Assembly (NCBI RefSeq): GCF_028692895.1
Contig: NZ_JAQUWN010000001.1
Coordinates: 37,144-101,143 of the forward strand
Reading direction: 5' to 3'
Source: Pseudodesulfovibrio sp.
GTDB lineage: Bacteria > Desulfobacterota > Desulfovibrionia > Desulfovibrionales > Desulfovibrionaceae
Length of the DNA stretch: 64,000 bases
A program made the translations under genes and the position numbers. Each line of letters starts with the position of its first letter. Within the stretch, counting starts at the first letter, position 1. This document shows positions 1-64,000 of this stretch, piece by piece. The notes under the pieces are model-generated. The model was not told the origin of the DNA. It saw only the letters and a list, made by a program, of their open reading frames with translations, and did not search any database.

Positions 1-1
1 G

Positions 2-676
2 GGCGAGTCGCTGGACAGGCTCGGGCTGGCGGGCTTCGCCCTGCACTGGTCGCAAAAGAAGGTCGGCGGCATCGCCACCTGGCACCTGGATGTGGAGCAG
101 ACCGCTGACCAGCCTCTGCGGACCTATTCCAACCTCGTGAAGATCGTGGAGGACAGCGCGCTTTCGCCCGAGGAGGCGAAGCGGGCCATCCAGGCCCTGA
201 CCCTGCTCGGCCGGGCCGAGGCCAAGGTCCACGGCGTTGACCTGGAGACGGTCCACTTCCACGAGATCGGGGCTGTGGACACCATTGTGGACGTTGTGGG
301 CGCCATGGTCCTGCTGGAGGCGCTGGAGGCCGTGGAGACGGTCGTCTCGCCCGTGGATCTCGGGTCGGGATTCGTGACCTGTGCGCATGGCAAAATGCCT
401 GTTCCGGCACCGGCTTGCGCCGAACTGGCCAAGGGGTTGGCCACCTTCGGCTCCGACTGCGGCATGGAGCGGGCCACCCCCACGGGCCTGGCCATCCTGC
501 GGACCATTGCACGGGATTGCGGTCCGCAGCCCATGGGCAGGGTCCTGGCGGTGGGCTACGGCTCGGGCGGGCGATCCTGCGACGAGCAGCCCACCTACGT
601 GCGCGCCTTCCTCTTGGAGACGGTTGTGGGCAAGAAACCCGTGCGTCACCATCATTCCGCACATCATCATGCGTGA
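2..676 (+). CDS. larC: LarC-type nickel insertion protein, 5'-truncated by window edge
   Basis: About 224 codons are visible and the start lies outside the window. The reading frame matches the N-terminal (LarC1) half of LarC, which loads nickel into the pincer cofactor of lactate racemase-type enzymes. The signature segments are VHFHEIGAVDTIVD, the AHGKMPVPAPA loop and ATPTGLAIL. The protein ends soon after this domain with a His-rich tail (HHHSAHHHA). The LarC2 domain, which follows LarC1 in full-length LarC of about 390-400 residues, is absent, and no LarC2-like sequence appears in another frame downstream. The last eight bases overlap the next gene. The family call is firm; the LarC1-only architecture is what I see here, and its meaning is unknown. 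Confidence 0.85.
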   Translation, partial: GESLDRLGLAGFALHWSQKKVGGIATWHLDVEQTADQPLRTYSNLVKIVEDSALSPEEAKRAIQALTLLGRAEAKVHGVDLETVHFHEIGAVDTIVDVVGAMVLLEALEAVETVVSPVDLGSGFVTCAHGKMPVPAPACAELAKGLATFGSDCGMERATPTGLAILRTIARDCGPQPMGRVLAVGYGSGGRSCDEQPTYVRAFLLETVVGKKPVRHHHSAHHHA

Positions 677-1334
677 TACGGTCGAGGTGATCATCGCCCG
701 ATACCGGGAGGACGTCTCCTGGGCCGATGAGCTGGGCTATGATTACGTCGTGTACGACAAGGGGGACGATGCGCCAACTGGCGCTGTCCCGCTGCCGAAC
801 ATCGGGCGGGAGGCGCATACCTATTTCACCCATGTCGTGCGCGAGTACGACAACCTGGCCAGGGTCAACGTCTTTGTCCAGGGCGATCCGTTCGATCACA
901 TTGATCGGACGGGGCGGGGCACGCCGGCGATGTTGCGGTCGATGATTGCGGACGTTGCGGACGGTCGCGTTCCGTTCCGGGGGTTCGCCTGGTTCCGGCT
1001 GGAGTGCGACGCGCTGGGGCGGCCGCACGACATGCGCCTTGAAAGCAACCGGGGCCGCTGGTCCGGGTGGGGCAAGGACATCCCGGTGGGGACGGTCTTC
1101 ACCGCGCTCTTCGCCGCCGCGCCGCCCGAGCGGATAGTGGCTCGGGCGCCGACCGGCGTTTTCGCCGTCACGGGTGAGCGCATCCGGACCCGGCCGCGCG
1201 CCTTCTACGAGCACGCCCTGCGCCTGGCGGAGCGGGACCCGGACGACGCGAACAACACCGGCCACGCCATCGAGCGGCTCTGGCAATACATATTCAACGG
1301 CAACACGGCCTGGAACCGGGAGCGCTATGACTAG
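669..1334 (+). CDS. DUF3431-like protein
   Basis: A 221-residue protein starting at an ATG that overlaps the larC stop by 8 bp, which suggests translational coupling. It opens with a VEVIIARYREDVSWADELG block and carries LPNIGREAHTYFTHVV followed by VNVFVQGDPFDH. These are the conserved blocks of the DUF3431 family, whose biochemical function I do not know; the fold may be glycosyltransferase-like, but that is speculation. There is no signal peptide or membrane segment, so it is probably cytoplasmic. The overlap with a nickel-cofactor gene does not by itself indicate a shared pathway. Confidence 0.75.
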   Translation: MRDTVEVIIARYREDVSWADELGYDYVVYDKGDDAPTGAVPLPNIGREAHTYFTHVVREYDNLARVNVFVQGDPFDHIDRTGRGTPAMLRSMIADVADGRVPFRGFAWFRLECDALGRPHDMRLESNRGRWSGWGKDIPVGTVFTALFAAAPPERIVARAPTGVFAVTGERIRTRPRAFYEHALRLAERDPDDANNTGHAIERLWQYIFNGNTAWNRERYD

Positions 1335-1400
1335 GGCGGCGGGCGCTGGACGCGGGGCAGGGCGGATCGCGGCCGTCCCGTACGTGGAGGCGGTCCGCTG

Positions 1401-2621
1401 ATGCTGCCGCTCAACCTGCGCATCGCCGTGTCGTCGCTCCGGGCGCACAAGTGGCGGGCCATCCTGGCCATGCTCGGCGTGTTCCTCGGGGCCCTGGCCT
1501 TCACCGGGGTGCAGCACGTCTCGGAAATCCTGGTCCGCCGGGCCGAGATCGAGACGGAGCAGCTCGGGCCTAACCTCTATGCGGTCCTGGCCGGGCAGAT
1601 CCGGTTCCGCCGCAGCGGCGAGATGCGCACGGACGGGAACATCAAGACCTTTCAGCTCTCGGACGCGCAGGCGCTCATCGACGGGGTTCCGTCGGTCCTG
1701 GAGGGCGCGCCCTTCGTCAGCGCCAACCTGCAGGTGCGGGGAGGCGGCAACGCGGTCACGGCCAAAATTCTGGCCACCTGGCCGCAGTACCAGAGCATCC
1801 GCAGTTTTTATCCGGACACGGGCCGGTTCTTCACCGGGCGGGAAGTGGAGGAGCGGGCCAAGGTCTGCGTGCTCGGCCGCAAGATCGCCGAGCGGCTCTT
1901 CGGCCGGGCGGAGAACGCGGTGGGCCGCCTGGTCTACCTTTACCGCGCCTCGTTCCACGTCGTCGGCGTCATGGAGGGCAAGGGGCGCGACGTCTCGGGC
2001 GAGGACCAGGACGAATACCTGCTCATGCCGCTTTCCACCTACATGCGCCGGGCGAGCAACCAGACCTGGGTAAACGGCGTGTTCCTGCGCCTGGACGGCG
2101 AGGCCGGCCTGGACCAGGTCCAGGCCTCTGTCAACGCCATCATGCGCAGTCGCCACGCCCTGACGCCGGGCGAGCCGGACGACTTCGCCTCCATGACCCC
2201 GCGCGACGCCATGCAGTTGCAGCGCCAGGCCCTGGACCTGATGTCCACCCTGGGCGGCATCTCGTCGGTCATCTCCTTCGCCGTGGGCGGGCTGGGCATC
2301 CTCTCCATCATGATCCTGGTGGTGCGCGCCCGGCGGGTGGAGATCGGGGTGCGCCGGGCCGTGGGGGGCCGCAGGCGCGACATCGTGCGCCAGTTCCTCT
2401 TCGAGTCCGCGCTTATGGCCGGGGTGGGCGGAGCCCTCGGCGTGGCCACCACCCTGGTCCTGGTCGTGGTGGGCTGCAACGTGGCCGACCTGCCCCTGGT
2501 CCTTGACCCGACGAGCCTGGTCGCGACCCTGGCGGGTTCCTGCCTGCTCGGCGTGGCGGCCGGGGCCTACCCGGCCTGGCAGGCGGCGCACATTGAAATC
2601 CTCGACATCCTGAGAAATTAG
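1401..2621 (+). CDS. ABC transporter permease, MacB/FtsX type
   Basis: A 406-residue inner-membrane protein. One hydrophobic helix lies near residues 18-40, then a large periplasmic MacB-type core domain of about 240 residues. Three C-terminal helices (from about residue 280) form the FtsX module, with the cytoplasmic RARRVEIGVRRAVGG stretch typical of the family. A GGAGG ribosome site sits at about 1387-1391. Such permeases work with an ATPase, and often with a periplasmic adaptor, to export peptides, lipoproteins or drugs. No ATPase gene lies in this window next to it, so the partner is either upstream of larC or elsewhere. Substrate unknown. Confidence 0.85.
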   Translation: MLPLNLRIAVSSLRAHKWRAILAMLGVFLGALAFTGVQHVSEILVRRAEIETEQLGPNLYAVLAGQIRFRRSGEMRTDGNIKTFQLSDAQALIDGVPSVLEGAPFVSANLQVRGGGNAVTAKILATWPQYQSIRSFYPDTGRFFTGREVEERAKVCVLGRKIAERLFGRAENAVGRLVYLYRASFHVVGVMEGKGRDVSGEDQDEYLLMPLSTYMRRASNQTWVNGVFLRLDGEAGLDQVQASVNAIMRSRHALTPGEPDDFASMTPRDAMQLQRQALDLMSTLGGISSVISFAVGGLGILSIMILVVRARRVEIGVRRAVGGRRRDIVRQFLFESALMAGVGGALGVATTLVLVVVGCNVADLPLVLDPTSLVATLAGSCLLGVAAGAYPAWQAAHIEILDILRN

Positions 2622-2657
2622 CTTACCATCCAAAATCATTGCTGATACAAAGTAACA

Positions 2658-2697
2658 TAGCTGGCTATTCAATTGAAAAACAGCCGGCTATTTAAAT
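2658..2697 (+). terminator. Hairpin after the permease gene, probable terminator
   Basis: Left arm TAGCTGGCT (2658-2666) pairs with AGCCGGCTA (2682-2690) through one G-U wobble, with a 15-base loop, and is followed by TTTAAAT. It sits 36 bp past the permease stop. The T tract is weak, so this could also be an operator for the TetR gene downstream. Confidence 0.45.
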
Positions 2698-2842
2698 GTC
2701 GGTCCCGCTACCAGGAGAACATCACAAGGCATGATAATTTTCATCAGGCGGTTGACGCGGCGTCGGCGTTGCTGTCCTATGAACGGGGATAGTCCGGCCT
2801 GCGATCGGCACGGCCGTGACGGGGACCAGGGGGAAGATCGCA

Positions 2843-3448
2843 ATGCAAGACGAGGAAAAGACGTTCGAGGAACTGGCTCGCCGCCGACGGATCATCCGGG
2901 CCGCCGTGGAGTGTTTCGGCAAAAAGGGCGTCCGGGACGTGGACATAGACGAAATCGCGGCCAGGGCGGGGGTGGACGTCGCCCAGATCGAGGAAGATTT
3001 CACCTGCAAAGCCTTCCTGGTCTGCGCGGCCGGTGCGGACCAGCTCAACGACGCAATCAACGACTATGTGGCCTCCATGCCCGAGGCCAGCCTCGACGAC
3101 AAGATCATGTTCATCATCAAGCGGCGATGCCAGTGCCTGAGCGAGATGCAGGAAGAGGCGGACATCTTCTACCGGCTGGCCCTGGAGGGTGAGCAGCCGT
3201 GGTCCGACACCCTGGACCAGTTCATCTGGCATCTCTCCGTGCATTTCGCCACGCTCGTCGAACACTCGGTGCGCACCGGCGAGCTCCAGGCCGAAACCGA
3301 CGTCTCCACCACGGTCAAAACCCTGGTTTCCATCTACCTGGCCGGGGTGGCCACCATCGGCATGCGGGCCATGCGGTTCGACGCTGAAAAGGTGCTGCAA
3401 TTCATCGAACCCCAGGTCCGGCTGCTCTTCTCCTGCCATAAGTCCTGA
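2843..3448 (+). CDS. TetR/AcrR-family transcriptional regulator
   Basis: A 201-residue repressor-type protein. The N-terminal helix-turn-helix spans roughly residues 10-55 (IIRAAVECFGKKGVRDVDIDE, then IAARAGVD). The rest is an alpha-helical ligand-binding domain with no close family signature. The ATG at 2843 is preferred because a strong purine-rich site (AGGGGGAAG) lies 6-14 bases upstream; a GTG at 2816 would add nine residues. It is followed by a second, broken TetR gene and then an adaptor and an RND pump in the same direction, so control of that efflux locus is likely but inferred. Confidence 0.85.
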   Translation: MQDEEKTFEELARRRRIIRAAVECFGKKGVRDVDIDEIAARAGVDVAQIEEDFTCKAFLVCAAGADQLNDAINDYVASMPEASLDDKIMFIIKRRCQCLSEMQEEADIFYRLALEGEQPWSDTLDQFIWHLSVHFATLVEHSVRTGELQAETDVSTTVKTLVSIYLAGVATIGMRAMRFDAEKVLQFIEPQVRLLFSCHKS

Positions 3449-3601
3449 CCCGGCGCTGGCCCGGGCCACGTTCGCCTCCCACGCCTTCATCCCTTCCTCC
3501 GCACGCGGGCCGCCTTGTTGCGCCCGGCGTGGGAAGCGGCGGCCCTTGCCACAATTCGCAAACAGCGTTTATAAAGCGAAGAGTGTTTGCTGGCCCTGGC
3601 A

Positions 3602-4102
3602 ATGAGCAAGCAACAACGAAGGAAACGTGACCGGGAAGCCATGGGGCGGCGCATCCTGGACGCAGCCAGGACCCTGTTGGTCCGCCGGGGCTGTCCATGC
3701 GGGGCGTCGCCTCGGCCATCGAGTACAGCCCGGCGGCCCTTTACCGGTATTTCTGCAACAAGCTCGAAATCCTCCCGGACTGCGCGAAGAGGGCTTCGTT
3801 CGGTTCGTGGCCTCCCGGCGCGAGCTCCAGCACACCGAGCACGACCCCCTTGAGCGGCTGCGCGTGGGCGGTGCAGCTACGCGGCTTTCGCCATCAACGA
3901 GCCGGAATACTTCCGGCTCATGTTCTGCACCAACTGCCGGGAGGTTGACCTGGAAGAAGAAAAGGCGAAAAACTCCCGTGATTCAGACGAGCTCTTTCGC
4001 TCCTCCGTGCGGGGCTGCGTCGCCGCCCTCGCCAATGAAACGGACATCGAACGGGTCGTCGGGCACATCGTCGGCCTCGGCCTGCGGCCCGGATTCCGGT
4101 GA
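3602..4102 (+). pseudogene. Frameshifted TetR-family regulator remnant
   Basis: A TetR-like protein can be rebuilt only by changing frame three times. MSKQQRRKRDREAMGRRIL reads in one frame to about 3690. LSMRGVASAIEYSPAALYRY continues in a second frame, LREEGFVRFVASRRE (about 3783-3870) in a third, and SYAAFAINEPEYFRLMF (from about 3883) returns to the first and runs to the TGA at 4102. Each step is consistent with loss of one base. The HTH core (GVASAIEYSPAALYRYF) is clear. It lies immediately before the efflux adaptor gene, the usual place for its local repressor. Either the repressor is dead, which could leave the pump deregulated, or the sequence carries base-calling errors. Confidence 0.75.
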
Positions 4103-4136
4103 TCTCAGCAACCATTCACCAACAGGTGAGCTTGCC

Positions 4137-5201
4137 ATGAACTATCTCATACCACTGCTTTTTCTGGCCCTGCTCCTCGCAGGCTGCAACGACGACAAAA
4201 AAGTCGAAAGCGCCGTACCGGCGCACACGGCCGCCGCCGAGGCCCCGGCTCCGACCCCGGAACCCGCCGCCGCTCCGGCCGCGCCGGCCCAAAGCTTCAT
4301 CGCCCGGTCCGCCGCGCGCGAGGCCGCCCTTACCGGTTTCACGCGCGCCCGCAACTCCATGACCCTGGTCTCCGAGGAGTCCGGCCGCGTGCACAAGGTG
4401 GTGGCCGACGTGGGCGACACCCTGAACACGTTCGGCCTCTTCGCCGAGCTCGACACCACCTTCATCGAGCTCGACCTGGAACAGAACCGGGCCGACCAGG
4501 CCCGACTCCTGTCCGAGGTGGCCTACAACAAGAAGGAAATGGACCGCTACCAGGCTCTGGTCAAAAGCAAGAACGCCGCCCAGTCGACCCTTGACAACAA
4601 CATCCGCGCCCACCAGTCCGCCCTGCAGCAACTGCGCGCCAAGCAGATCGAGGAGCGCGTACTTTCGGAACGCATGAAGCGCTTCTCCCTGCTCGGCCCT
4701 TCCGGCTGGAAGGTCGTCACCCGCTACATCGAGCCCGGCGAGTGGGTCACCAAGGGAGAAAAGGTCGCCGAACTCGGGCGTTACGACGTGCTCCTCGTGC
4801 CCTTCGCCCTGACCAGCGCCGAATACCGCGTCCTCAAGGACAAAAAGGACATCCGCCTGCGCATGACCGACCTCGACCGGATCGTCGAGGCCACCATCGC
4901 CCGCGTCTCGCCCGGCTTCGATCCCCAGTCGCGCAAGATCAACGTGGACCTGGAAATAACCACCGGCGACTTCGAGTTCCGCGGCGGCCTGCGCGCCGAA
5001 CTGCTTCTCGACCTGCCCGACCCCGGCGGGGCCGTGCTCGTGCCCAAGTCCGCCCTGGTCAAGGCCTACGAGGAATACTTCCTGGTCACCCCGGACAACC
5101 AGCGCGTCCGCGTCGTCCTCCTCGGCGCCGCCGAAGACGACCTGCGCCGCGTCTCCAGCCCGGACGTGCGGCCGGGAGACAGGTTTCTGCTGAACCCGTA
5201 G
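4137..5201 (+). CDS. Periplasmic adaptor (HlyD/AcrA-type) lipoprotein of an RND pump
   Basis: A 354-residue membrane-fusion protein. The N-terminus is a lipoprotein signal (LLFLALLLAGC, lipidated Cys near residue 17), followed by an Ala/Pro-rich linker. A biotinyl-lipoyl-like half-motif (SGRVHKVVADVGDTLN), an alpha-hairpin with a coiled coil (about residues 110-180) and the returning half (YIEPGEWVTKGEKVAELG) come next, then the beta-barrel and membrane-proximal parts. The ATG at 4137 has an AGGTGAG site. The RND pump gene follows after a repeat-containing spacer. No TolC-type outer-membrane gene is present in the window. Confidence 0.9.
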   Translation: MNYLIPLLFLALLLAGCNDDKKVESAVPAHTAAAEAPAPTPEPAAAPAAPAQSFIARSAAREAALTGFTRARNSMTLVSEESGRVHKVVADVGDTLNTFGLFAELDTTFIELDLEQNRADQARLLSEVAYNKKEMDRYQALVKSKNAAQSTLDNNIRAHQSALQQLRAKQIEERVLSERMKRFSLLGPSGWKVVTRYIEPGEWVTKGEKVAELGRYDVLLVPFALTSAEYRVLKDKKDIRLRMTDLDRIVEATIARVSPGFDPQSRKINVDLEITTGDFEFRGGLRAELLLDLPDPGGAVLVPKSALVKAYEEYFLVTPDNQRVRVVLLGAAEDDLRRVSSPDVRPGDRFLLNP

Positions 5202-5208
5202 GCGCGGC

Positions 5209-5450
5209 ATGGGGGATGACTCCGGCGGCCCCTTCGGGGAGACCAGGGCGCTGCCCTGGACCCGGCAGGGACAAAGCCCCTGCACCCCACTCTCCGCTTC
5301 GCGGGGGCAGAGCCCGATGGCTGGGCGGCGCGGTCCGGACGGCGTGCGGGGCGGTCAGGCGGCGTCCGGGAGTCTTCGGGTGGGCCGCTTTCGCCCGCCG
5401 GGACGAAAACAGCCCGCCCGAAGACTCCCGGACAGTGGCCCGGTTGAAGA
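5209..5450. repeat. Dispersed intergenic repeat, copy A
   Basis: This fills the roughly 400-base gap between adaptor and pump genes. The first half (5241-5298, starting GACCAGGGCGCTGCCCTGG) is nearly identical to 31034-31091. The second half is a long hairpin: arms 5364-5385 and 5412-5433 are complementary at 21 of 22 positions, and the loop core 5388-5409 (beginning CTTTCGCCC, ending GACGAAAA) matches 31184-31205 at 21 of 22 positions. It has no coding potential. Confidence 0.85.
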
Positions 5451-5600
5451 GGGGGGAGTGTTTGGGGGAGAAAAGGGGATTAAAACAATTTGTTTTGTTA
5501 TTTCAAATGCCTTTAAAATTGGACTTGAACGTTTGACATTGCGGTAGTCGCACGGATCAACTTGGCCCGCTCCCCCCGGCCGCCGGAGGCATCTTCATCC

Positions 5601-8600
5601 ATGATACGCGAGATAGTGCATTATACGCTCAGGCAGAAGGTTTTGGTGAACCTTGTGTTTGTGGTGTTGATGGTGGTCGGGGTGTTTTGCGTCTTCAACC
5701 TGCCGGTGGAGCGGTATCCAGACGTGCGCATGGGCCAGGTGGTGATCAGCGGTTTTTTGCCCGGCGCGAGTCCGGCCGAGGTGGAGACGCTGGTCACGCG
5801 CAAGATCGAGGACGCGCTGGAGGACCTGGAGAACGTGGAGTACATCCGTTCGCGGTCGTTTCGGCAGCGCGCCTCGGTCATGGTCAAGTTTCTGGACGAT
5901 ACCGACTACGACGCTTTGTATGACGAATTGCGATTCAAGGTGTTGTCGATCCAGAACGATCTGCCCGAGGAAATGGACCCGCCGACGTTCACGGTGATCC
6001 GGGTGAGCGAGTGGCTGCCGGTGATTTCGGTGAACCTGACCGGGGACAGGGCCAACCGGGCGTTGACGCTGATGGCTGAGGAGATGCGCATCCCGTTGCA
6101 GCGCATTCCGGGGGTCAAGGAGGTGCAGATCAACGGCGAGTTCACGCGCGAGTTCCACGTCTCGCTCGATCCGGGCAAGATGATGCGGCTCGGCGTGACC
6201 TTCGACGAGGTGGCCAAGGCGCTGAGCGGGGCGAACTTTTCGGTCCCGGCTGGCGATTTCGTCAGCGATTCCGGCGAGTACGTCATCGTGGCGGACGAGA
6301 AGTTCCGGTCGCGGGACAAGATCGCGGCCACGGTGGTACGGCGCGACGGCGACGGCTCGTTCGTGACGGTGGGCGACGTGATCAGCGAGGCGGGCATGGC
6401 CTATCGCGATCCCTTCGTGATCTCGTCGGTGAACGGCAAGGACTCGGTGTCGGTGAAGATCATCAAGACCCCGGGGGGCAACGCCCTGGACATCGGGGCG
6501 GCGGTGGAGCGTGTGGTGGCGGATTTCCGGCCCATCCTGGACAGGGAGGGCGTGACCCCGGTCATGACCCAGGACCAGCGGGTCTACATCAACGAGAACA
6601 TCGACACCCTGGGGTCCAACCTGCTGCTGGGCATCGTCCTGGTCTGCGGCTGCATCTGGCTGGTGATGGGTTTCCGCAACGCCATGCTGACCACGGTGGG
6701 CATCCCGTTCTCGTTTTTGGTGACCATGATAATCATGTGGCTCACCAACAACTCCATCAATGAAATCACACTGTTTTCCTTTGTGCTCGTCAGCGGCATC
6801 ATCGTGGACGACGCCATCGTGGTGGTGGAGAACATCTACCGCCACGTCCAGGAGGGGCGGCCGCTCAAGGAGGCGGTGGTGGAGGGCGCGAGCGAGGTCT
6901 GCATCCCGGTGCTGGCGGCCACCTCCACCACGGTGGCGGCGTTCCTGCCCATGCTCATCATGACCGGGTCCACGGGCGAGTTTTTCGCCCTCGTGCCCAA
7001 GGCCGTGAGCTTCGCGCTTCTGGCGTCCATGGCCGAGTGCCTGCTCATTTTGCCGCCGCATTTTCTGGACTGGCCGGGGGCCAGGCGGCTTCGGAGCGAG
7101 TCGCGCACGCACAGCCGCCGCGCCGCCGACCCCCGGTTCCTGGTCGCGTTGCGGGGCGGGGTGGACCGCGTCCTCGGGCTGACCATGCGCCATCGCCGGA
7201 AGTCCCTGGTGGTGGTGTTCGGGGCGTTCATCCTGGCCATCGTCACCCTCGTCGTGTCCGTGACCGGGGCCATGCCGCTGTTGCGCATCAAATTCTTCCC
7301 GGACGAGTACAGCCTGTTCTACGTGTCCATGGAGGGGCCGGTGGGCACGGACGTCTACGCCACATCGGACAAGGCCAAGTCCGTGGCCGCCTTCCTGCAC
7401 GGGCTGGGGCCGGGCGCGGTCCAGGCCGCGTCCGCCCTGGCGGGCATGGACATCACCGAGGATTACGAGAACGTGTTCGGGTCCAACAGGGCCATCGTCA
7501 TCGTGGAGATGCCCGCCAGGGACGCGCAGCATTTCGCCGAGAATCCGGACAACGACCCGCAGCTCCTGCTCGACATCGTGCGGCGAAAGCTGGAGCCCCA
7601 TGAAAAGGGCGGCTGGACCATGCACGTCTGGGCGGAAAAGGGCGGACCGCCATCGGGAAAGGACCTGAACATCCGGGTTCTCGGCCCGGACCAGCAGGCC
7701 GTGCGCGCCCTCAAGGACGACGTGGACGGCTGGCTCCGGCACAACAAGGCCATCGCCCCGTACCTGACCGACTTCAAGACCGACACGGGCACGGACAACC
7801 GCGTCTTCCGGTTCAGTTCGGACAGCGCGCGCATCTCGGAGTACGGGCTTACACCGTCCCAGGTGGTGGCCCTGGCGGGCGGCCTGCTGGACGGCCGGTT
7901 CGTGGGCAAATTCCGGGCCTCGGACGAGGACATCGACCTGCGGCTCAAGATCGACAAGCGGTTCCTCAAGAACCCGGAGGACGCCCTAAGCATCCCTATC
8001 CTGGAGGACGACCAGGGGCCGGTGCGCGTGGGCGACCTGGTCACGGTCGGCACCTATCGCGAGCCGGGGCAGCTCAACCGGTTCCAGCGGCAGCGGGCCG
8101 TGACCATCACGGCCAACATCCGCCCCGGCGCGCCGGTCAACGCCCCGAGCGTGGTCCACGACATCCGCGCCTATTACGGCACCATAAAGGCCGAATATCC
8201 CGGCGCGACCCTCAACTTCGCCGGAGAATACGAGTCCACAGGTCGATCGTTCACCTCGCTGACCTACGCCTTTCTCATCGCCATCCTGCTGATATACACG
8301 ATTCTGGCCTGCCAGTTCCAGTCGTACGTCCAGCCGGTAATTATCCTCTCGGCCGTGGCCTTCGCCCTGACCGGCGTGGTCTTCGGGACCATGCTGACGC
8401 GCTCGCTGTTCACCGTGAACAGCTTCATCGCCACGGTCGGCGTCACCGGCGTGGTGGTCAACGACTCGCTGGTCCTGCTCGACTTCATCAATCGGCTCTA
8501 TGCGGCCGGGTACTCCCGGGCCGAGGCCGTGCGGGAGGGCGTGCGCATCCGGCTGCGGCCCATCCTGCTGACCACCCTGACCACGACGCTGGGCCTGCTG

Positions 8601-8843
8601 CCCATGGCCGTAGGCATCCCGTCGTATTCGCTGGTCTGGGGGACCATGGCCACCACCTTCGTCACCGGGTTGTGCGTGGCGACGACGCTGACGTTGTTCA
8701 TCATGCCCGTTGAATGGGATTTGTTGATGCGATGGAGCGAGAAGAGGGAGCGGAAGCGGCGCGAGCGCGAGGGCGGGGAAACCGGTGGCGCTCGCGGGGA
8801 GGCCGAGGTTGTCGCGGAGGCGGATGAGGGAGAGGGCCGGTAG
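5601..8843 (+). CDS. RND-family efflux transporter permease
   Basis: A 1080-residue inner-membrane proton-driven pump of the AcrB/CzcA superfamily. It begins MIREIVHYTLRQKVLVNLVF with the first helix near residue 12. A porter domain follows (LPVERYPDV and SGFLPGASPAEVETLVT are typical), then the first helix bundle around residues 335-500 with GIIVDDAIVVVENIYRH, a second porter domain, and a second bundle from about residue 885 (GVTGVVVNDSLVLLDFINR). The acidic pair IVDDA in helix 4 fits proton relay. The ATG at 5601 has GGAGG at 5585-5589; upstream in-frame residues are less likely. It pairs with the upstream adaptor. Substrate unknown. Confidence 0.92.
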   Translation: MIREIVHYTLRQKVLVNLVFVVLMVVGVFCVFNLPVERYPDVRMGQVVISGFLPGASPAEVETLVTRKIEDALEDLENVEYIRSRSFRQRASVMVKFLDDTDYDALYDELRFKVLSIQNDLPEEMDPPTFTVIRVSEWLPVISVNLTGDRANRALTLMAEEMRIPLQRIPGVKEVQINGEFTREFHVSLDPGKMMRLGVTFDEVAKALSGANFSVPAGDFVSDSGEYVIVADEKFRSRDKIAATVVRRDGDGSFVTVGDVISEAGMAYRDPFVISSVNGKDSVSVKIIKTPGGNALDIGAAVERVVADFRPILDREGVTPVMTQDQRVYINENIDTLGSNLLLGIVLVCGCIWLVMGFRNAMLTTVGIPFSFLVTMIIMWLTNNSINEITLFSFVLVSGIIVDDAIVVVENIYRHVQEGRPLKEAVVEGASEVCIPVLAATSTTVAAFLPMLIMTGSTGEFFALVPKAVSFALLASMAECLLILPPHFLDWPGARRLRSESRTHSRRAADPRFLVALRGGVDRVLGLTMRHRRKSLVVVFGAFILAIVTLVVSVTGAMPLLRIKFFPDEYSLFYVSMEGPVGTDVYATSDKAKSVAAFLHGLGPGAVQAASALAGMDITEDYENVFGSNRAIVIVEMPARDAQHFAENPDNDPQLLLDIVRRKLEPHEKGGWTMHVWAEKGGPPSGKDLNIRVLGPDQQAVRALKDDVDGWLRHNKAIAPYLTDFKTDTGTDNRVFRFSSDSARISEYGLTPSQVVALAGGLLDGRFVGKFRASDEDIDLRLKIDKRFLKNPEDALSIPILEDDQGPVRVGDLVTVGTYREPGQLNRFQRQRAVTITANIRPGAPVNAPSVVHDIRAYYGTIKAEYPGATLNFAGEYESTGRSFTSLTYAFLIAILLIYTILACQFQSYVQPVIILSAVAFALTGVVFGTMLTRSLFTVNSFIATVGVTGVVVNDSLVLLDFINRLYAAGYSRAEAVREGVRIRLRPILLTTLTTTLGLLPMAVGIPSYSLVWGTMATTFVTGLCVATTLTLFIMPVEWDLLMRWSEKRERKRREREGGETGGARGEAEVVAEADEGEGR

Positions 8844-8971
8844 TCTGGAGTTTTTATAGAAATTTTCTGGAGAAGTGAAGAGAGAACGAGAATTGTTGAC
8901 AGTTTTTGTGTGGGGTGGGGGAGTTTGAGGGAGGGGAAGGCAGGCGGCGGCTTGGAAGTGTGACGAGAGCC

Positions 8972-9006
8972 GGGGGAAGCGTTGGCTTCCCCCTCCACGT
9001 TTTTTT
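8972..9006 (+). terminator. Rho-independent terminator after the RND gene
   Basis: GGGGGAAGC (8972-8980) and GCTTCCCCC (8985-8993) form a perfect 9-bp stem with a GTTG loop; a seven-T run follows at 9000-9006. The stretch 8844-8971 holds no gene. Confidence 0.85.
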
Positions 9007-9050
9007 AATGCCCTGCGCGGGCGGCGGTTCTTTTTTTGCTGTGTGGATTG

Positions 9051-9260
9051 TCAAATCAAACTGAACGCCTCGGCAAGTCCGCGCTCCTCAATAATTCCCA
9101 AGGGTGTCCTGTAGCCAAATTTTTTCCTTGGTCGATGGTTTATAAGATCAACCGCCCACTTCAATTTGCTTGGATCGGCGAAGTTTGAAGATTTTCGTTT
9201 TGGATAGAACTGCCGCAACAAGCCGTTCGTCTGTTCGTTCAGAGCTCTCTCGTTGGGTGC
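9051..9260 (-). pseudogene. IS30-family transposase C-terminal remnant
   Basis: About 70 codons on the minus strand match the end of IS30-type transposases. They include NERALNEQTNGLLRQFYPK (equivalent to the conserved ENTNGLLRQYFPK block carrying the catalytic Glu) and LINHRPRKKFGYRTPLG. The rest of the roughly 320-380 residue enzyme, including the N-terminal HTH and the first two Asp residues, is missing; sequence upstream of about 9260 is unrelated. I could not find terminal inverted repeats, so this is a decayed fragment that cannot move on its own. Confidence 0.8.
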
Positions 9261-9564
9261 CTGGGGGCAGCTTGCCCGCCGACGTGTTGCGCCGCCAAGC
9301 CTCCGATCCAAGCGGGGCGGCTCCATTTCTCCCGGTAAGTTACTGCCATCCCTCCGCGAAAGCGCCTTGCATTACGCCCAACCGGCCGGGTGGCCCCATG
9401 GAGCCGCCTTGCCCGCATGGTCGGCTGCTAACCGTCGGAACACAGGGCTGGGCTTGGCTCATCAACTCAGACAAACTACGGCCCCGGGCGTTTTCCTTCA
9501 GCTCCTTCCGTTGCGGATGATCGGGCCTCCCCTCTCTTTTCGCCCGCCGCCACGCCGAATCGAC
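9261..9564. other. Gene-free stretch beside the IS30 remnant
   Basis: About 300 bases between the transposase remnant and the hcp terminator. Open frames here have no recognisable family features. It may be further insertion-sequence debris, but I see no repeat ends. Confidence 0.4.
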
Positions 9565-9599
9565 AAACGAAAAGCCCCTGCCGACACATCGGCAGGGGC
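9565..9599 (-). terminator. Terminator of hcp
   Basis: GCCCCTGCCGA (9574-9584) pairs perfectly over 11 bp with TCGGCAGGGGC (9589-9599) around a four-base loop. Read on the minus strand it is followed by TTTTCGTTT, 27 bp past the hcp stop. Confidence 0.85.
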
Positions 9600-9625
9600 C
9601 TGGCTTTCGATTCGTGCGCGTCCGC

Positions 9626-11233
9626 TTAGCCGAGGATGGACTTGAGGTCTTCGTCCGGCGTCGCAATCGGCGCAATGTTGTAGGTGTTCACCAGATAGTT
9701 CAGCACGTTGGGCGTAAGGAACGCGGGCAGGCTGGGCCCGAGCTTGATGTTCCGGATGCCAAGGGCGAGGAGGGACAGCAAAATGGCCACGGCCTTCTGC
9801 TCGTACCAGGACAGGACCAGGGAGAGCGGCAGGTCGTTGACGTCGCAGTCGAAGGCCTTGGCCAGGGCCAGGGCGATCTGCACGGCGGAGTAGGCGTCGT
9901 TGCACTGGCCCACGTCCAGCAGGCGGGGGATGCCGCCGATGTCGCCGAGCTGCTTGTCGAAGAAGCGGAACTTGCCGCAGGCCAGGGTCAGGACGATGGT
10001 GTCGGCCGGGGTCTTTTCCACGAACTCGGTGTAGTAGTTGCGGCCGGGCTTGGCGCCGTCGCAGCCGCCCACCAGGAAGAAGTGGCGGATCTTGCCCGCC
10101 TTGACCGCGTCGATGACCGTGCCCGCCACGGACATGACCGCGTTGCGCGCGAAACCGACCATGACCGAGCCCTTGTCCGCGTCGGCCGCGAACCCGTCCA
10201 TGGCCAGGGCGCGCTCGATGACCGGGGTGAAGTCCTCGTTGCCCACGTGCACCGCGCCGGGCCAGCCGACCAGGCCGGTGGTGAAGATGTTCTCCATGTA
10301 TCCCTTGGGCTTCTGGATGCAGTTGGTGGTCATCAGGATGGCGCCGGGGAACTCGGCGAATTCCTTTTGCTGGTTTTGCCAGGCCGTGCCGTAGTGGCCC
10401 GCGAGGTGGGGGTACTTCTTGAGGCCCGGATAGCCGTGGCAGGGGAGCATTTCGCCGTGGGTGTAGACGTTGACGCCCTTGCCCTCGGTCTGCCTGAGCA
10501 GGGTCTCCAGGTCCTTGAGGTCGTGGCCGGAGATCAGGATGGCCTTGCCCGCGGTGGGGCCGAGCTTGACCGGGGTCGGGACCGGGTGGCCGTAGGCCGA
10601 GGTGTTGGCGTCGTCCAGCAGCTCCATGGCCCGGATGTTGACGCGGCCGCATTCCAGCCCGGCTTCGATGGCCTGCTCCAGGGTCAGGTCGCGCGACAGG
10701 GTGGCGGCCAGAAGGACCTGGATCTTGTGGTGGAGCTCGGGGTCCTCCTTGCCGAGGATGGCGGCGTGGTCGGCATATGCGCACACGCCCTTGAGGCCGT
10801 AGGTCAGGGTCTGCTTGAGGGACTTGATGTCCGCGTTCAGCTCGGGGTCGTTTTCGATGCCGTAGGTTTTGCCCTGGGCCACGAGGGCGTCGAGGCCGAC
10901 GGCCGGGAGGAGCACGGCCGGGCCGTCGAAGAGCACGCCCGAGACCTTGGCGCGCAGTCCGTCGCGCAGGCGCACGCATTCGTCGATGAGTGCGACGAAG
11001 CGCGCGTCGTCGAAATTCACGTTGGTCAGGGTGGAGAAGACGGCGGCCGCGACAAAGCGGTTCACGGCCGGGTCGTCGACGCCCTGGGCGCGGGCGGCCA
11101 CGGCCACCTGGGCCAACCCCTTGGCCAGGTAGAGGAGCAGGTCCTGCAGGCTGGCGGTGGAGTCCTTCTTGCCGCAGACGCCGACTTTGGTGCAGCCGCC
11201 GTTGGCGGTCTGTTCGCATTGGTAACAAAACAT
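9626..11233 (-). CDS. hcp: Hydroxylamine reductase / hybrid-cluster protein (class I)
   Basis: A 535-residue cytoplasmic iron-sulfur-oxygen protein that handles nitrosative stress (NO or hydroxylamine reduction). The N-terminus MFCYQCEQTANGGCTKVGVC gives a Cys pattern C3-x2-C6-x7-C14-x5-C20 for the cubane cluster of class I enzymes from strict anaerobes. Downstream CGRVN, GGCDGAKPG and CGKFRFF-type segments are hybrid-cluster ligand regions. The start at 11233 is fixed by AAGGAGG seven bases upstream; an upstream in-frame extension lacks similarity. The gene is monocistronic with its own terminator, and no Hcr reductase gene is adjacent. In sulfate reducers hcp is usually under a Crp/Fnr-type regulator (HcpR); I did not find a convincing box here. 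Confidence 0.95.
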   Translation of the reverse strand: MFCYQCEQTANGGCTKVGVCGKKDSTASLQDLLLYLAKGLAQVAVAARAQGVDDPAVNRFVAAAVFSTLTNVNFDDARFVALIDECVRLRDGLRAKVSGVLFDGPAVLLPAVGLDALVAQGKTYGIENDPELNADIKSLKQTLTYGLKGVCAYADHAAILGKEDPELHHKIQVLLAATLSRDLTLEQAIEAGLECGRVNIRAMELLDDANTSAYGHPVPTPVKLGPTAGKAILISGHDLKDLETLLRQTEGKGVNVYTHGEMLPCHGYPGLKKYPHLAGHYGTAWQNQQKEFAEFPGAILMTTNCIQKPKGYMENIFTTGLVGWPGAVHVGNEDFTPVIERALAMDGFAADADKGSVMVGFARNAVMSVAGTVIDAVKAGKIRHFFLVGGCDGAKPGRNYYTEFVEKTPADTIVLTLACGKFRFFDKQLGDIGGIPRLLDVGQCNDAYSAVQIALALAKAFDCDVNDLPLSLVLSWYEQKAVAILLSLLALGIRNIKLGPSLPAFLTPNVLNYLVNTYNIAPIATPDEDLKSILG

Positions 11234-11400
11234 GGGTTGCCTCCTTGGGTTGGTGGGTGGATTGCGTTGTGAGGCCCCAACATAGCGGAGGGCGGCGGGC
11301 GTTTGTATGATTTGAGTCAAAAAACAGTGCAAAACCGAAAAAATGGCTGGCAGGATTCCTGCTAGGGGGAGGGTAAGGCATTTTTTGCCCGGGAGAATCC

Positions 11401-12021
11401 ATGCTCGAATCCGTTTTCATCAAATCCTCGGCCTTTGACGCCTTTGCGCCGTTGAGCCACGAGACCGTGGTCATGGTCCTGCCCTACATCGACCAGGCCA
11501 TGGCCGAGCGGGCCGAGGCGATCCTGTGCCGACGCGCCGAGCAGGACGGGCTGCTCGTCCTGGTGGACGACGACGAGCGCATGGGCTTCATCCGCGTGGC
11601 CAACCTCGTCTACCTGCGCACCCGGTCGCCGCTCTTCGGCTACCTGGCCCAGGACGCCTATCCGGGCATGTACTGGCTCCGGGAGGGGGTCGGGCTGCTG
11701 GAGCGGACGGGCAAGGGACTGCTGGCCTTCAACGAGGGCCGTTTCTTCGGCACCCTGGCGGCCTTCGGCCTGGCGCGGCGCGCCTGGCTGGCCCGGCTCT
11801 ATCGCAACATGCTTTTCTATCCGGGATACCACTCGCAGTACGGCGATACCGAGCTTTCGGCCATCGCCTACGCCACGGGGCAGCTCGCCTTCAATCCCAA
11901 CGCCCTGTTGATCGAGGTGGACTACGAGAAGCACGCCAAGGCCAACCATGCCGGGGACGACGCCCTGTACAAGGCGCGGCTGGCCGCGGGATTCGACGGC
12001 CTGATTCCGGCCGGGACGTAG
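11401..12021 (+). CDS. Uncharacterised protein, possibly glycosyltransferase-like
   Basis: A 206-residue soluble protein that I do not recognise with certainty. Segments TVVMVLPYIDQ and LLVLVDDDERMGFIRVANLVY resemble the start and DxD region of a GT-A glycosyltransferase fold. The later block FYPGYHSQYGDTELSAIAYATG could supply an acceptor or catalytic region. There is no signal peptide. It is divergent from hcp with 167 bp between the starts. The glycosyltransferase assignment rests on pattern only; a structural search would decide it. Confidence 0.6.
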   Translation: MLESVFIKSSAFDAFAPLSHETVVMVLPYIDQAMAERAEAILCRRAEQDGLLVLVDDDERMGFIRVANLVYLRTRSPLFGYLAQDAYPGMYWLREGVGLLERTGKGLLAFNEGRFFGTLAAFGLARRAWLARLYRNMLFYPGYHSQYGDTELSAIAYATGQLAFNPNALLIEVDYEKHAKANHAGDDALYKARLAAGFDGLIPAGT

Positions 12022-12125
12022 GGCGTCTCGCCTCCGGCGGGCCGGCGGATGCAACCCTCTTTATTTGTTGCCGTCTTTTTGGTAGAGCAAGAAATCTTCT
12101 CTCCCTTCAACGCCGGGTCGCCGCC

Positions 12126-15689
<3,564 letters not shown>

Positions 15690-15798
15690 GCGCGGCCCGG
15701 AAGGTGGAATTCTAATCGAATTCGCGCGTGTTTTCGGATAACGTGATGATCTCATTGGTCGGTTGCATTGTGGAGGGAGCCAAGCCTGGAGGGAAACC

Positions 15799-16971
15799 AT
15801 GGGTGAGGGATACGACATCTCCGAATTGAGGAAGTTCGTCGCCCCGGAGTTCGTCTTCGGCGCGGGGGCGGCCGAGCTGGCCGGGCAATATGCGGCCAAC
15901 CTTTCGGTGAAGCGGGCGCTGGTCGTCTCCGGCCCGAGGCTGGAAGGGCTGGGGGTGACCGGGGCCGTGGCCGACGTTCTGGCCGCCGAGGGCGTGGCCC
16001 CCGTGGTCTACACCGACGTCTCGCCCAACCCGCGCGACGCCGAGGTCATGGCCGGGGCCGAGGTCTTCCGCCGCGAGGGGTGCGACGCAATTGTGGCCGT
16101 GGGCGGCGGCAGCCCCATGGACTGCGCAAAGGCCATCGGCATCGTCTGCACCAACGGCCGGCACGTCCTGGATTTCGAGGGGGTGGACCGCGTGAAGCGG
16201 CCCGGACCGCCCATGATCTGCGTGCCCACCACCGCGGGCACGGCCGCGGACATCTCCCAGTTCTGCATCATCAACGACGTGGGCCGGAAGGTGAAGATCG
16301 CCATCGTTTCCAAGACCATGGTTCCGGACGTGGCCCTCATCGACCCCCTGCTGACCGTGAGCATGGACGACCGGCTCACGGCCTACACCGGCCTGGACGC
16401 CCTGACCCACGCGGTGGAGGCCTATGTCTCCAACGCCAGCTCTGCCGTAACCGATCTGCACGCCCTGGAGGCGGTGCGGCTTGTCCGCCGCCACCTGCTC
16501 CGGGCCGTGGAGCGGCCGGGCGACCTGGAGGCGCGCTCCGGCATGATGCTCGCCTCCACCTATGCGGGCCTGGCCTTCTCCAACGCCATTCTCGGGGCGG
16601 TGCACGCCATGGCCCACAGCCTGGGCGGCCTGCTCGACCTGCCCCACGGGCTGTGCAACGCCATTCTCCTGGATCACGTGGCGGCCTTCAACTATCGGGC
16701 CGAACCGGCCAAGTACCGCCGCCTGGGCATCGCCCTGGGGGCCGACATCCCGGACGCCATGCCCGAGGACGAGGCCGGGGAGGCTGTGCTGGAGGCCCTG
16801 CGCAGCCTCAAGCGGTCCGTGGGCATCCGCGACAACCTGGCCGAGCTGGGCGTGACTCCGGCCGACCTGCCCCTGCTGGCGCAGAAGGCCCTGGCCGACG
16901 CCTGTATGCTGACCAACCCCAGGCAGCCCTCGGCCGCCGAAGTGATGGAAATCTATGAAGCGGCGTGCTGA
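15799..16971 (+). CDS. Iron-containing alcohol dehydrogenase
   Basis: A 390-residue group III NAD(P)-dependent dehydrogenase of the Fe-ADH family, cytoplasmic, interconverting an alcohol and an aldehyde or ketone. The nucleotide motif GGGSPMDCAKAIGI lies near residue 100 and PTTAGTAADIS near 145. The metal-binding region includes HAMAHSLGGLLDLPHG, with His residues spaced as in the family. The ATG at 15799 has a GGAGGGA site. The 3' end overlaps the following kinase gene by 17 bp, so the two are co-translated, an unusual pairing of a metabolic enzyme with a sensor. The physiological substrate cannot be read from sequence. Confidence 0.92.
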   Translation: MGEGYDISELRKFVAPEFVFGAGAAELAGQYAANLSVKRALVVSGPRLEGLGVTGAVADVLAAEGVAPVVYTDVSPNPRDAEVMAGAEVFRREGCDAIVAVGGGSPMDCAKAIGIVCTNGRHVLDFEGVDRVKRPGPPMICVPTTAGTAADISQFCIINDVGRKVKIAIVSKTMVPDVALIDPLLTVSMDDRLTAYTGLDALTHAVEAYVSNASSAVTDLHALEAVRLVRRHLLRAVERPGDLEARSGMMLASTYAGLAFSNAILGAVHAMAHSLGGLLDLPHGLCNAILLDHVAAFNYRAEPAKYRRLGIALGADIPDAMPEDEAGEAVLEALRSLKRSVGIRDNLAELGVTPADLPLLAQKALADACMLTNPRQPSAAEVMEIYEAAC

Positions 16972-18250
16972 CCCGCCCGTTCCCGCCCCGGCCGACCGGG
17001 GAGAGGAGCGGGCCAAGCTGATAGGGCTGGGCAAGCGGTCCATCAGCAAGAGCTACTACCCCGAACTGCGGGCCCGGCTGGAGGAGCTGGAACGGTTCCG
17101 GGGCCTGCTGGACCAGGTCTCGGACGCCATCTTCGTGGTGGACGCCGTCTCGGGGCTGGTCCTGGACGCCTCGGGCGCGGTGAAGGCCATGCTCGGCTGC
17201 GCCGCCGGGGAGCTCAAGGGGATCGAATTCGCAAAGCTCCTGCCGGAGCATATCGCGCGCTACGCCGCAAACCTGTTCAACCACAAGAACGAGGTGCTGC
17301 AACTGGAGACCGAGTTCCACCATCCGGTCTGCGGGGACGCCCCGGCCGTGCCGGTGGAGATGTCCCTGCGCCTCGTGGAGCAGCAGGGGGACCGCTGCGC
17401 CGTCATCGTGGCCCGCGACATCTCGGAGCGGCGGCGCAACGAAGAGGCGCTGCGCAAGAGCCACGACGAGCTGGAGATCCGGGTCCGGGAGCGGACCCGC
17501 GAGCTGGACCGGGCCAACCGGGCCAAGAGCGAATTCCTGTCCATCGTCTCCCACGAGCTGCGAACGCCGCTGACCTCGGTCCTCGGCTTCGCCAAGATCA
17601 CCCGCAAGAAGCTTGCGGAAACGGTCTTTCCGGCCGTGGAAAGCTGCGGGGACGAAAAGGTGCGGCGCGAGATGATCCGGGCGGGTCGCAACCTCGACAT
17701 CATCGTCTCCGAGGGCGAACGCCTTACCGCCCTGATCAACGACGTGCTCGACCTGGCCAAGCTGGAGGCCAACCGCATCGACTACCGCATGGAGCGCCTG
17801 CGCCCCGGGGAATTCATCGAACGCTCCATGGAGGCCTCGGACGCAATGTTCGAGGAGGCGGGCCTGGCCTTCCTGGCCGAAGTGGCCGACGACCTGCCCC
17901 GGGTCCGGGGCGACCGCGACCGGCTCATCCAGGTCCTGGTCAACCTCTTCTCCAACGCCGCGAAGTTTACGGACAAGGGCAGCGTCACCTGCCGTGCCGA
18001 GCGGGCCGGGGGATACGTCAAGATCAGCGTGGCCGATACCGGGACCGGCATCCCGCAGCCGCTTTTGGGGGCCATTTTCGACAAGTTCGTGCAGGGCGAG
18101 GGCAGCCTGGCCGACCGCCCGCGCGGCACCGGCCTGGGACTGCCCATCTGCCGCCACATCATCGAGGGACACGGCGGCCACATCTGGGCCGAAAGCGGGG
18201 AGGGGGCGGGCAGCCGGTTCGTCTTCACCCTGCCCGCGCTCAGGGAGTGA
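16955..18250 (+). CDS. Cytoplasmic PAS sensor histidine kinase
   Basis: A 431-residue kinase without signal peptide or membrane helix. A single PAS domain covers roughly residues 45-155 (LLDQVSDAIFVVDAVSG), followed by a short coiled coil. HisKA has [14 protein letters not shown] (phospho-His about 200), and the ATPase domain has NLFSNAAKFT, DTGTGIP and GTGLGLPI. There is no receiver of its own and no separate response regulator next to it. The start lies inside the alcohol dehydrogenase gene (17-bp overlap), which ties its expression to that enzyme; it may sense a redox or metabolic cue related to it, but this is inference. Confidence 0.9.
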   Translation: MKRRADPPVPAPADRGEERAKLIGLGKRSISKSYYPELRARLEELERFRGLLDQVSDAIFVVDAVSGLVLDASGAVKAMLGCAAGELKGIEFAKLLPEHIARYAANLFNHKNEVLQLETEFHHPVCGDAPAVPVEMSLRLVEQQGDRCAVIVARDISERRRNEEALRKSHDELEIRVRERTRELDRANRAKSEFLSIVSHELRTPLTSVLGFAKITRKKLAETVFPAVESCGDEKVRREMIRAGRNLDIIVSEGERLTALINDVLDLAKLEANRIDYRMERLRPGEFIERSMEASDAMFEEAGLAFLAEVADDLPRVRGDRDRLIQVLVNLFSNAAKFTDKGSVTCRAERAGGYVKISVADTGTGIPQPLLGAIFDKFVQGEGSLADRPRGTGLGLPICRHIIEGHGGHIWAESGEGAGSRFVFTLPALRE

Positions 18251-18297
18251 CCGCTCCGGCCGCTCCCCCGTTCCGATAACATTCCGTCGGCAGCCGC

Positions 18298-19062
18298 CTA
18301 GTAGCGGAAGAGATAGCGCCGGGCGATCTTGTTGTAGGCGCCGTCCCGGCGCATCTGGTCCAGGGCCTCGCCCAGGCGCTGGAGGACGTCCTCCTTCTCC
18401 GGCAGGTCCGCCGCGCGCGACATGGCCAGGTAGGCGGGCTGCTGGTCCACCAGCTTCTTGGACAGGTAGGTGATGGAGCTGGTCATGCCCATGGCCTTGA
18501 GTCGGTAGTAGGTGACGTCGATGTTGCCCGCGAAGGCCTGGGTCTCGTCCATTATCAGCCCGCGCAGGCTGGAGGAGAGGTCCGGATAGTCCTTGACCGC
18601 CACCAGGCCGGCCGACGCGGCGTCGGCGAAGGCCTCGCCCAGGAAAGTGCCCTGGACCCGGCCAACGGTCTTGCCCTTCAGGTCGTCGTATGCGCCGAAG
18701 GGGAAGGTGTCGCCCACCTTGGTGAACAGGACGAAATCGCTGCTGTGCACGGGCGAGGCCTCCATGAACAGGCCGATCTTGTCGCGCTCCGGGTTGCGGA
18801 ACAGGGCGAAGGCCCCGTCGCAGGAGCCGTCCTTGAGCATTCGCAGCACCTGGTCCAGGGGCTTCAGCTCGATGTCGATGGTGACGCCCGCCTTGTCGGC
18901 CGCGGCCTGGAGCAGCTCCACGTCGATGCCTGCCGGAGCGCCGTCGATGAGCATGGAATAGGGCGCGAAGTCGATGTCGGCCACGAACTTCACCGGCCGG
19001 GCCTGGGCGGGAGCGGCCAGCACGGTCAGGCCGAGCAGGGCGGCGAGCAGCAGGGTTCGCAT
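18298..19062 (-). CDS. Periplasmic solute-binding protein, family 3 type
   Basis: A 254-residue secreted protein. A Sec signal (LLLAALLGLTVLAAPAQA) is followed by the type II periplasmic-binding fold: VKFVADIDFAPYSMLID at the mature N-terminus, DQVLRMLKDGSCDGAFAL near residue 75, and DLKGKTVGRVQGT, the hinge-proximal block. The ATG at 19062 has AGGAGA upstream. No ABC permease or ATPase genes are adjacent, so it may feed a distant transporter or act as a ligand sensor for the neighbouring kinases. It converges on the PAS kinase and is divergent from the large hybrid kinase. Confidence 0.85.
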   Translation of the reverse strand: MRTLLLAALLGLTVLAAPAQARPVKFVADIDFAPYSMLIDGAPAGIDVELLQAAADKAGVTIDIELKPLDQVLRMLKDGSCDGAFALFRNPERDKIGLFMEASPVHSSDFVLFTKVGDTFPFGAYDDLKGKTVGRVQGTFLGEAFADAASAGLVAVKDYPDLSSSLRGLIMDETQAFAGNIDVTYYRLKAMGMTSSITYLSKKLVDQQPAYLAMSRAADLPEKEDVLQRLGEALDQMRRDGAYNKIARRYLFRY

Positions 19063-19225
19063 GGCGTTTCTCCTGAAAAATTACGGGTTGGTGTTGGACG
19101 ATACCCGGTTCCGGGGCGTGAGACAAGCTTGGGACTGTGACGGTCGCGGAATAATAATAACCTTTTGTCGCGGTTCGGAGTAAGCGGTTGTTCAGTCGAA
19201 AGTCATCCAGCGCCAGGGAGCGGCT

Positions 19226-22200
19226 GTGCCGGGGAAAAAACACGTACTGCTCATAGACGACAACGCGTCCTTCCGGGACCTGGTGGCGAGCCATCTTGAG
19301 CGGCGCGGCCACCGGGTCTCCGCCGCCGGGGACGGGCCGTCCGGGCTGGCGCTGTTCGCCGGGGGGGGCGTTTCCGCCGTGCTGGTGGACCTGCGAATGC
19401 CCGGCATGGACGGCCACATGGTGCTGGCCGAGCTGGCGTCCCGGTCGGAGACGACACCGCTCATCGTCATCTCGGGCGCCACCGGCCGCGACGACGCCAT
19501 CCGGGCCATGCGCAACGGGGCCTGGGACTTCGTGGTCAAGGACGGGGATGTCCTGGACGAACTGGACCATGCCCTGTGCAAGGCCTTTGAGCGGGCGGGC
19601 TACCTGGCTGCCCAGGGCCGGAGGCTGGCCCACGAGACCTGCGAGCGCGAGCGCGCCCAGGAGGCCCTGGCCAACCAGCTCGCCTTTCTTCAGGTCATCA
19701 TCGACGCCGTGCCCGACCACATCTTCTACAAGGACCTCGCGGGGCGGTACCTGGGCTGCAACCAGGCCTTCGCCGCGTTCATGGGCAGGCCTCGCGAGGC
19801 GTTGCTCGGGTTGCGGGTTTCCGACGTGAGCCCGGCGGCGGAGGCGGCCGTGTACGAGGAAATGGACCGGCGGCTGCTGGCCCGCCCGGACGAGGCCCAG
19901 GCCCGCGATATTGACAGCGTCATCGACGGCAAGGCGCGCCACCTCATCGTGCGCAAGGCGGTCTTTCGGGGCCGGTCCGGGAGCCCGGCCGGCATCGTCG
20001 GCGTGTTCTCGGACATGACCCGGCAGCAGGAATATGCGCAAAAGCTGCGCCAGAACGAGGAGCGGATGCGGGCCATGCTTGACGCCTCGCCCCTGCCCAT
20101 CGTCATCGTCAACCTGGAGACCGGCCGGACCCTCTTCGCCAACCGGCGGGCTTCCGAGCAGTTCGGATTCCCCCTGGAGGAGGCCGTGGGGCTGCGGGCG
20201 CGCCGGTTCTACGACGACCCAGCCTCCCGCGACCGCCTGGCCGAGCGCCTGCTGGCCCAGGGGCGGCTCAGCGGCGTGGAGCTCCTGATGCGCCGAACGG
20301 ACGGGAGCCGGTTCTGGTGCCAGGCCTCGGCCGCGCTCATGGAGCTGGACGGGGCCAGGGTGGTCTTCATCTCTTTTTCGGACATCACGGCCCGCAAGGA
20401 CCTGGAGGCGGCGCTGGAGAAATACGAGTTCATCGCCAACGCCTCCCACGATCTGATGACCCTCTCCAGCCGGGACCACGTCTACGAGGCGGCCAACCGG
20501 GCCTACCTCGAACAGTTGGGCCGCCCCCGTGAGGCGGTGGTGGGCCGTTCCGTGGCCGAGGTCTGGGGCGAGGAGTCGTTCCGGGAATACATCCAGCCCC
20601 ATTTCAGTAGTTGCCTCGAAGGGCACACGGTTTCCTACCAGGCCCGGTTCTCGTTCCCCGGGAGCGGGGAGCGGGATTACGAAGTGTTCATGTATCCCTA
20701 TTCCGGGGCGGACGGCCGGGTCAGCCATGTGGCCACGGTCTCGCGCGACATCACGGAGCGCAAGCTGGCCGAGGACCGGCTGCGCGAGGCCCTGGAGCAG
20801 GTGGAGGCCATCCAGGACAACGCCATCTTCGGCGTGGGCCTGTTCGACGACGACACCATCGTCCGCATCAACCAGCGGGGGGCGGATATCTTCGGCCGCA
20901 CCCCGGAGAGCCTGGCGGGGGACCATCCCTCGCGCTATTTCCCCTCCGAGCGGCAGTACCGGAGCTTTCGCCGCCGCTGCATCCACGGCCTGGTCACCGC
21001 CGGCGCGTACCAGACCGAACAGCAGTTCCGCCGCGCCGACGGCGCGCTCATCTGGACCCAGCTTTCGGCCCAGGCCATGGACCGGGCCGACCTGTCCCAG
21101 GGCGTCATCTGGACCATCCTGGACATCACGGAGCGGCGCTTCAACGAGACCGTGACCCGGATGCTCTACCAGATCTCCAACGCCGTGACCACGACCTCGG
21201 ACCTGGGCGAGCTCTATGAGCACATCCACGCCGTGCTGGACGAGGCCATCGAGGCGGCCAACTTCTTCATCGCCCTGCTGGACCGGCGGCGGACCCGGCT
21301 GGAGTTCACCTACTTCGAGGACGCGCACGACGATTTCCGGGGGGCGGTCTTCCTCATCCACGAGGCCAGCGCCACCAGCCTGTCCGTGGAGGTCATCCGC
21401 ACGGGCCGCCCTCTGCTGGTCACCACCCGCGAGCTGCCCGAGCGCGACCGGCCCCGGTCCGCGGGCGGCGCTGGCGCGGTCTGCATGGTGCGCGAAGCCT
21501 TCCTGCGCGAGCGGGGAGCGGACGACGCGTCCATGCTCGGCACCCGGTCCGAGGCCTGGCTGGGCGTGCCGCTCCGGGTCAAGGGCGAGGTGGTCGGGGT
21601 CATGGCAGTGCAGTCCTACTCTAACCCCTTTCAGTATTCGGACCGGGATGTGAACCTGCTGGTCTCGGTCTCCGAGCAGGTGGCCCTGGCCATCGAGCGC
21701 AAGGGCATCGAGCAGGACCTGCGCATGGCCCGCGACCTGGCCGAGGCCGCCAACCATTCCAAGAATGAATTCCTGGCCAACATGAGCCACGAGCTGCGCA
21801 CCCCGCTCAACGGCGTGCTCGGTATGCTTCAACTGGCCCAGACCACCCGGCTCACCGAGGAGCAGCGGGACTACGTGGACACCGCCCTGACCTCGGGCCG
21901 CAGCCTCCTCTCCATCCTCAACGACATCCTGGATTTTTCCAAGATGGAGGCGGGCAAGCTGGAGGTGGTGGCCGAGCGCTTTTCGCTCGCCACCCTGGTC
22001 CAGGACGTGGTCTCGACCTTCCGGGGGCAGGTGGTGGAGCGGGGGCTGGCCCTCTACAGCCGCATCTACGGCGACTTCCCGGACACCTTGGTGGGGGCCA
22101 AGAGCCGCCTGCGGCAGATCCTGTTCAACGTGGTGGGAAACGGCGTCAAGTTCACCGAGCGGGGCGAGGTGGCCCTCGAGGTCTCCCTGCTCCACCTGGA

Positions 22201-22894
22201 CCCCTCCGTCCACCGGTTGCGCCTGCTCTTCTCGGTGCGCGACACGGGCATCGGCATCCCGGACGACGCCATCCGCAGCATCTTCGAGCCCTTCACCCAG
22301 GTGGACGGCTCCTACATGCGCCGCCACCAGGGCACGGGGCTGGGCCTGGGCATCGTCAAGCGGCTGGTCAGCCTCATGGGCGGCGTTCTGTCCATCGACA
22401 CCGAGGAGGGCCGGGGCACCACCGTGCACATGGCCTTCAGCCTGGGCTACGAGCCGTCGAGCAGGGCCGAGGAAAGCGCCGCCCGCCTGGCGCCTCCTCC
22501 TCCGCCCCGGCGGCTCTCCCTGCTCCTGGTGGAGGACAACCGGGTCAACCGGCTCATGGCCGAGCGCATGCTGGCCAAGCTGGGCCACGCTGTCCGGACC
22601 GCGCAGAACGGCGAGGAGGCCATCGAGATGCTGCGCAGGCACGCCTTCGACGGGGTGTTCATGGACATCCAGATGCCGGGCATGGACGGGCTGGAGGCCA
22701 CCGGGCTGATCCGCTCGGCCGGGCCCGGCTCCGGCATCGATCCGGACATCCCCGTCATCGCCATGACCGCCCACGCCATGATCGGGGACCGGGAGATGTT
22801 CATGAAGAACGGCATGACCGGCTACATCGCCAAGCCGGTGGACATGAAGGGGCTGGAGGATACCCTGGCCCGGCTGTTCTTTCGCCGGGAATGA
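19226..22894 (+). CDS. Cytoplasmic hybrid kinase: REC, four PAS, GAF, HisKA, HATPase, REC
   Basis: A 1222-residue kinase lacking membrane segments. An N-terminal receiver ([13 protein letters not shown], Asp about 55) is followed by four PAS modules (about 145-270, 272-395, 397-515, 517-635) and a GAF domain (about 640-830). HisKA carries [14 protein letters not shown] (His about 855), then the ATPase ([23 protein letters not shown]), and a C-terminal receiver follows ([13 protein letters not shown], Asp about 1147, AKPVD). The GTG at 19226 is used with AGGGAG 6 bases upstream. The leading receiver implies that another kinase feeds it, making it an integrator. No Hpt partner lies immediately beside it. 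Confidence 0.9.
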
Positions 22895-22990
22895 CCCGCG
22901 AGCGCCGTCAGGGAGGACTCCCGGTCCGCCGCGCCGCCCGGAAAGGGGTGTGGATAACTCGGACGGACAAGGGGGCGTGACGGCGGATGG

Positions 22991-23018
22991 TCTAGCAAAA
23001 TTCACGATTTTAACTAGA
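22991..23018. promoter_or_regulatory. Imperfect palindrome before the HD-GYP gene
   Basis: TCTAGCAAAAT and ATTTTAACTAGA flank TCACG, an AT-rich inverted repeat in otherwise GC-rich DNA 33 bp before the likely start. It is a possible operator or promoter element; no known factor is assigned. Confidence 0.3.
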
Positions 23019-23050
23019 TTTTGTTGTCGATCTGCACTATTGCTGACCGG

Positions 23051-24031
23051 ATGGCTGTGTTGTCCCGAGCCGCCCGTCCGGTCTCCTATTTCCCGGTGTC
23101 TCCGGTGATGCTGTTCCCGGAGGCTTTGGGGGATTTCTCCGTCTACCTCTGGCAGGGAGGGGACTTCGTCCTCTATACCCGTTCCGGGCAGAAGTTCACG
23201 CTTCGCCACCGCCAGTCGCTGCACAGCAACGGGGTCAATGAGGTCTACGTCCGCAGTTCGGAAAAGGCGCAGTACGAGCAGTACATCGAGCGCAACCTGG
23301 GGTCCATCCTGCTGGACGAGTCCCTGCCCATCAAGCTCAGGTCCCGCGTCTTCTACGAGGCGTCCGCCGTGGTCATGCAGGACGTCTTCGACAACCGGCT
23401 GCCCACCGCGCTCAGGGCCCGGCACTTCGAGCGCATCGCGGAGATCGTCAAGAGCTCCATCAAGTTCCTGGCCTCGGACAACACCCTGTCCACCGTGGCC
23501 CCCTTCATCTCCCACGACTACAAGACGTACACCCACTGCATGCACGTCTTTATTTATTCGGTGGCCGTTTTCCAGACCTACGGCATGAGCGACACCGAGA
23601 TCTTCGAGTGCGCCCTGGGTGCGCTGCTCCACGACGTGGGCAAGGCCAAGATTCCCCGGCGCATCCTGAACAAGCGGGGGGCTCTGACCATGTCCGAGCG
23701 GGCGGTCATCAAGGAGCACCCGGTCCACGGGGTGTCCATGTGCGCCCACCTGCCCATGACCCAGAACACCATCAACTGCATCCTCTTCCACCACGAAAAG
23801 CTGGACGGCACCGGGTATCCGGCCGGGCTCAAGGGCGACAACCTGCCCCTGCCGGTGCGCATCATCTCCATGGCCGACGTCTACGACGCCCTGACCACGG
23901 AGCGGCCCTACGCCGAGGCCATCCCCCCCTACGAGGCCCTGACCCTCATGCGCCACGACATGCGCCAGGCCTTGGACATGGTCGTGTTCAAGCGGTTCGT
24001 GGCCGTGCTGAGCGGCGCGGACATGATCTGA
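23051..24031 (+). CDS. HD-GYP cyclic-di-GMP phosphodiesterase
   Basis: A 326-residue soluble protein. About 150 N-terminal residues are uncharacterised (DFSVYLWQGGDFVLYTRSGQ). The HD-GYP domain follows, with HDVGKAKIPRRILNKRG, the downstream ILFHHEKLDGTGYP motif and DVYDALTTERPY. All signature residues for the bimetal site and the GYP loop are present, so c-di-GMP (and cGAMP) hydrolysis is likely. The start is uncertain: the ATG at 23051 is preferred over a TTG at 23021, and neither has a strong ribosome site. The diguanylate cyclase gene follows 76 bp downstream, so synthesis and breakdown are encoded together. Confidence 0.9.
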   Translation: MAVLSRAARPVSYFPVSPVMLFPEALGDFSVYLWQGGDFVLYTRSGQKFTLRHRQSLHSNGVNEVYVRSSEKAQYEQYIERNLGSILLDESLPIKLRSRVFYEASAVVMQDVFDNRLPTALRARHFERIAEIVKSSIKFLASDNTLSTVAPFISHDYKTYTHCMHVFIYSVAVFQTYGMSDTEIFECALGALLHDVGKAKIPRRILNKRGALTMSERAVIKEHPVHGVSMCAHLPMTQNTINCILFHHEKLDGTGYPAGLKGDNLPLPVRIISMADVYDALTTERPYAEAIPPYEALTLMRHDMRQALDMVVFKRFVAVLSGADMI

Positions 24032-24107
24032 TTTTCGCATTCCTCCGGAGCGGAAAACCCTTGGCCTGTCCCCGCGCGCAAGGTATAGCGAAATCAGGAG
24101 CATCCCC

Positions 24108-25169
24108 ATGGCATCGACTCGAAAAAAAGACGTTGGACTCTGTTTCCCCGACATCCTCAAGCGGTTCGGCATCGGCGACGATCCGGACTGGCTGGCCGTC
24201 GTCCTCTTTGTGCGCAACCTGCTGCGGCACCTCACGGTCTATTCCGACGAGAAGAAGCGGGAGATACAGCAGGAGGTCTTCCGCGAACTGGCGCGCAAGG
24301 ACTTCTCGCACGAGCGGTTCGACGCGGTCGTCGCCATGCTCGACATGTACCTGATGCAGACCATCGGCGCCCTGGAGCTGGAGGAGTCGCTGGCCCTGGA
24401 GAGGCGGTCGGCCGTGGCCCTGCTCAAGGAGATGGACGCGGTCATCGACTCCATCCGGGGCAACAGCGAACGCCAGACCCGAAAGCTCGACGACTTCCGG
24501 GACCGGACCGTGGGCGTCATCGAGTCCTCCGAGGAGCGCTCGGCCATCGTCTCCCGTGTGCGTGACATGTTCCAGGAGCTCATCCAGGAGTTCCGGGAGG
24601 AGGCCAGGGAACTGAACGACCGGGCCCGGATGCTGGAGCGCACCGCCAACTTCGACCCCCTGCTCACCGGGCTGCACAATCGCCGCGCCCTGGACGCCTA
24701 CCTGCAGGAGACCGTGTCGGCCCAGACGGACGATTCCCTGCCCCTGTCCCTCATCATGTTCGACGTGGATCACTTCAAGCGGGTCAACGACACCCACGGC
24801 CATCAGGTGGGCGACGACGTGCTCCGGGTCCTGGCGGGCATCGTCTCGGCCAACGCCATCCAGTACCGGGGCTTCGCGGCCCGCTACGGCGGCGAGGAGC
24901 TGGTCGTGATCCTGAAGAACATCCCCCAGAACATCGCCTTGCTCTGCGCCGAGTCCATCCGGTGCGAGGTGGAGCGCTACGACTTCCGGCCGCGCAACGA
25001 CGGGCAGCTCTCCGAGACCCCGGTGCGCTTCACGGTCTCGGCGGGCGTGGCCCAGTGGCAGCCCGGCTGGGACGCGGGCAAGCTGGTCAGCACGGCGGAC
25101 GCGGCCCTGTACCGGGCCAAGAACAGCGGCCGAAACAACGTGGCGGCCCACGGCGTGGGCGACAAATAG
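24108..25169 (+). CDS. GGDEF diguanylate cyclase
   Basis: A 353-residue cytoplasmic protein. The N-terminal half is helical and charged (coiled-coil-like, about 95-185) and has no named sensor domain. The GGDEF domain occupies about 190-345: FDPLLTGLHNRRALD, FDVDHFKRVNDTHGH, and the active site RYGGEEL with VSAGVA later. The GGEEL form is catalytically competent in the family. The inhibitory RxxD site five residues before it is not conserved (RGFA), so product feedback through the I-site is probably absent. The ATG at 24108 has AGGAG at 24096-24100. It lies downstream of the HD-GYP phosphodiesterase in the same direction. Confidence 0.92.
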   Translation: MASTRKKDVGLCFPDILKRFGIGDDPDWLAVVLFVRNLLRHLTVYSDEKKREIQQEVFRELARKDFSHERFDAVVAMLDMYLMQTIGALELEESLALERRSAVALLKEMDAVIDSIRGNSERQTRKLDDFRDRTVGVIESSEERSAIVSRVRDMFQELIQEFREEARELNDRARMLERTANFDPLLTGLHNRRALDAYLQETVSAQTDDSLPLSLIMFDVDHFKRVNDTHGHQVGDDVLRVLAGIVSANAIQYRGFAARYGGEELVVILKNIPQNIALLCAESIRCEVERYDFRPRNDGQLSETPVRFTVSAGVAQWQPGWDAGKLVSTADAALYRAKNSGRNNVAAHGVGDK

Positions 25170-25203
25170 CTTACCGGCAAGCGCCGGTCGTTATCGGCAC
25201 GAA

Positions 25204-26328
25204 ATGTTGCATAAACAGACTTTCCGATGGCTGGTGATCCTTGGCGTTGCGCTGGCGGCCATGACCTGTCCGTGTCTGGCCCTCTCGTGCCTGGCCGGGG
25301 ATGTGGCGCTCCTGCATTCCGCCGGATCGGCGGACGGCTGGACCCGGTCCGTGGCGCGCGGCCTGTGCGCCGGGGACGACCCGGCCTGCCGGGTGTCCGA
25401 GATCTTTTTGGGAGACGCCGAGGAGGGCGAGGAGTTCTTCGAGACGCTGCACGACCGGCTCTGCCCGGACTGGTGTGCGCGCACCCCGGACGCGGTGGTG
25501 GCCGACGGCGAGGTGGCCTTCGCCTTCGCCCGCAAGTACCGGGGCGAGCTGTTCGGCGACGCGCCCGTGATCTACCTGGGCATGTCCAGGCCCGAGGCCG
25601 GGATCGCGGAGCAGTGCGGCCGCTGCTCGGGCGTGCCGCTCCGGCTCGGGGTGGAGTGGACGGTGGACCTCATCTTCAGGCTGCGGCCCGAGACTTCCAT
25701 CGTGGTGGCGCTCATGGACGACGACGTGGCGAACCAGCCGTTGCGAGCCCGGGTGGAGGCGGCCATGGAGCCGCACCTGGACCGCGCCCGGCTGATCTTT
25801 CCCGGCCACGAGCCCGGCGACGACGGCGGGCTGGACGAGTCCGACCTGGCCTCGGTGGCCGGGAGCGTGCCCGTGGGCGGGGCGGTCCTGTTCCTGCGTT
25901 TCGCCCTGGACAAGGCGGGCAACCCCGTGGACGAGGACGGCTGCGCGCGCATGGTGGCGAGGCGCAGTCAGGCCCCGGTCTACGTCCTGACCGACCGTTT
26001 CCTGGGCGACGGCGTGCTCGGCGGGGTGGTGGCGGTGGGCGAGGACCAGGCGCGCGAGGCCGCGAACCTGGCCGCCCGGCTCCGGGAAGGGGCCGGGGAG
26101 GCGGCGTCGCAGGGCGTGAAACCTCGCGCCGTGGTGGACCTGACGGTGCTGGCCCGGTTCGGCATTCCGGCCGACCGGCTGCCCGCTGTGTGCGCGGGGA
26201 TCAATCCCGTGGACCCGCCAGAACCCGCCTCCGCCCTGGGGGCGGCGGGCATGTGGCTGCCCGCGCTCTTCCTGGCGCTGCCCGCCTGGCTGCTGATCCG
26301 GCGGCTACGCGCCAAGCAGCTCAAGTAG
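25204..26328 (+). CDS. Stand-alone periplasmic sensor-like protein with C-terminal membrane anchor
   Basis: A 374-residue protein. It has a signal peptide (LVILGVALAAMTCPCLALS), then a periplasmic domain with the same general layout as the substrate-binding sensor of the hybrid kinase at 12126 (VALLHSAGSADGWTRSVARG; RKYRGELFGDAPVIYLGMSR; PVYVLTDRFLGDGVLGGVV). It ends with one hydrophobic helix (LPALFLALPAWLLI) and a basic tail. The kinase or cyclase that normally follows the helix is missing. Several Cys residues cluster near residues 85-135. It may be a truncated sensor, or a separate co-receptor for a neighbouring signalling protein. Its last 24 bases overlap the convergent small gene. Confidence 0.7.
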   Translation: MLHKQTFRWLVILGVALAAMTCPCLALSCLAGDVALLHSAGSADGWTRSVARGLCAGDDPACRVSEIFLGDAEEGEEFFETLHDRLCPDWCARTPDAVVADGEVAFAFARKYRGELFGDAPVIYLGMSRPEAGIAEQCGRCSGVPLRLGVEWTVDLIFRLRPETSIVVALMDDDVANQPLRARVEAAMEPHLDRARLIFPGHEPGDDGGLDESDLASVAGSVPVGGAVLFLRFALDKAGNPVDEDGCARMVARRSQAPVYVLTDRFLGDGVLGGVVAVGEDQAREAANLAARLREGAGEAASQGVKPRAVVDLTVLARFGIPADRLPAVCAGINPVDPPEPASALGAAGMWLPALFLALPAWLLIRRLRAKQLK

Positions 26329-26481
26329 ATACGCGCCCTGGACCACGACCATCAGGGCCGTGGCGGCCATGGCCACCAGGATCATGCGCCGTGTTTCGCG
26401 CCCGACCTTGTCGCAGATGTCGGCCAGTTGGCCTGACATATATTCCGTCGTATATTTCGGGTGGTTGTACCAAAGGACCAT
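26305..26481 (-). CDS. Small single-pass membrane protein
   Basis: A 58-residue protein with an N-terminal soluble part (YNHPKYTTEYMSGQLADI) and one membrane helix (MILVAMAATALMVVVQGAYLL). A GGGAGG ribosome site precedes the ATG at 26481. No family recognised. It converges on and overlaps the sensor-like gene by 24 bp. Confidence 0.6.
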   Translation of the reverse strand: MVLWYNHPKYTTEYMSGQLADICDKVGRETRRMILVAMAATALMVVVQGAYLLELLGA

Positions 26482-26613
26482 GCGGGGCCTCCCTCGTGGA
26501 CAGGACGTTGGTTGAAGCCCAGACACTATGCCGCGCGCGGGGAATGCGCCGCCGCATTGGTGACGCCTCCATGTCGCGATGGTTACGCGCGAACGGAATT
26601 TGGGTGACGCGTG

Positions 26614-26838
26614 TCAGCGCAGGAAGATGTAAAGGGCGGCCAGTGCCCAGAGCAGGGCGGCGGCGGCCGAGGCCGCCGGGATCATCCACCACTTGAGGCG
26701 CACGGCCCGCCCGCGCAGCCGGAAGGTGGCGCAGCAGGAAAAGAGGCTGAGGGCCATCTGGGCGAGCAGGCCGGAGGCCGCCAGGGCGGGCAGGGCCAGG
26801 AGCCAGAGGACGGGGTCGGTGATCCAGGGACCGTTCAC
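26614..26838 (-). CDS. Small two-helix membrane protein
   Basis: About 74 residues with two hydrophobic segments (VLWLLALPALAASGLLAQMA and MIPAASAAAALLWALAAL) joined by a basic loop containing a CC pair. It lies 23 bp downstream of the cyclase-like gene on the same strand. The start is uncertain: a GTG at 26838 is used, another GTG lies at 26877, and neither has a good ribosome site, so translation may be coupled to the upstream gene. No family recognised. Confidence 0.5.
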   Translation of the reverse strand: MNGPWITDPVLWLLALPALAASGLLAQMALSLFSCCATFRLRGRAVRLKWWMIPAASAAAALLWALAALYIFLR

Positions 26839-26861
26839 GGGGCGTTCCGGGCGGGGCCGGG

Positions 26862-28286
26862 TCAGCTCATGATCCACTCGGCCAGCAGGGGCGGGCGGGA
26901 CAGGCCGTGGATCTGGCCGAACCGGCACAGGGCCGTGAGCTCCACGCCGTTCTTGATGATGGAGACCGGCCGGTCGGACGAGACCACCACCACGATGATC
27001 TGATCGTGCTCGGCCGTGAAGCGCAGGGCGGAATTGAAACGCGCGCCTCTGGCCCGGTTTTCGCCCGGCACGGACCGGCCGTCCATGAGACAGCCGAAGC
27101 CGTGCAGCTTGAGGTCGCGGCCCACGTGCAGGGCGCCGTCCAGCTTGGCCAGGGAGCAGGCCAGCTTGAGCTCGCTGCTCTCCTTGAGGTCGAGCGGGCG
27201 CTCGAAGTGCTGGCCGGACATGGTCAGCAGCTTCTCGCCGGTGTCGATGACCAGGGTGCAGCCGTGCTTGCGGTCGCGGACGCGGTTGACCATCAGGCTG
27301 AGAGCCTGCATGAGGGTGTGCTGGTCCTCCATGGTCATGTCGGTTTCCAGCAACTGCTCCTCCAGTTGGACCAGGTTGGCCCGCAGGTTGGAGGAGTGGA
27401 ACCCGCCGTCGAAAAATGTGCAGACCAGTTGGTCCTTGAGCCACAGGAAGCCGCGCGCGGCGCTGAACTGCGCTATCAGGTACGCGCCGGGCATGGGGCC
27501 GATGGCGATGCCCAGGACCCGCTTGCCGTCGGCCACCAGGACCCGGCCGGAGTCCTCCACGGCCTGGAGCAGCTTGCGCACGTGCTTTGTGTCCGAGAGC
27601 ATGGGCTGCTCCATGTCCGGAAACCGGCAGACGAAGCGGACCTCGTCCAACTGGTCCGGCTCAACTACCACCACGCGGCCGCGCGGCAGCTCGCCCTCCT
27701 CCTGGGTGCCGGAAATGCCGAGCACCGCGTCCAGGAAGGGATAGATGCGCACCCGGGTGTCCAGCCAGCCCATGCGGCTGCGCTCGTCCACGATGAAGTC
27801 GCGCACGGCGTGGGTGGCGCAGTGCTGGAGCACGAAACCGGCGGTGTCCAGGTTCTGGACGTCCTGGGTGGCGAAGTTCTGGGAGACCAGCCCGATGGCG
27901 TATTCCAGCCAGCGCTTGGTGGGCCCCACGGAGCACATGTCCGGGTGCTCCTCGGTGAACCAGCGTTGATAGTGCATGGTCCGGGAGCGGGCCGCCAGGG
28001 TGATGGTGCCGGAAAGCGTCGGGTCGTCCGCCTCGTTCTCGATGAGCCGCAGCTCGTTGCCCGCCACGAGTGCGCCGCGCCACTTGCTGGAATACAGGTA
28101 ATAATCCCGCAGCTTCGGTTCATGGCCGCGCAGCAGGTCCTGGGGATCGCAGATGCGCGGGGGCGAGTCCGGATTGACGGCGTAGATCACGGCCGCCCGC
28201 GAGGGCTGGGAAAAATGGGAGAGCCCGTCCCGGAGGCCATCCAGGATGTGGAAGATGCAGAAGTGTTCGAAGGAGGACTGGCTCAT
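26862..28286 (-). CDS. Diadenylate-cyclase-like (DisA_N/DAC) domain protein
   Basis: A 474-residue soluble protein. About 370 N-terminal residues form a large uncharacterised region. The C-terminal part resembles the DAC domain that makes cyclic di-AMP: DGALHVGRDLKLHGFG (DGA at 383-385), then GARFNSALRF and a strand block DQIIVVVVSSDRPVSII. The cyclase motif RHR is replaced by R416-F417-N418, while the DGA motif is intact. RHR contacts the ATP phosphates in known cyclases, so activity may be lost or altered. The neighbouring signalling genes handle c-di-GMP. The domain call is fairly firm; enzymatic activity is open. Confidence 0.75.
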   Translation of the reverse strand: MSQSSFEHFCIFHILDGLRDGLSHFSQPSRAAVIYAVNPDSPPRICDPQDLLRGHEPKLRDYYLYSSKWRGALVAGNELRLIENEADDPTLSGTITLAARSRTMHYQRWFTEEHPDMCSVGPTKRWLEYAIGLVSQNFATQDVQNLDTAGFVLQHCATHAVRDFIVDERSRMGWLDTRVRIYPFLDAVLGISGTQEEGELPRGRVVVVEPDQLDEVRFVCRFPDMEQPMLSDTKHVRKLLQAVEDSGRVLVADGKRVLGIAIGPMPGAYLIAQFSAARGFLWLKDQLVCTFFDGGFHSSNLRANLVQLEEQLLETDMTMEDQHTLMQALSLMVNRVRDRKHGCTLVIDTGEKLLTMSGQHFERPLDLKESSELKLACSLAKLDGALHVGRDLKLHGFGCLMDGRSVPGENRARGARFNSALRFTAEHDQIIVVVVSSDRPVSIIKNGVELTALCRFGQIHGLSRPPLLAEWIMS

Positions 28287-28548
28287 GACGGCTCCGTCTC
28301 ACGGGTCTCGGGTGTGCATGCTCCCTTTCCCTGTATGACGAAAATGACAGGCGTGTCCAGAACCCCTTGCCGGGAAAGGGAATATTTTCACTCTCATACC
28401 CCGAGGCCGCTCCTGCCAACCTTTTCCCGCCATTTCCTCCCATCCCCGTTGCGGACCATTGCTGATGGTTGCGGAATAATCCCCAATCACCAATAATCCA
28501 ACAATCCAAGATGGTTGAAAAACAGACAGGTCCCTTCCCCCGGTTCGC

Positions 28549-29484
28549 TCATTTCACGATCAGCACCGAGCTTTCGGCGCGGGCGGCGACTTCGTGGGCC
28601 ACGCTGAACGCCTTGGCGAACCAGGGTTTTTCGGATTCGCCCAGGACGATGAGCGAGTATGCCGCGCCCAGGCGGGTGATGACCTCCACGGGCCTGCCGG
28701 TTTCGATCAATTGGGTCACGGGCTCCATGCCAGCCCGGCGAAAGGTTTCGGCCGCGTGCTCCACGGCCCGGCGCGCGGCCGGTTCCCCGGCCTCGTCCTC
28801 GGCCACGGAGAGCAGGGCGACCGCGCCCTCGCAGTTGGCGGCGCAGCGGACGGCTCCGGCCAGGGCGGCCCGGCTGGACTCGGTGTCGTCCACGCAGACC
28901 AGCAGGCCGTGGCCGGGCTCCATGCCTCTGGCCACGATGACCGGGCAGCGCGCATGGGCCGCGATCCTGAGCGAGAGCGGCTTGCGCGCCAGCAGCTTGC
29001 GCAGCCCGCCCGCGACCGGCGGCGAACCGCCCACGATGACCACGTCCGCGCCAAAGGAGGCGGCCTCGTCCACCACGGCCGTGGTCACGTCCGGGGCCGT
29101 GCGAAGCCGCAACGAGATGGCCCCGCCGCAGGGGTTGCGGTACTCGCGCACCCACTCGCCCGCGTCGTCGCCGGAAAGCTCGTGGTAGCGCCACGGGTCG
29201 CCGCCGCCCTCGCGAATCTGCCCCAGCTCCAGCAGGATGTCCCGCGCCGCCTTGAGGTGGCGCATACCCGGCAGCTCCAGACCCCAGCCCAGCACGTTCT
29301 CCCGGGCCACGCGCAACTCCAGTCCGCCGGTCCGGAGCCCGCTGTCCAGCGGCCGGACATAGAGCAGGGCCACGTCCGCGCAGGTGCGGCCGCCCAGCCG
29401 CGCGGCGAAACGCAGCCCGGCATACGCCTCGGGCCCGCCGCCGATGCTGATGAGTATGCGGAAATTCCGCGCCTCCGTGGTCAT
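28549..29484 (-). CDS. Tandem universal stress protein
   Basis: A 311-residue cytoplasmic protein with two UspA-type halves. The first (about 9-185) opens RILISIGGGPEAYAGLRFAA and closes with VVIVGGSPPVAGGLRKLL and CPVIVARG. The second (about 190-311) opens LLVCVDDTESSRAAL and closes YSLIVLGES...SSVLIVK. The second half's nucleotide-loop sequence (GESEKPWFAKAFSVA) departs from the usual GxxGxxxS/T pattern, so ATP binding there is uncertain. It lies 9 bp downstream of the SLC13-type transporter gene and is surely co-transcribed with it; Usp proteins paired with transporters often modulate them. Confidence 0.88.
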   Translation of the reverse strand: MTTEARNFRILISIGGGPEAYAGLRFAARLGGRTCADVALLYVRPLDSGLRTGGLELRVARENVLGWGLELPGMRHLKAARDILLELGQIREGGGDPWRYHELSGDDAGEWVREYRNPCGGAISLRLRTAPDVTTAVVDEAASFGADVVIVGGSPPVAGGLRKLLARKPLSLRIAAHARCPVIVARGMEPGHGLLVCVDDTESSRAALAGAVRCAANCEGAVALLSVAEDEAGEPAARRAVEHAAETFRRAGMEPVTQLIETGRPVEVITRLGAAYSLIVLGESEKPWFAKAFSVAHEVAARAESSVLIVK

Positions 29485-29493
29485 GCCCGCTCC

Positions 29494-30918
29494 TTACAGC
29501 CCCACCAGGGGCCAGTAGATCTTGGACGCCGCCAACAGCACGATAAAGGACATCAGCGCCATGCGCCAGCCCACCCGCAGGAAATCGCCCGCCGTCAGAT
29601 AGCCGGACGAATGGACGATGGTCGAGGCCGGGGTTCCGATGACCGTGAAATAGGCGAAGGCGCTCGACATGGCCGTTATCATGCCCACGGCCAGCGGGTT
29701 GGTGTCCGCGCCCACGGCGATGGACAGCACCACCGGCCCGAGCACAGCCACGGCCGCGCCGTTGCTCATGGTGTTCGTTATCAGCGTGGTCAGGACCATC
29801 ACCGCGCCCAGCAACCCGATGCCCGACCCGAGCCCCACCGGCTCCAGCCCGTCCATGAACAGCCCGGCCACCCAGGCCGCCGCCCCGGTCTCGCGCATCT
29901 GCGCGCCCAGCGAAATCGCCGCCGCATACAGCCAGACCACGCCCCAGTTCACGCCCGAATTCAAATCCTGCCAACGCACCAGCCCGGCCACCAGGAACAA
30001 CACCGCGCCCAAAATGGCGATGGTCCCCATCCCCACCCTGGACGAAAACAGCACCCACCCCGCCAGCGTGAACAAAAACAACCCGATGGCCACATAATGC
30101 CGCCCGGTCAGGGCTCCTTCATCGCCCACCTGCTCCTTGAGCCGCTCCACCGCCGGGCCGAGGTCCAGCACGTCCGTCCGGAACGTCCGGCGCAGGATCA
30201 GGTGCATCAACGGCAACTGCACCAGAAAAACCGGATAGGCATAGATCATCCACTTCAAATAGCTGACGCCATACTCCCACGTGGCCGGGTCGTCCGGCGC
30301 ATAGAAAAAGTCGCGCAGGTAGTCGATCATGATCGCGTTGCGCGCCCCGCCCGACGGCGTGCCGATGCCCGCCATGGCGCAGGCGTAGGAAATGGAAAAC
30401 AGCAACAGCACAGCCAGCCCGCGCTGCTTCTCCGGGTCGCCCGATCCCAACTGCAGCAGCGAAAGCGCCACCGGCAACATCATGGCCGCCACCGTATGCT
30501 CGCCGATGAACGAGGCCAGCACTCCGGAAAAAATCGAAATACCAAACGCAATACGATACGTGCTCGAACCCGTCACCCGGACGATCAGCAACGCCAGCCG
30601 CTTGTCCAACTTCTGCTTGACCAGCGCCACCGCCAGCATCAGCGAGCCCATGATGAACAGGACCGAATCCTTCATCAGCGAACGGGCCACGTCCGACGAG
30701 TCCATGCCCAGCAAAAAGACCTGGCCCAAGACGATCAGCAACGCCACCGCAGGCAATGGGATGGGCTCCGTGATGAACAAGATGGTCGCGCCCACCGTCA
30801 TCACCAGCACACGCCATCCCTCGGGCGTCACGCCGTCCGGCACAGGCCCAAGCAACATCGCCGCCTGAAGCAACAACGTGATGATGAACCACCGTTTCTC
30901 GCGCAAATAATGGACCAT
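29494..30918 (-). CDS. SLC13/DASS-family anion transporter
   Basis: A 474-residue inner-membrane protein with about 11-12 helices. Family features are ITEPIPLPAVALLIVLG near the N-terminus, GIGTPSGGARNAIM (first half-hairpin) and ITNTMSNGAAVAVLGPVV and IGTPASTIVHSSGY (second repeat). These proteins couple uptake of dicarboxylates, sulfate or related anions to sodium. In a sulfate reducer either substrate class is plausible and sequence alone does not choose. It is the first gene of a two-gene operon with the tandem universal stress protein. Confidence 0.9.
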   Translation of the reverse strand: MVHYLREKRWFIITLLLQAAMLLGPVPDGVTPEGWRVLVMTVGATILFITEPIPLPAVALLIVLGQVFLLGMDSSDVARSLMKDSVLFIMGSLMLAVALVKQKLDKRLALLIVRVTGSSTYRIAFGISIFSGVLASFIGEHTVAAMMLPVALSLLQLGSGDPEKQRGLAVLLLFSISYACAMAGIGTPSGGARNAIMIDYLRDFFYAPDDPATWEYGVSYLKWMIYAYPVFLVQLPLMHLILRRTFRTDVLDLGPAVERLKEQVGDEGALTGRHYVAIGLFLFTLAGWVLFSSRVGMGTIAILGAVLFLVAGLVRWQDLNSGVNWGVVWLYAAAISLGAQMRETGAAAWVAGLFMDGLEPVGLGSGIGLLGAVMVLTTLITNTMSNGAAVAVLGPVVLSIAVGADTNPLAVGMITAMSSAFAYFTVIGTPASTIVHSSGYLTAGDFLRVGWRMALMSFIVLLAASKIYWPLVGL

Positions 30919-30979
30919 GCCGCCAACCTACACTACCCGCCCCCACCTCGCCAACCCGCCTGATGTGATAAGTTGCCGG

Positions 30980-31255
30980 GCATGAGCAGGGGAGGCCTCC
31001 GGCGGCGCTTGCCAGCGGGGCCGCCTTCGGCGCGACCAGGGCGCTGCCCTGGACCCGGCAGGGACGAAGCCCCTGCACCCCACTCTCCGCTGCGCGGGCG
31101 AGTAGCGCGGGGGTTTGGGAGTTGGTGGCGGGGGGATTGGCGGGCGGCGGCTAAGCGGCGTCCGCGAAGACCCGAACGGTCCGCTTTCGCCCTCCGGGAC
31201 GAAAACGGACCGTTCGAATCTCCGCGGACACTAGCCCACGCCGTGTGGACTGCTT
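30980..31255. repeat. Dispersed intergenic repeat, copy B
   Basis: Same layout as copy A: a GCCTCCGGCGGC end (about 30994-31005), the conserved block 31034-31091, and a long hairpin with arms 31160-31183 and 31206-31229 (21 of 24 complementary). The loop 31184-31205 is nearly identical to that of copy A although the stem sequences differ. It lies in a 770-base gene-free gap. Confidence 0.85.
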
Positions 31256-31358
31256 GGTGAAGATTTGAAAGGCCTGTCGTTACGGCGTCTGAGACATTGG
31301 CAGGGGCGGGTTCTTGATTTGAAAATTGACCTGTTTCTTTGTCTTCAAAAAACACCCC

Positions 31359-31435
31359 GGCTGGGGCCGAGAAAAGCGGCGGGTGGTGTTTTGGTAAGCA
31401 GCACGTAGTCCCGCCCGTTTTTCTCGGCCCCAGCC
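31359..31435. repeat. Long inverted repeat in the repeat-rich gap
   Basis: Arms 31359-31383 and 31410-31435 are complementary, with a perfect 17-bp portion beginning GGCTGGGGCCGAGAAAA and a loop of about 26 bases. The loop is unlike that of copies A and B. No gene overlaps it. Confidence 0.7.
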
Positions 31436-31445
31436 GTTACCCGGC

Positions 31446-31690
31446 ACGGCGGGGGCGAGCGAGCAGTCCGTCCCCGCGGACATGAGTCGTTCTGCCAAGC
31501 TACGCCCCCGCGAAAGCGGAGAGTGGATTCCAAAGGCTCGCCTTTGGCGGGTCCAGGGCAGCGCCCTGGTCTCCCCGACAAATCCGCAGGACAGCGGATT
31601 TGGACGCTGGCTTTGCCGGCGCCGCGAAGCGGTGAGCCCCAGGACGGGGCGAATCCAGGGGCCCCCGGAGGGCCGCCGGAGGCATTCTTC
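31446..31690. repeat. Dispersed intergenic repeat, copy C (inverted)
   Basis: The segment 31448-31520 (with TCGTTCTGCCAAGCTACGCC) is shared with 33394-33463. The following GGGTCCAGGGCAGCGCCCTG part is the reverse complement of the conserved block of copies A and B, and the copy ends with GGCCGCCGGAGGCAT at 31671-31685, at the 3' end of the lipoprotein gene. Confidence 0.75.
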
Positions 31691-32331
31691 TATTGCAGCG
31701 TCTTAATGAACGAATCGGCTTCGGCGATGGAGGATTCCATTTCCTTGATGAGCCGGTCGACGTTGGAGCGGATGGAGGTCAATTCGCCTTCGAGGGAGGC
31801 GATGGCTTTGGCGTTGAGGTTATGCTTGAGGTAGAGGACCTGGTCTTTGAAGGCGGCGAGGACGGGGTCCATTTTGGCGGACGCGCGTTTCATGGCCTTG
31901 ATGAGCTTGGCGTAGCTGCGTTTGGTGCCGGCGAGTTTCTTTTGGCTGTCGGCCTTGAGTCTGGCGTTGGTGTACTGGCCTATTTCCTCGTTCCATTCGG
32001 TGAAGAGGGCGTCGGCGACGTCTTCGACCGAGTCGATGCGGTCGCGGACTTTTTCGGCTCGGGCTTCGCAGTCGTCGTATTCGTCTTTGAGCGTCTCGTA
32101 TTTTTCTTCGAGTTGGCCGCCGTCGAAGTTGATGACGCTTTTGTAGCGTTCGAGGGCGCTGGCGAACTGCTCCTTGGCGTCCTGTTGGGACTCGCGGGCT
32201 TTTTCGACGCGGTCGGAGAGGATTTCGCGCTTGTCGTAGCCGAGTTTTTCCATGCCCGAGTAATAGGCCTTCTGGCAGCCGAGGGCGAGGAGGAGGCAGA
32301 GGGAAAGGGCCAGGGCGGTGAGACGGGACAT
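31690..32331 (-). CDS. DUF2959 family lipoprotein
   Basis: A 213-residue protein with a lipoprotein-type leader (LALSLCLLLALGC, Cys near residue 19) and a long helical body. YYSGMEKLGYDKREIL and DRVEKARESQQDA mark the DUF2959 family. The rest is predicted coiled coil (about 35-200), rich in Lys and Glu. It is probably periplasmic and membrane-tethered, function unknown. AAGGAG precedes the ATG at 32331. The gene stands alone between repeat copy C and argP. Confidence 0.85.
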   Translation of the reverse strand: MSRLTALALSLCLLLALGCQKAYYSGMEKLGYDKREILSDRVEKARESQQDAKEQFASALERYKSVINFDGGQLEEKYETLKDEYDDCEARAEKVRDRIDSVEDVADALFTEWNEEIGQYTNARLKADSQKKLAGTKRSYAKLIKAMKRASAKMDPVLAAFKDQVLYLKHNLNAKAIASLEGELTSIRSNVDRLIKEMESSIAEADSFIKTLQ

Positions 32332-32404
32332 GGGGAAACTCCTTCGGGGTCGCAATGATACGGGAACCGGACAGGGATACAACAAAGGGCCGCGGCAGGC
32401 AACG

Positions 32405-33292
32405 TCAGGGCGCGCGGCCGAGTTCCCGGCTGGCCCCCGCGGCCAGGGCATTGGTGAAGCCCGTGAGCCGCCGGGAGGCGAGGTTCCAGCAATGCCAGTG
32501 CAGGCGGACGGTCACGGCGTGTCCGGGCAGCAGGTCCACCAGTTCGCGCCGAGCCGCGAATTCGGCCGCCTGCTGGTTCGGGAGCATTCCGCAGACCAGG
32601 CCGGAGGCGATGGTGGGGGCGAACCGTTCGGACGACGGCAGGTAGAACGCCTGGTAGGCGGGCGGAGCCGCACCCAGGGCCTCGGCCAGCAGCTCGCCGT
32701 GCATGACGTCCTTGCGGTTGAAGATCAGCATGGGCGCGCGCTCCATGCCCGCGAGCGTCACGCCGTCCGGGAACCAGCGATGTTTGTATTCGGGCGTGCA
32801 ATACAGCCGGTAAACCATGTCGCCCAGGTATTCCGCCCGGCAGCCCTGGAACGGCTCGTCGCGGGCGGACACGCAACCCAGGACGTCGCCGCCCCGGAGC
32901 AGCCGGTGTGTTTCGGCCTGGTCGTCGACCCGGAGGTCGAGCAGCATCCGTTCGCGCGCCAGGTAATCCCGCACTGCCGGGAAGAACCAGGTCGCCAGGC
33001 TGTCCGCGTTCACGCCGACCGGCAGCGTTGCGTACTCGCCGTCATCCCCGGCCATGGAGAGGTCCGCCTCCAGCCAGCGAACCTGCCGGTAGTGGCGCAG
33101 CAGCTCCCGCCCCGCCGCCGTGGGTTCCGGCGGTGACGACCGGACCAGCAGCACGCACCCGGTCCGCTCCTCCAGCATCTTCACCCGCTGCGAAACCGCC
33201 GACTGCGTGACGTGCAGCACCCCGGCCGCCCGCTCGAACCCGCCCTCGGCCACCACCGCCGCAAACGCCTCCACCAACCGGTAATCCAACAT
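32405..33292 (-). CDS. argP: LysR-family regulator, ArgP-like
   Basis: A 295-residue transcription factor. The N-terminal winged HTH (FERAAGVLHVTQSAVSQRVKM, about 18-40) is followed by an effector domain with MLIFNRKDVMH and HCWNLASRRL, typical of the ArgP/IciA branch. In Proteobacteria ArgP activates the lysine/arginine exporter gene (argO/lysE) in response to basic amino acids. Here the LysE-type exporter lies divergently 300 bp away, matching that pairing. An ATTAG-N5-CTAAT box sits just upstream of its start and suits autoregulation. Confidence 0.88.
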   Translation of the reverse strand: MLDYRLVEAFAAVVAEGGFERAAGVLHVTQSAVSQRVKMLEERTGCVLLVRSSPPEPTAAGRELLRHYRQVRWLEADLSMAGDDGEYATLPVGVNADSLATWFFPAVRDYLARERMLLDLRVDDQAETHRLLRGGDVLGCVSARDEPFQGCRAEYLGDMVYRLYCTPEYKHRWFPDGVTLAGMERAPMLIFNRKDVMHGELLAEALGAAPPAYQAFYLPSSERFAPTIASGLVCGMLPNQQAAEFAARRELVDLLPGHAVTVRLHWHCWNLASRRLTGFTNALAAGASRELGRAP

Positions 33293-33300
33293 GCCTCATC

Positions 33301-33315
33301 ATTAGCAGTTCTAAT
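33301..33315. promoter_or_regulatory. LysR-type inverted repeat before argP
   Basis: ATTAG-CAGTT-CTAAT is a perfect 5-bp inverted repeat with the T-N11-A core expected for LysR proteins, 8 bp upstream of the argP start. A further CTATTAG half lies near 33327. Confidence 0.5.
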
Positions 33316-33392
33316 CCAACATGAAAACTATTAGTTGTACTCACACCTGGACATCAGGCTAGAAGAGCCCCGTCGCTCCGGCGTTCGATAAG

Positions 33393-33475
33393 CGGCAGGG
33401 GCGAGCAAGCAGTCCGTACCCGCGCATGCGTCGTTCTGCCAAGCTACGCCCCCGCGAAAGCGGCGAATGGATTCG
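33393..33475. repeat. Dispersed intergenic repeat, partial copy D
   Basis: Bases 33394-33463 match 31448-31520 closely, including the shared TCGTTCTGCCAAGCTACGCC run and CCCGCGAAAGCGG. It occupies the argP-lysE spacer, about 120 bp before the exporter start. Confidence 0.75.
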
Positions 33476-33593
33476 AGCTTCAGCCGTTGGCGAGTCTTCG
33501 AGCCTTACGGATGAAGACAGCAGCGACAAGGATCGCCTTTGGCGGGGCCGCCGAAGGTGTTTCCCACAGCATAACCATCAAGGAACATACCAT

Positions 33594-34205
33594 ATGACCG
33601 CAGCATACATTCAAGGCCTGAGCATGGGCGGCGGGCTGATTATAGCCATCGGGGCGCAGAACGCGTTTGTCCTGACGCAGGGGGTGCGGCGCAATCACGC
33701 CCTGGCGGTGGCGCTGGTGTGCATCGCCTGCGACATGGTGCTCATCGCCTTCGGGGTGACGGGGGTGGGGGCGGTGGTGGCGTCGAACCCGGTGCTGACC
33801 CTGGCGGCGGCCTGGGGCGGGGCGGCTTTTCTGGGGTGGTATGGGCTGGGCGCGTTCCGGTCGGCCTGGCGGGGCGGGCTGATGGAGGCGGACGCGGAGT
33901 CGGGCGGGAGCTTGCGACGCACGCTGTTGTTGACGTTGGCGGTGACGTTGCTCAATCCGCACGTGTACCTGGACACGGTGGTGCTGATGGGATCGGTGAG
34001 CGGGCGGTTCCCGGTCCCGGACCGGTACGGGTTCGGGCTGGGCGCGGCCACGGCCTCGACCATCTGGTTCCTGGGGCTCGGTTTGGGCGGCAGGCTGCTC
34101 GCGCCGGTCTTCAGCCGCCCGGTCACCTGGCGCGTGCTCGACGTGGCGGTCGGGCTGACCATGTGGACCATAGCGGCCGCCCTGATCCGCTCCACTACCG
34201 CTTGA
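33594..34205 (+). CDS. LysE/ArgO-type basic amino-acid exporter
   Basis: A 203-residue inner-membrane protein with about six helices. The N-terminus GLIIAIGAQNAFVLTQGVRR is the hallmark of the LysE/ArgO branch, and LLTLAVTLLNPHVYLDTVVL is the second conserved block. It exports arginine and/or lysine. The ATG at 33594 has AAGGAAC upstream. Divergent argP makes an ArgP-controlled exporter the simplest reading; repeat copy D lies between the two promoters. Confidence 0.9.
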   Translation: MTAAYIQGLSMGGGLIIAIGAQNAFVLTQGVRRNHALAVALVCIACDMVLIAFGVTGVGAVVASNPVLTLAAAWGGAAFLGWYGLGAFRSAWRGGLMEADAESGGSLRRTLLLTLAVTLLNPHVYLDTVVLMGSVSGRFPVPDRYGFGLGAATASTIWFLGLGLGGRLLAPVFSRPVTWRVLDVAVGLTMWTIAAALIRSTTA

Positions 34206-34275
34206 TAGCTGGCTATATGTTGTCTGGTTCAAAGCTAAATAGCTGACTATGTTTACGCTGACTATTTGATTTTAT
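34206..34275 (+). terminator. AT-rich hairpin region after the exporter gene
   Basis: ATAGCTGGCTAT (34205-34216) can pair with ATAGCTGACTAT (34239-34250) with one mismatch and two wobbles; a further CGCTGACTATTTGATTTTATT run follows. Terminator-like, though the T tract is diffuse. The motif resembles the hairpin at 2658. Confidence 0.4.
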
Positions 34276-34326
34276 TGTATAGATGAAATCCCATCCGCGT
34301 TGGGCGTGAAAAGGGGGGCGGCGGGG

Positions 34327-34626
34327 CTATTTCGCGGGTATTTCGTCGGCCCGGCCGAGGGTGAAGAGGGCCTGCCAGTCCAGGGGGAGGAGGCTTTTGG
34401 CGTTGCGCCGCTGGAGTTCGGGCCAGCCGTCGTCCGGGATGACCCGGACCGGGATGCGGTTGACGAACTGCTTGCCGTCGTCGCCGCAGCATTTGCAGGA
34501 AAAGCCGCAGATGTCGCAGGTGCAGCCGCCGGTCTTGACCATTTCCTTGGCCGTGCCCGAGAGGTCGCAGCAGGCGTCGCACAGGCGCAGGTAGCCGGGG
34601 TCGGTGGCGAGGTGTCGCATCTTCAT
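34327..34626 (-). CDS. Cysteine-rich small protein
   Basis: A 99-residue protein with nine Cys in three clusters within residues 16-47 (LCDACC, GGCTCDIC, SCKCC), suggesting metal binding (zinc or iron-sulfur). The second half (NRIPVRVIPDDGWPELQRRN) has no Cys. No family recognised, no signal peptide. It is divergent from the CULT-domain gene with 86 bp between the starts, so the two may share a control region. Confidence 0.65.
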   Translation of the reverse strand: MKMRHLATDPGYLRLCDACCDLSGTAKEMVKTGGCTCDICGFSCKCCGDDGKQFVNRIPVRVIPDDGWPELQRRNAKSLLPLDWQALFTLGRADEIPAK

Positions 34627-34712
34627 AAAATATTCCCGGCGCGGGAGCGGGTCAAGCCCCGGCGCTTCTCTTTCGCGCCCGCCTCGGGTAGGGTGGTGCC
34701 GGGGAGCGAGCC

Positions 34713-35147
34713 ATGGCGACAGTGGAAATGTTGGAGCCCGTGGCCCTGCGCAAGGGGGGCGGCAACGGATTTGACCGGCGGGAGGGCCTGCCGGAGGGCG
34801 GCTCGCGGCCCGGGCCCATGGAGGGCGAGGGCCGGCGCGCGCTGGTCTGCCGCGCCTGCCGGACCGCCATCACCCGGCCGGACCTGGCCATGTCGGTGAA
34901 CGGCGCGCACCGACATGTCTTCGTCAACCCGCACGGCATGGTCTTCGAGCTCGGCTGCTTCGCCTCGGCGCGCAACGTCCTGCCCAGGGGGCCGAAGACC
35001 GGGGAGTTCACCTGGTTCCCGGGCTACGCCTGGGAGGTGGTGACCTGCGCGGGTTGCGCCTCCCAGCTCGGCTGGCGCTACACCTCGGACCGGGGCGGGT
35101 TCTTCGGCCTGATCCTGGCCGCGCTCATCGAGGAGGACCGGCCCTGA
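34713..35147 (+). CDS. CULT-domain (cereblon-like) protein
   Basis: A 144-residue protein. After a 42-residue variable lead comes a complete CULT domain: zinc Cys pairs C46-x2-C49 and C112-x2-C115, HVFVNPHGMVFELGCF, and the aromatic-cage residues W101, W107 and W121 in FTWFPGYAW and LGWRY, with Y123 next to the cage. It closely resembles the bacterial single-domain CULT protein of Magnetospirillum used as a model for the thalidomide-binding domain of cereblon. Bacterial members have no established native ligand; uridine and cyclic imides bind the cage in studied homologues. It starts an apparent run with an HD hydrolase 15 bp downstream. Confidence 0.88.
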   Translation: MATVEMLEPVALRKGGGNGFDRREGLPEGGSRPGPMEGEGRRALVCRACRTAITRPDLAMSVNGAHRHVFVNPHGMVFELGCFASARNVLPRGPKTGEFTWFPGYAWEVVTCAGCASQLGWRYTSDRGGFFGLILAALIEEDRP

Positions 35148-35162
35148 CCGGCAAAGGAAACC

Positions 35163-35978
35163 ATGCCCGACGAACTGTTCACCCAAGCCCTGAACTGGCT
35201 GAGCGCCCATGCCGACGCCCACCGCGCCCAGGCGGGCGACGACGCGCCGCTCATCGACCGCAAGTTGCGCCACACCATGCGCGTGCTCGGCCACGTGCGC
35301 GGCATCGTCCGCGAACTGCCCAACCGGCCGGATCTGGCGCGCCTGGCCGAGCTGGCCGCCGTGCTTCACGACGCGGGCCGCTTCCCCCAGCTCGTGCGCC
35401 AAAAGACCTACGACGACCGCACCGGCTACAACCACGCCGCCGCCGGGGCCGACATCGTGGCCGAATCCGGCCTGCTCGCGCCTCTGCCCGAAGCCGAGCG
35501 CGCCCTGGTCCTGGCCGTCATTCGCCACCACAACGCAGCCGTCCCGCCCCACGGCCTGGCCCCGGACACCCTCCTCGTCCTGGAGGTGGTGCGCGACGCC
35601 GACAAGCTGGACGCCATCCGCAACAACTTGAAATACCTCAATCCCGAAGCCCCGCATGGCAAGGCGCTCAAGCTCGGCGTCAAATGGGACCCCGAAGGAG
35701 CGTCCGACCAGGCCCTCCAGCTCGCCCGTGAGCGCCGCCTGATCCCGTTCCCGGCCATCCAGTGGTCCAACGATTTCGTCCTCTTCCTCTGCTGCTGGAT
35801 TTACGACCTGCATTATCATTACAGTTTCAACGAGTTGCAGCGCTCGGGCAATTACGAGGCCCTGCTCGCCAAGCTGCCGGACAACGACGCCATGGCCCCG
35901 ATCAAGGCCCAATTGCGCGACGATCTCGCCTTCATCGCCGCGACCAGCCGCCCCGGCATCGGCCGATCCGCCAAATAG
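35163..35978 (+). CDS. HD-domain phosphohydrolase
   Basis: A 271-residue cytoplasmic protein of the HD superfamily. Metal ligands are visible as HTMRVLGH (about 39-46), VLHDAG (about 69-74), HAA (about 93) and DADKLDAI (about 148-155). Substrates of such proteins are usually nucleotides or phosphorylated metabolites; this one is not specified by sequence. It lies 15 bp after the CULT gene and 46 bp before the YigZ-type gene, so the three probably form one transcript. Confidence 0.85.
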   Translation: MPDELFTQALNWLSAHADAHRAQAGDDAPLIDRKLRHTMRVLGHVRGIVRELPNRPDLARLAELAAVLHDAGRFPQLVRQKTYDDRTGYNHAAAGADIVAESGLLAPLPEAERALVLAVIRHHNAAVPPHGLAPDTLLVLEVVRDADKLDAIRNNLKYLNPEAPHGKALKLGVKWDPEGASDQALQLARERRLIPFPAIQWSNDFVLFLCCWIYDLHYHYSFNELQRSGNYEALLAKLPDNDAMAPIKAQLRDDLAFIAATSRPGIGRSAK

Positions 35979-36024
35979 CCCCCCCGCCCTTGACCCGGCC
36001 CTGTCCCGGCGGCTACCCAGACCC

Positions 36025-36642
36025 ATGCACGGCCGATACCCCATACCCGCCGCCGTCCGCCGCGTGGAGCAGTCCATCAAGCGCAGCCGGTTCATCGCCA
36101 CCGCCGCCCACGCCCCGGACGCCGACGCGGCCCGCGCCTTCATCGACGCCGTCCGCGCCGAGTTCCCCGACGCCACCCACAACTGCTGGGCCTATGCCGC
36201 CGGGCCGCCCGGCGACACCGCAGCCGTGGGCCTCAGCGACGACGGAGAGCCCCACGGCACTGCGGGCAAGCCCATGCTCGCCGCCCTCCTGCACGGACCC
36301 GTCGGCGAAATCGCCGTGGTCGTCACCCGCTATTTCGGCGGCGTCAAGCTCGGCACCGGCGGCCTGGTCCGCGCCTATACCCAACTGGTCAACGCCGCCC
36401 TGGAAACCCTGGAAACCCGAGAAAAAATCGACCTCGCCACCCTCGTCACGGTCCTGCCATACCCCGCCGTCACCCCCTTCAAGCGGCTGCTCCCCGATTT
36501 CGAAGCCGCCATCATAAGCGAAACCTACGCCGAATCCGCCGCCTTCACCGTGGAGCTGCCCGAGGAACACGCCGAGGCCTTCGCCGAACGGCTGGCCGAG
36601 ATCACCGACGGCAAGGCGATGGTGGCGGCGACGGGAGAGTGA
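36025..36642 (+). CDS. YigZ/IMPACT family protein
   Basis: A 205-residue protein. KRSRFIATAAHAPD, THNCWAYAAG, LSDDGEPHGTAGKPML and the VVTRYFGGVKLGTGGLVRAY block are the conserved UPF0029 (IMPACT N-terminal) core. A C-terminal ferredoxin-like domain (DUF1949 type, from about residue 140) completes the family length of about 200. The role is unclear in bacteria; a link to translation or stress control is suggested by eukaryotic IMPACT. Confidence 0.92.
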   Translation: MHGRYPIPAAVRRVEQSIKRSRFIATAAHAPDADAARAFIDAVRAEFPDATHNCWAYAAGPPGDTAAVGLSDDGEPHGTAGKPMLAALLHGPVGEIAVVVTRYFGGVKLGTGGLVRAYTQLVNAALETLETREKIDLATLVTVLPYPAVTPFKRLLPDFEAAIISETYAESAAFTVELPEEHAEAFAERLAEITDGKAMVAATGE

Positions 36643-36802
36643 GGCGGGGGAGGGAACGTCTTCGGAGGCATTCCCCCGCACCCTTTCCTCCTCGACTCCT
36701 GCCTCTGCCGGCGAAAATTGATTGGCCGGACGGTTGCCAGGGGTTGCGGAAATGGGCTAGCCTTACGGCAAATACGATAACCGCAACTCGACAGCAGGTG
36801 CC

Positions 36803-37264
36803 ATGTCCAACCAGAAGCTCCGCGCCATCTACAAGCAACTGTCCGACAAGATTGAGGAAGCGAAGGAATCAGCTCTTTTCGAAATCAAGGAGCTCAAGGA
36901 TGACCTCAACGAACTGCAACGGCATTTCTCCGGCCGGAAGAAGGACACGGACATCCAGCCGGACGACGTGTTGCGTTCGGCGTACGAGATAGCCAGCCAG
37001 ATGCGGGAGATTCGCAAGCGGCGGGAGATCCTGGCGGAGTTGGAGGAGGTGGCGGCCGAGACCGAGGCGCTGGACTATCTGGAGTCGCGCGGGGCCAAGT
37101 TGTTGACGCGGCCTGCGGGCTGGCATTTCCAGACGGCAAAGGAGCGGTTCTTGCTGCACGAGGACGATCCGGTGGCGGCGGCGGCGGAGCTGCGCAAGCT
37201 GCTGGCGGCGGGCAAGCGGCTCAAGCGGCCGAGGAAGAAACCGGCCGTGAAGAACGGCAAGTAG
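36803..37264 (+). CDS. Uncharacterised helical protein
   Basis: A 153-residue charged protein, mostly helical with predicted coiled coil (about 5-70, rich in Lys and Glu). It contains a small conserved-looking core ([20 protein letters not shown]) and a basic tail ([12 protein letters not shown]). No family recognised. No signal or membrane segment; it may bind nucleic acid through the tail. It has its own likely promoter region and a hairpin after the stop. Confidence 0.6.
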
Positions 37265-37278
37265 AGCGATATTCCGGT

Positions 37279-37315
37279 GGGCCCGCCTTGACATTTTCTT
37301 GGCGGGCCTCATCTT
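37279..37315 (+). terminator. Hairpin terminator after the helical protein
   Basis: GGCCCGCC (37279-37286) pairs perfectly with GGCGGGCC (37300-37307) with a 13-base loop, followed by TCATCTTT. Confidence 0.6.
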
Positions 37316-37358
37316 TAAGCACATGCGCCAACCTTCAACAAACCACGGTGGAACAATC

Positions 37359-37955
37359 ATGAAACGCATCGTCCTGACGATTTTCACGCTCCTGGCCGTC
37401 CTTTCCCTGGCCGGATGCGGATACAACTCCATGCAGCAGCAGGAGGAGGAAGTCTTTGCGGCCTGGGGCAACCTGGAGGCCGCGTTGCAGCGCCGGGCGG
37501 ACCTGATCCCCAACCTGGTGGAGACGGTCAAGGCGGCGGCCGCCCATGAAAAGGACACCTTGCAGGCCGTTGTCGAGGCCCGCGCCAAGGCGACGCAGAC
37601 CAAGATTTCTCCCGACATGCTGGGCGACCAGCAGGCGCTGGCCAAGTTCCAGGCGGCCCAGGGCGAGCTGTCCTCGGCCCTGTCGCGGCTGATGGTGGTG
37701 GTGGAGCGCTATCCGGAGATTCGGGCCAACCAGAATTTCCTGGGGCTGCAGACCCAGCTCGAAGGCACGGAGAACCGCATCACCGTGGCCCGCAAGCGCT
37801 ACAACGACGCGGTGAAGGACTTCAACTTCGCTATCCGCAAGTTCCCGAACTCGCTGACCAACTCCGTGCTGCTCCACCTGGAGCGCAAGCAGTTCTTCCA
37901 GGCCGATCCCGGCGCGCAGACCGCGCCCAAGGTCAACTTCGGAGCGTCCTCCTAG
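37359..37955 (+). CDS. lemA: LemA family lipoprotein
   Basis: A 198-residue protein. A lipoprotein leader ([10 protein letters not shown], Cys near residue 20) leads to the four-helix LemA fold: [55 protein letters not shown] and [13 protein letters not shown] are diagnostic. LemA is membrane-anchored, function unclear, and very often sits next to TPM-domain proteins, as here: the next gene begins 1 bp after its stop. Confidence 0.93.
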
Positions 37956-37956
37956 T

Positions 37957-38763
37957 ATGCGCGCTCTCCGCGTCCTGCTTCCGGCCGCGCTCTGCGCGGT
38001 CCTCCTGCTGGCGGCCGTTCCGGCCCGTGCGCTGGAGGCGCCGTCCTTTTCCGGCTACGTCACCGACCGGGCGCACATGATCTCGGCCGAGGCCAAGGCG
38101 GCCATGGAGGACCGGCTGGCGGAGCTGGACCGCACCGACTCCACCCAGGTGGCGGTGCTGACCATCCCTTCGCTGGAGGGAGACTCGCTGGAGGACTTCT
38201 CCATCCGCGTGGCCGAGGCGTGGAAGGTGGGGCACAAGGGATCGGACAACGGCGTCCTGCTCATCGTCAGCAAGGGCGACCACAAGATCCGCATCGAGGT
38301 CGGCTACGGCCTTGAGGGCGTGCTCACCGACATCCTGGCCGGTCAGATCATCAAGAACATCATCGGCCCGCACTTCCGCGCCGGGGACTACGACGCCGGC
38401 TTCATCGACGGCGTGGCGGCCATCGCCGGGGCGGTGCGCGGCGAATACTCGGCCCCGCCCGCGGCCGAGCGGCGTCGCTCCCGCAGCGGCATCCTGCCCT
38501 TCATCGTGGTGCCCATGATCCTCATCATCGGCCTGACCGAGCTCTTCGGCCGCAGGCGGCGCTACAGCCCGCTGTCCAGCGGCGAGGCCATTCAGGGCCG
38601 GACCATCCACCGGCCCGGCTCCGCGGCCGCCACCCTGTTCTTCCTCAGCCTTCTCGGCGGCCCGCGCGGCGGCGGTTTCGGCGGGGGCGGCTTTGGCGGG
38701 GGCGGCTTCGGCGGCTTCGGCGGCGGCGGTTTCGGCGGAGGCGGGGCCTCCGGCGACTGGTAA
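37957..38763 (+). CDS. TPM-domain membrane protein with glycine-rich tail (YgcG type)
   Basis: A 268-residue protein with a signal peptide (about 1-30). The TPM domain (about 32-160) has FSGYVTDRAHMISAEAKAAM, DSTQVAVLTIPSLEGDSLED and VGYGLEGVLTDILAGQII. A transmembrane helix (ILPFIVVPMILIIGL) and a low-complexity Gly/Phe tail (GGGFGGGGFGG repeats, about 228-265) follow. TPM proteins are implicated in photosystem repair in plants; the bacterial role is unknown. It is co-transcribed with lemA and the second TPM gene. Confidence 0.92.
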   Translation: MRALRVLLPAALCAVLLLAAVPARALEAPSFSGYVTDRAHMISAEAKAAMEDRLAELDRTDSTQVAVLTIPSLEGDSLEDFSIRVAEAWKVGHKGSDNGVLLIVSKGDHKIRIEVGYGLEGVLTDILAGQIIKNIIGPHFRAGDYDAGFIDGVAAIAGAVRGEYSAPPAAERRRSRSGILPFIVVPMILIIGLTELFGRRRRYSPLSSGEAIQGRTIHRPGSAAATLFFLSLLGGPRGGGFGGGGFGGGGFGGFGGGGFGGGGASGDW

Positions 38764-38781
38764 CCCCCAACGGAAACGACC

Positions 38782-39429
38782 ATGAGCACACCCGCACAGC
38801 AATTTCTGACCCGCAACGAACAGGACCGGCTCATCAAGTGCGTCCAGGACGTTGAGTCGCGCACCTCGGGCGAGATCGTCCCGGTTATCGCCTCCATCAG
38901 CTACGACTACCCGCGCGCCGCCCACCTGGGCGGGCTGATCCTGGGCATCGTGGCCGCCCTCGTCCTCTCGCTGCTCCTGGGCCGCAACGACCTCTGGGTC
39001 TTCCTGGCCCTGTTCCTGCCGTTCTACGTCCTCATCTCCCGGCTGTTCATGATGTACCCGCGCCTGCGGCGGCCGTTCATCACCCGGGCCGAAATGCGCG
39101 AGGAGGTGGAGGAGGCCGCCATCACGGCCTTTCACGCCAACGGCCTGCACCGCACCCGCGACATGACCGGCATCATCATCTACGTCTCGGTCTACGAGCG
39201 GATGGTCCAGGTCCTGGCCGACAAGGGGATCAACGACAAGGTCAACCCCGAGGTCTGGCAGGAGGTGGTGGCCATGGTCGCCGAGGGCATCCGCTCCGGC
39301 AGCCCCGGCCGCTCCCTGTGCCGGGGCGTGGAGCGCTGCGGCGAGCTCATCGCCCGGCACTTCCCCCTCAAGGCCGACGACACCGACGAGCTCCCGAACC
39401 TCATCATCGAGGGCGAAGCCCGGCGGTAG
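38782..39429 (+). CDS. Second TPM-domain membrane protein
   Basis: A 215-residue protein lacking a signal peptide. RNEQDRLIKCVQDVESRTSGEI opens a TPM-like domain that is interrupted by two membrane helices (LGGLILGIVAALVLSLLL and LWVFLALFLPFYVLISRLF). It then resumes with AFHANGLHRTRDMTGIIIYVSVYER and LADKGINDKV. This split architecture is known for the third member of lemA-TPM-TPM operons. It lies 18 bp after the Gly-rich TPM gene. Confidence 0.88.
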   Translation: MSTPAQQFLTRNEQDRLIKCVQDVESRTSGEIVPVIASISYDYPRAAHLGGLILGIVAALVLSLLLGRNDLWVFLALFLPFYVLISRLFMMYPRLRRPFITRAEMREEVEEAAITAFHANGLHRTRDMTGIIIYVSVYERMVQVLADKGINDKVNPEVWQEVVAMVAEGIRSGSPGRSLCRGVERCGELIARHFPLKADDTDELPNLIIEGEARR

Positions 39430-39530
39430 GGCCGGAGGGCCGTCCCCGCCCGCGATTTAACCGGCCTGTCACCGGTTCGCCGTATTGCCGTAACCTGGGC
39501 GTGGTTGAGTGGCGCATAAGGAGAAAATCC

Positions 39531-39743
39531 ATGTGCACCGCCATCCTTGTCGCCGTGGCCCTGGTCGTCATTGTGGGAGCGCTGACCGTGTTGCGCGCGT
39601 CCGCTCCAAGCCCCAATGCCGAGATGCTGGCCGTCCTGCTGGACGAGATGCTGGACCATTACGCCGCGTCCCGGCGGGAAGGGGGAAGGGACGCCTCGCC
39701 CGCCGACTGGACGGACGGCGAGGGCCGGTCCGCGCCTTTCTGA
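39531..39743 (+). CDS. Small membrane protein
   Basis: A 70-residue protein with one N-terminal helix (ILVAVALVVIVGALTVL) and a soluble tail. The ATG at 39531 has AAGGAG at 39518-39523. No family recognised; it may be the last member of the lemA-TPM transcript. Confidence 0.55.
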   Translation: MCTAILVAVALVVIVGALTVLRASAPSPNAEMLAVLLDEMLDHYAASRREGGRDASPADWTDGEGRSAPF

Positions 39744-39855
39744 CCCGGCCCTCCGGCGTCCCCTCCTTCCGACATGCCGCCGCGCAATCGGTCAACATGC
39801 AACCAATTGCAACAACACGTCATTTCCAGCCAGCGCCCCTCCCTCCCCAAAGGGT

Positions 39856-39877
39856 GATATCGCATATTGGCGATATC
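39856..39877. promoter_or_regulatory. Perfect palindrome upstream of the amt remnant and P-II gene
   Basis: GATATCGC-ATATTG-GCGATATC is an 8-bp perfect inverted repeat with a six-base spacer in a gene-free stretch. It looks like a dimeric regulator's operator; the factor is unknown. A transcript reading through the amt remnant into the P-II gene could start here. Confidence 0.5.
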
Positions 39878-40034
39878 GTCCCAGTTGATTCACGGCCTTT
39901 CTGAACACATCCGGTCAATCCGGGATACGCTGGCTGACGAAATCGCCTCTGCGCGTGCGGCGCCCAGGCCCGTTGCAGGGGGGGATGATCGACAGCGGGC
40001 ATGGCGCGCAGGGGGGAGCGAGCTCGGCGCCATC

Positions 40035-40391
40035 ATGCGGTCCGTCGTCGTGATTTCGCCCATTGCGCTTGAATGGATCTACATCGGCTACACCCTGTGC
40101 TTCGGGCCGGACATGGCCATCGGCCCCGTGCGCGGGCTCGCCCGCCGCCTGGCCGGCAGGGAACCGCCTGGGCCGGGGCGGCCCCTGGACATGGTCGGCA
40201 TCCACGGCCGCAAACCCCGTCTTTTTCCCACCCGGCTCACGGGCATCGCAGTGGCGGGAGGCTATACTCTTGTTCCTTCCTGGATTATCCTCAAAACCGT
40301 CAACGCCATTTCGCCCCTGCGCATGGCCGACCGGGACGAGGAACGAGGCGTGGATACCAGCGAACACGGCAAAACCGCCTACCAAGCCTAG
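40035..40391 (+). pseudogene. Ammonium transporter (Amt) remnant with large internal deletion
   Basis: Two pieces of an Amt protein survive. MRSVVVISPIALEWIYIGYT plus LCFGPD resembles the helix-3 region ending in the GYSLAFG motif. Near the end VPSWIILKTVNAISPLRMAD and then GVDTSEHGKTAYQA correspond to the last helix and the conserved C-terminal tail. About 250-300 residues between them, including the pore His pair, are missing, and the first helices are absent upstream. Some junction sequence is unrelated. The intact P-II gene begins 9 bp downstream, the normal amtB-glnK arrangement. Confidence 0.75.
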
Positions 40392-40400
40392 GAGCAACTC

Positions 40401-40739
40401 ATGAAAAAGATTGAAATCGTCACCCGCGGCTTCAAGCTCGAAGACATCAAGGAAGTTTTCGCCGACCTCGGCGTCAAGGGCATGACCGTCACCGAGGTGC
40501 GCGGCTTCGGCCGCCAGGGCGGACACAAGGAGGTCTACCGCGGCGCGGAGTACCGCGTGGACTTCGTGCCCAAGATCAAGATCGAGGTCGTCCTGGACGA
40601 CGCGCTGGTCGCCGACGCGGTCGCGGCCGTGACCGAGGCGGCCCGCACCGGCCAGGTCGGCGACGGCAAGATCTTCATCTCTCCCGTGGACGACGTGGTG
40701 CGCATCCGCACCGGCGAATCCGGCCCCGACGCCCTGTAG
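40401..40739 (+). CDS. glnK: P-II nitrogen regulatory protein
   Basis: A 112-residue trimeric signal protein that senses 2-oxoglutarate and ATP/ADP and normally blocks or frees the ammonium channel. It has MKKIEIVTRGFKLEDIKEVF, the T-loop YRGAEYRVDFVPK with Tyr51 (the uridylylation site in other bacteria), and VGDGKIFISPVDDVVRIRTGE. All core motifs are intact. It may be the GlnK or GlnB type; location after an amt remnant favours GlnK. The ribosome site is AGGAG. Its genuine partner channel is absent here, so it must act on another target or a second Amt elsewhere. Confidence 0.93.
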   Translation: MKKIEIVTRGFKLEDIKEVFADLGVKGMTVTEVRGFGRQGGHKEVYRGAEYRVDFVPKIKIEVVLDDALVADAVAAVTEAARTGQVGDGKIFISPVDDVVRIRTGESGPDAL

Positions 40740-40751
40740 GCGCCTCGGGAG

Positions 40752-40781
40752 GCCGGGGGAGGGGGCCTCCCCCTCCCCGGC
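40752..40781 (+). terminator. GC-rich hairpin after glnK
   Basis: GCCGGGGGAGGGGG (40752-40765) pairs with CCCCCTCCCCGGC (40769-40781) with one bulge. No T run follows directly, so termination efficiency is uncertain. Confidence 0.45.
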
Positions 40782-40933
40782 TCCCCCCTCTCATTCCCGC
40801 ACTGGCGGGTCCCGGCCAGGACGACTCCGTGAGGCGGGGTTCTACAGGGCGGTGCGGCTGCCCGGGCGATAGGCGCGGTTTGCATCGCGCCCGATCCGGT
40901 GTATGAGGGGAGCGTCCGCAACCCCCTGACGCC

Positions 40934-41905
40934 ATGACCGAACGCGTTCTCTTCGCCCTCACGCACATGGTGCGCCGCAACATCCTGCTCCTCGGGATTC
41001 TCTGCGCCATCTGGCTGAGCATGGAGCACCCGGTCCCGGCGGCCGCATTGGGGGCCTTCGACGTGAACGCGCCGCTGGTGGCGGCCATCTTCCTGGTGGA
41101 GGGGCTGCACATGTCGTTGGCGGGCGCGGAGAACTTCCGTAGGTATTTCAAGGAGCTGGGCTGGGCGGCGCTGATTACGGCGGTGCTCTACCCGGCGGCG
41201 GCGTTCCTCCTGGCCCAGGCCTTCGGGGTGGAGTCGGACGCGCGCATCGGATTCCTGCTCCTGGCCTGCCTGCCGGGCTCGTCCGCGTCCATGGCCATGG
41301 CGGCCAGCGCCGGGGGCGACCCGTTCACGGCCATGCTCCTGCTCATCGCCATGAGCCTGGTTGGCATCGTCACCATCCCGGCGGACCTGGCCCTGTGGAT
41401 GGGGTCGAGCACGCCGGTAAGCGGCTTCCTGGTCATGCAGAAGCTGCTGCTCTACCTGGTCCTCCCGGCCCTGGGCGGGCAGGCGCTGCGGCGGTTCTTC
41501 CCGAGGCTGCCGGAGCGCGTCGGGCCGGTGACGCGCTATGCGCCCATGCTCTGCATCTCGCTCCTGGTCTATTTCTCCTGCTCGCGCGAGGCGGCGCTGC
41601 TGCACGAGCTGCGGCTCATCGACCTGATGCAGGTCATCGCGCCCTGCCTGACGCTGCACGTCTCCATGCTCGGCCTGACCTGGCTGGTGGGCCGCCGGGC
41701 GCTGCGCATGGCGGACGGCCCGGCCCGGTCCTTCCTGTTCGTCATCTCGGAAAAGCCCATGTCCCTGTCCGTGGCCCTGTGGTCCATGACCTACGCCCAC
41801 CACCATCCGCTGGCCATATTCCCGATCCTGGTCTTCTACGTCGGCCAGGTCATCTTCGACTCCATCGTGGTCTCGCGCATGATGGTCGGGGATTCGGCCG
41901 GGTAG
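40934..41905 (+). CDS. Bile acid:sodium symporter-family (SBF-like) transporter
   Basis: A 323-residue inner-membrane protein with nine to ten helices. FLVEGLHMSLAGAENFRRYF, LLACLPGSSASMAMAASAGGD (the crossover region) and SEKPMSLSVALWSMTYAHHH with ILVFYVGQVIFDSIVVSRMM match the BASS/SLC10A7-like group. Substrate unknown. The gene stands alone; the region before it (40782-40933) has no other feature. Confidence 0.75.
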   Translation: MTERVLFALTHMVRRNILLLGILCAIWLSMEHPVPAAALGAFDVNAPLVAAIFLVEGLHMSLAGAENFRRYFKELGWAALITAVLYPAAAFLLAQAFGVESDARIGFLLLACLPGSSASMAMAASAGGDPFTAMLLLIAMSLVGIVTIPADLALWMGSSTPVSGFLVMQKLLLYLVLPALGGQALRRFFPRLPERVGPVTRYAPMLCISLLVYFSCSREAALLHELRLIDLMQVIAPCLTLHVSMLGLTWLVGRRALRMADGPARSFLFVISEKPMSLSVALWSMTYAHHHPLAIFPILVFYVGQVIFDSIVVSRMMVGDSAG

Positions 41906-42067
41906 AGGACCGCCCCTTTACGCCGCCCGAATGAGCCGGGGCCGGCGGAGGGCGCGCCTATCGGGAAAAAGGCCGTACGTTGGACTTGCGATTGTTTGCG
42001 GTTGCCCGGTATGCCGACCGCAACAGCCCGGAATACAGGTAGTTCCGCATTGCGGACTGCTGCGGAC

Positions 42068-42778
42068 CTAGCGGTTCATGTACCGCTGCAGCAGGGTCTG
42101 GTAGGGCAGTTCCCGCCGCACCTTGTCCAGGGCCTTTTCGTAGCTTTCCACGTAGCGGCGGGGCAGCTTGGGGTGAAAGACCGTGTACATGCCCTCGCCG
42201 GTCCCGGCGATGGTGACCACGGCGCTCGGCTTGAGGCCCTTGGTCCGGTGCAGGCGGTAGAGCAGGGCGTTGCGGTCCGGATTGAACACGGCGTCGATGC
42301 GCCCCTCCCGGTATTTTCGGAAATTGATGAGCGTGGCCGAGGGCGCGTTGACCAGGTCGTAGGTCAGGGAGGGGTCGCGCATGAAGCCGGGGCGCATGGC
42401 GGCGGTGTAGCCGATGCGCAGGCCGCGCAGTTGGGTCGCGGAGGTGACGGGGTCGGGCAGGCTTCCGGCCGGGACCAGCAGGCCGGAGACCAGCATGGCG
42501 TACGGGTCCCTGGGGTAGACGAAGCGGCTGGCCCGCTCCGGGGACCGGGAGATCAGGAGCAGGGCGTCGTATTGCCCCTCCTCGAATTCTTCGAGCAGGC
42601 GGGGGAAGGGCCGCGGGCCCACGAACTCGACGGGCTCGCCCATCTCCGGGGCGATGTGGTCGCGCAGGTATTCCACCGCCGCGCCCGTGACCCGGCCGTT
42701 CTCCACCATGGCGTGCGGCTCCAGGATGAATATTCCCACGGAAAAGGCGCTGGCCGAGGCGGCGGCGAAAAGGCTCAA
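42068..42778 (-). CDS. Periplasmic solute-binding-like protein, start uncertain
   Basis: About 236 residues from the TTG at 42778, or 259-260 if initiation is further upstream. The body has the family 3 fold (SVGIFILEPHAMVENGRVTG, YDALLLISRSPERAS, LRGLRIGYTAAM, YREGRIDAVFNPDR). The TTG start would leave only a short leader; in-frame codons upstream encode a full signal peptide (RRRPSPQRLLPAPLAILLTA). There a GGAGG at about 42852-42856 is ideally spaced before a CTG (42847) or ATT (42844) that overlaps the HDOD stop. No ABC transporter genes are adjacent. Confidence 0.75.
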   Translation of the reverse strand: MSLFAAASASAFSVGIFILEPHAMVENGRVTGAAVEYLRDHIAPEMGEPVEFVGPRPFPRLLEEFEEGQYDALLLISRSPERASRFVYPRDPYAMLVSGLLVPAGSLPDPVTSATQLRGLRIGYTAAMRPGFMRDPSLTYDLVNAPSATLINFRKYREGRIDAVFNPDRNALLYRLHRTKGLKPSAVVTIAGTGEGMYTVFHPKLPRRYVESYEKALDKVRRELPYQTLLQRYMNR

Positions 42779-42843
42779 CGCCGTCAGGAGGATCGCCAGC
42801 GGGGCCGGGAGGAGCCGCTGGGGGGAGGGCCGCCGCCGGGGAA

Positions 42844-44058
42844 TCAGAAGAAGGCCTCCATGATGGCCTCGATCTGCTTCCGGCAGGACTCGGCCACGCC
42901 GCGCAGGATCGAGGGGTCCAGCCCCAACTGTTCCCAGGCCGCCTCGTCCAGGGGGGGCACGGCGTACATGCCGCCCTGGGCAAGCTCCACCACGTTGGTC
43001 AGGGTGTCGGCCACATGGATGACGGAGGGCCCCAGCGGGTTGGGGAAGGTCATGGGGTCGTGGTGGTGGTTGACCATGTTGGACAGGGTCTCCGGGAACT
43101 TCCAGGACGCGAGCAGGGGCTTGCTGATGTCGGTGTGGCAGAAGCCCATGATCTCGCGCTCGGCCTCCACCAGGGGGATGGCGTTCTCCCGGGCGAAGAG
43201 CATGGCCTCGGTGCTGGCGTAGGGCAGCTTCTTGAACAGGATGAGGCGGCCCACGTCGTGCAGCAGCCCGGCGGTGAAGAAGCGCTCGGACGAGAGGCCG
43301 GTCTGGGTTTCGGCCAGGATCTTGGCGATGACGCCGCAGGTGATGGAGTGCCGCCAGAAGCCGCGCATGTCCACCAGCTCGGGCGGTATGTCGCGGAAAT
43401 AGTTGATTGCCGAGATGCCGAGCGCCAGGGTGGAGAGCTCGCGGTGGCCGACCAGGGCCACGGCCCGGCTCACGGAGTCGATCTCCTGCGGGAAGCCGTA
43501 GAACGGGCTGTTCACCAGCTTGAGCAGCTTGGCGGCCAGGCTGACGTCCGTGCCCACGACCCTGGCGATGGCGTCGGCCGAGGCTCGCTCGTCCGCCAGG
43601 ACCTCGCGGATGCGGAAATAGATGTCCGGGAAGCTGGCCAGCTCGGACTCGTGCTTGACGATGGTTTCGGGCGTGCCCATGCCGGTGAGGAAGATGTCCT
43701 CCAGGTGCTCCACGCTTACGGCCCGCCGCCTGGAGAGGTCGGGCAGGACCCAGCCTTCGGCCACGGCCTCGGCCACCTGGTCCAGGGCGATGTGGAACAT
43801 CGCGATGGTCGGCTCGAAGTCCGGATTGGCGTAGAGGAAGAAATCGCGGACGTAGTCCTCGATCTCGCGCAGTTGCTCGGCGGTCAGGGCCGTGTCCTCG
43901 CGGACGTCAACCTCCTCGACGCCCACGCGGGCCAGCAGGGTCGCGTGGCGGCTCGAAAGCGGCGTGCCCGACTTGAACAGCAACCGCCCGTCCGGCCCCT
44001 TCAGGTCCGTCGCAAGGACCATGCCTTCGGCAAGCTCATCCAACCGTTTAATAGCCAA
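42844..44058 (-). CDS. HDOD-domain signalling protein
   Basis: A 404-residue cytoplasmic protein. The N-terminal part (about 1-115) starts AIKRLDELAEGMVLATDL and resembles the small domain found before HD domains. The HDOD domain (about 135-345) has IARVVGTDVSLAAKLLKLVNS, AVALVGHRELSTLALG and GLLHDVGRLILFKK, and HHHD near 332. The start codon is TTG at 44058. HDOD proteins are regulatory relatives of HD hydrolases. It sits between cheR and the solute-binding gene on the same strand, suggesting a shared chemosensory or signalling role. Confidence 0.88.
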   Translation of the reverse strand: MAIKRLDELAEGMVLATDLKGPDGRLLFKSGTPLSSRHATLLARVGVEEVDVREDTALTAEQLREIEDYVRDFFLYANPDFEPTIAMFHIALDQVAEAVAEGWVLPDLSRRRAVSVEHLEDIFLTGMGTPETIVKHESELASFPDIYFRIREVLADERASADAIARVVGTDVSLAAKLLKLVNSPFYGFPQEIDSVSRAVALVGHRELSTLALGISAINYFRDIPPELVDMRGFWRHSITCGVIAKILAETQTGLSSERFFTAGLLHDVGRLILFKKLPYASTEAMLFARENAIPLVEAEREIMGFCHTDISKPLLASWKFPETLSNMVNHHHDPMTFPNPLGPSVIHVADTLTNVVELAQGGMYAVPPLDEAAWEQLGLDPSILRGVAESCRKQIEAIMEAFF

Positions 44059-44130
44059 GGCCGTTCCCCCCGCGCTCGGCCGCGGCTTCGCGTCCGCGTC
44101 CGTTTCGTCCGTCGCTCCTCCGCATCTTCC

Positions 44131-45009
44131 CTATCCCTCCTTCCTGTAGGCGATGGTTCCGGGATGGAAGACCGGCTTGAACGAACTGGAAATCTTGTGC
44201 AGCGTCTCCGAGTGCCCGAGCATCATGTAGCCGCCGGGCAGCAGGTTGTCGTAAAAGGCGCTGACGACCCGCCGCTTCATCTCCTGGTCGAAATAGATGA
44301 TGACGTTGCGGCAAAAGACGATGTGCGAGCGGGGCACCCGCTTCAGGGCCAGTGGATCGTTGAGGTTCATCTCCTGGAAGTTGACCAGCCGGGCCACGGC
44401 GGGCTTGATCTTCCAGCCGTCGCCCTCCTTGGTGAAATAGCGGGACTTCATGGCGTCGGGCGTGGTCTTGAAGGCGTAGTCGCCGTAGACGCCCTCCTTG
44501 GCTCTCGCGATCATGGCCGGGGAGAGGTCCACGGCCGTGATGGTGATCCGCCAGCGCGCCAGCTCCATGCGCAGGGTCTCGTGCAGGAGGATGGACAGGG
44601 TGTAGGGCTCCTCGCCCGACGAACAGCCCGCGGACCAGATGTTGAGCTCCCGTCGCCCGGCGGCCCGCTGCTCCTCGAGCTTTTCCTTCAGGACGTTGTT
44701 CTGGAAGGCCTCCAACTGCTTGAGGTCCCGGAACAGGCTGGTTTCGTTGGTGGTGACCAGTTCGTAGAGCTTGTTCAGCTCGGCGGCCCGGCGCGGGTCG
44801 AACTTCAGGAACTTGATGTAGTCGGAGAAACTGGGCAGCCCGAGGGCGGTGAGCCGCTTGGTCAGTCGGCTCTCGAACAGGTACTTGCGCTTCCCGTCAA
44901 CGAAGATGCCGGTCTTGTCATAGATGAAATCCCGCAGTTGAACGAACTCGTCATCCGAAATGCCGATGCTCTTGCGCAGGGTGATGGAGTCCGAAAACAG
45001 CGATCCCAC
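44131..45009 (-). CDS. cheR: CheR-type protein-glutamate methyltransferase
   Basis: A 292-residue enzyme that methylates glutamates on chemoreceptors using S-adenosylmethionine. An N-terminal helical domain (SDDEFVQLRDFIYDKTGIFV) is followed by the SAM-binding part: IWSAGCSSGEEPYTLSILL, TAVDLSPAMIARAKEGVYG, IVFCRNVIIYFD and LLPGGYMMLGHSETL. The GTG at 45009 is used with AAGGAAG six bases upstream. No other che genes are nearby; the HDOD gene follows 72 bp downstream. Confidence 0.93.
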   Translation of the reverse strand: MGSLFSDSITLRKSIGISDDEFVQLRDFIYDKTGIFVDGKRKYLFESRLTKRLTALGLPSFSDYIKFLKFDPRRAAELNKLYELVTTNETSLFRDLKQLEAFQNNVLKEKLEEQRAAGRRELNIWSAGCSSGEEPYTLSILLHETLRMELARWRITITAVDLSPAMIARAKEGVYGDYAFKTTPDAMKSRYFTKEGDGWKIKPAVARLVNFQEMNLNDPLALKRVPRSHIVFCRNVIIYFDQEMKRRVVSAFYDNLLPGGYMMLGHSETLHKISSSFKPVFHPGTIAYRKEG

Positions 45010-45132
45010 GTGGTTTCTTCCTTGGCTCTCGATCTGCCCCGAGGGGCGACGGCCGGACAACCGTTCCGGCGATTATGCAATTTACGCAGATTTCTTGTTG
45101 ATTTCAATTATTATTATGGAAAACGGCCGGCC

Positions 45133-46233
45133 CTAAACCGGGGGGCGGCCCTCCCGCCGATAGGTCCGGGCCGACTCCCGGCCCGAGAGCACGCGCAGCA
45201 CCCCGTTCGCCAGGGTGGCCATCTCCTCGTCGCCCTCCACCACCTCGATGGGCCCGAGGTAGCGCGTCATTCGCGAGACCTCGGCCACCAGACGGCCGCT
45301 GCGGACCAGCCCGCCGGTCAGGACCACGCCCGCCAGGTCCACCCGGCCGCGCCCGTCCGCCAGGGCCGGGACCAGCGAGGCCATGTACTTGGCCACCGAA
45401 TAGGTCATGGCCTTGAACACCGCCTCGGCCCTGTCGTCGCCCGCCTCCATGCGGCGCAGCACCTCGCGCAGGTCGTTGGTGCCCAGGTGGGCGTACATGC
45501 CGCCCCTGCGCTGGATGATCTCCCTGAGCTCCGCCGGGGTGCGCTCGCCGCGCTCCAGCATGTCGAGCAGCGGCGCCAGTGGCACGCCGCCCGTGCGCTC
45601 GGGCGAGAACGGCCCCTCTCCGTCCAGGGCGTTGACCACGTCCACCACCCGCCCGTGCCGGTGGGCGCCGATGGAAATGCCGCCGCCCATGTGGCAGACG
45701 ATGAAATCCGCGTCCTCGTACTCCACCCCGAGCCGGGCCGCCGCCGTGCGCGCCGCGCCCCGGTGGCTCAGAGCGTGGAAGATGCTGCGCCGCTGCAATC
45801 CCGGTATCCCGGTCATGCGCACCACGTCGTCCAGCTCGTCCGTGATGACGGGGTCCACGATGTACGCGCCCACGCCATACTCCGCCGCCACCCGCCGGGC
45901 CAGCACCGCGCCCAGGTTGCACGGGTGCTCGCCATACCGGGACGCCTGCAAATCGTCGATCATGTCGTCCGACACTTCGTAAACGCCGCCCGGCAGGGGA
46001 TGCAGCAGCCCGCCGCGCCCGGCCACGCCCGCCAGGCCGCCCTTGTCGGCCGGGTAGTCCGCCAGGATTTCGCGCAGCAGGTTCAGCCGGAAGTCCGCCT
46101 GGGCCATGACCGAGGGGAACGCGGACAGGTCCGCCCGCTCGTGCCGGAACTCGCGAGAGGTCACCGCGCCGCGCTCGTCATAGACCGCGGTCTTGGTCGA
46201 GGTGGAGCCGGGATTGATCACCAGTACGTTCAT
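45133..46233 (-). CDS. buk: Butyrate kinase
   Basis: A 366-residue ASKHA-fold kinase that interconverts butyryl phosphate (or another short branched acyl phosphate) and the acid, making ATP. The phosphate loop VLVINPGSTSTKTAVY, IFHALSHRGAARTAA, HMGGGISIGAHRHGRVVDV and VLTGGLVRSGRL are diagnostic of Buk rather than acetate kinase. The ATG overlaps the ptb stop by 4 bp, so the two form a translationally coupled pathway pair. Confidence 0.93.
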   Translation of the reverse strand: MNVLVINPGSTSTKTAVYDERGAVTSREFRHERADLSAFPSVMAQADFRLNLLREILADYPADKGGLAGVAGRGGLLHPLPGGVYEVSDDMIDDLQASRYGEHPCNLGAVLARRVAAEYGVGAYIVDPVITDELDDVVRMTGIPGLQRRSIFHALSHRGAARTAAARLGVEYEDADFIVCHMGGGISIGAHRHGRVVDVVNALDGEGPFSPERTGGVPLAPLLDMLERGERTPAELREIIQRRGGMYAHLGTNDLREVLRRMEAGDDRAEAVFKAMTYSVAKYMASLVPALADGRGRVDLAGVVLTGGLVRSGRLVAEVSRMTRYLGPIEVVEGDEEMATLANGVLRVLSGRESARTYRREGRPPV

Positions 46234-47168
46234 GCGCCGGTCCTTTGGGCCAGCAGGCTGGCCAGGGCTATGGAGTGAAATTTGCTCGCGTCCGAGTCCC
46301 CGCGCGAGGGCACCACCACCGGGGCCTGGCTGCCCACCACCACCGAGGCCATGACGCAGCCGCACAACGTGGACAGCGACTTGTACAGAATGTTGCCGGA
46401 CTCGATGTCCGGGGTGAGCAGGATGTCCGCCCGCCCGGCCACCGGCCCGCCGCACCGCTTGCTGGCCGCAACCTGGGGCGACATCGCCAGGTCCAGCGAC
46501 AACGGCCCCTGGATGTCCGCCTCGCCGAACTCTCCCTTGCGGGCCATCTTGGTCAGGATGTCCGCGTCCAGCGTGGAAGGCATGGCCGGATAATTGATCT
46601 TTTCCGTGGCCGCCAGAACCGCCACCCTCGGCCGCTCCATGCCCAGCGCCCGGGCCACGTCCAGCACGTTGCGCAGGATGTCCGCCTTGCGCTGCAGCGT
46701 GGGCCGGATGTTCACCCCGGCGTCCGTCATCAGCATCAGGCGTCCGTCCACCGGCGACTCGAACGCCGCCACCAGGCTGAGAACCCGCGACGGGTGCGGC
46801 ACACCCGTCTCCTTGTTCAGCACCGCCTTGAGCAACGTGGCCGTGGACACCATGCCCTTCATGATGAACCGGACCTCGCCCTCGCGGAACAGCCGGACCG
46901 CCTCGGCCACCGCCCCCTGGTCGTCCGGCATCTCCACGGCCCTGAAACGCGAAATATCCAGTCCGCACCCGGCCGCCACCCGCGCCGTGCCCTCCTGGTC
47001 GCCGATCAGCACAGGCTCGGCCATGCCGCGCTCAAAGGCCTGCACCCCCGCCCGCAACACGTGTCCTTCCGCCGAGCGGGCGATGGCCACCCTCGGCGGC
47101 CGGTCCACGCCAGCAAGCGCCGCCCGGACCAGCCCTTCCAGATTCTCGATGGGCTCGAAGCCGGACAC
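46230..47168 (-). CDS. ptb: Phosphate butyryltransferase
   Basis: A 312-residue enzyme converting butyryl-CoA (or isobutyryl/2-methylbutyryl-CoA) and phosphate to the acyl phosphate. RFIMKGMVSTATLLKAVLNK, MLMTDAGVNIRPTLQRKADI, EKINYPAMPSTLDA and LLTPDIESGNILYKSL are family blocks. The GTG start lies one base after the stop of the acetolactate synthase small subunit gene and the end overlaps buk. With buk it can yield ATP from branched-chain acyl-CoA, e.g. from amino-acid breakdown. Confidence 0.93.
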   Translation of the reverse strand: MSGFEPIENLEGLVRAALAGVDRPPRVAIARSAEGHVLRAGVQAFERGMAEPVLIGDQEGTARVAAGCGLDISRFRAVEMPDDQGAVAEAVRLFREGEVRFIMKGMVSTATLLKAVLNKETGVPHPSRVLSLVAAFESPVDGRLMLMTDAGVNIRPTLQRKADILRNVLDVARALGMERPRVAVLAATEKINYPAMPSTLDADILTKMARKGEFGEADIQGPLSLDLAMSPQVAASKRCGGPVAGRADILLTPDIESGNILYKSLSTLCGCVMASVVVGSQAPVVVPSRGDSDASKFHSIALASLLAQRTGA

Positions 47169-47169
47169 C

Positions 47170-47649
47170 CTATTCGTCCCCGCGCTTGAGCGCGATCATG
47201 CCCGACCGGCACATCGACTTGATCCCGTACGGCTTGAGCATCTGGATCAGTCCCTCCACGCGCTCCTGGTCGCCCGCCATCTCCACCGTGATCGTCTCCT
47301 GGCCCATGCCCACGACGTTGGCCCGGAACACCTCGAAAACCTGCATCAACTGGCCCGTGCTCTCCGCCGTCATGACCACCTTGACCAGCACCAGCTCGCG
47401 GTCCACAAAGTCCTTGCGCGACAAGTCGTCCAGTTGGATGACCTCCTCCAACCCGTCCAGATACCGCCCGACCTCGTCAATGGCCGCATCGTCGCCGTCC
47501 ACTCGCAGCACGATGCGCGAAACCTCGGGATTCTCCGTCTCCCCGGCCGCCAATGACAAGATGTTCGCGTCATACCTGCCACACTCCTGCGCCATCCGGG
47601 CCAAGACGCCCGGCTTGTTCTTGCACAAGGCCGATAACGTGCGCTTCAA
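47170..47649 (-). CDS. Acetolactate synthase small subunit-like ACT protein
   Basis: A 159-residue protein with the full length and order of IlvN/IlvH. An N-terminal ACT domain (TLSALCKNKPGVLARMAQEC, then RYDANILSLAAGETE) carries the valine-binding region, and the C-terminal domain follows (DREL VLVKV and FRANVVGMGQETITVEMAGD). The start is a TTG at 47649, six bases after GAGGAG; no ATG or GTG is available in frame nearby. There is no catalytic large subunit in the window. It is directly coupled to ptb-buk, so it may sense branched-chain amino acids for that pathway instead; this is inference. Confidence 0.82.
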   Translation of the reverse strand: MKRTLSALCKNKPGVLARMAQECGRYDANILSLAAGETENPEVSRIVLRVDGDDAAIDEVGRYLDGLEEVIQLDDLSRKDFVDRELVLVKVVMTAESTGQLMQVFEVFRANVVGMGQETITVEMAGDQERVEGLIQMLKPYGIKSMCRSGMIALKRGDE

Positions 47650-47789
47650 GACTCGCTCCTCGTTGACGTTGCTTTCCGACTCTCCCTCCCATAGCCCAAG
47701 CCCCCCCACCGGGCAAGCGGCGGGAGAATGGCGGACGATGCGGGAACATGACGGGGAGAAGAATGGCTCCGCCGGAGGCATCTCCCGCG

Positions 47790-48911
47790 CTATTCTCCGC
47801 GCAGCAGTCCGGCCACGGTTTCCAGACCGGTTTTGAGTCGGTCGGGGTTGGTTTCGGCGGTGAGGGAGAGTCGGATGGCGGCCGGTGCGGCGTCGGGGTT
47901 GGGGGCGAAGTGGTGCGCGCCGAGGAGGTTGACGCCGCGTTCGCGGGCGGCCTGTTCGAAGGAGCGGGCGGTCCAGGGGTCGGGCAGGGGCAGCCAGAGG
48001 AAGAACTGGTGCGGGCGGTAGCGGGCGGGGAGGAGCCCGAGGGTGTCGCGGGCGAGGTCGTTTCGCCGGGCGGTTTCGGCGAGTTTGGCCTGGAGGACCT
48101 GGTCGGCGGTATGGTCCATGATCCAGGCGGCGGCGATCTCGGCGGTGAGGGGCGGGGTCATGCGCAGGGAGTTCTCCACGGACCGGCCGAGGGTTTTGCT
48201 CTGGTGCGGCGGGGTGACGAGGTAGGCGATGCGCAGGCCGGGGGCGAGGGTTTTGGAGAGTCCGGCGATGAAGAAGGCGCGTTCGCGGGCGAGGGCGGCC
48301 ACGGGCGGGGTGCGGTCCGGGTCGGTCAGGGCGTATGCGTCGTCCTCGATGACGAGGAGGTCGTGCTTGCGGGCCAGGCTGGCCAGGGCTTCGCGTCGGC
48401 CGGGCGGCATGCGGACGCCGGTGGGGTTGTGCGCGCCGGGCATGAGGTAGAGGCCGTGGATGGTATGGTTGCGGCACAGGGCGTCGAGCCGGTCGGGGAG
48501 CATTCCCTGGTCGTCCATGGGCACGGGGATGAGGTGCAGGCCGAAGGTGGCGGCCAGGGCGATGAGGCCGGGATATGTCAGCGGGTCGACGGCGATGCGG
48601 TGGCCGGGTTGGGAGAGGGCGGCCAGGCAGCAGGCCAGGGCGTGTTGGGCCCCGGCGCAGATGACGACCTCGCCGGGTTTGGCGTCGAGCAGGAAGCGGG
48701 CGGCCCATTCGGCGCCGGCCCGGCGGTGTTCGGGCAGGCCGCGCGGGTCAGCGCAACGGAGCAGCCCGGCGGCGTTGCCGCGTTCGGCGATGCGGGCGAA
48801 GGCCGTGGTCGGATCCGGGTCCAGGTGGGGCAGTGGCGAGACGCTGCCGAGTTCCACATTGCCGCCGTCGGGGGAAGCTGGCTTTTCGTTTTCCATGGAC
48901 AACCGTTTCAT
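47790..48911 (-). CDS. PLP-dependent aminotransferase-like protein (HTH-less MocR paralogue)
   Basis: A 373-residue fold-type I aminotransferase-like protein. VICAGAQHALACCLAALSQP, YLMPGAHNPTGVRMPPGRR, VIEDDAYALT and IAGLSKTLAPGLRIAYLV (with the PLP lysine in GLSK) are present. It is clearly paralogous along its whole length to the aminotransferase half of the MocR gene 51 bp upstream but lacks the winged-HTH domain. Probably a duplicate that lost DNA binding, or a genuine enzyme; substrate unknown. Confidence 0.85.
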   Translation of the reverse strand: MKRLSMENEKPASPDGGNVELGSVSPLPHLDPDPTTAFARIAERGNAAGLLRCADPRGLPEHRRAGAEWAARFLLDAKPGEVVICAGAQHALACCLAALSQPGHRIAVDPLTYPGLIALAATFGLHLIPVPMDDQGMLPDRLDALCRNHTIHGLYLMPGAHNPTGVRMPPGRREALASLARKHDLLVIEDDAYALTDPDRTPPVAALARERAFFIAGLSKTLAPGLRIAYLVTPPHQSKTLGRSVENSLRMTPPLTAEIAAAWIMDHTADQVLQAKLAETARRNDLARDTLGLLPARYRPHQFFLWLPLPDPWTARSFEQAARERGVNLLGAHHFAPNPDAAPAAIRLSLTAETNPDRLKTGLETVAGLLRGE

Positions 48912-48962
48912 CGGCGTCGCGCGATGTCAAGGCGCGGGAAGGGGAAAGAGGAGGGCGGCCGG

Positions 48963-50327
48963 TCAGGGGGTTTCGCGCAGGATGTCGGCGAGGATGGCGA
49001 GGCCGGTCTTGAAGCGTTCGAGGTCGTTTTCGCCGGTGAGCGAGATGCGGGCGGCCCGGGGGGGCGGGGTCTCGCCCACGGCGAATTTCTGGGCCCCGAA
49101 GGTGTTGACGCCGCGTTGGCGGGCGCGGTTTTCGAAGGCCTGGCCGGTCCAGGGTTCGGGCAGGTCGAGCCAGAGGAAGAAGGAGCCGCTCTTGCCCCGG
49201 AAGCGCAGGTTCTCAAAGGCGTTGCAGGCGAGCATGTAGCGCCGGGCGGCCTCGGCGCGTTTGGTTTCGATGATCTGGTCGGCGGTCCGGTCGTTGATCC
49301 AGGCGGCGGCGAGCTCGGCGCTGAGGGGCGGGGCCATCCAGATGGTGTTGAGCACGCTTTGGGCCAGGGGCTTGAGGAAGGGGCGGGGCGCGGCGAGGAA
49401 GGCGATGCGCAGTCCGGCGGCCACGGATTTGGAGAGCCCGGCCACGAAGGCGGTGCGTTCCGGGGCCAGGGAGGCCACGGGAGGCAGGCGTTCTGGCGCG
49501 GTCAGGGCGTAGGCGTCGTCCTCGATGAGGATGAGGTCGTGCTTGCGGGCCAGGCCGGCCACGGCCTCGCGCCGGGCGGGGGGCATGGTCAGCGTTGTGG
49601 GGTTTTGCACGCCGGGCATGAGGTAGACGCCCTTGATGGGGTCGCGGCGGCAGGCGGCGTCCAGGCTGTCGGGCAGCATGCCCTGGTCGTCCATGGCGAT
49701 GGGCGCCAGGCGGATGCCGAGCATGGAGGCCAGGGTCTTGATGCCGGGGTAGGTCAGGGCGTCGGCCGCGATGCGGTCGCCGGGGCGGAAGAGGCCGGTC
49801 AGGCAGCAGGTCAGGGCGTGCTGGGACCCGGCGCAGACCACGACGTTGGCGGCGTTGGTCTTCACGCCGTATCGGGCGGCCCAGGCGGCCCCGGCCTCGC
49901 GGTGTTCGGGCAGGCCGCGCGGGTCGGTGTAGCGCAGGAGCGACTCGGGCGACTTGCGCCGGGCGATGCGGCGGAACCCGCCGGCCAGGTCCGGGTCCAG
50001 GTGGTGGAGCGGCGAGGCCAGGCCCATGTCGATGGTGCCCGGCGCGGCGGGCTCGAAGGCGACCATGGCCGTGGCGGCGGTGGCGTCCGACGCCACGAAG
50101 GTGCCGCGCCCCACGGTGGCCGAGACCAGGCCGCGCTTCTCGGCCTCGCGGTAGCCGCGCGTCACGGTGGAGACGTTGAGCCCCAGGCCGTCGGCCAGTT
50201 CGCGGTGGGTGGGCAGCCGCGCGCCGGGCGGCAGCGCGCCCGAGGCCACGTCGCGTTCGATGGCGTCGGCCAGGGCCAGGTAGAGCGGCCGGTCGCCCCC
50301 ACCCAAGGTCGGCACATACATTGTCAT
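48963..50327 (-). CDS. MocR/PdxR-family regulator (GntR HTH plus aminotransferase domain)
   Basis: A 454-residue transcription factor. The N-terminal GntR winged HTH (YLALADAIERDVASGALPPG, then RLPTHRELADGLGLNVSTVT, about 15-75) is joined by a linker to a full aminotransferase-like domain. That domain carries VVCAGSQHALTCCLTGLF, LMPGVQNPTTLTMP, LIEDDAYALT and VAGLSKSVAAGLRIAFL, where the GLSK lysine would bind PLP. The start is either the ATG at 50327 or the one at 50321; neither has a clear ribosome site. It is divergent from a LysE-family exporter, its likely target. Confidence 0.88.
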   Translation of the reverse strand: MTMYVPTLGGGDRPLYLALADAIERDVASGALPPGARLPTHRELADGLGLNVSTVTRGYREAEKRGLVSATVGRGTFVASDATAATAMVAFEPAAPGTIDMGLASPLHHLDPDLAGGFRRIARRKSPESLLRYTDPRGLPEHREAGAAWAARYGVKTNAANVVVCAGSQHALTCCLTGLFRPGDRIAADALTYPGIKTLASMLGIRLAPIAMDDQGMLPDSLDAACRRDPIKGVYLMPGVQNPTTLTMPPARREAVAGLARKHDLILIEDDAYALTAPERLPPVASLAPERTAFVAGLSKSVAAGLRIAFLAAPRPFLKPLAQSVLNTIWMAPPLSAELAAAWINDRTADQIIETKRAEAARRYMLACNAFENLRFRGKSGSFFLWLDLPEPWTGQAFENRARQRGVNTFGAQKFAVGETPPPRAARISLTGENDLERFKTGLAILADILRETP

Positions 50328-50362
50328 GCAAACAATACTTTCATTGACGCCACACAATGTCA
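50319..50362. promoter_or_regulatory. Candidate MocR operator repeats
   Basis: CATTGTCA (50319-50326), CATTGAC (50342-50348) and AATGTCA (50356-50362) recur at the divergent promoter region. MocR proteins often use such direct or inverted half-sites; assignment is tentative. Confidence 0.3.
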
Positions 50363-50452
50363 ACCGTACACGGCTGGGATGACGGGTCCCGGCGCGGGCC
50401 GGGGATCGGCCCCGGCGGCGCTGGCCGGGCAGCGAAGAGGGAGGGCGGGAAG

Positions 50453-51043
50453 ATGCCGGACGGGTATGTGGCCTTCGTGTTGTTTGTCATCGTCATGACC
50501 GGGACGCCTGGCGCGGGGAACCTGTCCATGATGGCCATCGGCCAGAGCCGGGGGTTCCGGGCGGCGCTGCCGTTTCTGGCCGGGACCACGGTGGGCGCGG
50601 TGTCGCTGAACCTGCTGGTGGGGTTCGGGCTGGGCGGGCTGCTCCTGGCCTCGCCCCAGGCGGCCTGGGGGCTGCGCGCGGCGGGCATGGCCTATATCCT
50701 CTACCTGGCCTGGAAGATCGTGACCATGCGCGTGGGCCCGGCCGGGAGCGCGGACCGGCTGACCTTCGTCCACGGGGCGTTGCTGCACCCGACCAATCCC
50801 AAGAGCTGGGCCATGTCCGTGGTCGGGTTCAGCCAGTTGGCGGGCGCGGGCTGGCCCTTTTCCGTGCGCGTGGCCGTGTTCGTGCTGACCTTTCTCTTCT
50901 TCCAGGTCTCGGCCCACAGCCTGTGGGGCCTGGCCGGGGCGTCGCTGACGCGCGCCTTTTCCTCGTCCCGGGCGAGCCGGGCCGTGACCGGCGTCCTGGC
51001 CGCGTCCATGGTCGGGGCCACGGCCTGTGCGCTGTTCCTGTAG
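50453..51043 (+). CDS. LysE/RhtB-family amino-acid exporter
   Basis: A 196-residue inner-membrane protein with six helices. MTGTPGAGNLSMMAIGQSRG is the RhtB-type N-terminal motif, and GALLHPTNPKSWAMSVVGFS follows in the second half. It likely exports an amino acid. A purine-rich ribosome site precedes the ATG at 50453. The divergent MocR-type regulator is a likely controller of its expression. Confidence 0.88.
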   Translation: MPDGYVAFVLFVIVMTGTPGAGNLSMMAIGQSRGFRAALPFLAGTTVGAVSLNLLVGFGLGGLLLASPQAAWGLRAAGMAYILYLAWKIVTMRVGPAGSADRLTFVHGALLHPTNPKSWAMSVVGFSQLAGAGWPFSVRVAVFVLTFLFFQVSAHSLWGLAGASLTRAFSSSRASRAVTGVLAASMVGATACALFL

Positions 51044-51048
51044 AAGGG

Positions 51049-51075
51049 AAAAGCCCCCGCCGGGCGGAGGCTTTT
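51049..51075. terminator. Bidirectional terminator between convergent genes
   Basis: AAAAGCCCCCGCC (51049-51061) pairs with the following GGGCGGAGGCTTTT (51062-51075) in a near-perfect stem with A and T tails on either side, between the exporter and the ACR3-like gene. Confidence 0.7.
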
Positions 51076-51119
51076 CAGGGGGTGAGGATGTTGTTGATCG
51101 GCAGGGAAAAACGGCGGGC

Positions 51120-52103
51120 TCATGCCCCGGCCGGTTCGGCCTCCCGCTCCGGGCCGAAGATACGGGGCGTGAAACGCACGTACCAGGCCGCCGACTGGAC
51201 CTGGACGATGTAGGCCATGGCGATGACCAGGGCCGCGTCGGACCCGTGCGCGCCAAAGGCGTTGATGGCGATGGCCAGGGCGATGGACAGGTTGCGCATC
51301 ACCGAGCCGTAGACCAGGGCGATGGCGTCGCCGCGCGGCAGGAGCAGCCTGCCCGTCACCGTGCTGAGCAGGTAGTTCATGCCGTAGAGCAACAGCAGCG
51401 GAACCAGGATGTCCAGCAGCACCTCGGGTGCGGCCGCGATGGTCCGGGCCTTGAGCGCCAGGGCCACGAAAACGATGCCCAGCACGCCCAACGTCGAGAG
51501 CGGCGGGAACCGGGGCCCGATGTATTTCTGGAAATCCGCCTGCCCGTACTTCCTCACCAGCAGCCGCTGGGTCGCGTAGCCCAGCGCCATGGGCAAAAAG
51601 ACGATGAACAGAATCTGCCTGAACACCGCCGCCAGGTTGATCTCGATGGTCGCGCCCAAGAGCGCCTTGACGTAAAACGGCGTGGCCAGCGAGCCGATGA
51701 CCAGGCCGATGACCGTCATCTTCACCGCCGCCGACATGTTGCCCCTGGCGAACCCGGTCCACGAGATGGTCATGCCGCTGGTGGGCACCAGCCCGGCCAG
51801 CAACAGCCCCAGCGCCATGTACGGCCGGTCCGCAAAGAACGCCATGCCCGCCCCCAGCGCCAAAAACGGGATCACCCCGAAGTTGATGAGCTGCGTCAGG
51901 ACCTGGGCCTTGCCGTCCCCGCCCTCGAAAACCTTGCGCACCTTGAGCGTCACCATCATCGGATACACCATCAGAAAGGTGAACGGCACGATCAGATGCT
52001 TGAGCCATGCCGCGTTCGCCAGGAATCCATAGGCAAAGCCCGCCGCCATCATCACCGGGATGGCGACAATCAGGTTGGACGATATTTTTCGCAAAATGTT
52101 CAT
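51120..52103 (-). CDS. ACR3/BASS-like arsenic-resistance-type permease
   Basis: A 327-residue inner-membrane protein with about ten helices. VPTSGMTISWTGFARGN, PMALGYATQRLLVRKYG and GSVMRNLSIALAIAINAFG resemble the ACR3/bile-acid-symporter superfamily; the last includes the crossover segment. The catalytic Cys of ACR3 (helix 4) is not evident, so arsenite export is not assured. It lies 21 bp after the zinc-ribbon gene, in one operon facing an FNR-like box. Confidence 0.75.
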   Translation of the reverse strand: MNILRKISSNLIVAIPVMMAAGFAYGFLANAAWLKHLIVPFTFLMVYPMMVTLKVRKVFEGGDGKAQVLTQLINFGVIPFLALGAGMAFFADRPYMALGLLLAGLVPTSGMTISWTGFARGNMSAAVKMTVIGLVIGSLATPFYVKALLGATIEINLAAVFRQILFIVFLPMALGYATQRLLVRKYGQADFQKYIGPRFPPLSTLGVLGIVFVALALKARTIAAAPEVLLDILVPLLLLYGMNYLLSTVTGRLLLPRGDAIALVYGSVMRNLSIALAIAINAFGAHGSDAALVIAMAYIVQVQSAAWYVRFTPRIFGPEREAEPAGA

Positions 52104-52124
52104 GGCATTCCTCCCCGGACGCGG

Positions 52125-52346
52125 CTACTCGTTGCCCGACGCGCCCATCTCGGTGGCGCGGCACTCCGGGTCGGAACAGCAGGGCGCTTCCCCGTCGCGA
52201 TACACGACCACCCCGCTTTCCACCGGCTCGACGATGAACCGCCTGGAACAATCCGCGCAATTGACGTAAAAGGGCCGGAAGTCGCCGTGGGTATCCACGG
52301 CCTGACCAGTGGAACAATACGGGCAGTGTACGTTGACGCTCGACAT
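52125..52346 (-). CDS. Small zinc-ribbon protein
   Basis: A 73-residue protein. HCPYCSTGQAVDTHGDF and VNCADCSRRFIVEP give a C-x2-C...C-x2-C zinc ribbon, and CCSDPEC follows near the end (three more Cys). AAAGGAGG precedes the ATG at 52346. It heads the operon with the ACR3-like permease and is divergent from the Crp/Fnr gene at 52448, with the FNR-like box between them. Confidence 0.75.
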   Translation of the reverse strand: MSSVNVHCPYCSTGQAVDTHGDFRPFYVNCADCSRRFIVEPVESGVVVYRDGEAPCCSDPECRATEMGASGNE

Positions 52347-52399
52347 GGCGTACCTCCTTTGATTCGACCCCACTCTGGCCCCAAACGTCACGGCCCGCA

Positions 52400-52413
52400 T
52401 TGATCTCGATCAA
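52400..52413. promoter_or_regulatory. FNR-type box
   Basis: TTGAT-CTCG-ATCAA is a perfect palindrome fitting the FNR consensus TTGAT-N4-ATCAA. It is centred 42 bp before the Crp/Fnr start at 52448 and 61 bp from the start of the zinc-ribbon gene on the other strand, so it could control both directions. Confidence 0.75.
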
Positions 52414-52447
52414 CAGGGCCCCGTTTTTTCAAAACAAGCGAGACGGC

Positions 52448-53107
52448 ATGGACAAGACCACCCTGCGGGACGCAATCCGCGACTTCCCCCTTTTCGCCTC
52501 CCTGAATCCGGCACAGCTCGACCGGCTGGCCGAACACGCCACCGTCACCCGCATCGCCAAAAAGGCCCTTTTCTTCTCCGAAGATCACGCCGCCCGAGGA
52601 CTGCACGTCCTCCTCTCCGGAAAGGTCAAACTCTTCAAGGTCTCCGAAGAAGGCAGGGAACAGACCATCTTCGTCTTCGGCCCCGGCGAACCCTTCTGCC
52701 TCTGCTCCTCCTTCTCCGACGGCCGGCTGCCCGCCAACCTCTCCGCCCTCGAAGACAGCCAGATCCTCTTCGTCCACCCCGCACAGTTCGAATCCATGGT
52801 CCGCGAAGACCCCTCCATCCTGCTCAACATGATGCGCGTCATGGCCCGACGCCTCAAAGAAGCCATGGACATGATCGACTCCCTCTCCCTCAAGCAGATC
52901 CCCTCCCGACTGGCCGCCTACTTCCTCGGCCGACACACGGGCGGCACCGTCACCCTCGACATCTCCCACCGCGAGCTCGCCAAGATCATCGGCGTCACTC
53001 CCGAAGCCCTGTCCCGGGCCCTGCGCAAAATGAACGAAGACGGCGTCCTCGAAGTCGATGGCAACATGGTGCGCATCCTCGATGAAAAGGGGCTGGCCGC
53101 CTATTGA
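52448..53107 (+). CDS. Crp/Fnr-family transcriptional regulator (first of a pair)
   Basis: A 219-residue regulator. The cNMP-type sensor domain (about 12-120) includes LHVLLSGKVKLFKVSEEG and GEPFCLCSSFSDGRLPANLS. A dimer helix and a winged HTH follow (ISHRELAKIIGVTPEALSRAL, about 170-195). There is no N-terminal Cys cluster like that of E. coli FNR, so an iron-sulfur sensor is not indicated; heme or another ligand is possible. It converges on a paralogue (46 bp apart) and has a perfect FNR box upstream, consistent with autoregulation. Confidence 0.9.
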   Translation: MDKTTLRDAIRDFPLFASLNPAQLDRLAEHATVTRIAKKALFFSEDHAARGLHVLLSGKVKLFKVSEEGREQTIFVFGPGEPFCLCSSFSDGRLPANLSALEDSQILFVHPAQFESMVREDPSILLNMMRVMARRLKEAMDMIDSLSLKQIPSRLAAYFLGRHTGGTVTLDISHRELAKIIGVTPEALSRALRKMNEDGVLEVDGNMVRILDEKGLAAY

Positions 53108-53153
53108 GGCGGAAGAAGGGGGGAAGGAAGGAAGAATGCCTCCCGCGCCCCGC

Positions 53154-53825
53154 CTAATCCACGCGCAGCATTCCGTCGCGGTCGAGGATGCGGATGGTGC
53201 GGCCGGAGGATTCGAGGAGGCGGTCTTTTTTGAGTTTTTGGAGGGTACGGGAGAGGGTTTCGGGTGTAGTGCCGAGGATTTTGGCCATTTCGCGGTGGGA
53301 GATGGAGAGGGTGAAGGGTTGGCCGGGTGGGGAGGGGGCGGCGTGTTCCTCGTGCAGGAGGAAGGAAGCGACGCGTTGGGGGATGCAGCGCAGGGAGAGG
53401 GATTCCACGAGGTTCATGGCTTCGAGGAGTCGTCCGGCGAGGGTCTGCATGATCTTGAGCATGAGCAGGGGGTGTTGTTGGGCGAGGTCTTCCATGGCCG
53501 GGGCCGGGATATCGGCGACGATGCTCTCCTCCAGGGCGGTGACGCTGACGGGGTAGGGCTTGTCGGTGAAGGCCGTGCAGAAGCAGAAGGGTTGTCCGGC
53601 CTCGATGAGGTAGAGGATTTGTTCCTTGCCTTCGGAGTTGGAGCGGAAGATTTTCACGCGGCCGGAGAGGATGATGTAGAAGGCCTGGATGGAATCGGAC
53701 TGGTTGACGATGCGTTGATCGGTTTCGAAGGCGCGGATGCGGGCGCGCACGGCCAGGGCGCGCACGGCGTCGTCGTCGAGGTCGGCGAAGAGGGGGATCT
53801 GGCGCAGCAATTTGAAGTTGTCCAT
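53154..53825 (-). CDS. Crp/Fnr-family transcriptional regulator (second of a pair)
   Basis: A 223-residue paralogue of the preceding regulator. The sensor domain has FYIILSGRVKIFRSNSEG and GQPFCFCTAFTDKPYPVSVT, and the HTH is ISHREMAKILGTTPETLSRTL. The FCxC motif after the second beta-roll strand is shared with the first regulator, and classical N-terminal cluster Cys residues are absent. ATG at 53825. It is divergent from the redox operon, and the shared 111-bp spacer holds an FNR-like box, so it probably regulates that operon. Confidence 0.9.
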   Translation of the reverse strand: MDNFKLLRQIPLFADLDDDAVRALAVRARIRAFETDQRIVNQSDSIQAFYIILSGRVKIFRSNSEGKEQILYLIEAGQPFCFCTAFTDKPYPVSVTALEESIVADIPAPAMEDLAQQHPLLMLKIMQTLAGRLLEAMNLVESLSLRCIPQRVASFLLHEEHAAPSPPGQPFTLSISHREMAKILGTTPETLSRTLQKLKKDRLLESSGRTIRILDRDGMLRVD

Positions 53826-53846
53826 GGGCAAGAAGTTTCACAAAAA

Positions 53847-53860
53847 TTGACGGCCATCAA
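53847..53860. promoter_or_regulatory. FNR-like box before the redox operon
   Basis: TTGAC-GGCC-ATCAA matches TTGAT-N4-ATCAA with one mismatch. It lies between the second Crp/Fnr gene and the iron-sulfur subunit gene, about 84 bp before the latter's start. Confidence 0.55.
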
Positions 53861-53936
53861 TGCGGCGTTTTCGTTTTTCTTTTAGGCTTGATGCGAAAAT
53901 GGCATGTAAGCGCCTGATAATTCAGGAGGAGGAAAA

Positions 53937-54851
53937 ATGACAGTATCACGCCGAACTTTTTTGGGTGCGCTGGGGGCTGCGGGGGCGGCCGCGGTCGCGC
54001 CGGGGAATGCGGAGGCCTGGGAATCCAAGGCTCCGCCCGATCCCTACGGGTGCCTGGTGGATATGACCCGTTGCGTGGGGTGCCGCAAGTGCGAGCAGGC
54101 CTGCAACGAGGTGAATCATTTGCCCGAGCCGGAGGCGAGGTTTGACGACCTGACGGTTCTGGACGGCAAGCGTCGGCCGGACGACAAGGCGTTCACTGTG
54201 GTGAACCGCTATTATCCCGGCAAGATGGATGACCGCGACAGACCGGTGCCGGTCTATGTGAAGGTGCAGTGCATGCACTGCCAGGACCCGGCGTGCGCGT
54301 CGGCCTGCATCACCGGGGCGTTGACCAAGAAGGCGAACGGGGCGGTGCATTACGACGTGAACAAGTGCATCGGCTGCCGGTATTGCATGGCCGCGTGTCC
54401 GTTCGAGATCCCGGCTTACGAGTATCACGACCCGATCACGCCGAGGGTGCGCAAGTGCACGTTCTGTTTCGAGCGCATCGAGAAGGAGGGCGGCAAGCCC
54501 GGGTGCGCGTCCATCTGTCCGGTGGAGGCGATCACCTTCGGCAGGCGTTCGGAGCTGGTGAAGCAGGCGCACGAGCGGATCGGGGGCAACCCGTCGCGGT
54601 ATGTGGATCATGTGTACGGCGAGCGCGAGGTGGGCGGCACGAGCTGGATGTACGTATCCGGCGTGCCGTTTGAGCGCGCGGGGTTCCAGACGTTGCCCGA
54701 GGCGCCCATGCCGAAGGCCACGGAGACGATCCAGCATTCGCTGTTCAGCTATTTGTGGTCGCCGCTGGTCCTGTTCGGGGCCCTGGGGGCGGTCATGCGC
54801 GTCACCTCCCGCAAGGGCGGGGAAGGCGAGGAGGGCGGACATGAGTCATAA
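53937..54851 (+). CDS. Tat-exported 16-Cys iron-sulfur subunit (HybA-type)
   Basis: A 304-residue periplasm-facing electron-transfer subunit. The Tat signal [13 protein letters not shown] is followed by four Cys quartets for four [4Fe-4S] clusters: [35 protein letters not shown] and CTFC...GCASIC. A C-terminal helix ([15 protein letters not shown]) anchors it. An AGGAGGAGG site precedes the ATG. It overlaps the membrane subunit by 11 bp. In related complexes such a subunit passes electrons between a quinone-interacting membrane protein and a periplasmic cytochrome. Confidence 0.93.
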
Positions 54852-56004
54852 GCCGTATCCCGTGGCGCGTCCCTTCTGGACGCCCGGCACGCTGGTCATG
54901 GCGGCGCTGATGTTCGCCATGTTCGTGACCCTGGTTTTCCGCTACACCTTCGGGCTCGGCGCGGTGACCAACCTGAACAACCATTATCCGTGGGGCATCT
55001 GGATCGGCCTGGACGTGGCCTCGGGCGTCGCCCTGGCCGCGGGCGGGTTCACCACGGCGTTTCTGGCCCACATCATGGGCCGCCGCTATTACGAGGCCGT
55101 GACCCGGCCCGCGCTGCTCTCGGCGGCGCTGGGCTACACCTTTGTGGCCCTGGCCGTGTGTTTCGACATCGGCCGGTCCTGGGCCATCTGGAAGCCGGTG
55201 GTCTACCAGAACCACAATTCCGCGCTGTTCGAGGTGGCCATGTGCGTCATGACCTACGTGACGGTGCTGTGGATCGAGTTCATCCCGGTGCTGGCCGAGC
55301 GATGGGGGAGCCGTTTCGCGCCCCTGGCCATTTTGAACCGGATGCTGGACAAAACCATGTGGTTCTTCATCATCCTCGGGGTGGTGCTCTCCTGCATGCA
55401 CCAGTCGAGCCTGGGCACGCTGCTGGTCATCGCGCCCACCAAGATGTCGCCGCTGTGGTACACGCAGCTTTTGCCGCTGCTGTTCCTGACCTCGGCCTTC
55501 GCGGTCGGTTATCCCATGGTCATCGTGGAGACGACCATCGCCACCAGCTCGCTGAAGCTGGAGTCCGAGATGAACGTGCTGGCCCCGCTCTCCCGGATCA
55601 CGATCCTGCTGCTGGGCGTGTACATGGCCATCAAGGTCGGCGACCTGGTCTATCGCGACGCGTGGCGGACGCTGCTGGACGGCTCGGCCCAGTCAAACAG
55701 TTTCCTGACCGAGGTCGGGCTGGGCGTGGCCCTGCCGTGGTGCATGCTGCTCTTCAGGGCGGTGCGCGCGTCGCGGCGGTTGTTGTTCACGGCCTCGCTG
55801 CTGATCGTGTCGGGCGTGCTGCTCAACCGGTTCAACGTGTTCGTGGTCTCGTTCAAGGCGCCTTACGCCACCGAGCCGTACTATCCGGCCATCGGCGAAA
55901 TCCTGGTCACCGTGGGCGCCGTGGCGACCATCTTCTTCCTGTACCGGGTCGCGGTGACGTGGTTCCCGGTCCTTTCCGCCCAACGTGAGGAGGTGTCCCG
56001 ATGA
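54841..56004 (+). CDS. NrfD/HybB-type quinone-interacting membrane subunit
   Basis: A 387-residue protein with about ten helices. [49 protein letters not shown] and [18 protein letters not shown] are typical of the HybB/NrfD group that oxidises or reduces menaquinone at the membrane. It overlaps the gene on each side (11 bp and 4 bp), so the three are made stoichiometrically. It provides the quinone site for the iron-sulfur and multiheme subunits. Confidence 0.93.
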
Positions 56005-58211
56005 AGAGCAATACGCTGGGATGGCTCGCGTTTGCGGCCGTTGTGGTCCTTGGCCTGGCCGTGCTGGCCCCGGCCGCCACGACGCCGGCTCCGGCAACCA
56101 CGGCTCCGGCCCAGACCGCCTCGGCTTCCGCTCCGGCGGCGAAGGCTGCGGACAAGCCCGTGGAGAAGTCGCGCAAGGACCTGATCCCCATGCCCGAGGG
56201 CTGGACCGCGCCGGACCAGGTCAAGGCCATGGAACTGGCGCGCAAGCAATACCCCTACGTCAAGGACGTGCTGCGGGAGGACCTGCCGCTTCGGCAGCAG
56301 CGGCTGCGGAACCTGGGCGTCGGGCTCAAGGACCTCAAGCACGGCTACCTGCTGCTGGACAGCCCGATGGTGGACACCTTCGGGTCCAAGTACGGGCCCG
56401 TGCGCTTCATGCACGCCAAGCACGCGGCCGTGCTGGACGGCGACTGCGCGGCCTGCCACCACTACCGCCCGGCCGATCCCGAGGCCTCGGAGACCGTGGC
56501 CTGCCGCGCTTGCCATCAGGAGGCGTTCGCCGAGCGGGAGCAGGGGCGCGTGGGCCTCAAGGCGGCCTACCACCTCCAGTGCATGAACTGCCACGAGCGG
56601 ATGAAGAAGGGCCCGGTGAGCTGCGAGGGCTGCCACGGCAAGATGCCCGTGGACCACAAGGACCTGGTCAAGCTGCCGGACAACCCCACCCCGCAGCAGG
56701 TGACGAAGGAATGCCTGCGCTGCCACGAGGACGCGGGCCAGGACATGCTGACCTCGGCCCACTGGCTGTGGCGCGGCCCGTCGCCGTTCACCGTGGAGCA
56801 CCGCAGGAGCGTCATGTCCGGCAAGGGCACGACCACGCTGAACAACTTCTGCCTTTCGGCCATCAGCAACCTGTCGCGCTGCACCTCCTGCCACGCGGGA
56901 TACGGGTGGAAGGACGACACCTTCGACTTCACCAGGACCGAGAACATGGACTGCCTGGTCTGCCACGACTCCACGGGCAGCTACAGGAAGGCCCCGCCCA
57001 AGGCGGGCATGCCCGATCCCGGGGTGGACATGGTCTACGTGGCGCAAAACGTGGGGCCCACGAGCCGCAAGACCTGCGGCGTGTGCCACTTCAGCGGCGG
57101 CGGCGGCGACGCGGTCAAGCATGCGGACATGAGCGCGCAACTCAACTGGCCGGACCGCAACTGCGACGTGCACATGGGCGGCTACGACTTCCAGTGCGTG
57201 GAATGCCACAAGACCCGCAACCACAAGATATCGGGCCGGTCCACCTCCGTGCCCGTGGCCGAGGGGTCCCGCTCCTGCGAGGACTGCCATACCTCGAAGC
57301 CGCATCACGACAACCCCCTGCTTGATCCCCACCTGAACAAGCACTGCGCCACCGTGGCCTGCAACACCTGCCACTCGCCCATCTACTCCAAGTGCGCCGC
57401 CACCAAGACGTGGTGGGACTGGTCCACGGCGGGCGACAAGCAGCGCCAGGTCCACAAGGACAAATACGGCAAGCCCGACTACAACTGGATGAAGGGCGAC
57501 TTCCGCTGGAAGGAGGCGGCCAAGCCCTCCTACGCCTGGTACAACGGGTTCATGGAGCGCCGCCTGCTGGGCGATCCCATCAACCCCGAGGCCAAGGGCT
57601 TCCTGCCCGGCGAGAAGCTCACGCCCGGGCAGAAGGCGGCCATGGTGGTGACCAACATCACCGAGCCCGTGGGCTCCATCCGCGACCCGCACTCCAAGAT
57701 CACGCCGTTCAAGATCATGGCCGGCATCCAGCCCGCGGACGCCAAGTACCGCTATCTGCTGGTGCCGCACCTCTTCCCCTACGGCAAGGACGACAAGTCC
57801 GCCTACTGGAAGAACCTGGACTGGCAGGCGGCCTTCAAGGAGGGGATGGAAAAGGCGAAGCTGCCGTATAGCGGAGAGTACATGTGGGTGGCCACGCACA
57901 TGTACTGGCGCATCGAGCACGAGGTCATGCCCAGGGAGCACGCGCTCTCCTGCGCGCAGTGCCACGAGAGCCTGAAGGGCGACCGGACCTGCGACCGCTG
58001 CCATCAGGACGGGCGCGACGCCAAGTTCCGGGTCCTGGCCGAACAGGGCGCGGACTTCGGGCTGCTCAAGGTCATGGGCCGCGACGTGGACGAGCTGATC
58101 GGCGTCACGGACTACCTCGACTTCAAGAAGCTCGGCTATGAGGGCGATCCCGTCGTCCGGGGCGGCCGGTTCAAGGTCCTGCCCCTTCGCGGCGAGGCGT
58201 CCTCCCGCTGA
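56001..58211 (+). CDS. Thirteen-heme cytochrome c: c3-like domain fused to octaheme tetrathionate-reductase-like domain
   Basis: A 736-residue exported protein (N-terminal helix, then an Ala/Pro linker) with thirteen CxxCH sites. The first four (about residues 149-215: CAACH, CRACH, CMNCH, CEGCH), with preceding FMHAKH, look like a tetraheme c3 domain. From CLRCH (about 238) the sequence follows the octaheme tetrathionate reductase family: SAHWLWRG, SAISNLSRCTSCHAGYGW, NMDCLVCHDSTG, CGVCH, CVECH, CEDCH, CNTCH and CAQCH (about 651), ending KKLGYEGDP. An added heme CDRCH (about 664) sits in an insert. It is the probable catalytic or terminal periplasmic component; the substrate is unproven. Confidence 0.88.
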   Translation: MKSNTLGWLAFAAVVVLGLAVLAPAATTPAPATTAPAQTASASAPAAKAADKPVEKSRKDLIPMPEGWTAPDQVKAMELARKQYPYVKDVLREDLPLRQQRLRNLGVGLKDLKHGYLLLDSPMVDTFGSKYGPVRFMHAKHAAVLDGDCAACHHYRPADPEASETVACRACHQEAFAEREQGRVGLKAAYHLQCMNCHERMKKGPVSCEGCHGKMPVDHKDLVKLPDNPTPQQVTKECLRCHEDAGQDMLTSAHWLWRGPSPFTVEHRRSVMSGKGTTTLNNFCLSAISNLSRCTSCHAGYGWKDDTFDFTRTENMDCLVCHDSTGSYRKAPPKAGMPDPGVDMVYVAQNVGPTSRKTCGVCHFSGGGGDAVKHADMSAQLNWPDRNCDVHMGGYDFQCVECHKTRNHKISGRSTSVPVAEGSRSCEDCHTSKPHHDNPLLDPHLNKHCATVACNTCHSPIYSKCAATKTWWDWSTAGDKQRQVHKDKYGKPDYNWMKGDFRWKEAAKPSYAWYNGFMERRLLGDPINPEAKGFLPGEKLTPGQKAAMVVTNITEPVGSIRDPHSKITPFKIMAGIQPADAKYRYLLVPHLFPYGKDDKSAYWKNLDWQAAFKEGMEKAKLPYSGEYMWVATHMYWRIEHEVMPREHALSCAQCHESLKGDRTCDRCHQDGRDAKFRVLAEQGADFGLLKVMGRDVDELIGVTDYLDFKKLGYEGDPVVRGGRFKVLPLRGEASSR

Positions 58212-58236
58212 CCGCCTCTCCACATGCGCAAACCGC

Positions 58237-58268
58237 CGCCCCCGGACGCCCGTCCGGGGGCGGTTTTG
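58237..58268 (+). terminator. Terminator of the redox operon
   Basis: CCGCCCCCGGAC (58237-58248) pairs perfectly with GTCCGGGGGCGG (58253-58264), loop GCCC, followed by TTTT. Confidence 0.85.
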
Positions 58269-58504
58269 CGTGTTCGGCGGAATTAATGTGAAAATAGGAT
58301 TGTTGACAGTGAAGACCAGATAGTGCAGTTGCTTATATGAGCAGGTATCACGATCGTGGAGACGTAGTGAGCGAAGTGCGCCTGCGCGGAAGGTCATTGG
58401 GGGGAAGATCGGCCAAGGACGAATTGAGGCCCGGCACGGAGGCATTTCGCCGGGGGGAGCTTTCGGACCAAGGCTCCTGCACGATTAGGATTCAGGCGGG
58501 AAAG

Positions 58505-60934
58505 ATGAAATCTTTGCAAAGTATGTCCAGGGAGGAACTGGTCAGCGAGCTCGAGATGTACCGGGAACGCGTCGGCGAGTGCGACGGCCGGTACGAACTC
58601 GCCATCGAGGCCTCCAACGACGGGGTGTGGGAATGGGATGTCCGCACCGACGAAGCCCGTTATTCCCCGCGCAATTTCACCATGATCGGTCACGCCCCGG
58701 AGGAATTCGAACCCCGCGCCGAGGCCTGGAAATCCCTGATCCACCCGGACGACCTGGAGCGTGCCCTGGACATGGTGCGCGCCCATCTGGAACGCGGCGA
58801 ACCGTTCAATATCAAGTACCGCGTGCGCGACGGCAAGGGCGAATGGCGCTGGATACTCTCCCGGGGCCGCATCGTCGAGCGCGACGCCGAGGAAAAGCCC
58901 GTCAGGCTGGTCGGCACGCACGTGGACATCCACGAGCAGGTGCTCCTGTCCGAGCGGCTGCGGACCAGGAACGAGGAGCTCACGGTCCTGAACCACCTCG
59001 GCCGGGCCGTTGCCGCGAGCCTCTCCATGGAGGCCACGGTGGACGCGGCCCTGGACAACCTCCGGCGCATCGTCGAGTGCGACCTGGTGCAGCTCTTCAC
59101 CCTGGAGGGCGAGTCCATCGTCAACATGGGGTTGCGCTCCAGCATCCCGCTGGCCCCGGCATTCCACGAGATGCGGTCCGACCTGGGGGAGAGCCTTTGC
59201 GGCCTGGCCGTCAAGACCCGCTCCCCGGTCTTCTCGCGCGAGCGGGACGCGGACCGCAGCTACCTGCGCAGCGAGTGGCGCGAGGCCGGCATCCGCTCCC
59301 ACGCGGCCATTCCCCTGGTGGCGGGCGAGGAGGTCCTTGGGGTCATCGGCGTCGGCTCCCGCGAGGACCGGGAATACGCCGAGAGCGAATCCTTCCTCTG
59401 CTCGGTGGCCTCTGTGGTGGCCACGGGACTGGCCAACGCCCGGCTGCATCAGCGGGTCCGGCGCCACTCCGAAGAGCTGGAGGCCCAGGTGGAGGAGCGG
59501 ACCCGCGAGTTGGCCAAGCTCTCCAACGCCATCGAGCGCGCCTCCATCTCCATCATGATTACGGACGTGAACGGCGCGATCGAGTACGTGAACCCGTATT
59601 TCTCCAACCTCACCGGCTACCTGCGCGGCGAGGTGCTGGGCAGGAATCCCCGGATTCTCAAGTCCGGCAGGCACGGCGTCAATTTCTACCGGGGCATGTG
59701 GCAGCGGCTGCTGCGGGGCAAGATCTGGCGCGGCGAGATCTGCAACCGGCGCAAGGACGGGTCCGAGTACTGGGAGCGGGCGTCCATCTCGCCGCTGCTC
59801 GACGCCGAGGGCAACCCCACCCATTTCGTGGCCGTGACCGAGGACGTGACCCAGCGCCGCAAGCGCGAGCAGGAGCTGCTCGTCCTGTCCAAGGCCATCA
59901 AGAACGCCTCCTCGTCGGTCATCGTCACCGACAAGGACGGCGACATCATCTACGTCAATCCGAGCTTCACCCAGCTCACGGGCTATTCCTACGAGGACGC
60001 CGTGGGCCGTAACCCGCGCATCCTCAAGTCCGGGCTGCATGAGCCCGTCTTCTACGCGGAGCTGTGGAAGACCATCGCCGGGGGCATGTCCTGGTCCGGC
60101 GAGATCCTCAACCGGCGCAAGGACGGCACCCGGTTCTGGATGGCCGCCCGCATCTCGCCGGTCTACGACCGGCACGGCGAGATCACCCACTATGTCGGCG
60201 TGCAGAACGACATCACCGAGAAGAAGGAGCTGGAGCAGCTCAAGGGGGACGTGGACCGGATCATGCGCCACGACCTCAAGACGCCGCTCAACGCCATCAT
60301 CGGCTTCCCCGTCCTCATCGAGATGGAGGGCAACCTGACCGAGGACCAGTTGGAGCTTACCCGGGCCATCACCCGCGCGGCCCGGAAGATGCTGCGCCTG
60401 ATCGACCTCTCCCTGGACTTCTTCAAGATGGAGACCGGCCAGTACGAATACTATCCCCGCAGGGTGGACCTGGCCGCCTGCCTGCTGGAGCTGATGGTGG
60501 AGTTCCAGTCCAAGCTCAGCGCCAAGCGGCAGCGGCTGATCGTGACCTTTGACGGCGAACCCGTGCGCGAGGACCAGACCTACTGGATCCAGTCCGAGGA
60601 CAGCCTGATCTACTCCCTGCTCTCCAACCTGCTCTCCAACGCCATCGAGGCCTCGCCTCCGGGCGGGGACATCTCCGTCAAGGTTGACTGCGCCGACGGA
60701 TGTCATATATCCATCCGCAACACCGGCGTGGTGCCCCCTCCCATCCGCAAGAGCTTCTTCCAGAAATACAAGACCTACGGCAAGAAGTCGGGCACCGGCC
60801 TGGGAACCTATTCCGCCAAGATGCTGGCCGACGCCATGGGCTACTCCGTGCGCATGGAGACATCGGACGCGGAGAACGCCACGGTCCTCCACGTCGTCAT
60901 CCCCAGCGACAGTTGCGTCGGTCCGGAGAAATGA
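58505..60934 (+). CDS. Cytoplasmic PAS-GAF-PAS-PAS sensor histidine kinase
   Basis: An 809-residue kinase without membrane segments. A first PAS/PAC (about 30-150, ASNDGVWEWDVRTDEARYSP) is followed by a GAF domain (about 160-320). Two near-duplicate PAS/PAC modules come next (about 340-455 and 465-580; both contain GRNPRILKSG and RRKDG). HisKA has IMRHDLKTPLNAIIG (His about 589) and the ATPase NLLSNAIEA and GTGLGTYSAK. The ATG at 58505 has GGCGGGA upstream; an ATG at 58337 would add 56 residues without similarity. The stop overlaps the following response regulator by 4 bp, making them a two-component pair. Confidence 0.92.
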   Translation: MKSLQSMSREELVSELEMYRERVGECDGRYELAIEASNDGVWEWDVRTDEARYSPRNFTMIGHAPEEFEPRAEAWKSLIHPDDLERALDMVRAHLERGEPFNIKYRVRDGKGEWRWILSRGRIVERDAEEKPVRLVGTHVDIHEQVLLSERLRTRNEELTVLNHLGRAVAASLSMEATVDAALDNLRRIVECDLVQLFTLEGESIVNMGLRSSIPLAPAFHEMRSDLGESLCGLAVKTRSPVFSRERDADRSYLRSEWREAGIRSHAAIPLVAGEEVLGVIGVGSREDREYAESESFLCSVASVVATGLANARLHQRVRRHSEELEAQVEERTRELAKLSNAIERASISIMITDVNGAIEYVNPYFSNLTGYLRGEVLGRNPRILKSGRHGVNFYRGMWQRLLRGKIWRGEICNRRKDGSEYWERASISPLLDAEGNPTHFVAVTEDVTQRRKREQELLVLSKAIKNASSSVIVTDKDGDIIYVNPSFTQLTGYSYEDAVGRNPRILKSGLHEPVFYAELWKTIAGGMSWSGEILNRRKDGTRFWMAARISPVYDRHGEITHYVGVQNDITEKKELEQLKGDVDRIMRHDLKTPLNAIIGFPVLIEMEGNLTEDQLELTRAITRAARKMLRLIDLSLDFFKMETGQYEYYPRRVDLAACLLELMVEFQSKLSAKRQRLIVTFDGEPVREDQTYWIQSEDSLIYSLLSNLLSNAIEASPPGGDISVKVDCADGCHISIRNTGVVPPPIRKSFFQKYKTYGKKSGTGLGTYSAKMLADAMGYSVRMETSDAENATVLHVVIPSDSCVGPEK

Positions 60935-61992
60935 TGAGCGATCCAGCCAAGATACTGATTGTCGACGACGAGCCGTATAACCTCCTGCTGCTGAAGCGCC
61001 ACCTGAACCTCATGGGCCACGAGGTTATCAGCGCGGAGAACGCGGTCCTCGCCCTTGAGATGCTCGACCGGACCATCGACCTGGTCCTCTCGGACGTGAT
61101 GATGCCCGAGATGGACGGCTTCGAGTTCGTCCGGGCCATCCGGCGAAACGCCGAGACCCAGAACATCCCCGTGATAATGGTCACTACCCTTTCCGAGAAA
61201 AACGACCGCCTGCGGGCCGTGGAGGCCGGGGCCAACGACTTCATCACCAAGCCCGTGGACGCCCTGGAGCTCCAGGTGCGCGTCGGCTCCATGCTCCGGC
61301 TCAAGGCCAAGCAGGACGAAATCCTGCGCTTCGAGTCCGAGCTGAACCAGATGGTGGAGCAGCGGACCCAGGAGCTGCGCCTGGCCCTCAAGCGGATGAA
61401 GAAGTCCCACCAGGACACCATCGTCTACCTGGCCGCCGCGGCCGAGTACAAGGACGAGGAGACCGGGGCGCACATCCAGCGCATGAGCAATTACTGTGCG
61501 GTCATCGCCCAGGGCCTCGGGCTGGACGATGACGAGGTGGAGCTCCTCCTCAAGAGCAGCCCCATGCACGATCTCGGCAAGATCGGCATCCCGGACCACA
61601 TCCTGCTCAAGCCCGGCAAGCTCGACCCGGACGAGTGGGAGATCATGAAGACCCACACCGAGATCGGCGCGGAAATCCTGGGCGCGGGCGACTCCGACTA
61701 CGTGAACATGGGCGCGATCATCGCCCTGTGCCACCACGAGAAGTGGGACGGCACCGGCTATCCCTCGGGCCTTAGCGGGGAGGACATTCCCCTGGCGGGC
61801 CGCATTTGCGCCGTGGCCGACGTCTTCGACGCCCTGACCAGCAAGCGGCCGTACAAGGAGGCCTTCTCCGTGGAGAAGTCCCTGGGCATCATGGCCGAGG
61901 GCCGGGGCACCCATTTCGACCCCGCCGTCTACGACGTGTTCCTGAAGCGCCTGGACGAGATCCTGGCGATCCGGAGCCAGTACTCGGACTGA
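60931..61992 (+). CDS. Response regulator with HD-GYP phosphodiesterase output
   Basis: A 353-residue protein. The receiver (ILIVDDEPYNLLLLKRHLNL, Asp55 in LVLSDVMMPE, FITKPVD Lys) is followed by a coiled-coil linker and the HD-GYP domain: SPMHDLGKIGIPDHILLKPG, LCHHEKWDGTGYPSGLSG and DVFDALTSKRPYKEAF. Signature residues are intact, so phosphorylation by the coupled kinase probably controls c-di-GMP breakdown. It starts at the first of two consecutive ATGs, inside the kinase stop. Confidence 0.94.
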   Translation: MMSDPAKILIVDDEPYNLLLLKRHLNLMGHEVISAENAVLALEMLDRTIDLVLSDVMMPEMDGFEFVRAIRRNAETQNIPVIMVTTLSEKNDRLRAVEAGANDFITKPVDALELQVRVGSMLRLKAKQDEILRFESELNQMVEQRTQELRLALKRMKKSHQDTIVYLAAAAEYKDEETGAHIQRMSNYCAVIAQGLGLDDDEVELLLKSSPMHDLGKIGIPDHILLKPGKLDPDEWEIMKTHTEIGAEILGAGDSDYVNMGAIIALCHHEKWDGTGYPSGLSGEDIPLAGRICAVADVFDALTSKRPYKEAFSVEKSLGIMAEGRGTHFDPAVYDVFLKRLDEILAIRSQYSD

Positions 61993-62013
61993 TTTCCCTG
62001 TCCCGGACGAACG

Positions 62014-62052
62014 GACGCCCCCGGCCGCCGGCGGCCGGGGGCGTCTTTTTTT
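62014..62052 (+). terminator. Strong terminator after the HD-GYP regulator
   Basis: A 32-base near-perfect palindrome (62014-62045, GACGCCCCCGGCC and its complement) is followed by seven T residues. It also separates the convergent corA gene. Confidence 0.9.
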
Positions 62053-62066
62053 GCATACGGCGCGTA

Positions 62067-63116
62067 TTACAGATACTTCTTGCGCTTGAAATACAACAAC
62101 ATGCCCACGCCCACCGCGAGCATCAGGCCCAGGACGGCGTGGTAGCCGTAGCGCCAGCCAAGCTCGGGCATGTGCCGGAAGTTCATGCCGTAGACCCCGG
62201 CGATGAAGGTCAGGGGAATGAAGATGGTGGCTGTCACGGTGAGCAGTTGCATGACCTTGTTGGTCCGGATGCCGATGAGCGAGATCTGGTAGTCGATCAT
62301 GGACTTGAGGATGTCGTGCAGGGAGACCACGCCCTCCAGGGTCTGCTCGTGGTGGCCCGCCGTGTCCTGGATGTAGGGCAGGACGTCGTCCGGCACCTCG
62401 GCGTCGTCGCGCAGCAGCCCCTTGAAGATGTCGCGTTCGGGCATCAGGGCGTTGCGGGCCAGGATGGTCTCGCGCTTGAGCTCGTAGAGCTCGCCCAGGA
62501 GCGCGTCGGAGAGGGTTGCGGTCAGCCGGTTCTCCAGGTCCTGGGCCAGATCACCGATGGCGGCCAGGGCCAGGGTGTGGCTGTCCACGAGGGCGTCCAG
62601 GACGGCGGCCATCAGGTAGGTGGCGTCGGCCTTGCGGATGCGGCCCCGTCCCTGGCGGATGCGTTCGAGCACGCCGTCCAGCAGCCCGCTCTCCCGCTCC
62701 AGGAAGACCGCCACCAGCCCCTCGCGCCAGAGCATGGAGACCTGCTCGTTGACCACCTGGCCGTCCACAACCATCAGGTGGCGCATGACCACGAACCCGG
62801 TGTGCTGGTCGGCCCAGGCCAGGGTGGGGCGCTGGCCGGTGTTGAGCACGTCCTCGGTGTAGAGGAGCGGCAGGTCCAGGTTGGCGGCCAGTTCCTTGAT
62901 GAGCTCCGGCTGGTGCACGCCGGTGACCACCAGCAGGTTCATGCGGGCGGGATCGGGCGCGAACCCTGCGCTTGTCTCCCGGTGCTCGTCCAGCGACTTC
63001 GCGTCGTAGGCGCAGTGGGTGATGGAGGGCGCGAAGTCGCGCGCCTCCCCCGCATAGATCAGGGTGCCGGGGGCGGCGTCCAGCTTCAGCAGGTTCCAGC
63101 GCAGAAAGTCGAACAT
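62067..63116 (-). CDS. corA: CorA-family magnesium transporter
   Basis: A 349-residue inner-membrane channel of homopentamers for Mg2+ or Co2+. The cytoplasmic helical funnel (about 60-285) ends in LTVTATIFIPLTFIAGVYGMNFRHMP, with the selectivity motif YGMNF; the second helix is HAVLGLMLAVGVGMLLYF, followed by a basic C-terminus (KRKKYL). The TM1 GMN triad is intact. ATG at 63116. The 317 bp before it to the next gene hold no clear feature. Confidence 0.93.
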   Translation of the reverse strand: MFDFLRWNLLKLDAAPGTLIYAGEARDFAPSITHCAYDAKSLDEHRETSAGFAPDPARMNLLVVTGVHQPELIKELAANLDLPLLYTEDVLNTGQRPTLAWADQHTGFVVMRHLMVVDGQVVNEQVSMLWREGLVAVFLERESGLLDGVLERIRQGRGRIRKADATYLMAAVLDALVDSHTLALAAIGDLAQDLENRLTATLSDALLGELYELKRETILARNALMPERDIFKGLLRDDAEVPDDVLPYIQDTAGHHEQTLEGVVSLHDILKSMIDYQISLIGIRTNKVMQLLTVTATIFIPLTFIAGVYGMNFRHMPELGWRYGYHAVLGLMLAVGVGMLLYFKRKKYL

Positions 63117-63433
63117 GCCCGCCTCCTCGGTCGTGTCGGATGCAAAAAAAGGTTCGCCATCGCCACCTTCCTACACCGGTGACAGGCTCCCTGTCCATGC
63201 AAGCGCCGGAGAACCTCGTGATCGAGCGGCTGTCCAACCCCTGTATGCGCAAGGCCTGGAGAGCGCCCCGGCCCTGGCCGTGACCCGCCGGGGCGGCATC
63301 GTCACCCCGGTCCGTGGACCGGCCGCCCGAGTCGGGCGTGAGCCTGGCCGAGCGCCAGCCCTTGTTTCGCGAGGGGGTACACGGCACTGGTAATCATTGT
63401 CTTTCGCCTTTGCCTGCGGTATTCTTTGACCAT
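63117..63433. other. Gene-free spacer between divergent corA and PilZ genes
   Basis: About 317 bases. Short open frames on both strands (for instance from an ATG near 63199) have no recognisable homology. The spacer must hold both promoters; I see no strong operator. Confidence 0.4.
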
Positions 63434-64000
63434 ATGCCCATACGCCTCGAAGAAAAATCGCAACGCAAGTCGCCCCGCATCTCCCTGCCCGCCAAGGTCA
63501 ACGTCAAGGGCCGCCTCTTCGGCGTGCTCGACTGGTCCATGCAGGGGTTCAAGGCGGCCATTCCCAAGGGGATGATCCCGGAGGGGTGGTCCGGCCGGGT
63601 CACCTTCATCCTGCCCCTGCAGGAGATGGAAATCTCCTTTGACGCCGTGGCCCGGGTGCGCCGCCAGGGCGAGGAGAGCGTCGGTTTTTCCTTCGACTCT
63701 CTGCCGGACCGAAGCAAGGCCCTGCTCTCCACCTACATCAAGGCGAGCATCGAGGGGAAGCTGGACGACATCGACGGCATGATCGCCCGGGTGGAGGCCT
63801 CCACCACGCCGGTGGAGACCGACGTGCCCCTGAGCCTGAGCGAGCGCCGCCAGTTCAAGTGCTCCTTTCTGGGCCGGGCCCTGATCTACCTGCTGGTCGG
63901 CTGCGTCATCTTCTCGGTCTTCGGGTTCATCCTGTTCAACAACTTCGCCAGGGCGCGGAGCACGCGGGCCGTGGTCTCGGGCGGGCTGGTGGACGTGGCC
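63434..64000 (+). CDS. PilZ-domain membrane protein, truncated by window end
   Basis: The first 189 codons of a protein continuing beyond the window. Residues 5-100 look like PilZ: QRKSPRISLPAKVNVKG (R-x-x-R-type motif) and later LDWSMQGFKA, the D-x-S-x-x-G-like c-di-GMP motif. A helix (ALIYLLVGCVIFSVFGFIL) follows near 150-170, then the beginning of a periplasmic part with VVSGGLVDVA, suggestive of a biotinyl-lipoyl half as in HlyD/Alg44 proteins. That would make it a c-di-GMP-controlled export or polysaccharide component; the missing C-terminus is needed to confirm this. Confidence 0.7.
   Translation, partial: MPIRLEEKSQRKSPRISLPAKVNVKGRLFGVLDWSMQGFKAAIPKGMIPEGWSGRVTFILPLQEMEISFDAVARVRRQGEESVGFSFDSLPDRSKALLSTYIKASIEGKLDDIDGMIARVEASTTPVETDVPLSLSERRQFKCSFLGRALIYLLVGCVIFSVFGFILFNNFARARSTRAVVSGGLVDVA

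Follow-up and report, generated by a model that had tools for sequence, protein, structure and literature searches.

Several described systems come close to the locus analysed here. The octaheme tetrathionate reductase (OTR) of Shewanella oneidensis, a soluble protein not known to have a quinone module of its own, is represented by SO4144 (PDB 1SP3; TIGR04315), and its 443-residue 1SP3 chain has neither the c3 domain nor the thirteenth heme found here. In the Hmc complex of Desulfovibrio (HmcA/B/C), HmcA carries 16 hemes and lacks an octaheme reductase domain, while HmcB and HmcC, along with HybA and HybB of the hydrogenase-2 module, are closest to the Fe-S and NrfD-type subunits of this locus. 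Qrc menaquinone reductase likewise combines an NrfD-type subunit, a four-cluster protein and a multiheme cytochrome, to our knowledge without an octaheme domain. The Ohc and Nhc complexes of sulfate reducers, reportedly described by Pereira et al. in 2011, are said to consist of a cytochrome with HmcB-like and NrfD-like subunits; OhcA is said to be a c3-type octaheme cytochrome, not an OTR.

The stretch of DNA that was analysed, hereafter the window, is 64,000 nt long, provides the numbering used throughout and belongs to a genome of 3.69 Mb. As a preliminary description had claimed, ORF coordinates place a convergent pair of Crp/Fnr paralogues next to a tightly overlapping three-gene operon:

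52448-53107, plus strand: Crp/Fnr-1, a regulator that was not seen next to the operon in relatives
53154-53825, minus strand: Crp/Fnr-2, the recurring partner regulator, with an E..SR recognition helix and CFC in the sensor roll
53937-54851, plus strand: HmcB/HybA-like periplasmic Fe-S subunit, 304 aa (PF13247, 63.6 bits)
54841-56004, plus strand: NrfD/HybB/HmcC-type membrane subunit, 387 aa, with a predicted quinone site (PF03916, 72.4 bits; cut-off 25.8)
56001-58211, plus strand: 13-heme cytochrome, 736 aa, with a signal/anchor helix (residues 5-23), a c3 domain, an OTR domain and a C-terminal heme-13 insert

The Fe-S subunit has a Tat-type N-terminus (SRRTFL) and, by hydropathy, one C-terminal hydrophobic helix (269-287). 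It contains 17 Cys, of which 16, the number given previously, fit four 4Fe-4S motifs when grouped by hand, leaving one extra. The membrane subunit falls within the NrfD family and shows nine hydrophobic segments by simple hydropathy. With the cytochrome, these two subunits probably make up a membrane complex. Neither subunit reaches an equivalog cut-off: the Fe-S protein scores 357.3 of 420 bits for HmcB and 255.8 of 263 for HybA, and the NrfD-type protein 273.6 of 550 for HmcC and 332.6 of 450 for HybB (PRK10881). The cytochrome stays below the HmcA cut-off as well (59 of 400 bits), and matches to QrcD (119.7 of 570) and QrcC (61.1 of 400) lie far under theirs.

Thirteen CxxCH motifs were counted in the 736-residue cytochrome, as expected from the preliminary description, at residues 149, 168, 194, 208, 238, 294, 318, 359, 399, 426, 454, 651 and 664. 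They are arranged, together with the residues discussed below, as follows:

56385-56636, plus strand: class III cytochrome c3 domain (residues 129-212) with hemes 1-4, closest among curated models to the final c3 domain of HmcA and to TmcA
56652-57971, plus strand: octaheme tetrathionate-reductase domain from profile search, residues 218-657, hemes 5-12 (OTR hemes 1-8)
56850-56852, plus strand: Cys284 codon TGC, aligned with Cys64 of 1SP3
56866-56882, plus strand: site of the SECIS-type hairpin of TGA-containing relatives; in the window the stem is not intact, and the first bases of the 5' arm (GCAAC) are present
57117-57119, plus strand: Lys373 codon; the residue aligns with Lys153 of 1SP3, which ligates the catalytic second heme
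57990-58004, plus strand: heme 13 (CDRCH), carried by an insert that follows OTR heme 8 and precedes the LGYxGDP motif conserved at the C-terminus

The preliminary description had proposed that a c3-like domain is joined to an octaheme domain beginning near residue 230, and had named profile searches and structure prediction as checks. Both families were matched above cut-off: PF02085 at residues 129-212 with 48.4 bits (cut-off 22.9) and four CxxCH inside, which identifies a class III cytochrome c3, and TIGR04315 at residues 218-657 with 484.3 bits (cut-off 375), which places the remainder in the OTR family. In addition, the predicted structure can be superposed on 1SP3 from residue 216 to residue 725, and the eight heme motifs lie in register within the OTR fold. 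The further suggestion that the arrangement might be undescribed did not hold in that form, as 110 of the best 120 homologues (of 1578 matches) carry 13 CxxCH; a fusion unique to the window genome is thus ruled out, and sequence databases contain many proteins of this layout. Within the portions of the literature searched, no published description of a c3-OTR 13-heme layout was found.

The gene order also recurs, in line with a survey that had been proposed: of the 42 fused loci of relatives, 35 have all three genes, for the Fe-S subunit, NrfD and the cytochrome. Single-chain fusions of NrfD and cytochrome were seen in three relatives; P0035 unites NrfD, c3 and OTR, and L117 and L121 join NrfD to a multiheme cytochrome. 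An SBF permease and a Zn-ribbon protein, considered as further conserved members of the module, were rejected, each giving a best match in 0/42 loci within the stretches examined, of which those of L223 and L224 are incomplete.

Crp/Fnr-2 lies beside the operon in 11 of the 42 loci, and Crp/Fnr-1, whose best match falls in none of them within the stretches examined, was rejected as a conserved member and is probably local to the window genome. The earlier proposal of control by one or both regulators is not supported in that form. Neither protein has a Cys in its first 40 residues, where the N-terminal cluster of FNR, a 4Fe-4S oxygen sensor, was looked for, and their NF008365 (FNR) scores, 54 and 76 bits, lie below the cut-off of 228. 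PADLOC matches of both regulators were taken as similarity of the cNMP domain. FNR-type DNA recognition follows an E..SR residue rule, and the helix TPETLSR of Crp/Fnr-2, with TTGAT-N4-ATCAA boxes nearby, would be consistent with such recognition. The boxes are:

52400-52413, no strand: FNR-type box TTGATCTCGATCAA, ahead of Crp/Fnr-1 and the divergent 52346/52103 genes
53847-53860, no strand: FNR-type box TTGACGGCCATCAA; the Fe-S gene starts 90 bp further on

Both FNR-like palindromes reported at the outer promoters are real, but the one at 53847 sits between Crp/Fnr-2 and the operon, in their divergent promoter, and not in an outer one. The pattern TTGAYNNNNRTCAA has six sites in the 3.69-Mb genome, about chance level (the reversed pattern has five), and two of the six fall in this 1.5-kb stretch; by eye, no related gene was recognised beside the other four. 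In 15 of the 42 loci the same pattern has a match shortly ahead of the Fe-S gene. Box and gene are 84-91 bp apart in the ten loci with a readable start. In the window, Crp/Fnr-2 is a likely activator of the operon, acting from the 53847 box 90 bp upstream.

A Lys ligand on the second heme of OTR is described in PMC11024163. Counted on the alignment of the cytochrome with 1SP3, this is Lys153, and Lys373, in a column that is K in 158/158 sequences, is its predicted counterpart; a nearby Asp column varies (Asp in 127/158). Heme columns 4 and 8 of the conservation count read 0/44, which was attributed to gaps inside the motifs, and were left unused.

Cys284 lies ten residues ahead of the second-heme (catalytic) motif at 294, and in the folded protein Cys64 of OTR presumably adjoins the catalytic heme. 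At this column, 48 of 175 sequences have TGA, 36 among the 153 distinct OTR cores and 12 among another 22 fused relatives; codons in the cores are TGC (77), TGT (39), TGA (36) and ACT (1), and one fused relative, L129, has Thr. From heme 5 to heme 12, none of the 153 cores has a further in-frame stop, and across the phylum exactly one TGA, and never TAA or TAG, interrupts 30 of 78 above-cut-off matches. An uninterrupted stem of at least 7 bp at SECIS distance accompanies 48/48 TGA forms vs 2/126 Cys forms. We therefore predict, from codon and hairpin patterns, that TGA at the Cys284 column is read as selenocysteine. The window sequence itself, with TGC and no intact stem, is not such a selenoprotein; 48 other sequences have both features. 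This exchange was absent from the preliminary description and is not visible from the window alone.

The stems are of two unlike types, and their support lies in the presence/absence pattern; within one type, a comparison of five sequences revealed no covariation. An extra Cys eight residues past the TGA (29/36 TGA forms, 0/117 others) was dropped as a resolving Cys because its codon belongs to the SECIS stem itself. SelB matches below 1e-100 occur in 27 of 29 TGA genomes, the other two (G082 and G394) being fragmented assemblies; SelB exceeds its cut-off in 353 of 395 genomes of the phylum and, being nearly universal, does not discriminate. A table in a 2026 review (PMC13188914) lists a "tetrathionate reductase family octaheme c-type cytochrome" as a GenBank-annotated selenoprotein with one Sec per protein; the text uses "octaheme" once, and the entry gives no motif or function. 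The TGA forms described here fall in the same family and correspond to this entry; our analysis adds to that table the site (the OTR Cys64 position), the c3-fused form and the Cys form of the window.

The residue at this column, a conserved Cys in whose place some close relatives have TGA, is likely the one that carries out the chemistry of the octaheme enzyme. From these features we infer a reductase rather than an oxidase and the type of substrate: the operon may well encode a menaquinol-linked reductase of a sulfur oxyanion or S-S substrate acting through a catalytic thiol or selenol. Electrons would pass from the NrfD-type subunit to the four-cluster Fe-S subunit, the c3 domain and then the octaheme domain, where the second OTR heme, Lys373 and Cys284 likely form the catalytic site. 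There, the thiol (selenol in relatives) would attack a sulfur oxyanion, e.g. tetrathionate, at one of its S-S or S-O bonds, and the adduct would be reduced through the heme. If Sec is confirmed, selenocysteine would be placed at a heme active site; if the reading is true, this heme catalyst would have selenocysteine in its active site, and the fused form with its quinone link would illustrate how an octaheme enzyme is fed in sulfate reducers. Tentatively, we extend this to a chalcogen-heme pair in the OTR family, in which Cys or Sec beside a Lys-ligated c-heme might cleave S-S or similar bonds, with sulfate reducers wiring the selenol-heme centre to the quinone pool via the fused c3. The Thr of L129 and the Asp column at only 127/158 run against the sulfur-reductase reading, as does the possibility that the c3 domain receives its electrons from periplasmic cytochrome c3 without any quinone.

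The same complex could instead act on nitrogen, reducing nitrite or hydroxylamine for respiration or detoxification in place of NrfA, which we consider rather unlikely. Shewanella OTR reduces both compounds in vitro according to PMC4911364 and PMC11024163, and PMC5276818 reports nitrite reduction by octaheme cytochromes in vitro and a proposed role of Otr as nitrite reductase in bacteria without NrfA. With this activity and no NrfA-family match in the window genome, nitrogen substrates keep some plausibility. Only G466 of the 12 genus members with a full-length fusion has a strong NrfA match; the pattern is weak, however, because NrfA is also rare without the fusion (strong match in 4/18 genus members), and a Cys/Sec exchange would be unusual for nitrite chemistry at a heme.

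That the octaheme domain is simply a wire seems less probable still. In such a Hmc/Qrc-like conduit, c3 would take electrons from periplasmic hydrogenase or formate dehydrogenase via cytochrome c3 and pass them to quinone, or the reverse, as the resemblance to HmcB/HmcC and HybA/HybB would allow. According to PMC11024163, OTR-related MmcA is a conduit, so relatives of OTR can be purely that, which also weighs against the sulfur-reductase reading; MmcA, however, has neither the Lys nor the motif for the second heme, and here both are retained, along with Cys/TGA.

Oxidation of a reduced sulfur compound with transfer of electrons to menaquinone is improbable: NrfD-type complexes are generally known to run in either direction, and record titles assign some OTR loci to sulfur-oxidiser lineages (e.g. 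Solemya symbiont, Thiomargarita, Sedimenticola), but the FNR-type box would suggest anaerobic control and the known OTR activity is that of a reductase. Many relatives are metagenome assemblies, yet sequencing errors or pseudogenes are a very poor explanation of the TGA codons, which are confined to a single column without other in-frame stops, come with an intact hairpin every time, occur in single-contig genomes (G609 and G574) and belong to a family that PMC13188914 lists as a GenBank-annotated selenoprotein.

Cys and TGA forms coexist in the window's genus at 75-81% identity to the window protein (full-length relatives: five without a stop, six with one TGA), and these natural variants would allow a clean comparison. 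At least six Sec/Cys changes are required on the wide tree (FastTree) and six on the fused tree. In the genus, neither a single Cys clade (p-AU 0.48) nor a single Sec clade (p 0.16) was rejected, and the branches behind Sec-to-Cys polarity have moderate support (82-94). The pattern of the two forms in the genus suggests a selenocysteine ancestor for the Cys form of the window. All six genus Cys genes retain AGCAAC, with which the SECIS 5' arm begins; because the distant Cys form L124 has it too, this is weak evidence for such descent. Three database entries (P0103, P0105 and P0108) start about 30 residues past the Cys284/TGA site, and the TGA exchange may explain such shortened entries.

The two converging Crp/Fnr genes and the overlapping Fe-S/NrfD/cytochrome operon of the preliminary description were confirmed at 52448-58211:

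52448-53107, + strand: Crp/Fnr-1, converging with Crp/Fnr-2
53154-53825, - strand: Crp/Fnr-2, converging with Crp/Fnr-1
53937-54851, + strand: Fe-S subunit, first gene of the overlapping operon
54841-56004, + strand: NrfD-type membrane subunit, overlapping the Fe-S and cytochrome genes
56001-58211, + strand: cytochrome, overlapping the NrfD-type gene

At its N-terminus the Fe-S protein is of the twin-arginine type, and at its C-terminus it has a single hydrophobic helix; 16 of its 17 cysteines lie within four cluster motifs, as expected of the 16-Cys iron-sulfur subunit first described. In profile comparisons it resembles HmcB (357 bits, cut-off 420) and HybA (256 bits, cut-off 263), while the membrane subunit resembles the HybB-type model (333 bits, cut-off 450) and HmcC (274 bits, cut-off 550). 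Because all scores fall below the curated cut-offs, the module is Hmc/Hyb-like and a member of neither system.

To establish how widespread the layout is, cytochrome homologues and their gene neighborhoods were surveyed. Exactly 13 CxxCH sites were found in 110 of the 120 best homologues listed (out of 1578), six of the other ten being under 600 residues long; where the source gave a name, these 120 were mostly named octaheme cytochromes. The arrangement had been thought possibly undescribed; it recurs in these database proteins, but no description of the 13-heme layout joining cytochrome c3 to octaheme tetrathionate reductase (OTR), or of its selenocysteine (Sec) site, was found in a search of mostly non-subscription literature. 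Of 30 genomes from the genus of the window, 12 encode the full-length cytochrome, the window's own genome being one of them. Consistent with the proposed gene order, Fe-S, NrfD and cytochrome genes are all present in 35 of the 42 loci of relatives with c3 and OTR fused. Of the remaining seven, one (L224) is cut by a contig end and six have no separate NrfD match; in the two of these six that were tested, NrfD and a multiheme cytochrome form one frame of ~1,100 aa:

L117 2339-5647, - strand: NrfD-multiheme cytochrome single-chain fusion (reading frame)
L121 4616-7900, + strand: NrfD-multiheme cytochrome single-chain fusion (reading frame)

Database protein P0035 bears NrfD, c3 and OTR in a single chain. 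The joint gene occurrence and these natural NrfD-cytochrome fusions support the three subunits forming one complex. As regards structure, the earlier interpretation is mostly right; the function it suggests is putative. In one genome (L009 / L124), an in-frame TAA breaks the Fe-S gene where a cluster Cys would be encoded, reflecting either sequencing error or decay. Matches to a PAS/GAF histidine kinase, encoded downstream of the window's cytochrome and followed by an HD-domain response regulator (58337-61992, +), occur at low identity in 6/42 fused loci.

The significance of the 13-heme complex is raised by an exchange of Cys and TGA codons at Cys284, the Cys of an NNFC motif, which aligns with Cys64 of the Shewanella oneidensis OTR structure (1SP3) and lies ten residues ahead of the CxxCH motif for heme 6, which corresponds to heme 2 of OTR. 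In seven genome loci, TGA breaks the reading frame at this position. Among 153 distinct OTR sequences (of 158 in all, the window's among them, from loci picked as good matches and hence a non-random sample), the codon is TGC in 77, TGT in 39, TGA in 36 and ACT in one, and none has a further in-frame stop in the stretch from heme 5 to heme 12. Across 395 genomes drawn evenly from the phylum, 30 of the 78 matches above the family cut-off carry exactly one TGA and none carries TAA or TAG; the weaker matches listed include two more with TGA and one with TAG. The ACT codon belongs to a fused relative (L129), placing Thr at the otherwise conserved Cys/Sec. Stand-alone 8-heme OTRs of the phylum (e.g. 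L105, L112, L131) also have TGA at this position. Three database proteins of 424-425 aa (P0103, P0105, P0108) start ~30 residues past the site and are probably gene calls shortened by unrecognized TGA selenocysteine codons.

Two unlike SECIS-type hairpins lie downstream of TGA: CUGGUGC-AGGU-GCACCAG, with its loop 24 nt 3' of the codon (29/48 TGA forms), and GCAACGA-GGC-UCGUUGC, with its loop at 20 nt (19/48). A fixed criterion, chosen after both kinds had been seen (uninterrupted stem of at least 7 bp; loop of 3-6 nt with G among its first two bases, starting 14-37 nt past the codon), picks out 48/48 TGA forms and 2/126 Cys forms. Best-hairpin energies were -15.0 kcal/mol for TGA (n = 36) versus -7.0 for Cys forms (n = 116; p 1e-10, Mann-Whitney test, kinship ignored). 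Because criterion and energies separate the two forms, TGA is well predicted from sequence to be read as selenocysteine in these relatives. In 29/36 TGA forms an extra Cys follows eight residues after TGA, its codon lying in the SECIS stem itself.

Within the genus, five relatives carry Cys and six TGA; their sequences share 75-81% identity with that of the window's cytochrome. In a careful genus-level tree, Cys forms nest within Sec forms with moderate branch support, and AGCAAC, with which the 5' arm of the SECIS begins, is retained in 6/6 genus Cys genes, the window's included; it is present as well in one distant Cys form (L124). We infer a Sec-to-Cys conversion in the window's lineage. 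One conversion suffices, since a topology that unites all Cys forms of the genus in one clade was not rejected (p-AU 0.48); a wide tree (FastTree) requires at least six Sec/Cys changes.

A May 2026 review (PMC13188914) counts 'Tetrathionate reductase family octaheme c-type cytochrome, TIGR04315' among the selenoprotein families, as GenBank annotated, with one Sec and no motif available; 'octaheme' appears once in its main text. For Thermosulfurimonas, Otr had already been proposed to be membrane-linked via a neighboring cytochrome b subunit (PMC4911364).

In the mechanism we propose, electrons would pass from menaquinol through the NrfD subunit, four Fe-S clusters, the c3 hemes and the octaheme chain, probably in this order, to the Lys-ligated heme, where the thiol (selenol in relatives) may help cleave a sulfur-oxyanion or S-S substrate. 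The main rival is that the complex reduces nitrite or hydroxylamine instead, since Shewanella OTR is stated to act on both besides tetrathionate (PMC4911364, PMC11024163); it stays a plausible alternative, as the window's genome has no NrfA match.

FNR-like boxes had been placed at both outer promoters. Two of the six genomic copies of TTGAYNNNNRTCAA lie here, and 15/42 fused loci have a match just 5' of the Fe-S gene, 84-91 bp from its start in the 10 loci with a readable start (window, 90 bp). Of the two regulators suggested to control the operon, singly or jointly, a Crp/Fnr-2 homologue divergently adjoins the box and Fe-S gene in 11/42 fused loci, but Crp/Fnr-1 is the best match in 0/42. 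Crp/Fnr-2 has an FNR-type recognition helix and no N-terminal Cys cluster, and is therefore not an FNR oxygen sensor. Its effector-binding roll bears a CFC motif: PFCFC, the mark of its close clade, occurs in 27 of 120 listed homologues, versus PFGMC in 79, more distant ones, possibly reflecting a change in thiol or ligand sensing. Divergent from Crp/Fnr-1, across a perfect FNR-type box, lie, within 51120-52346 (-), an SBF-family permease with weak, below-cut-off ACR3 similarity and a small protein that weakly matches a Zn-ribbon.
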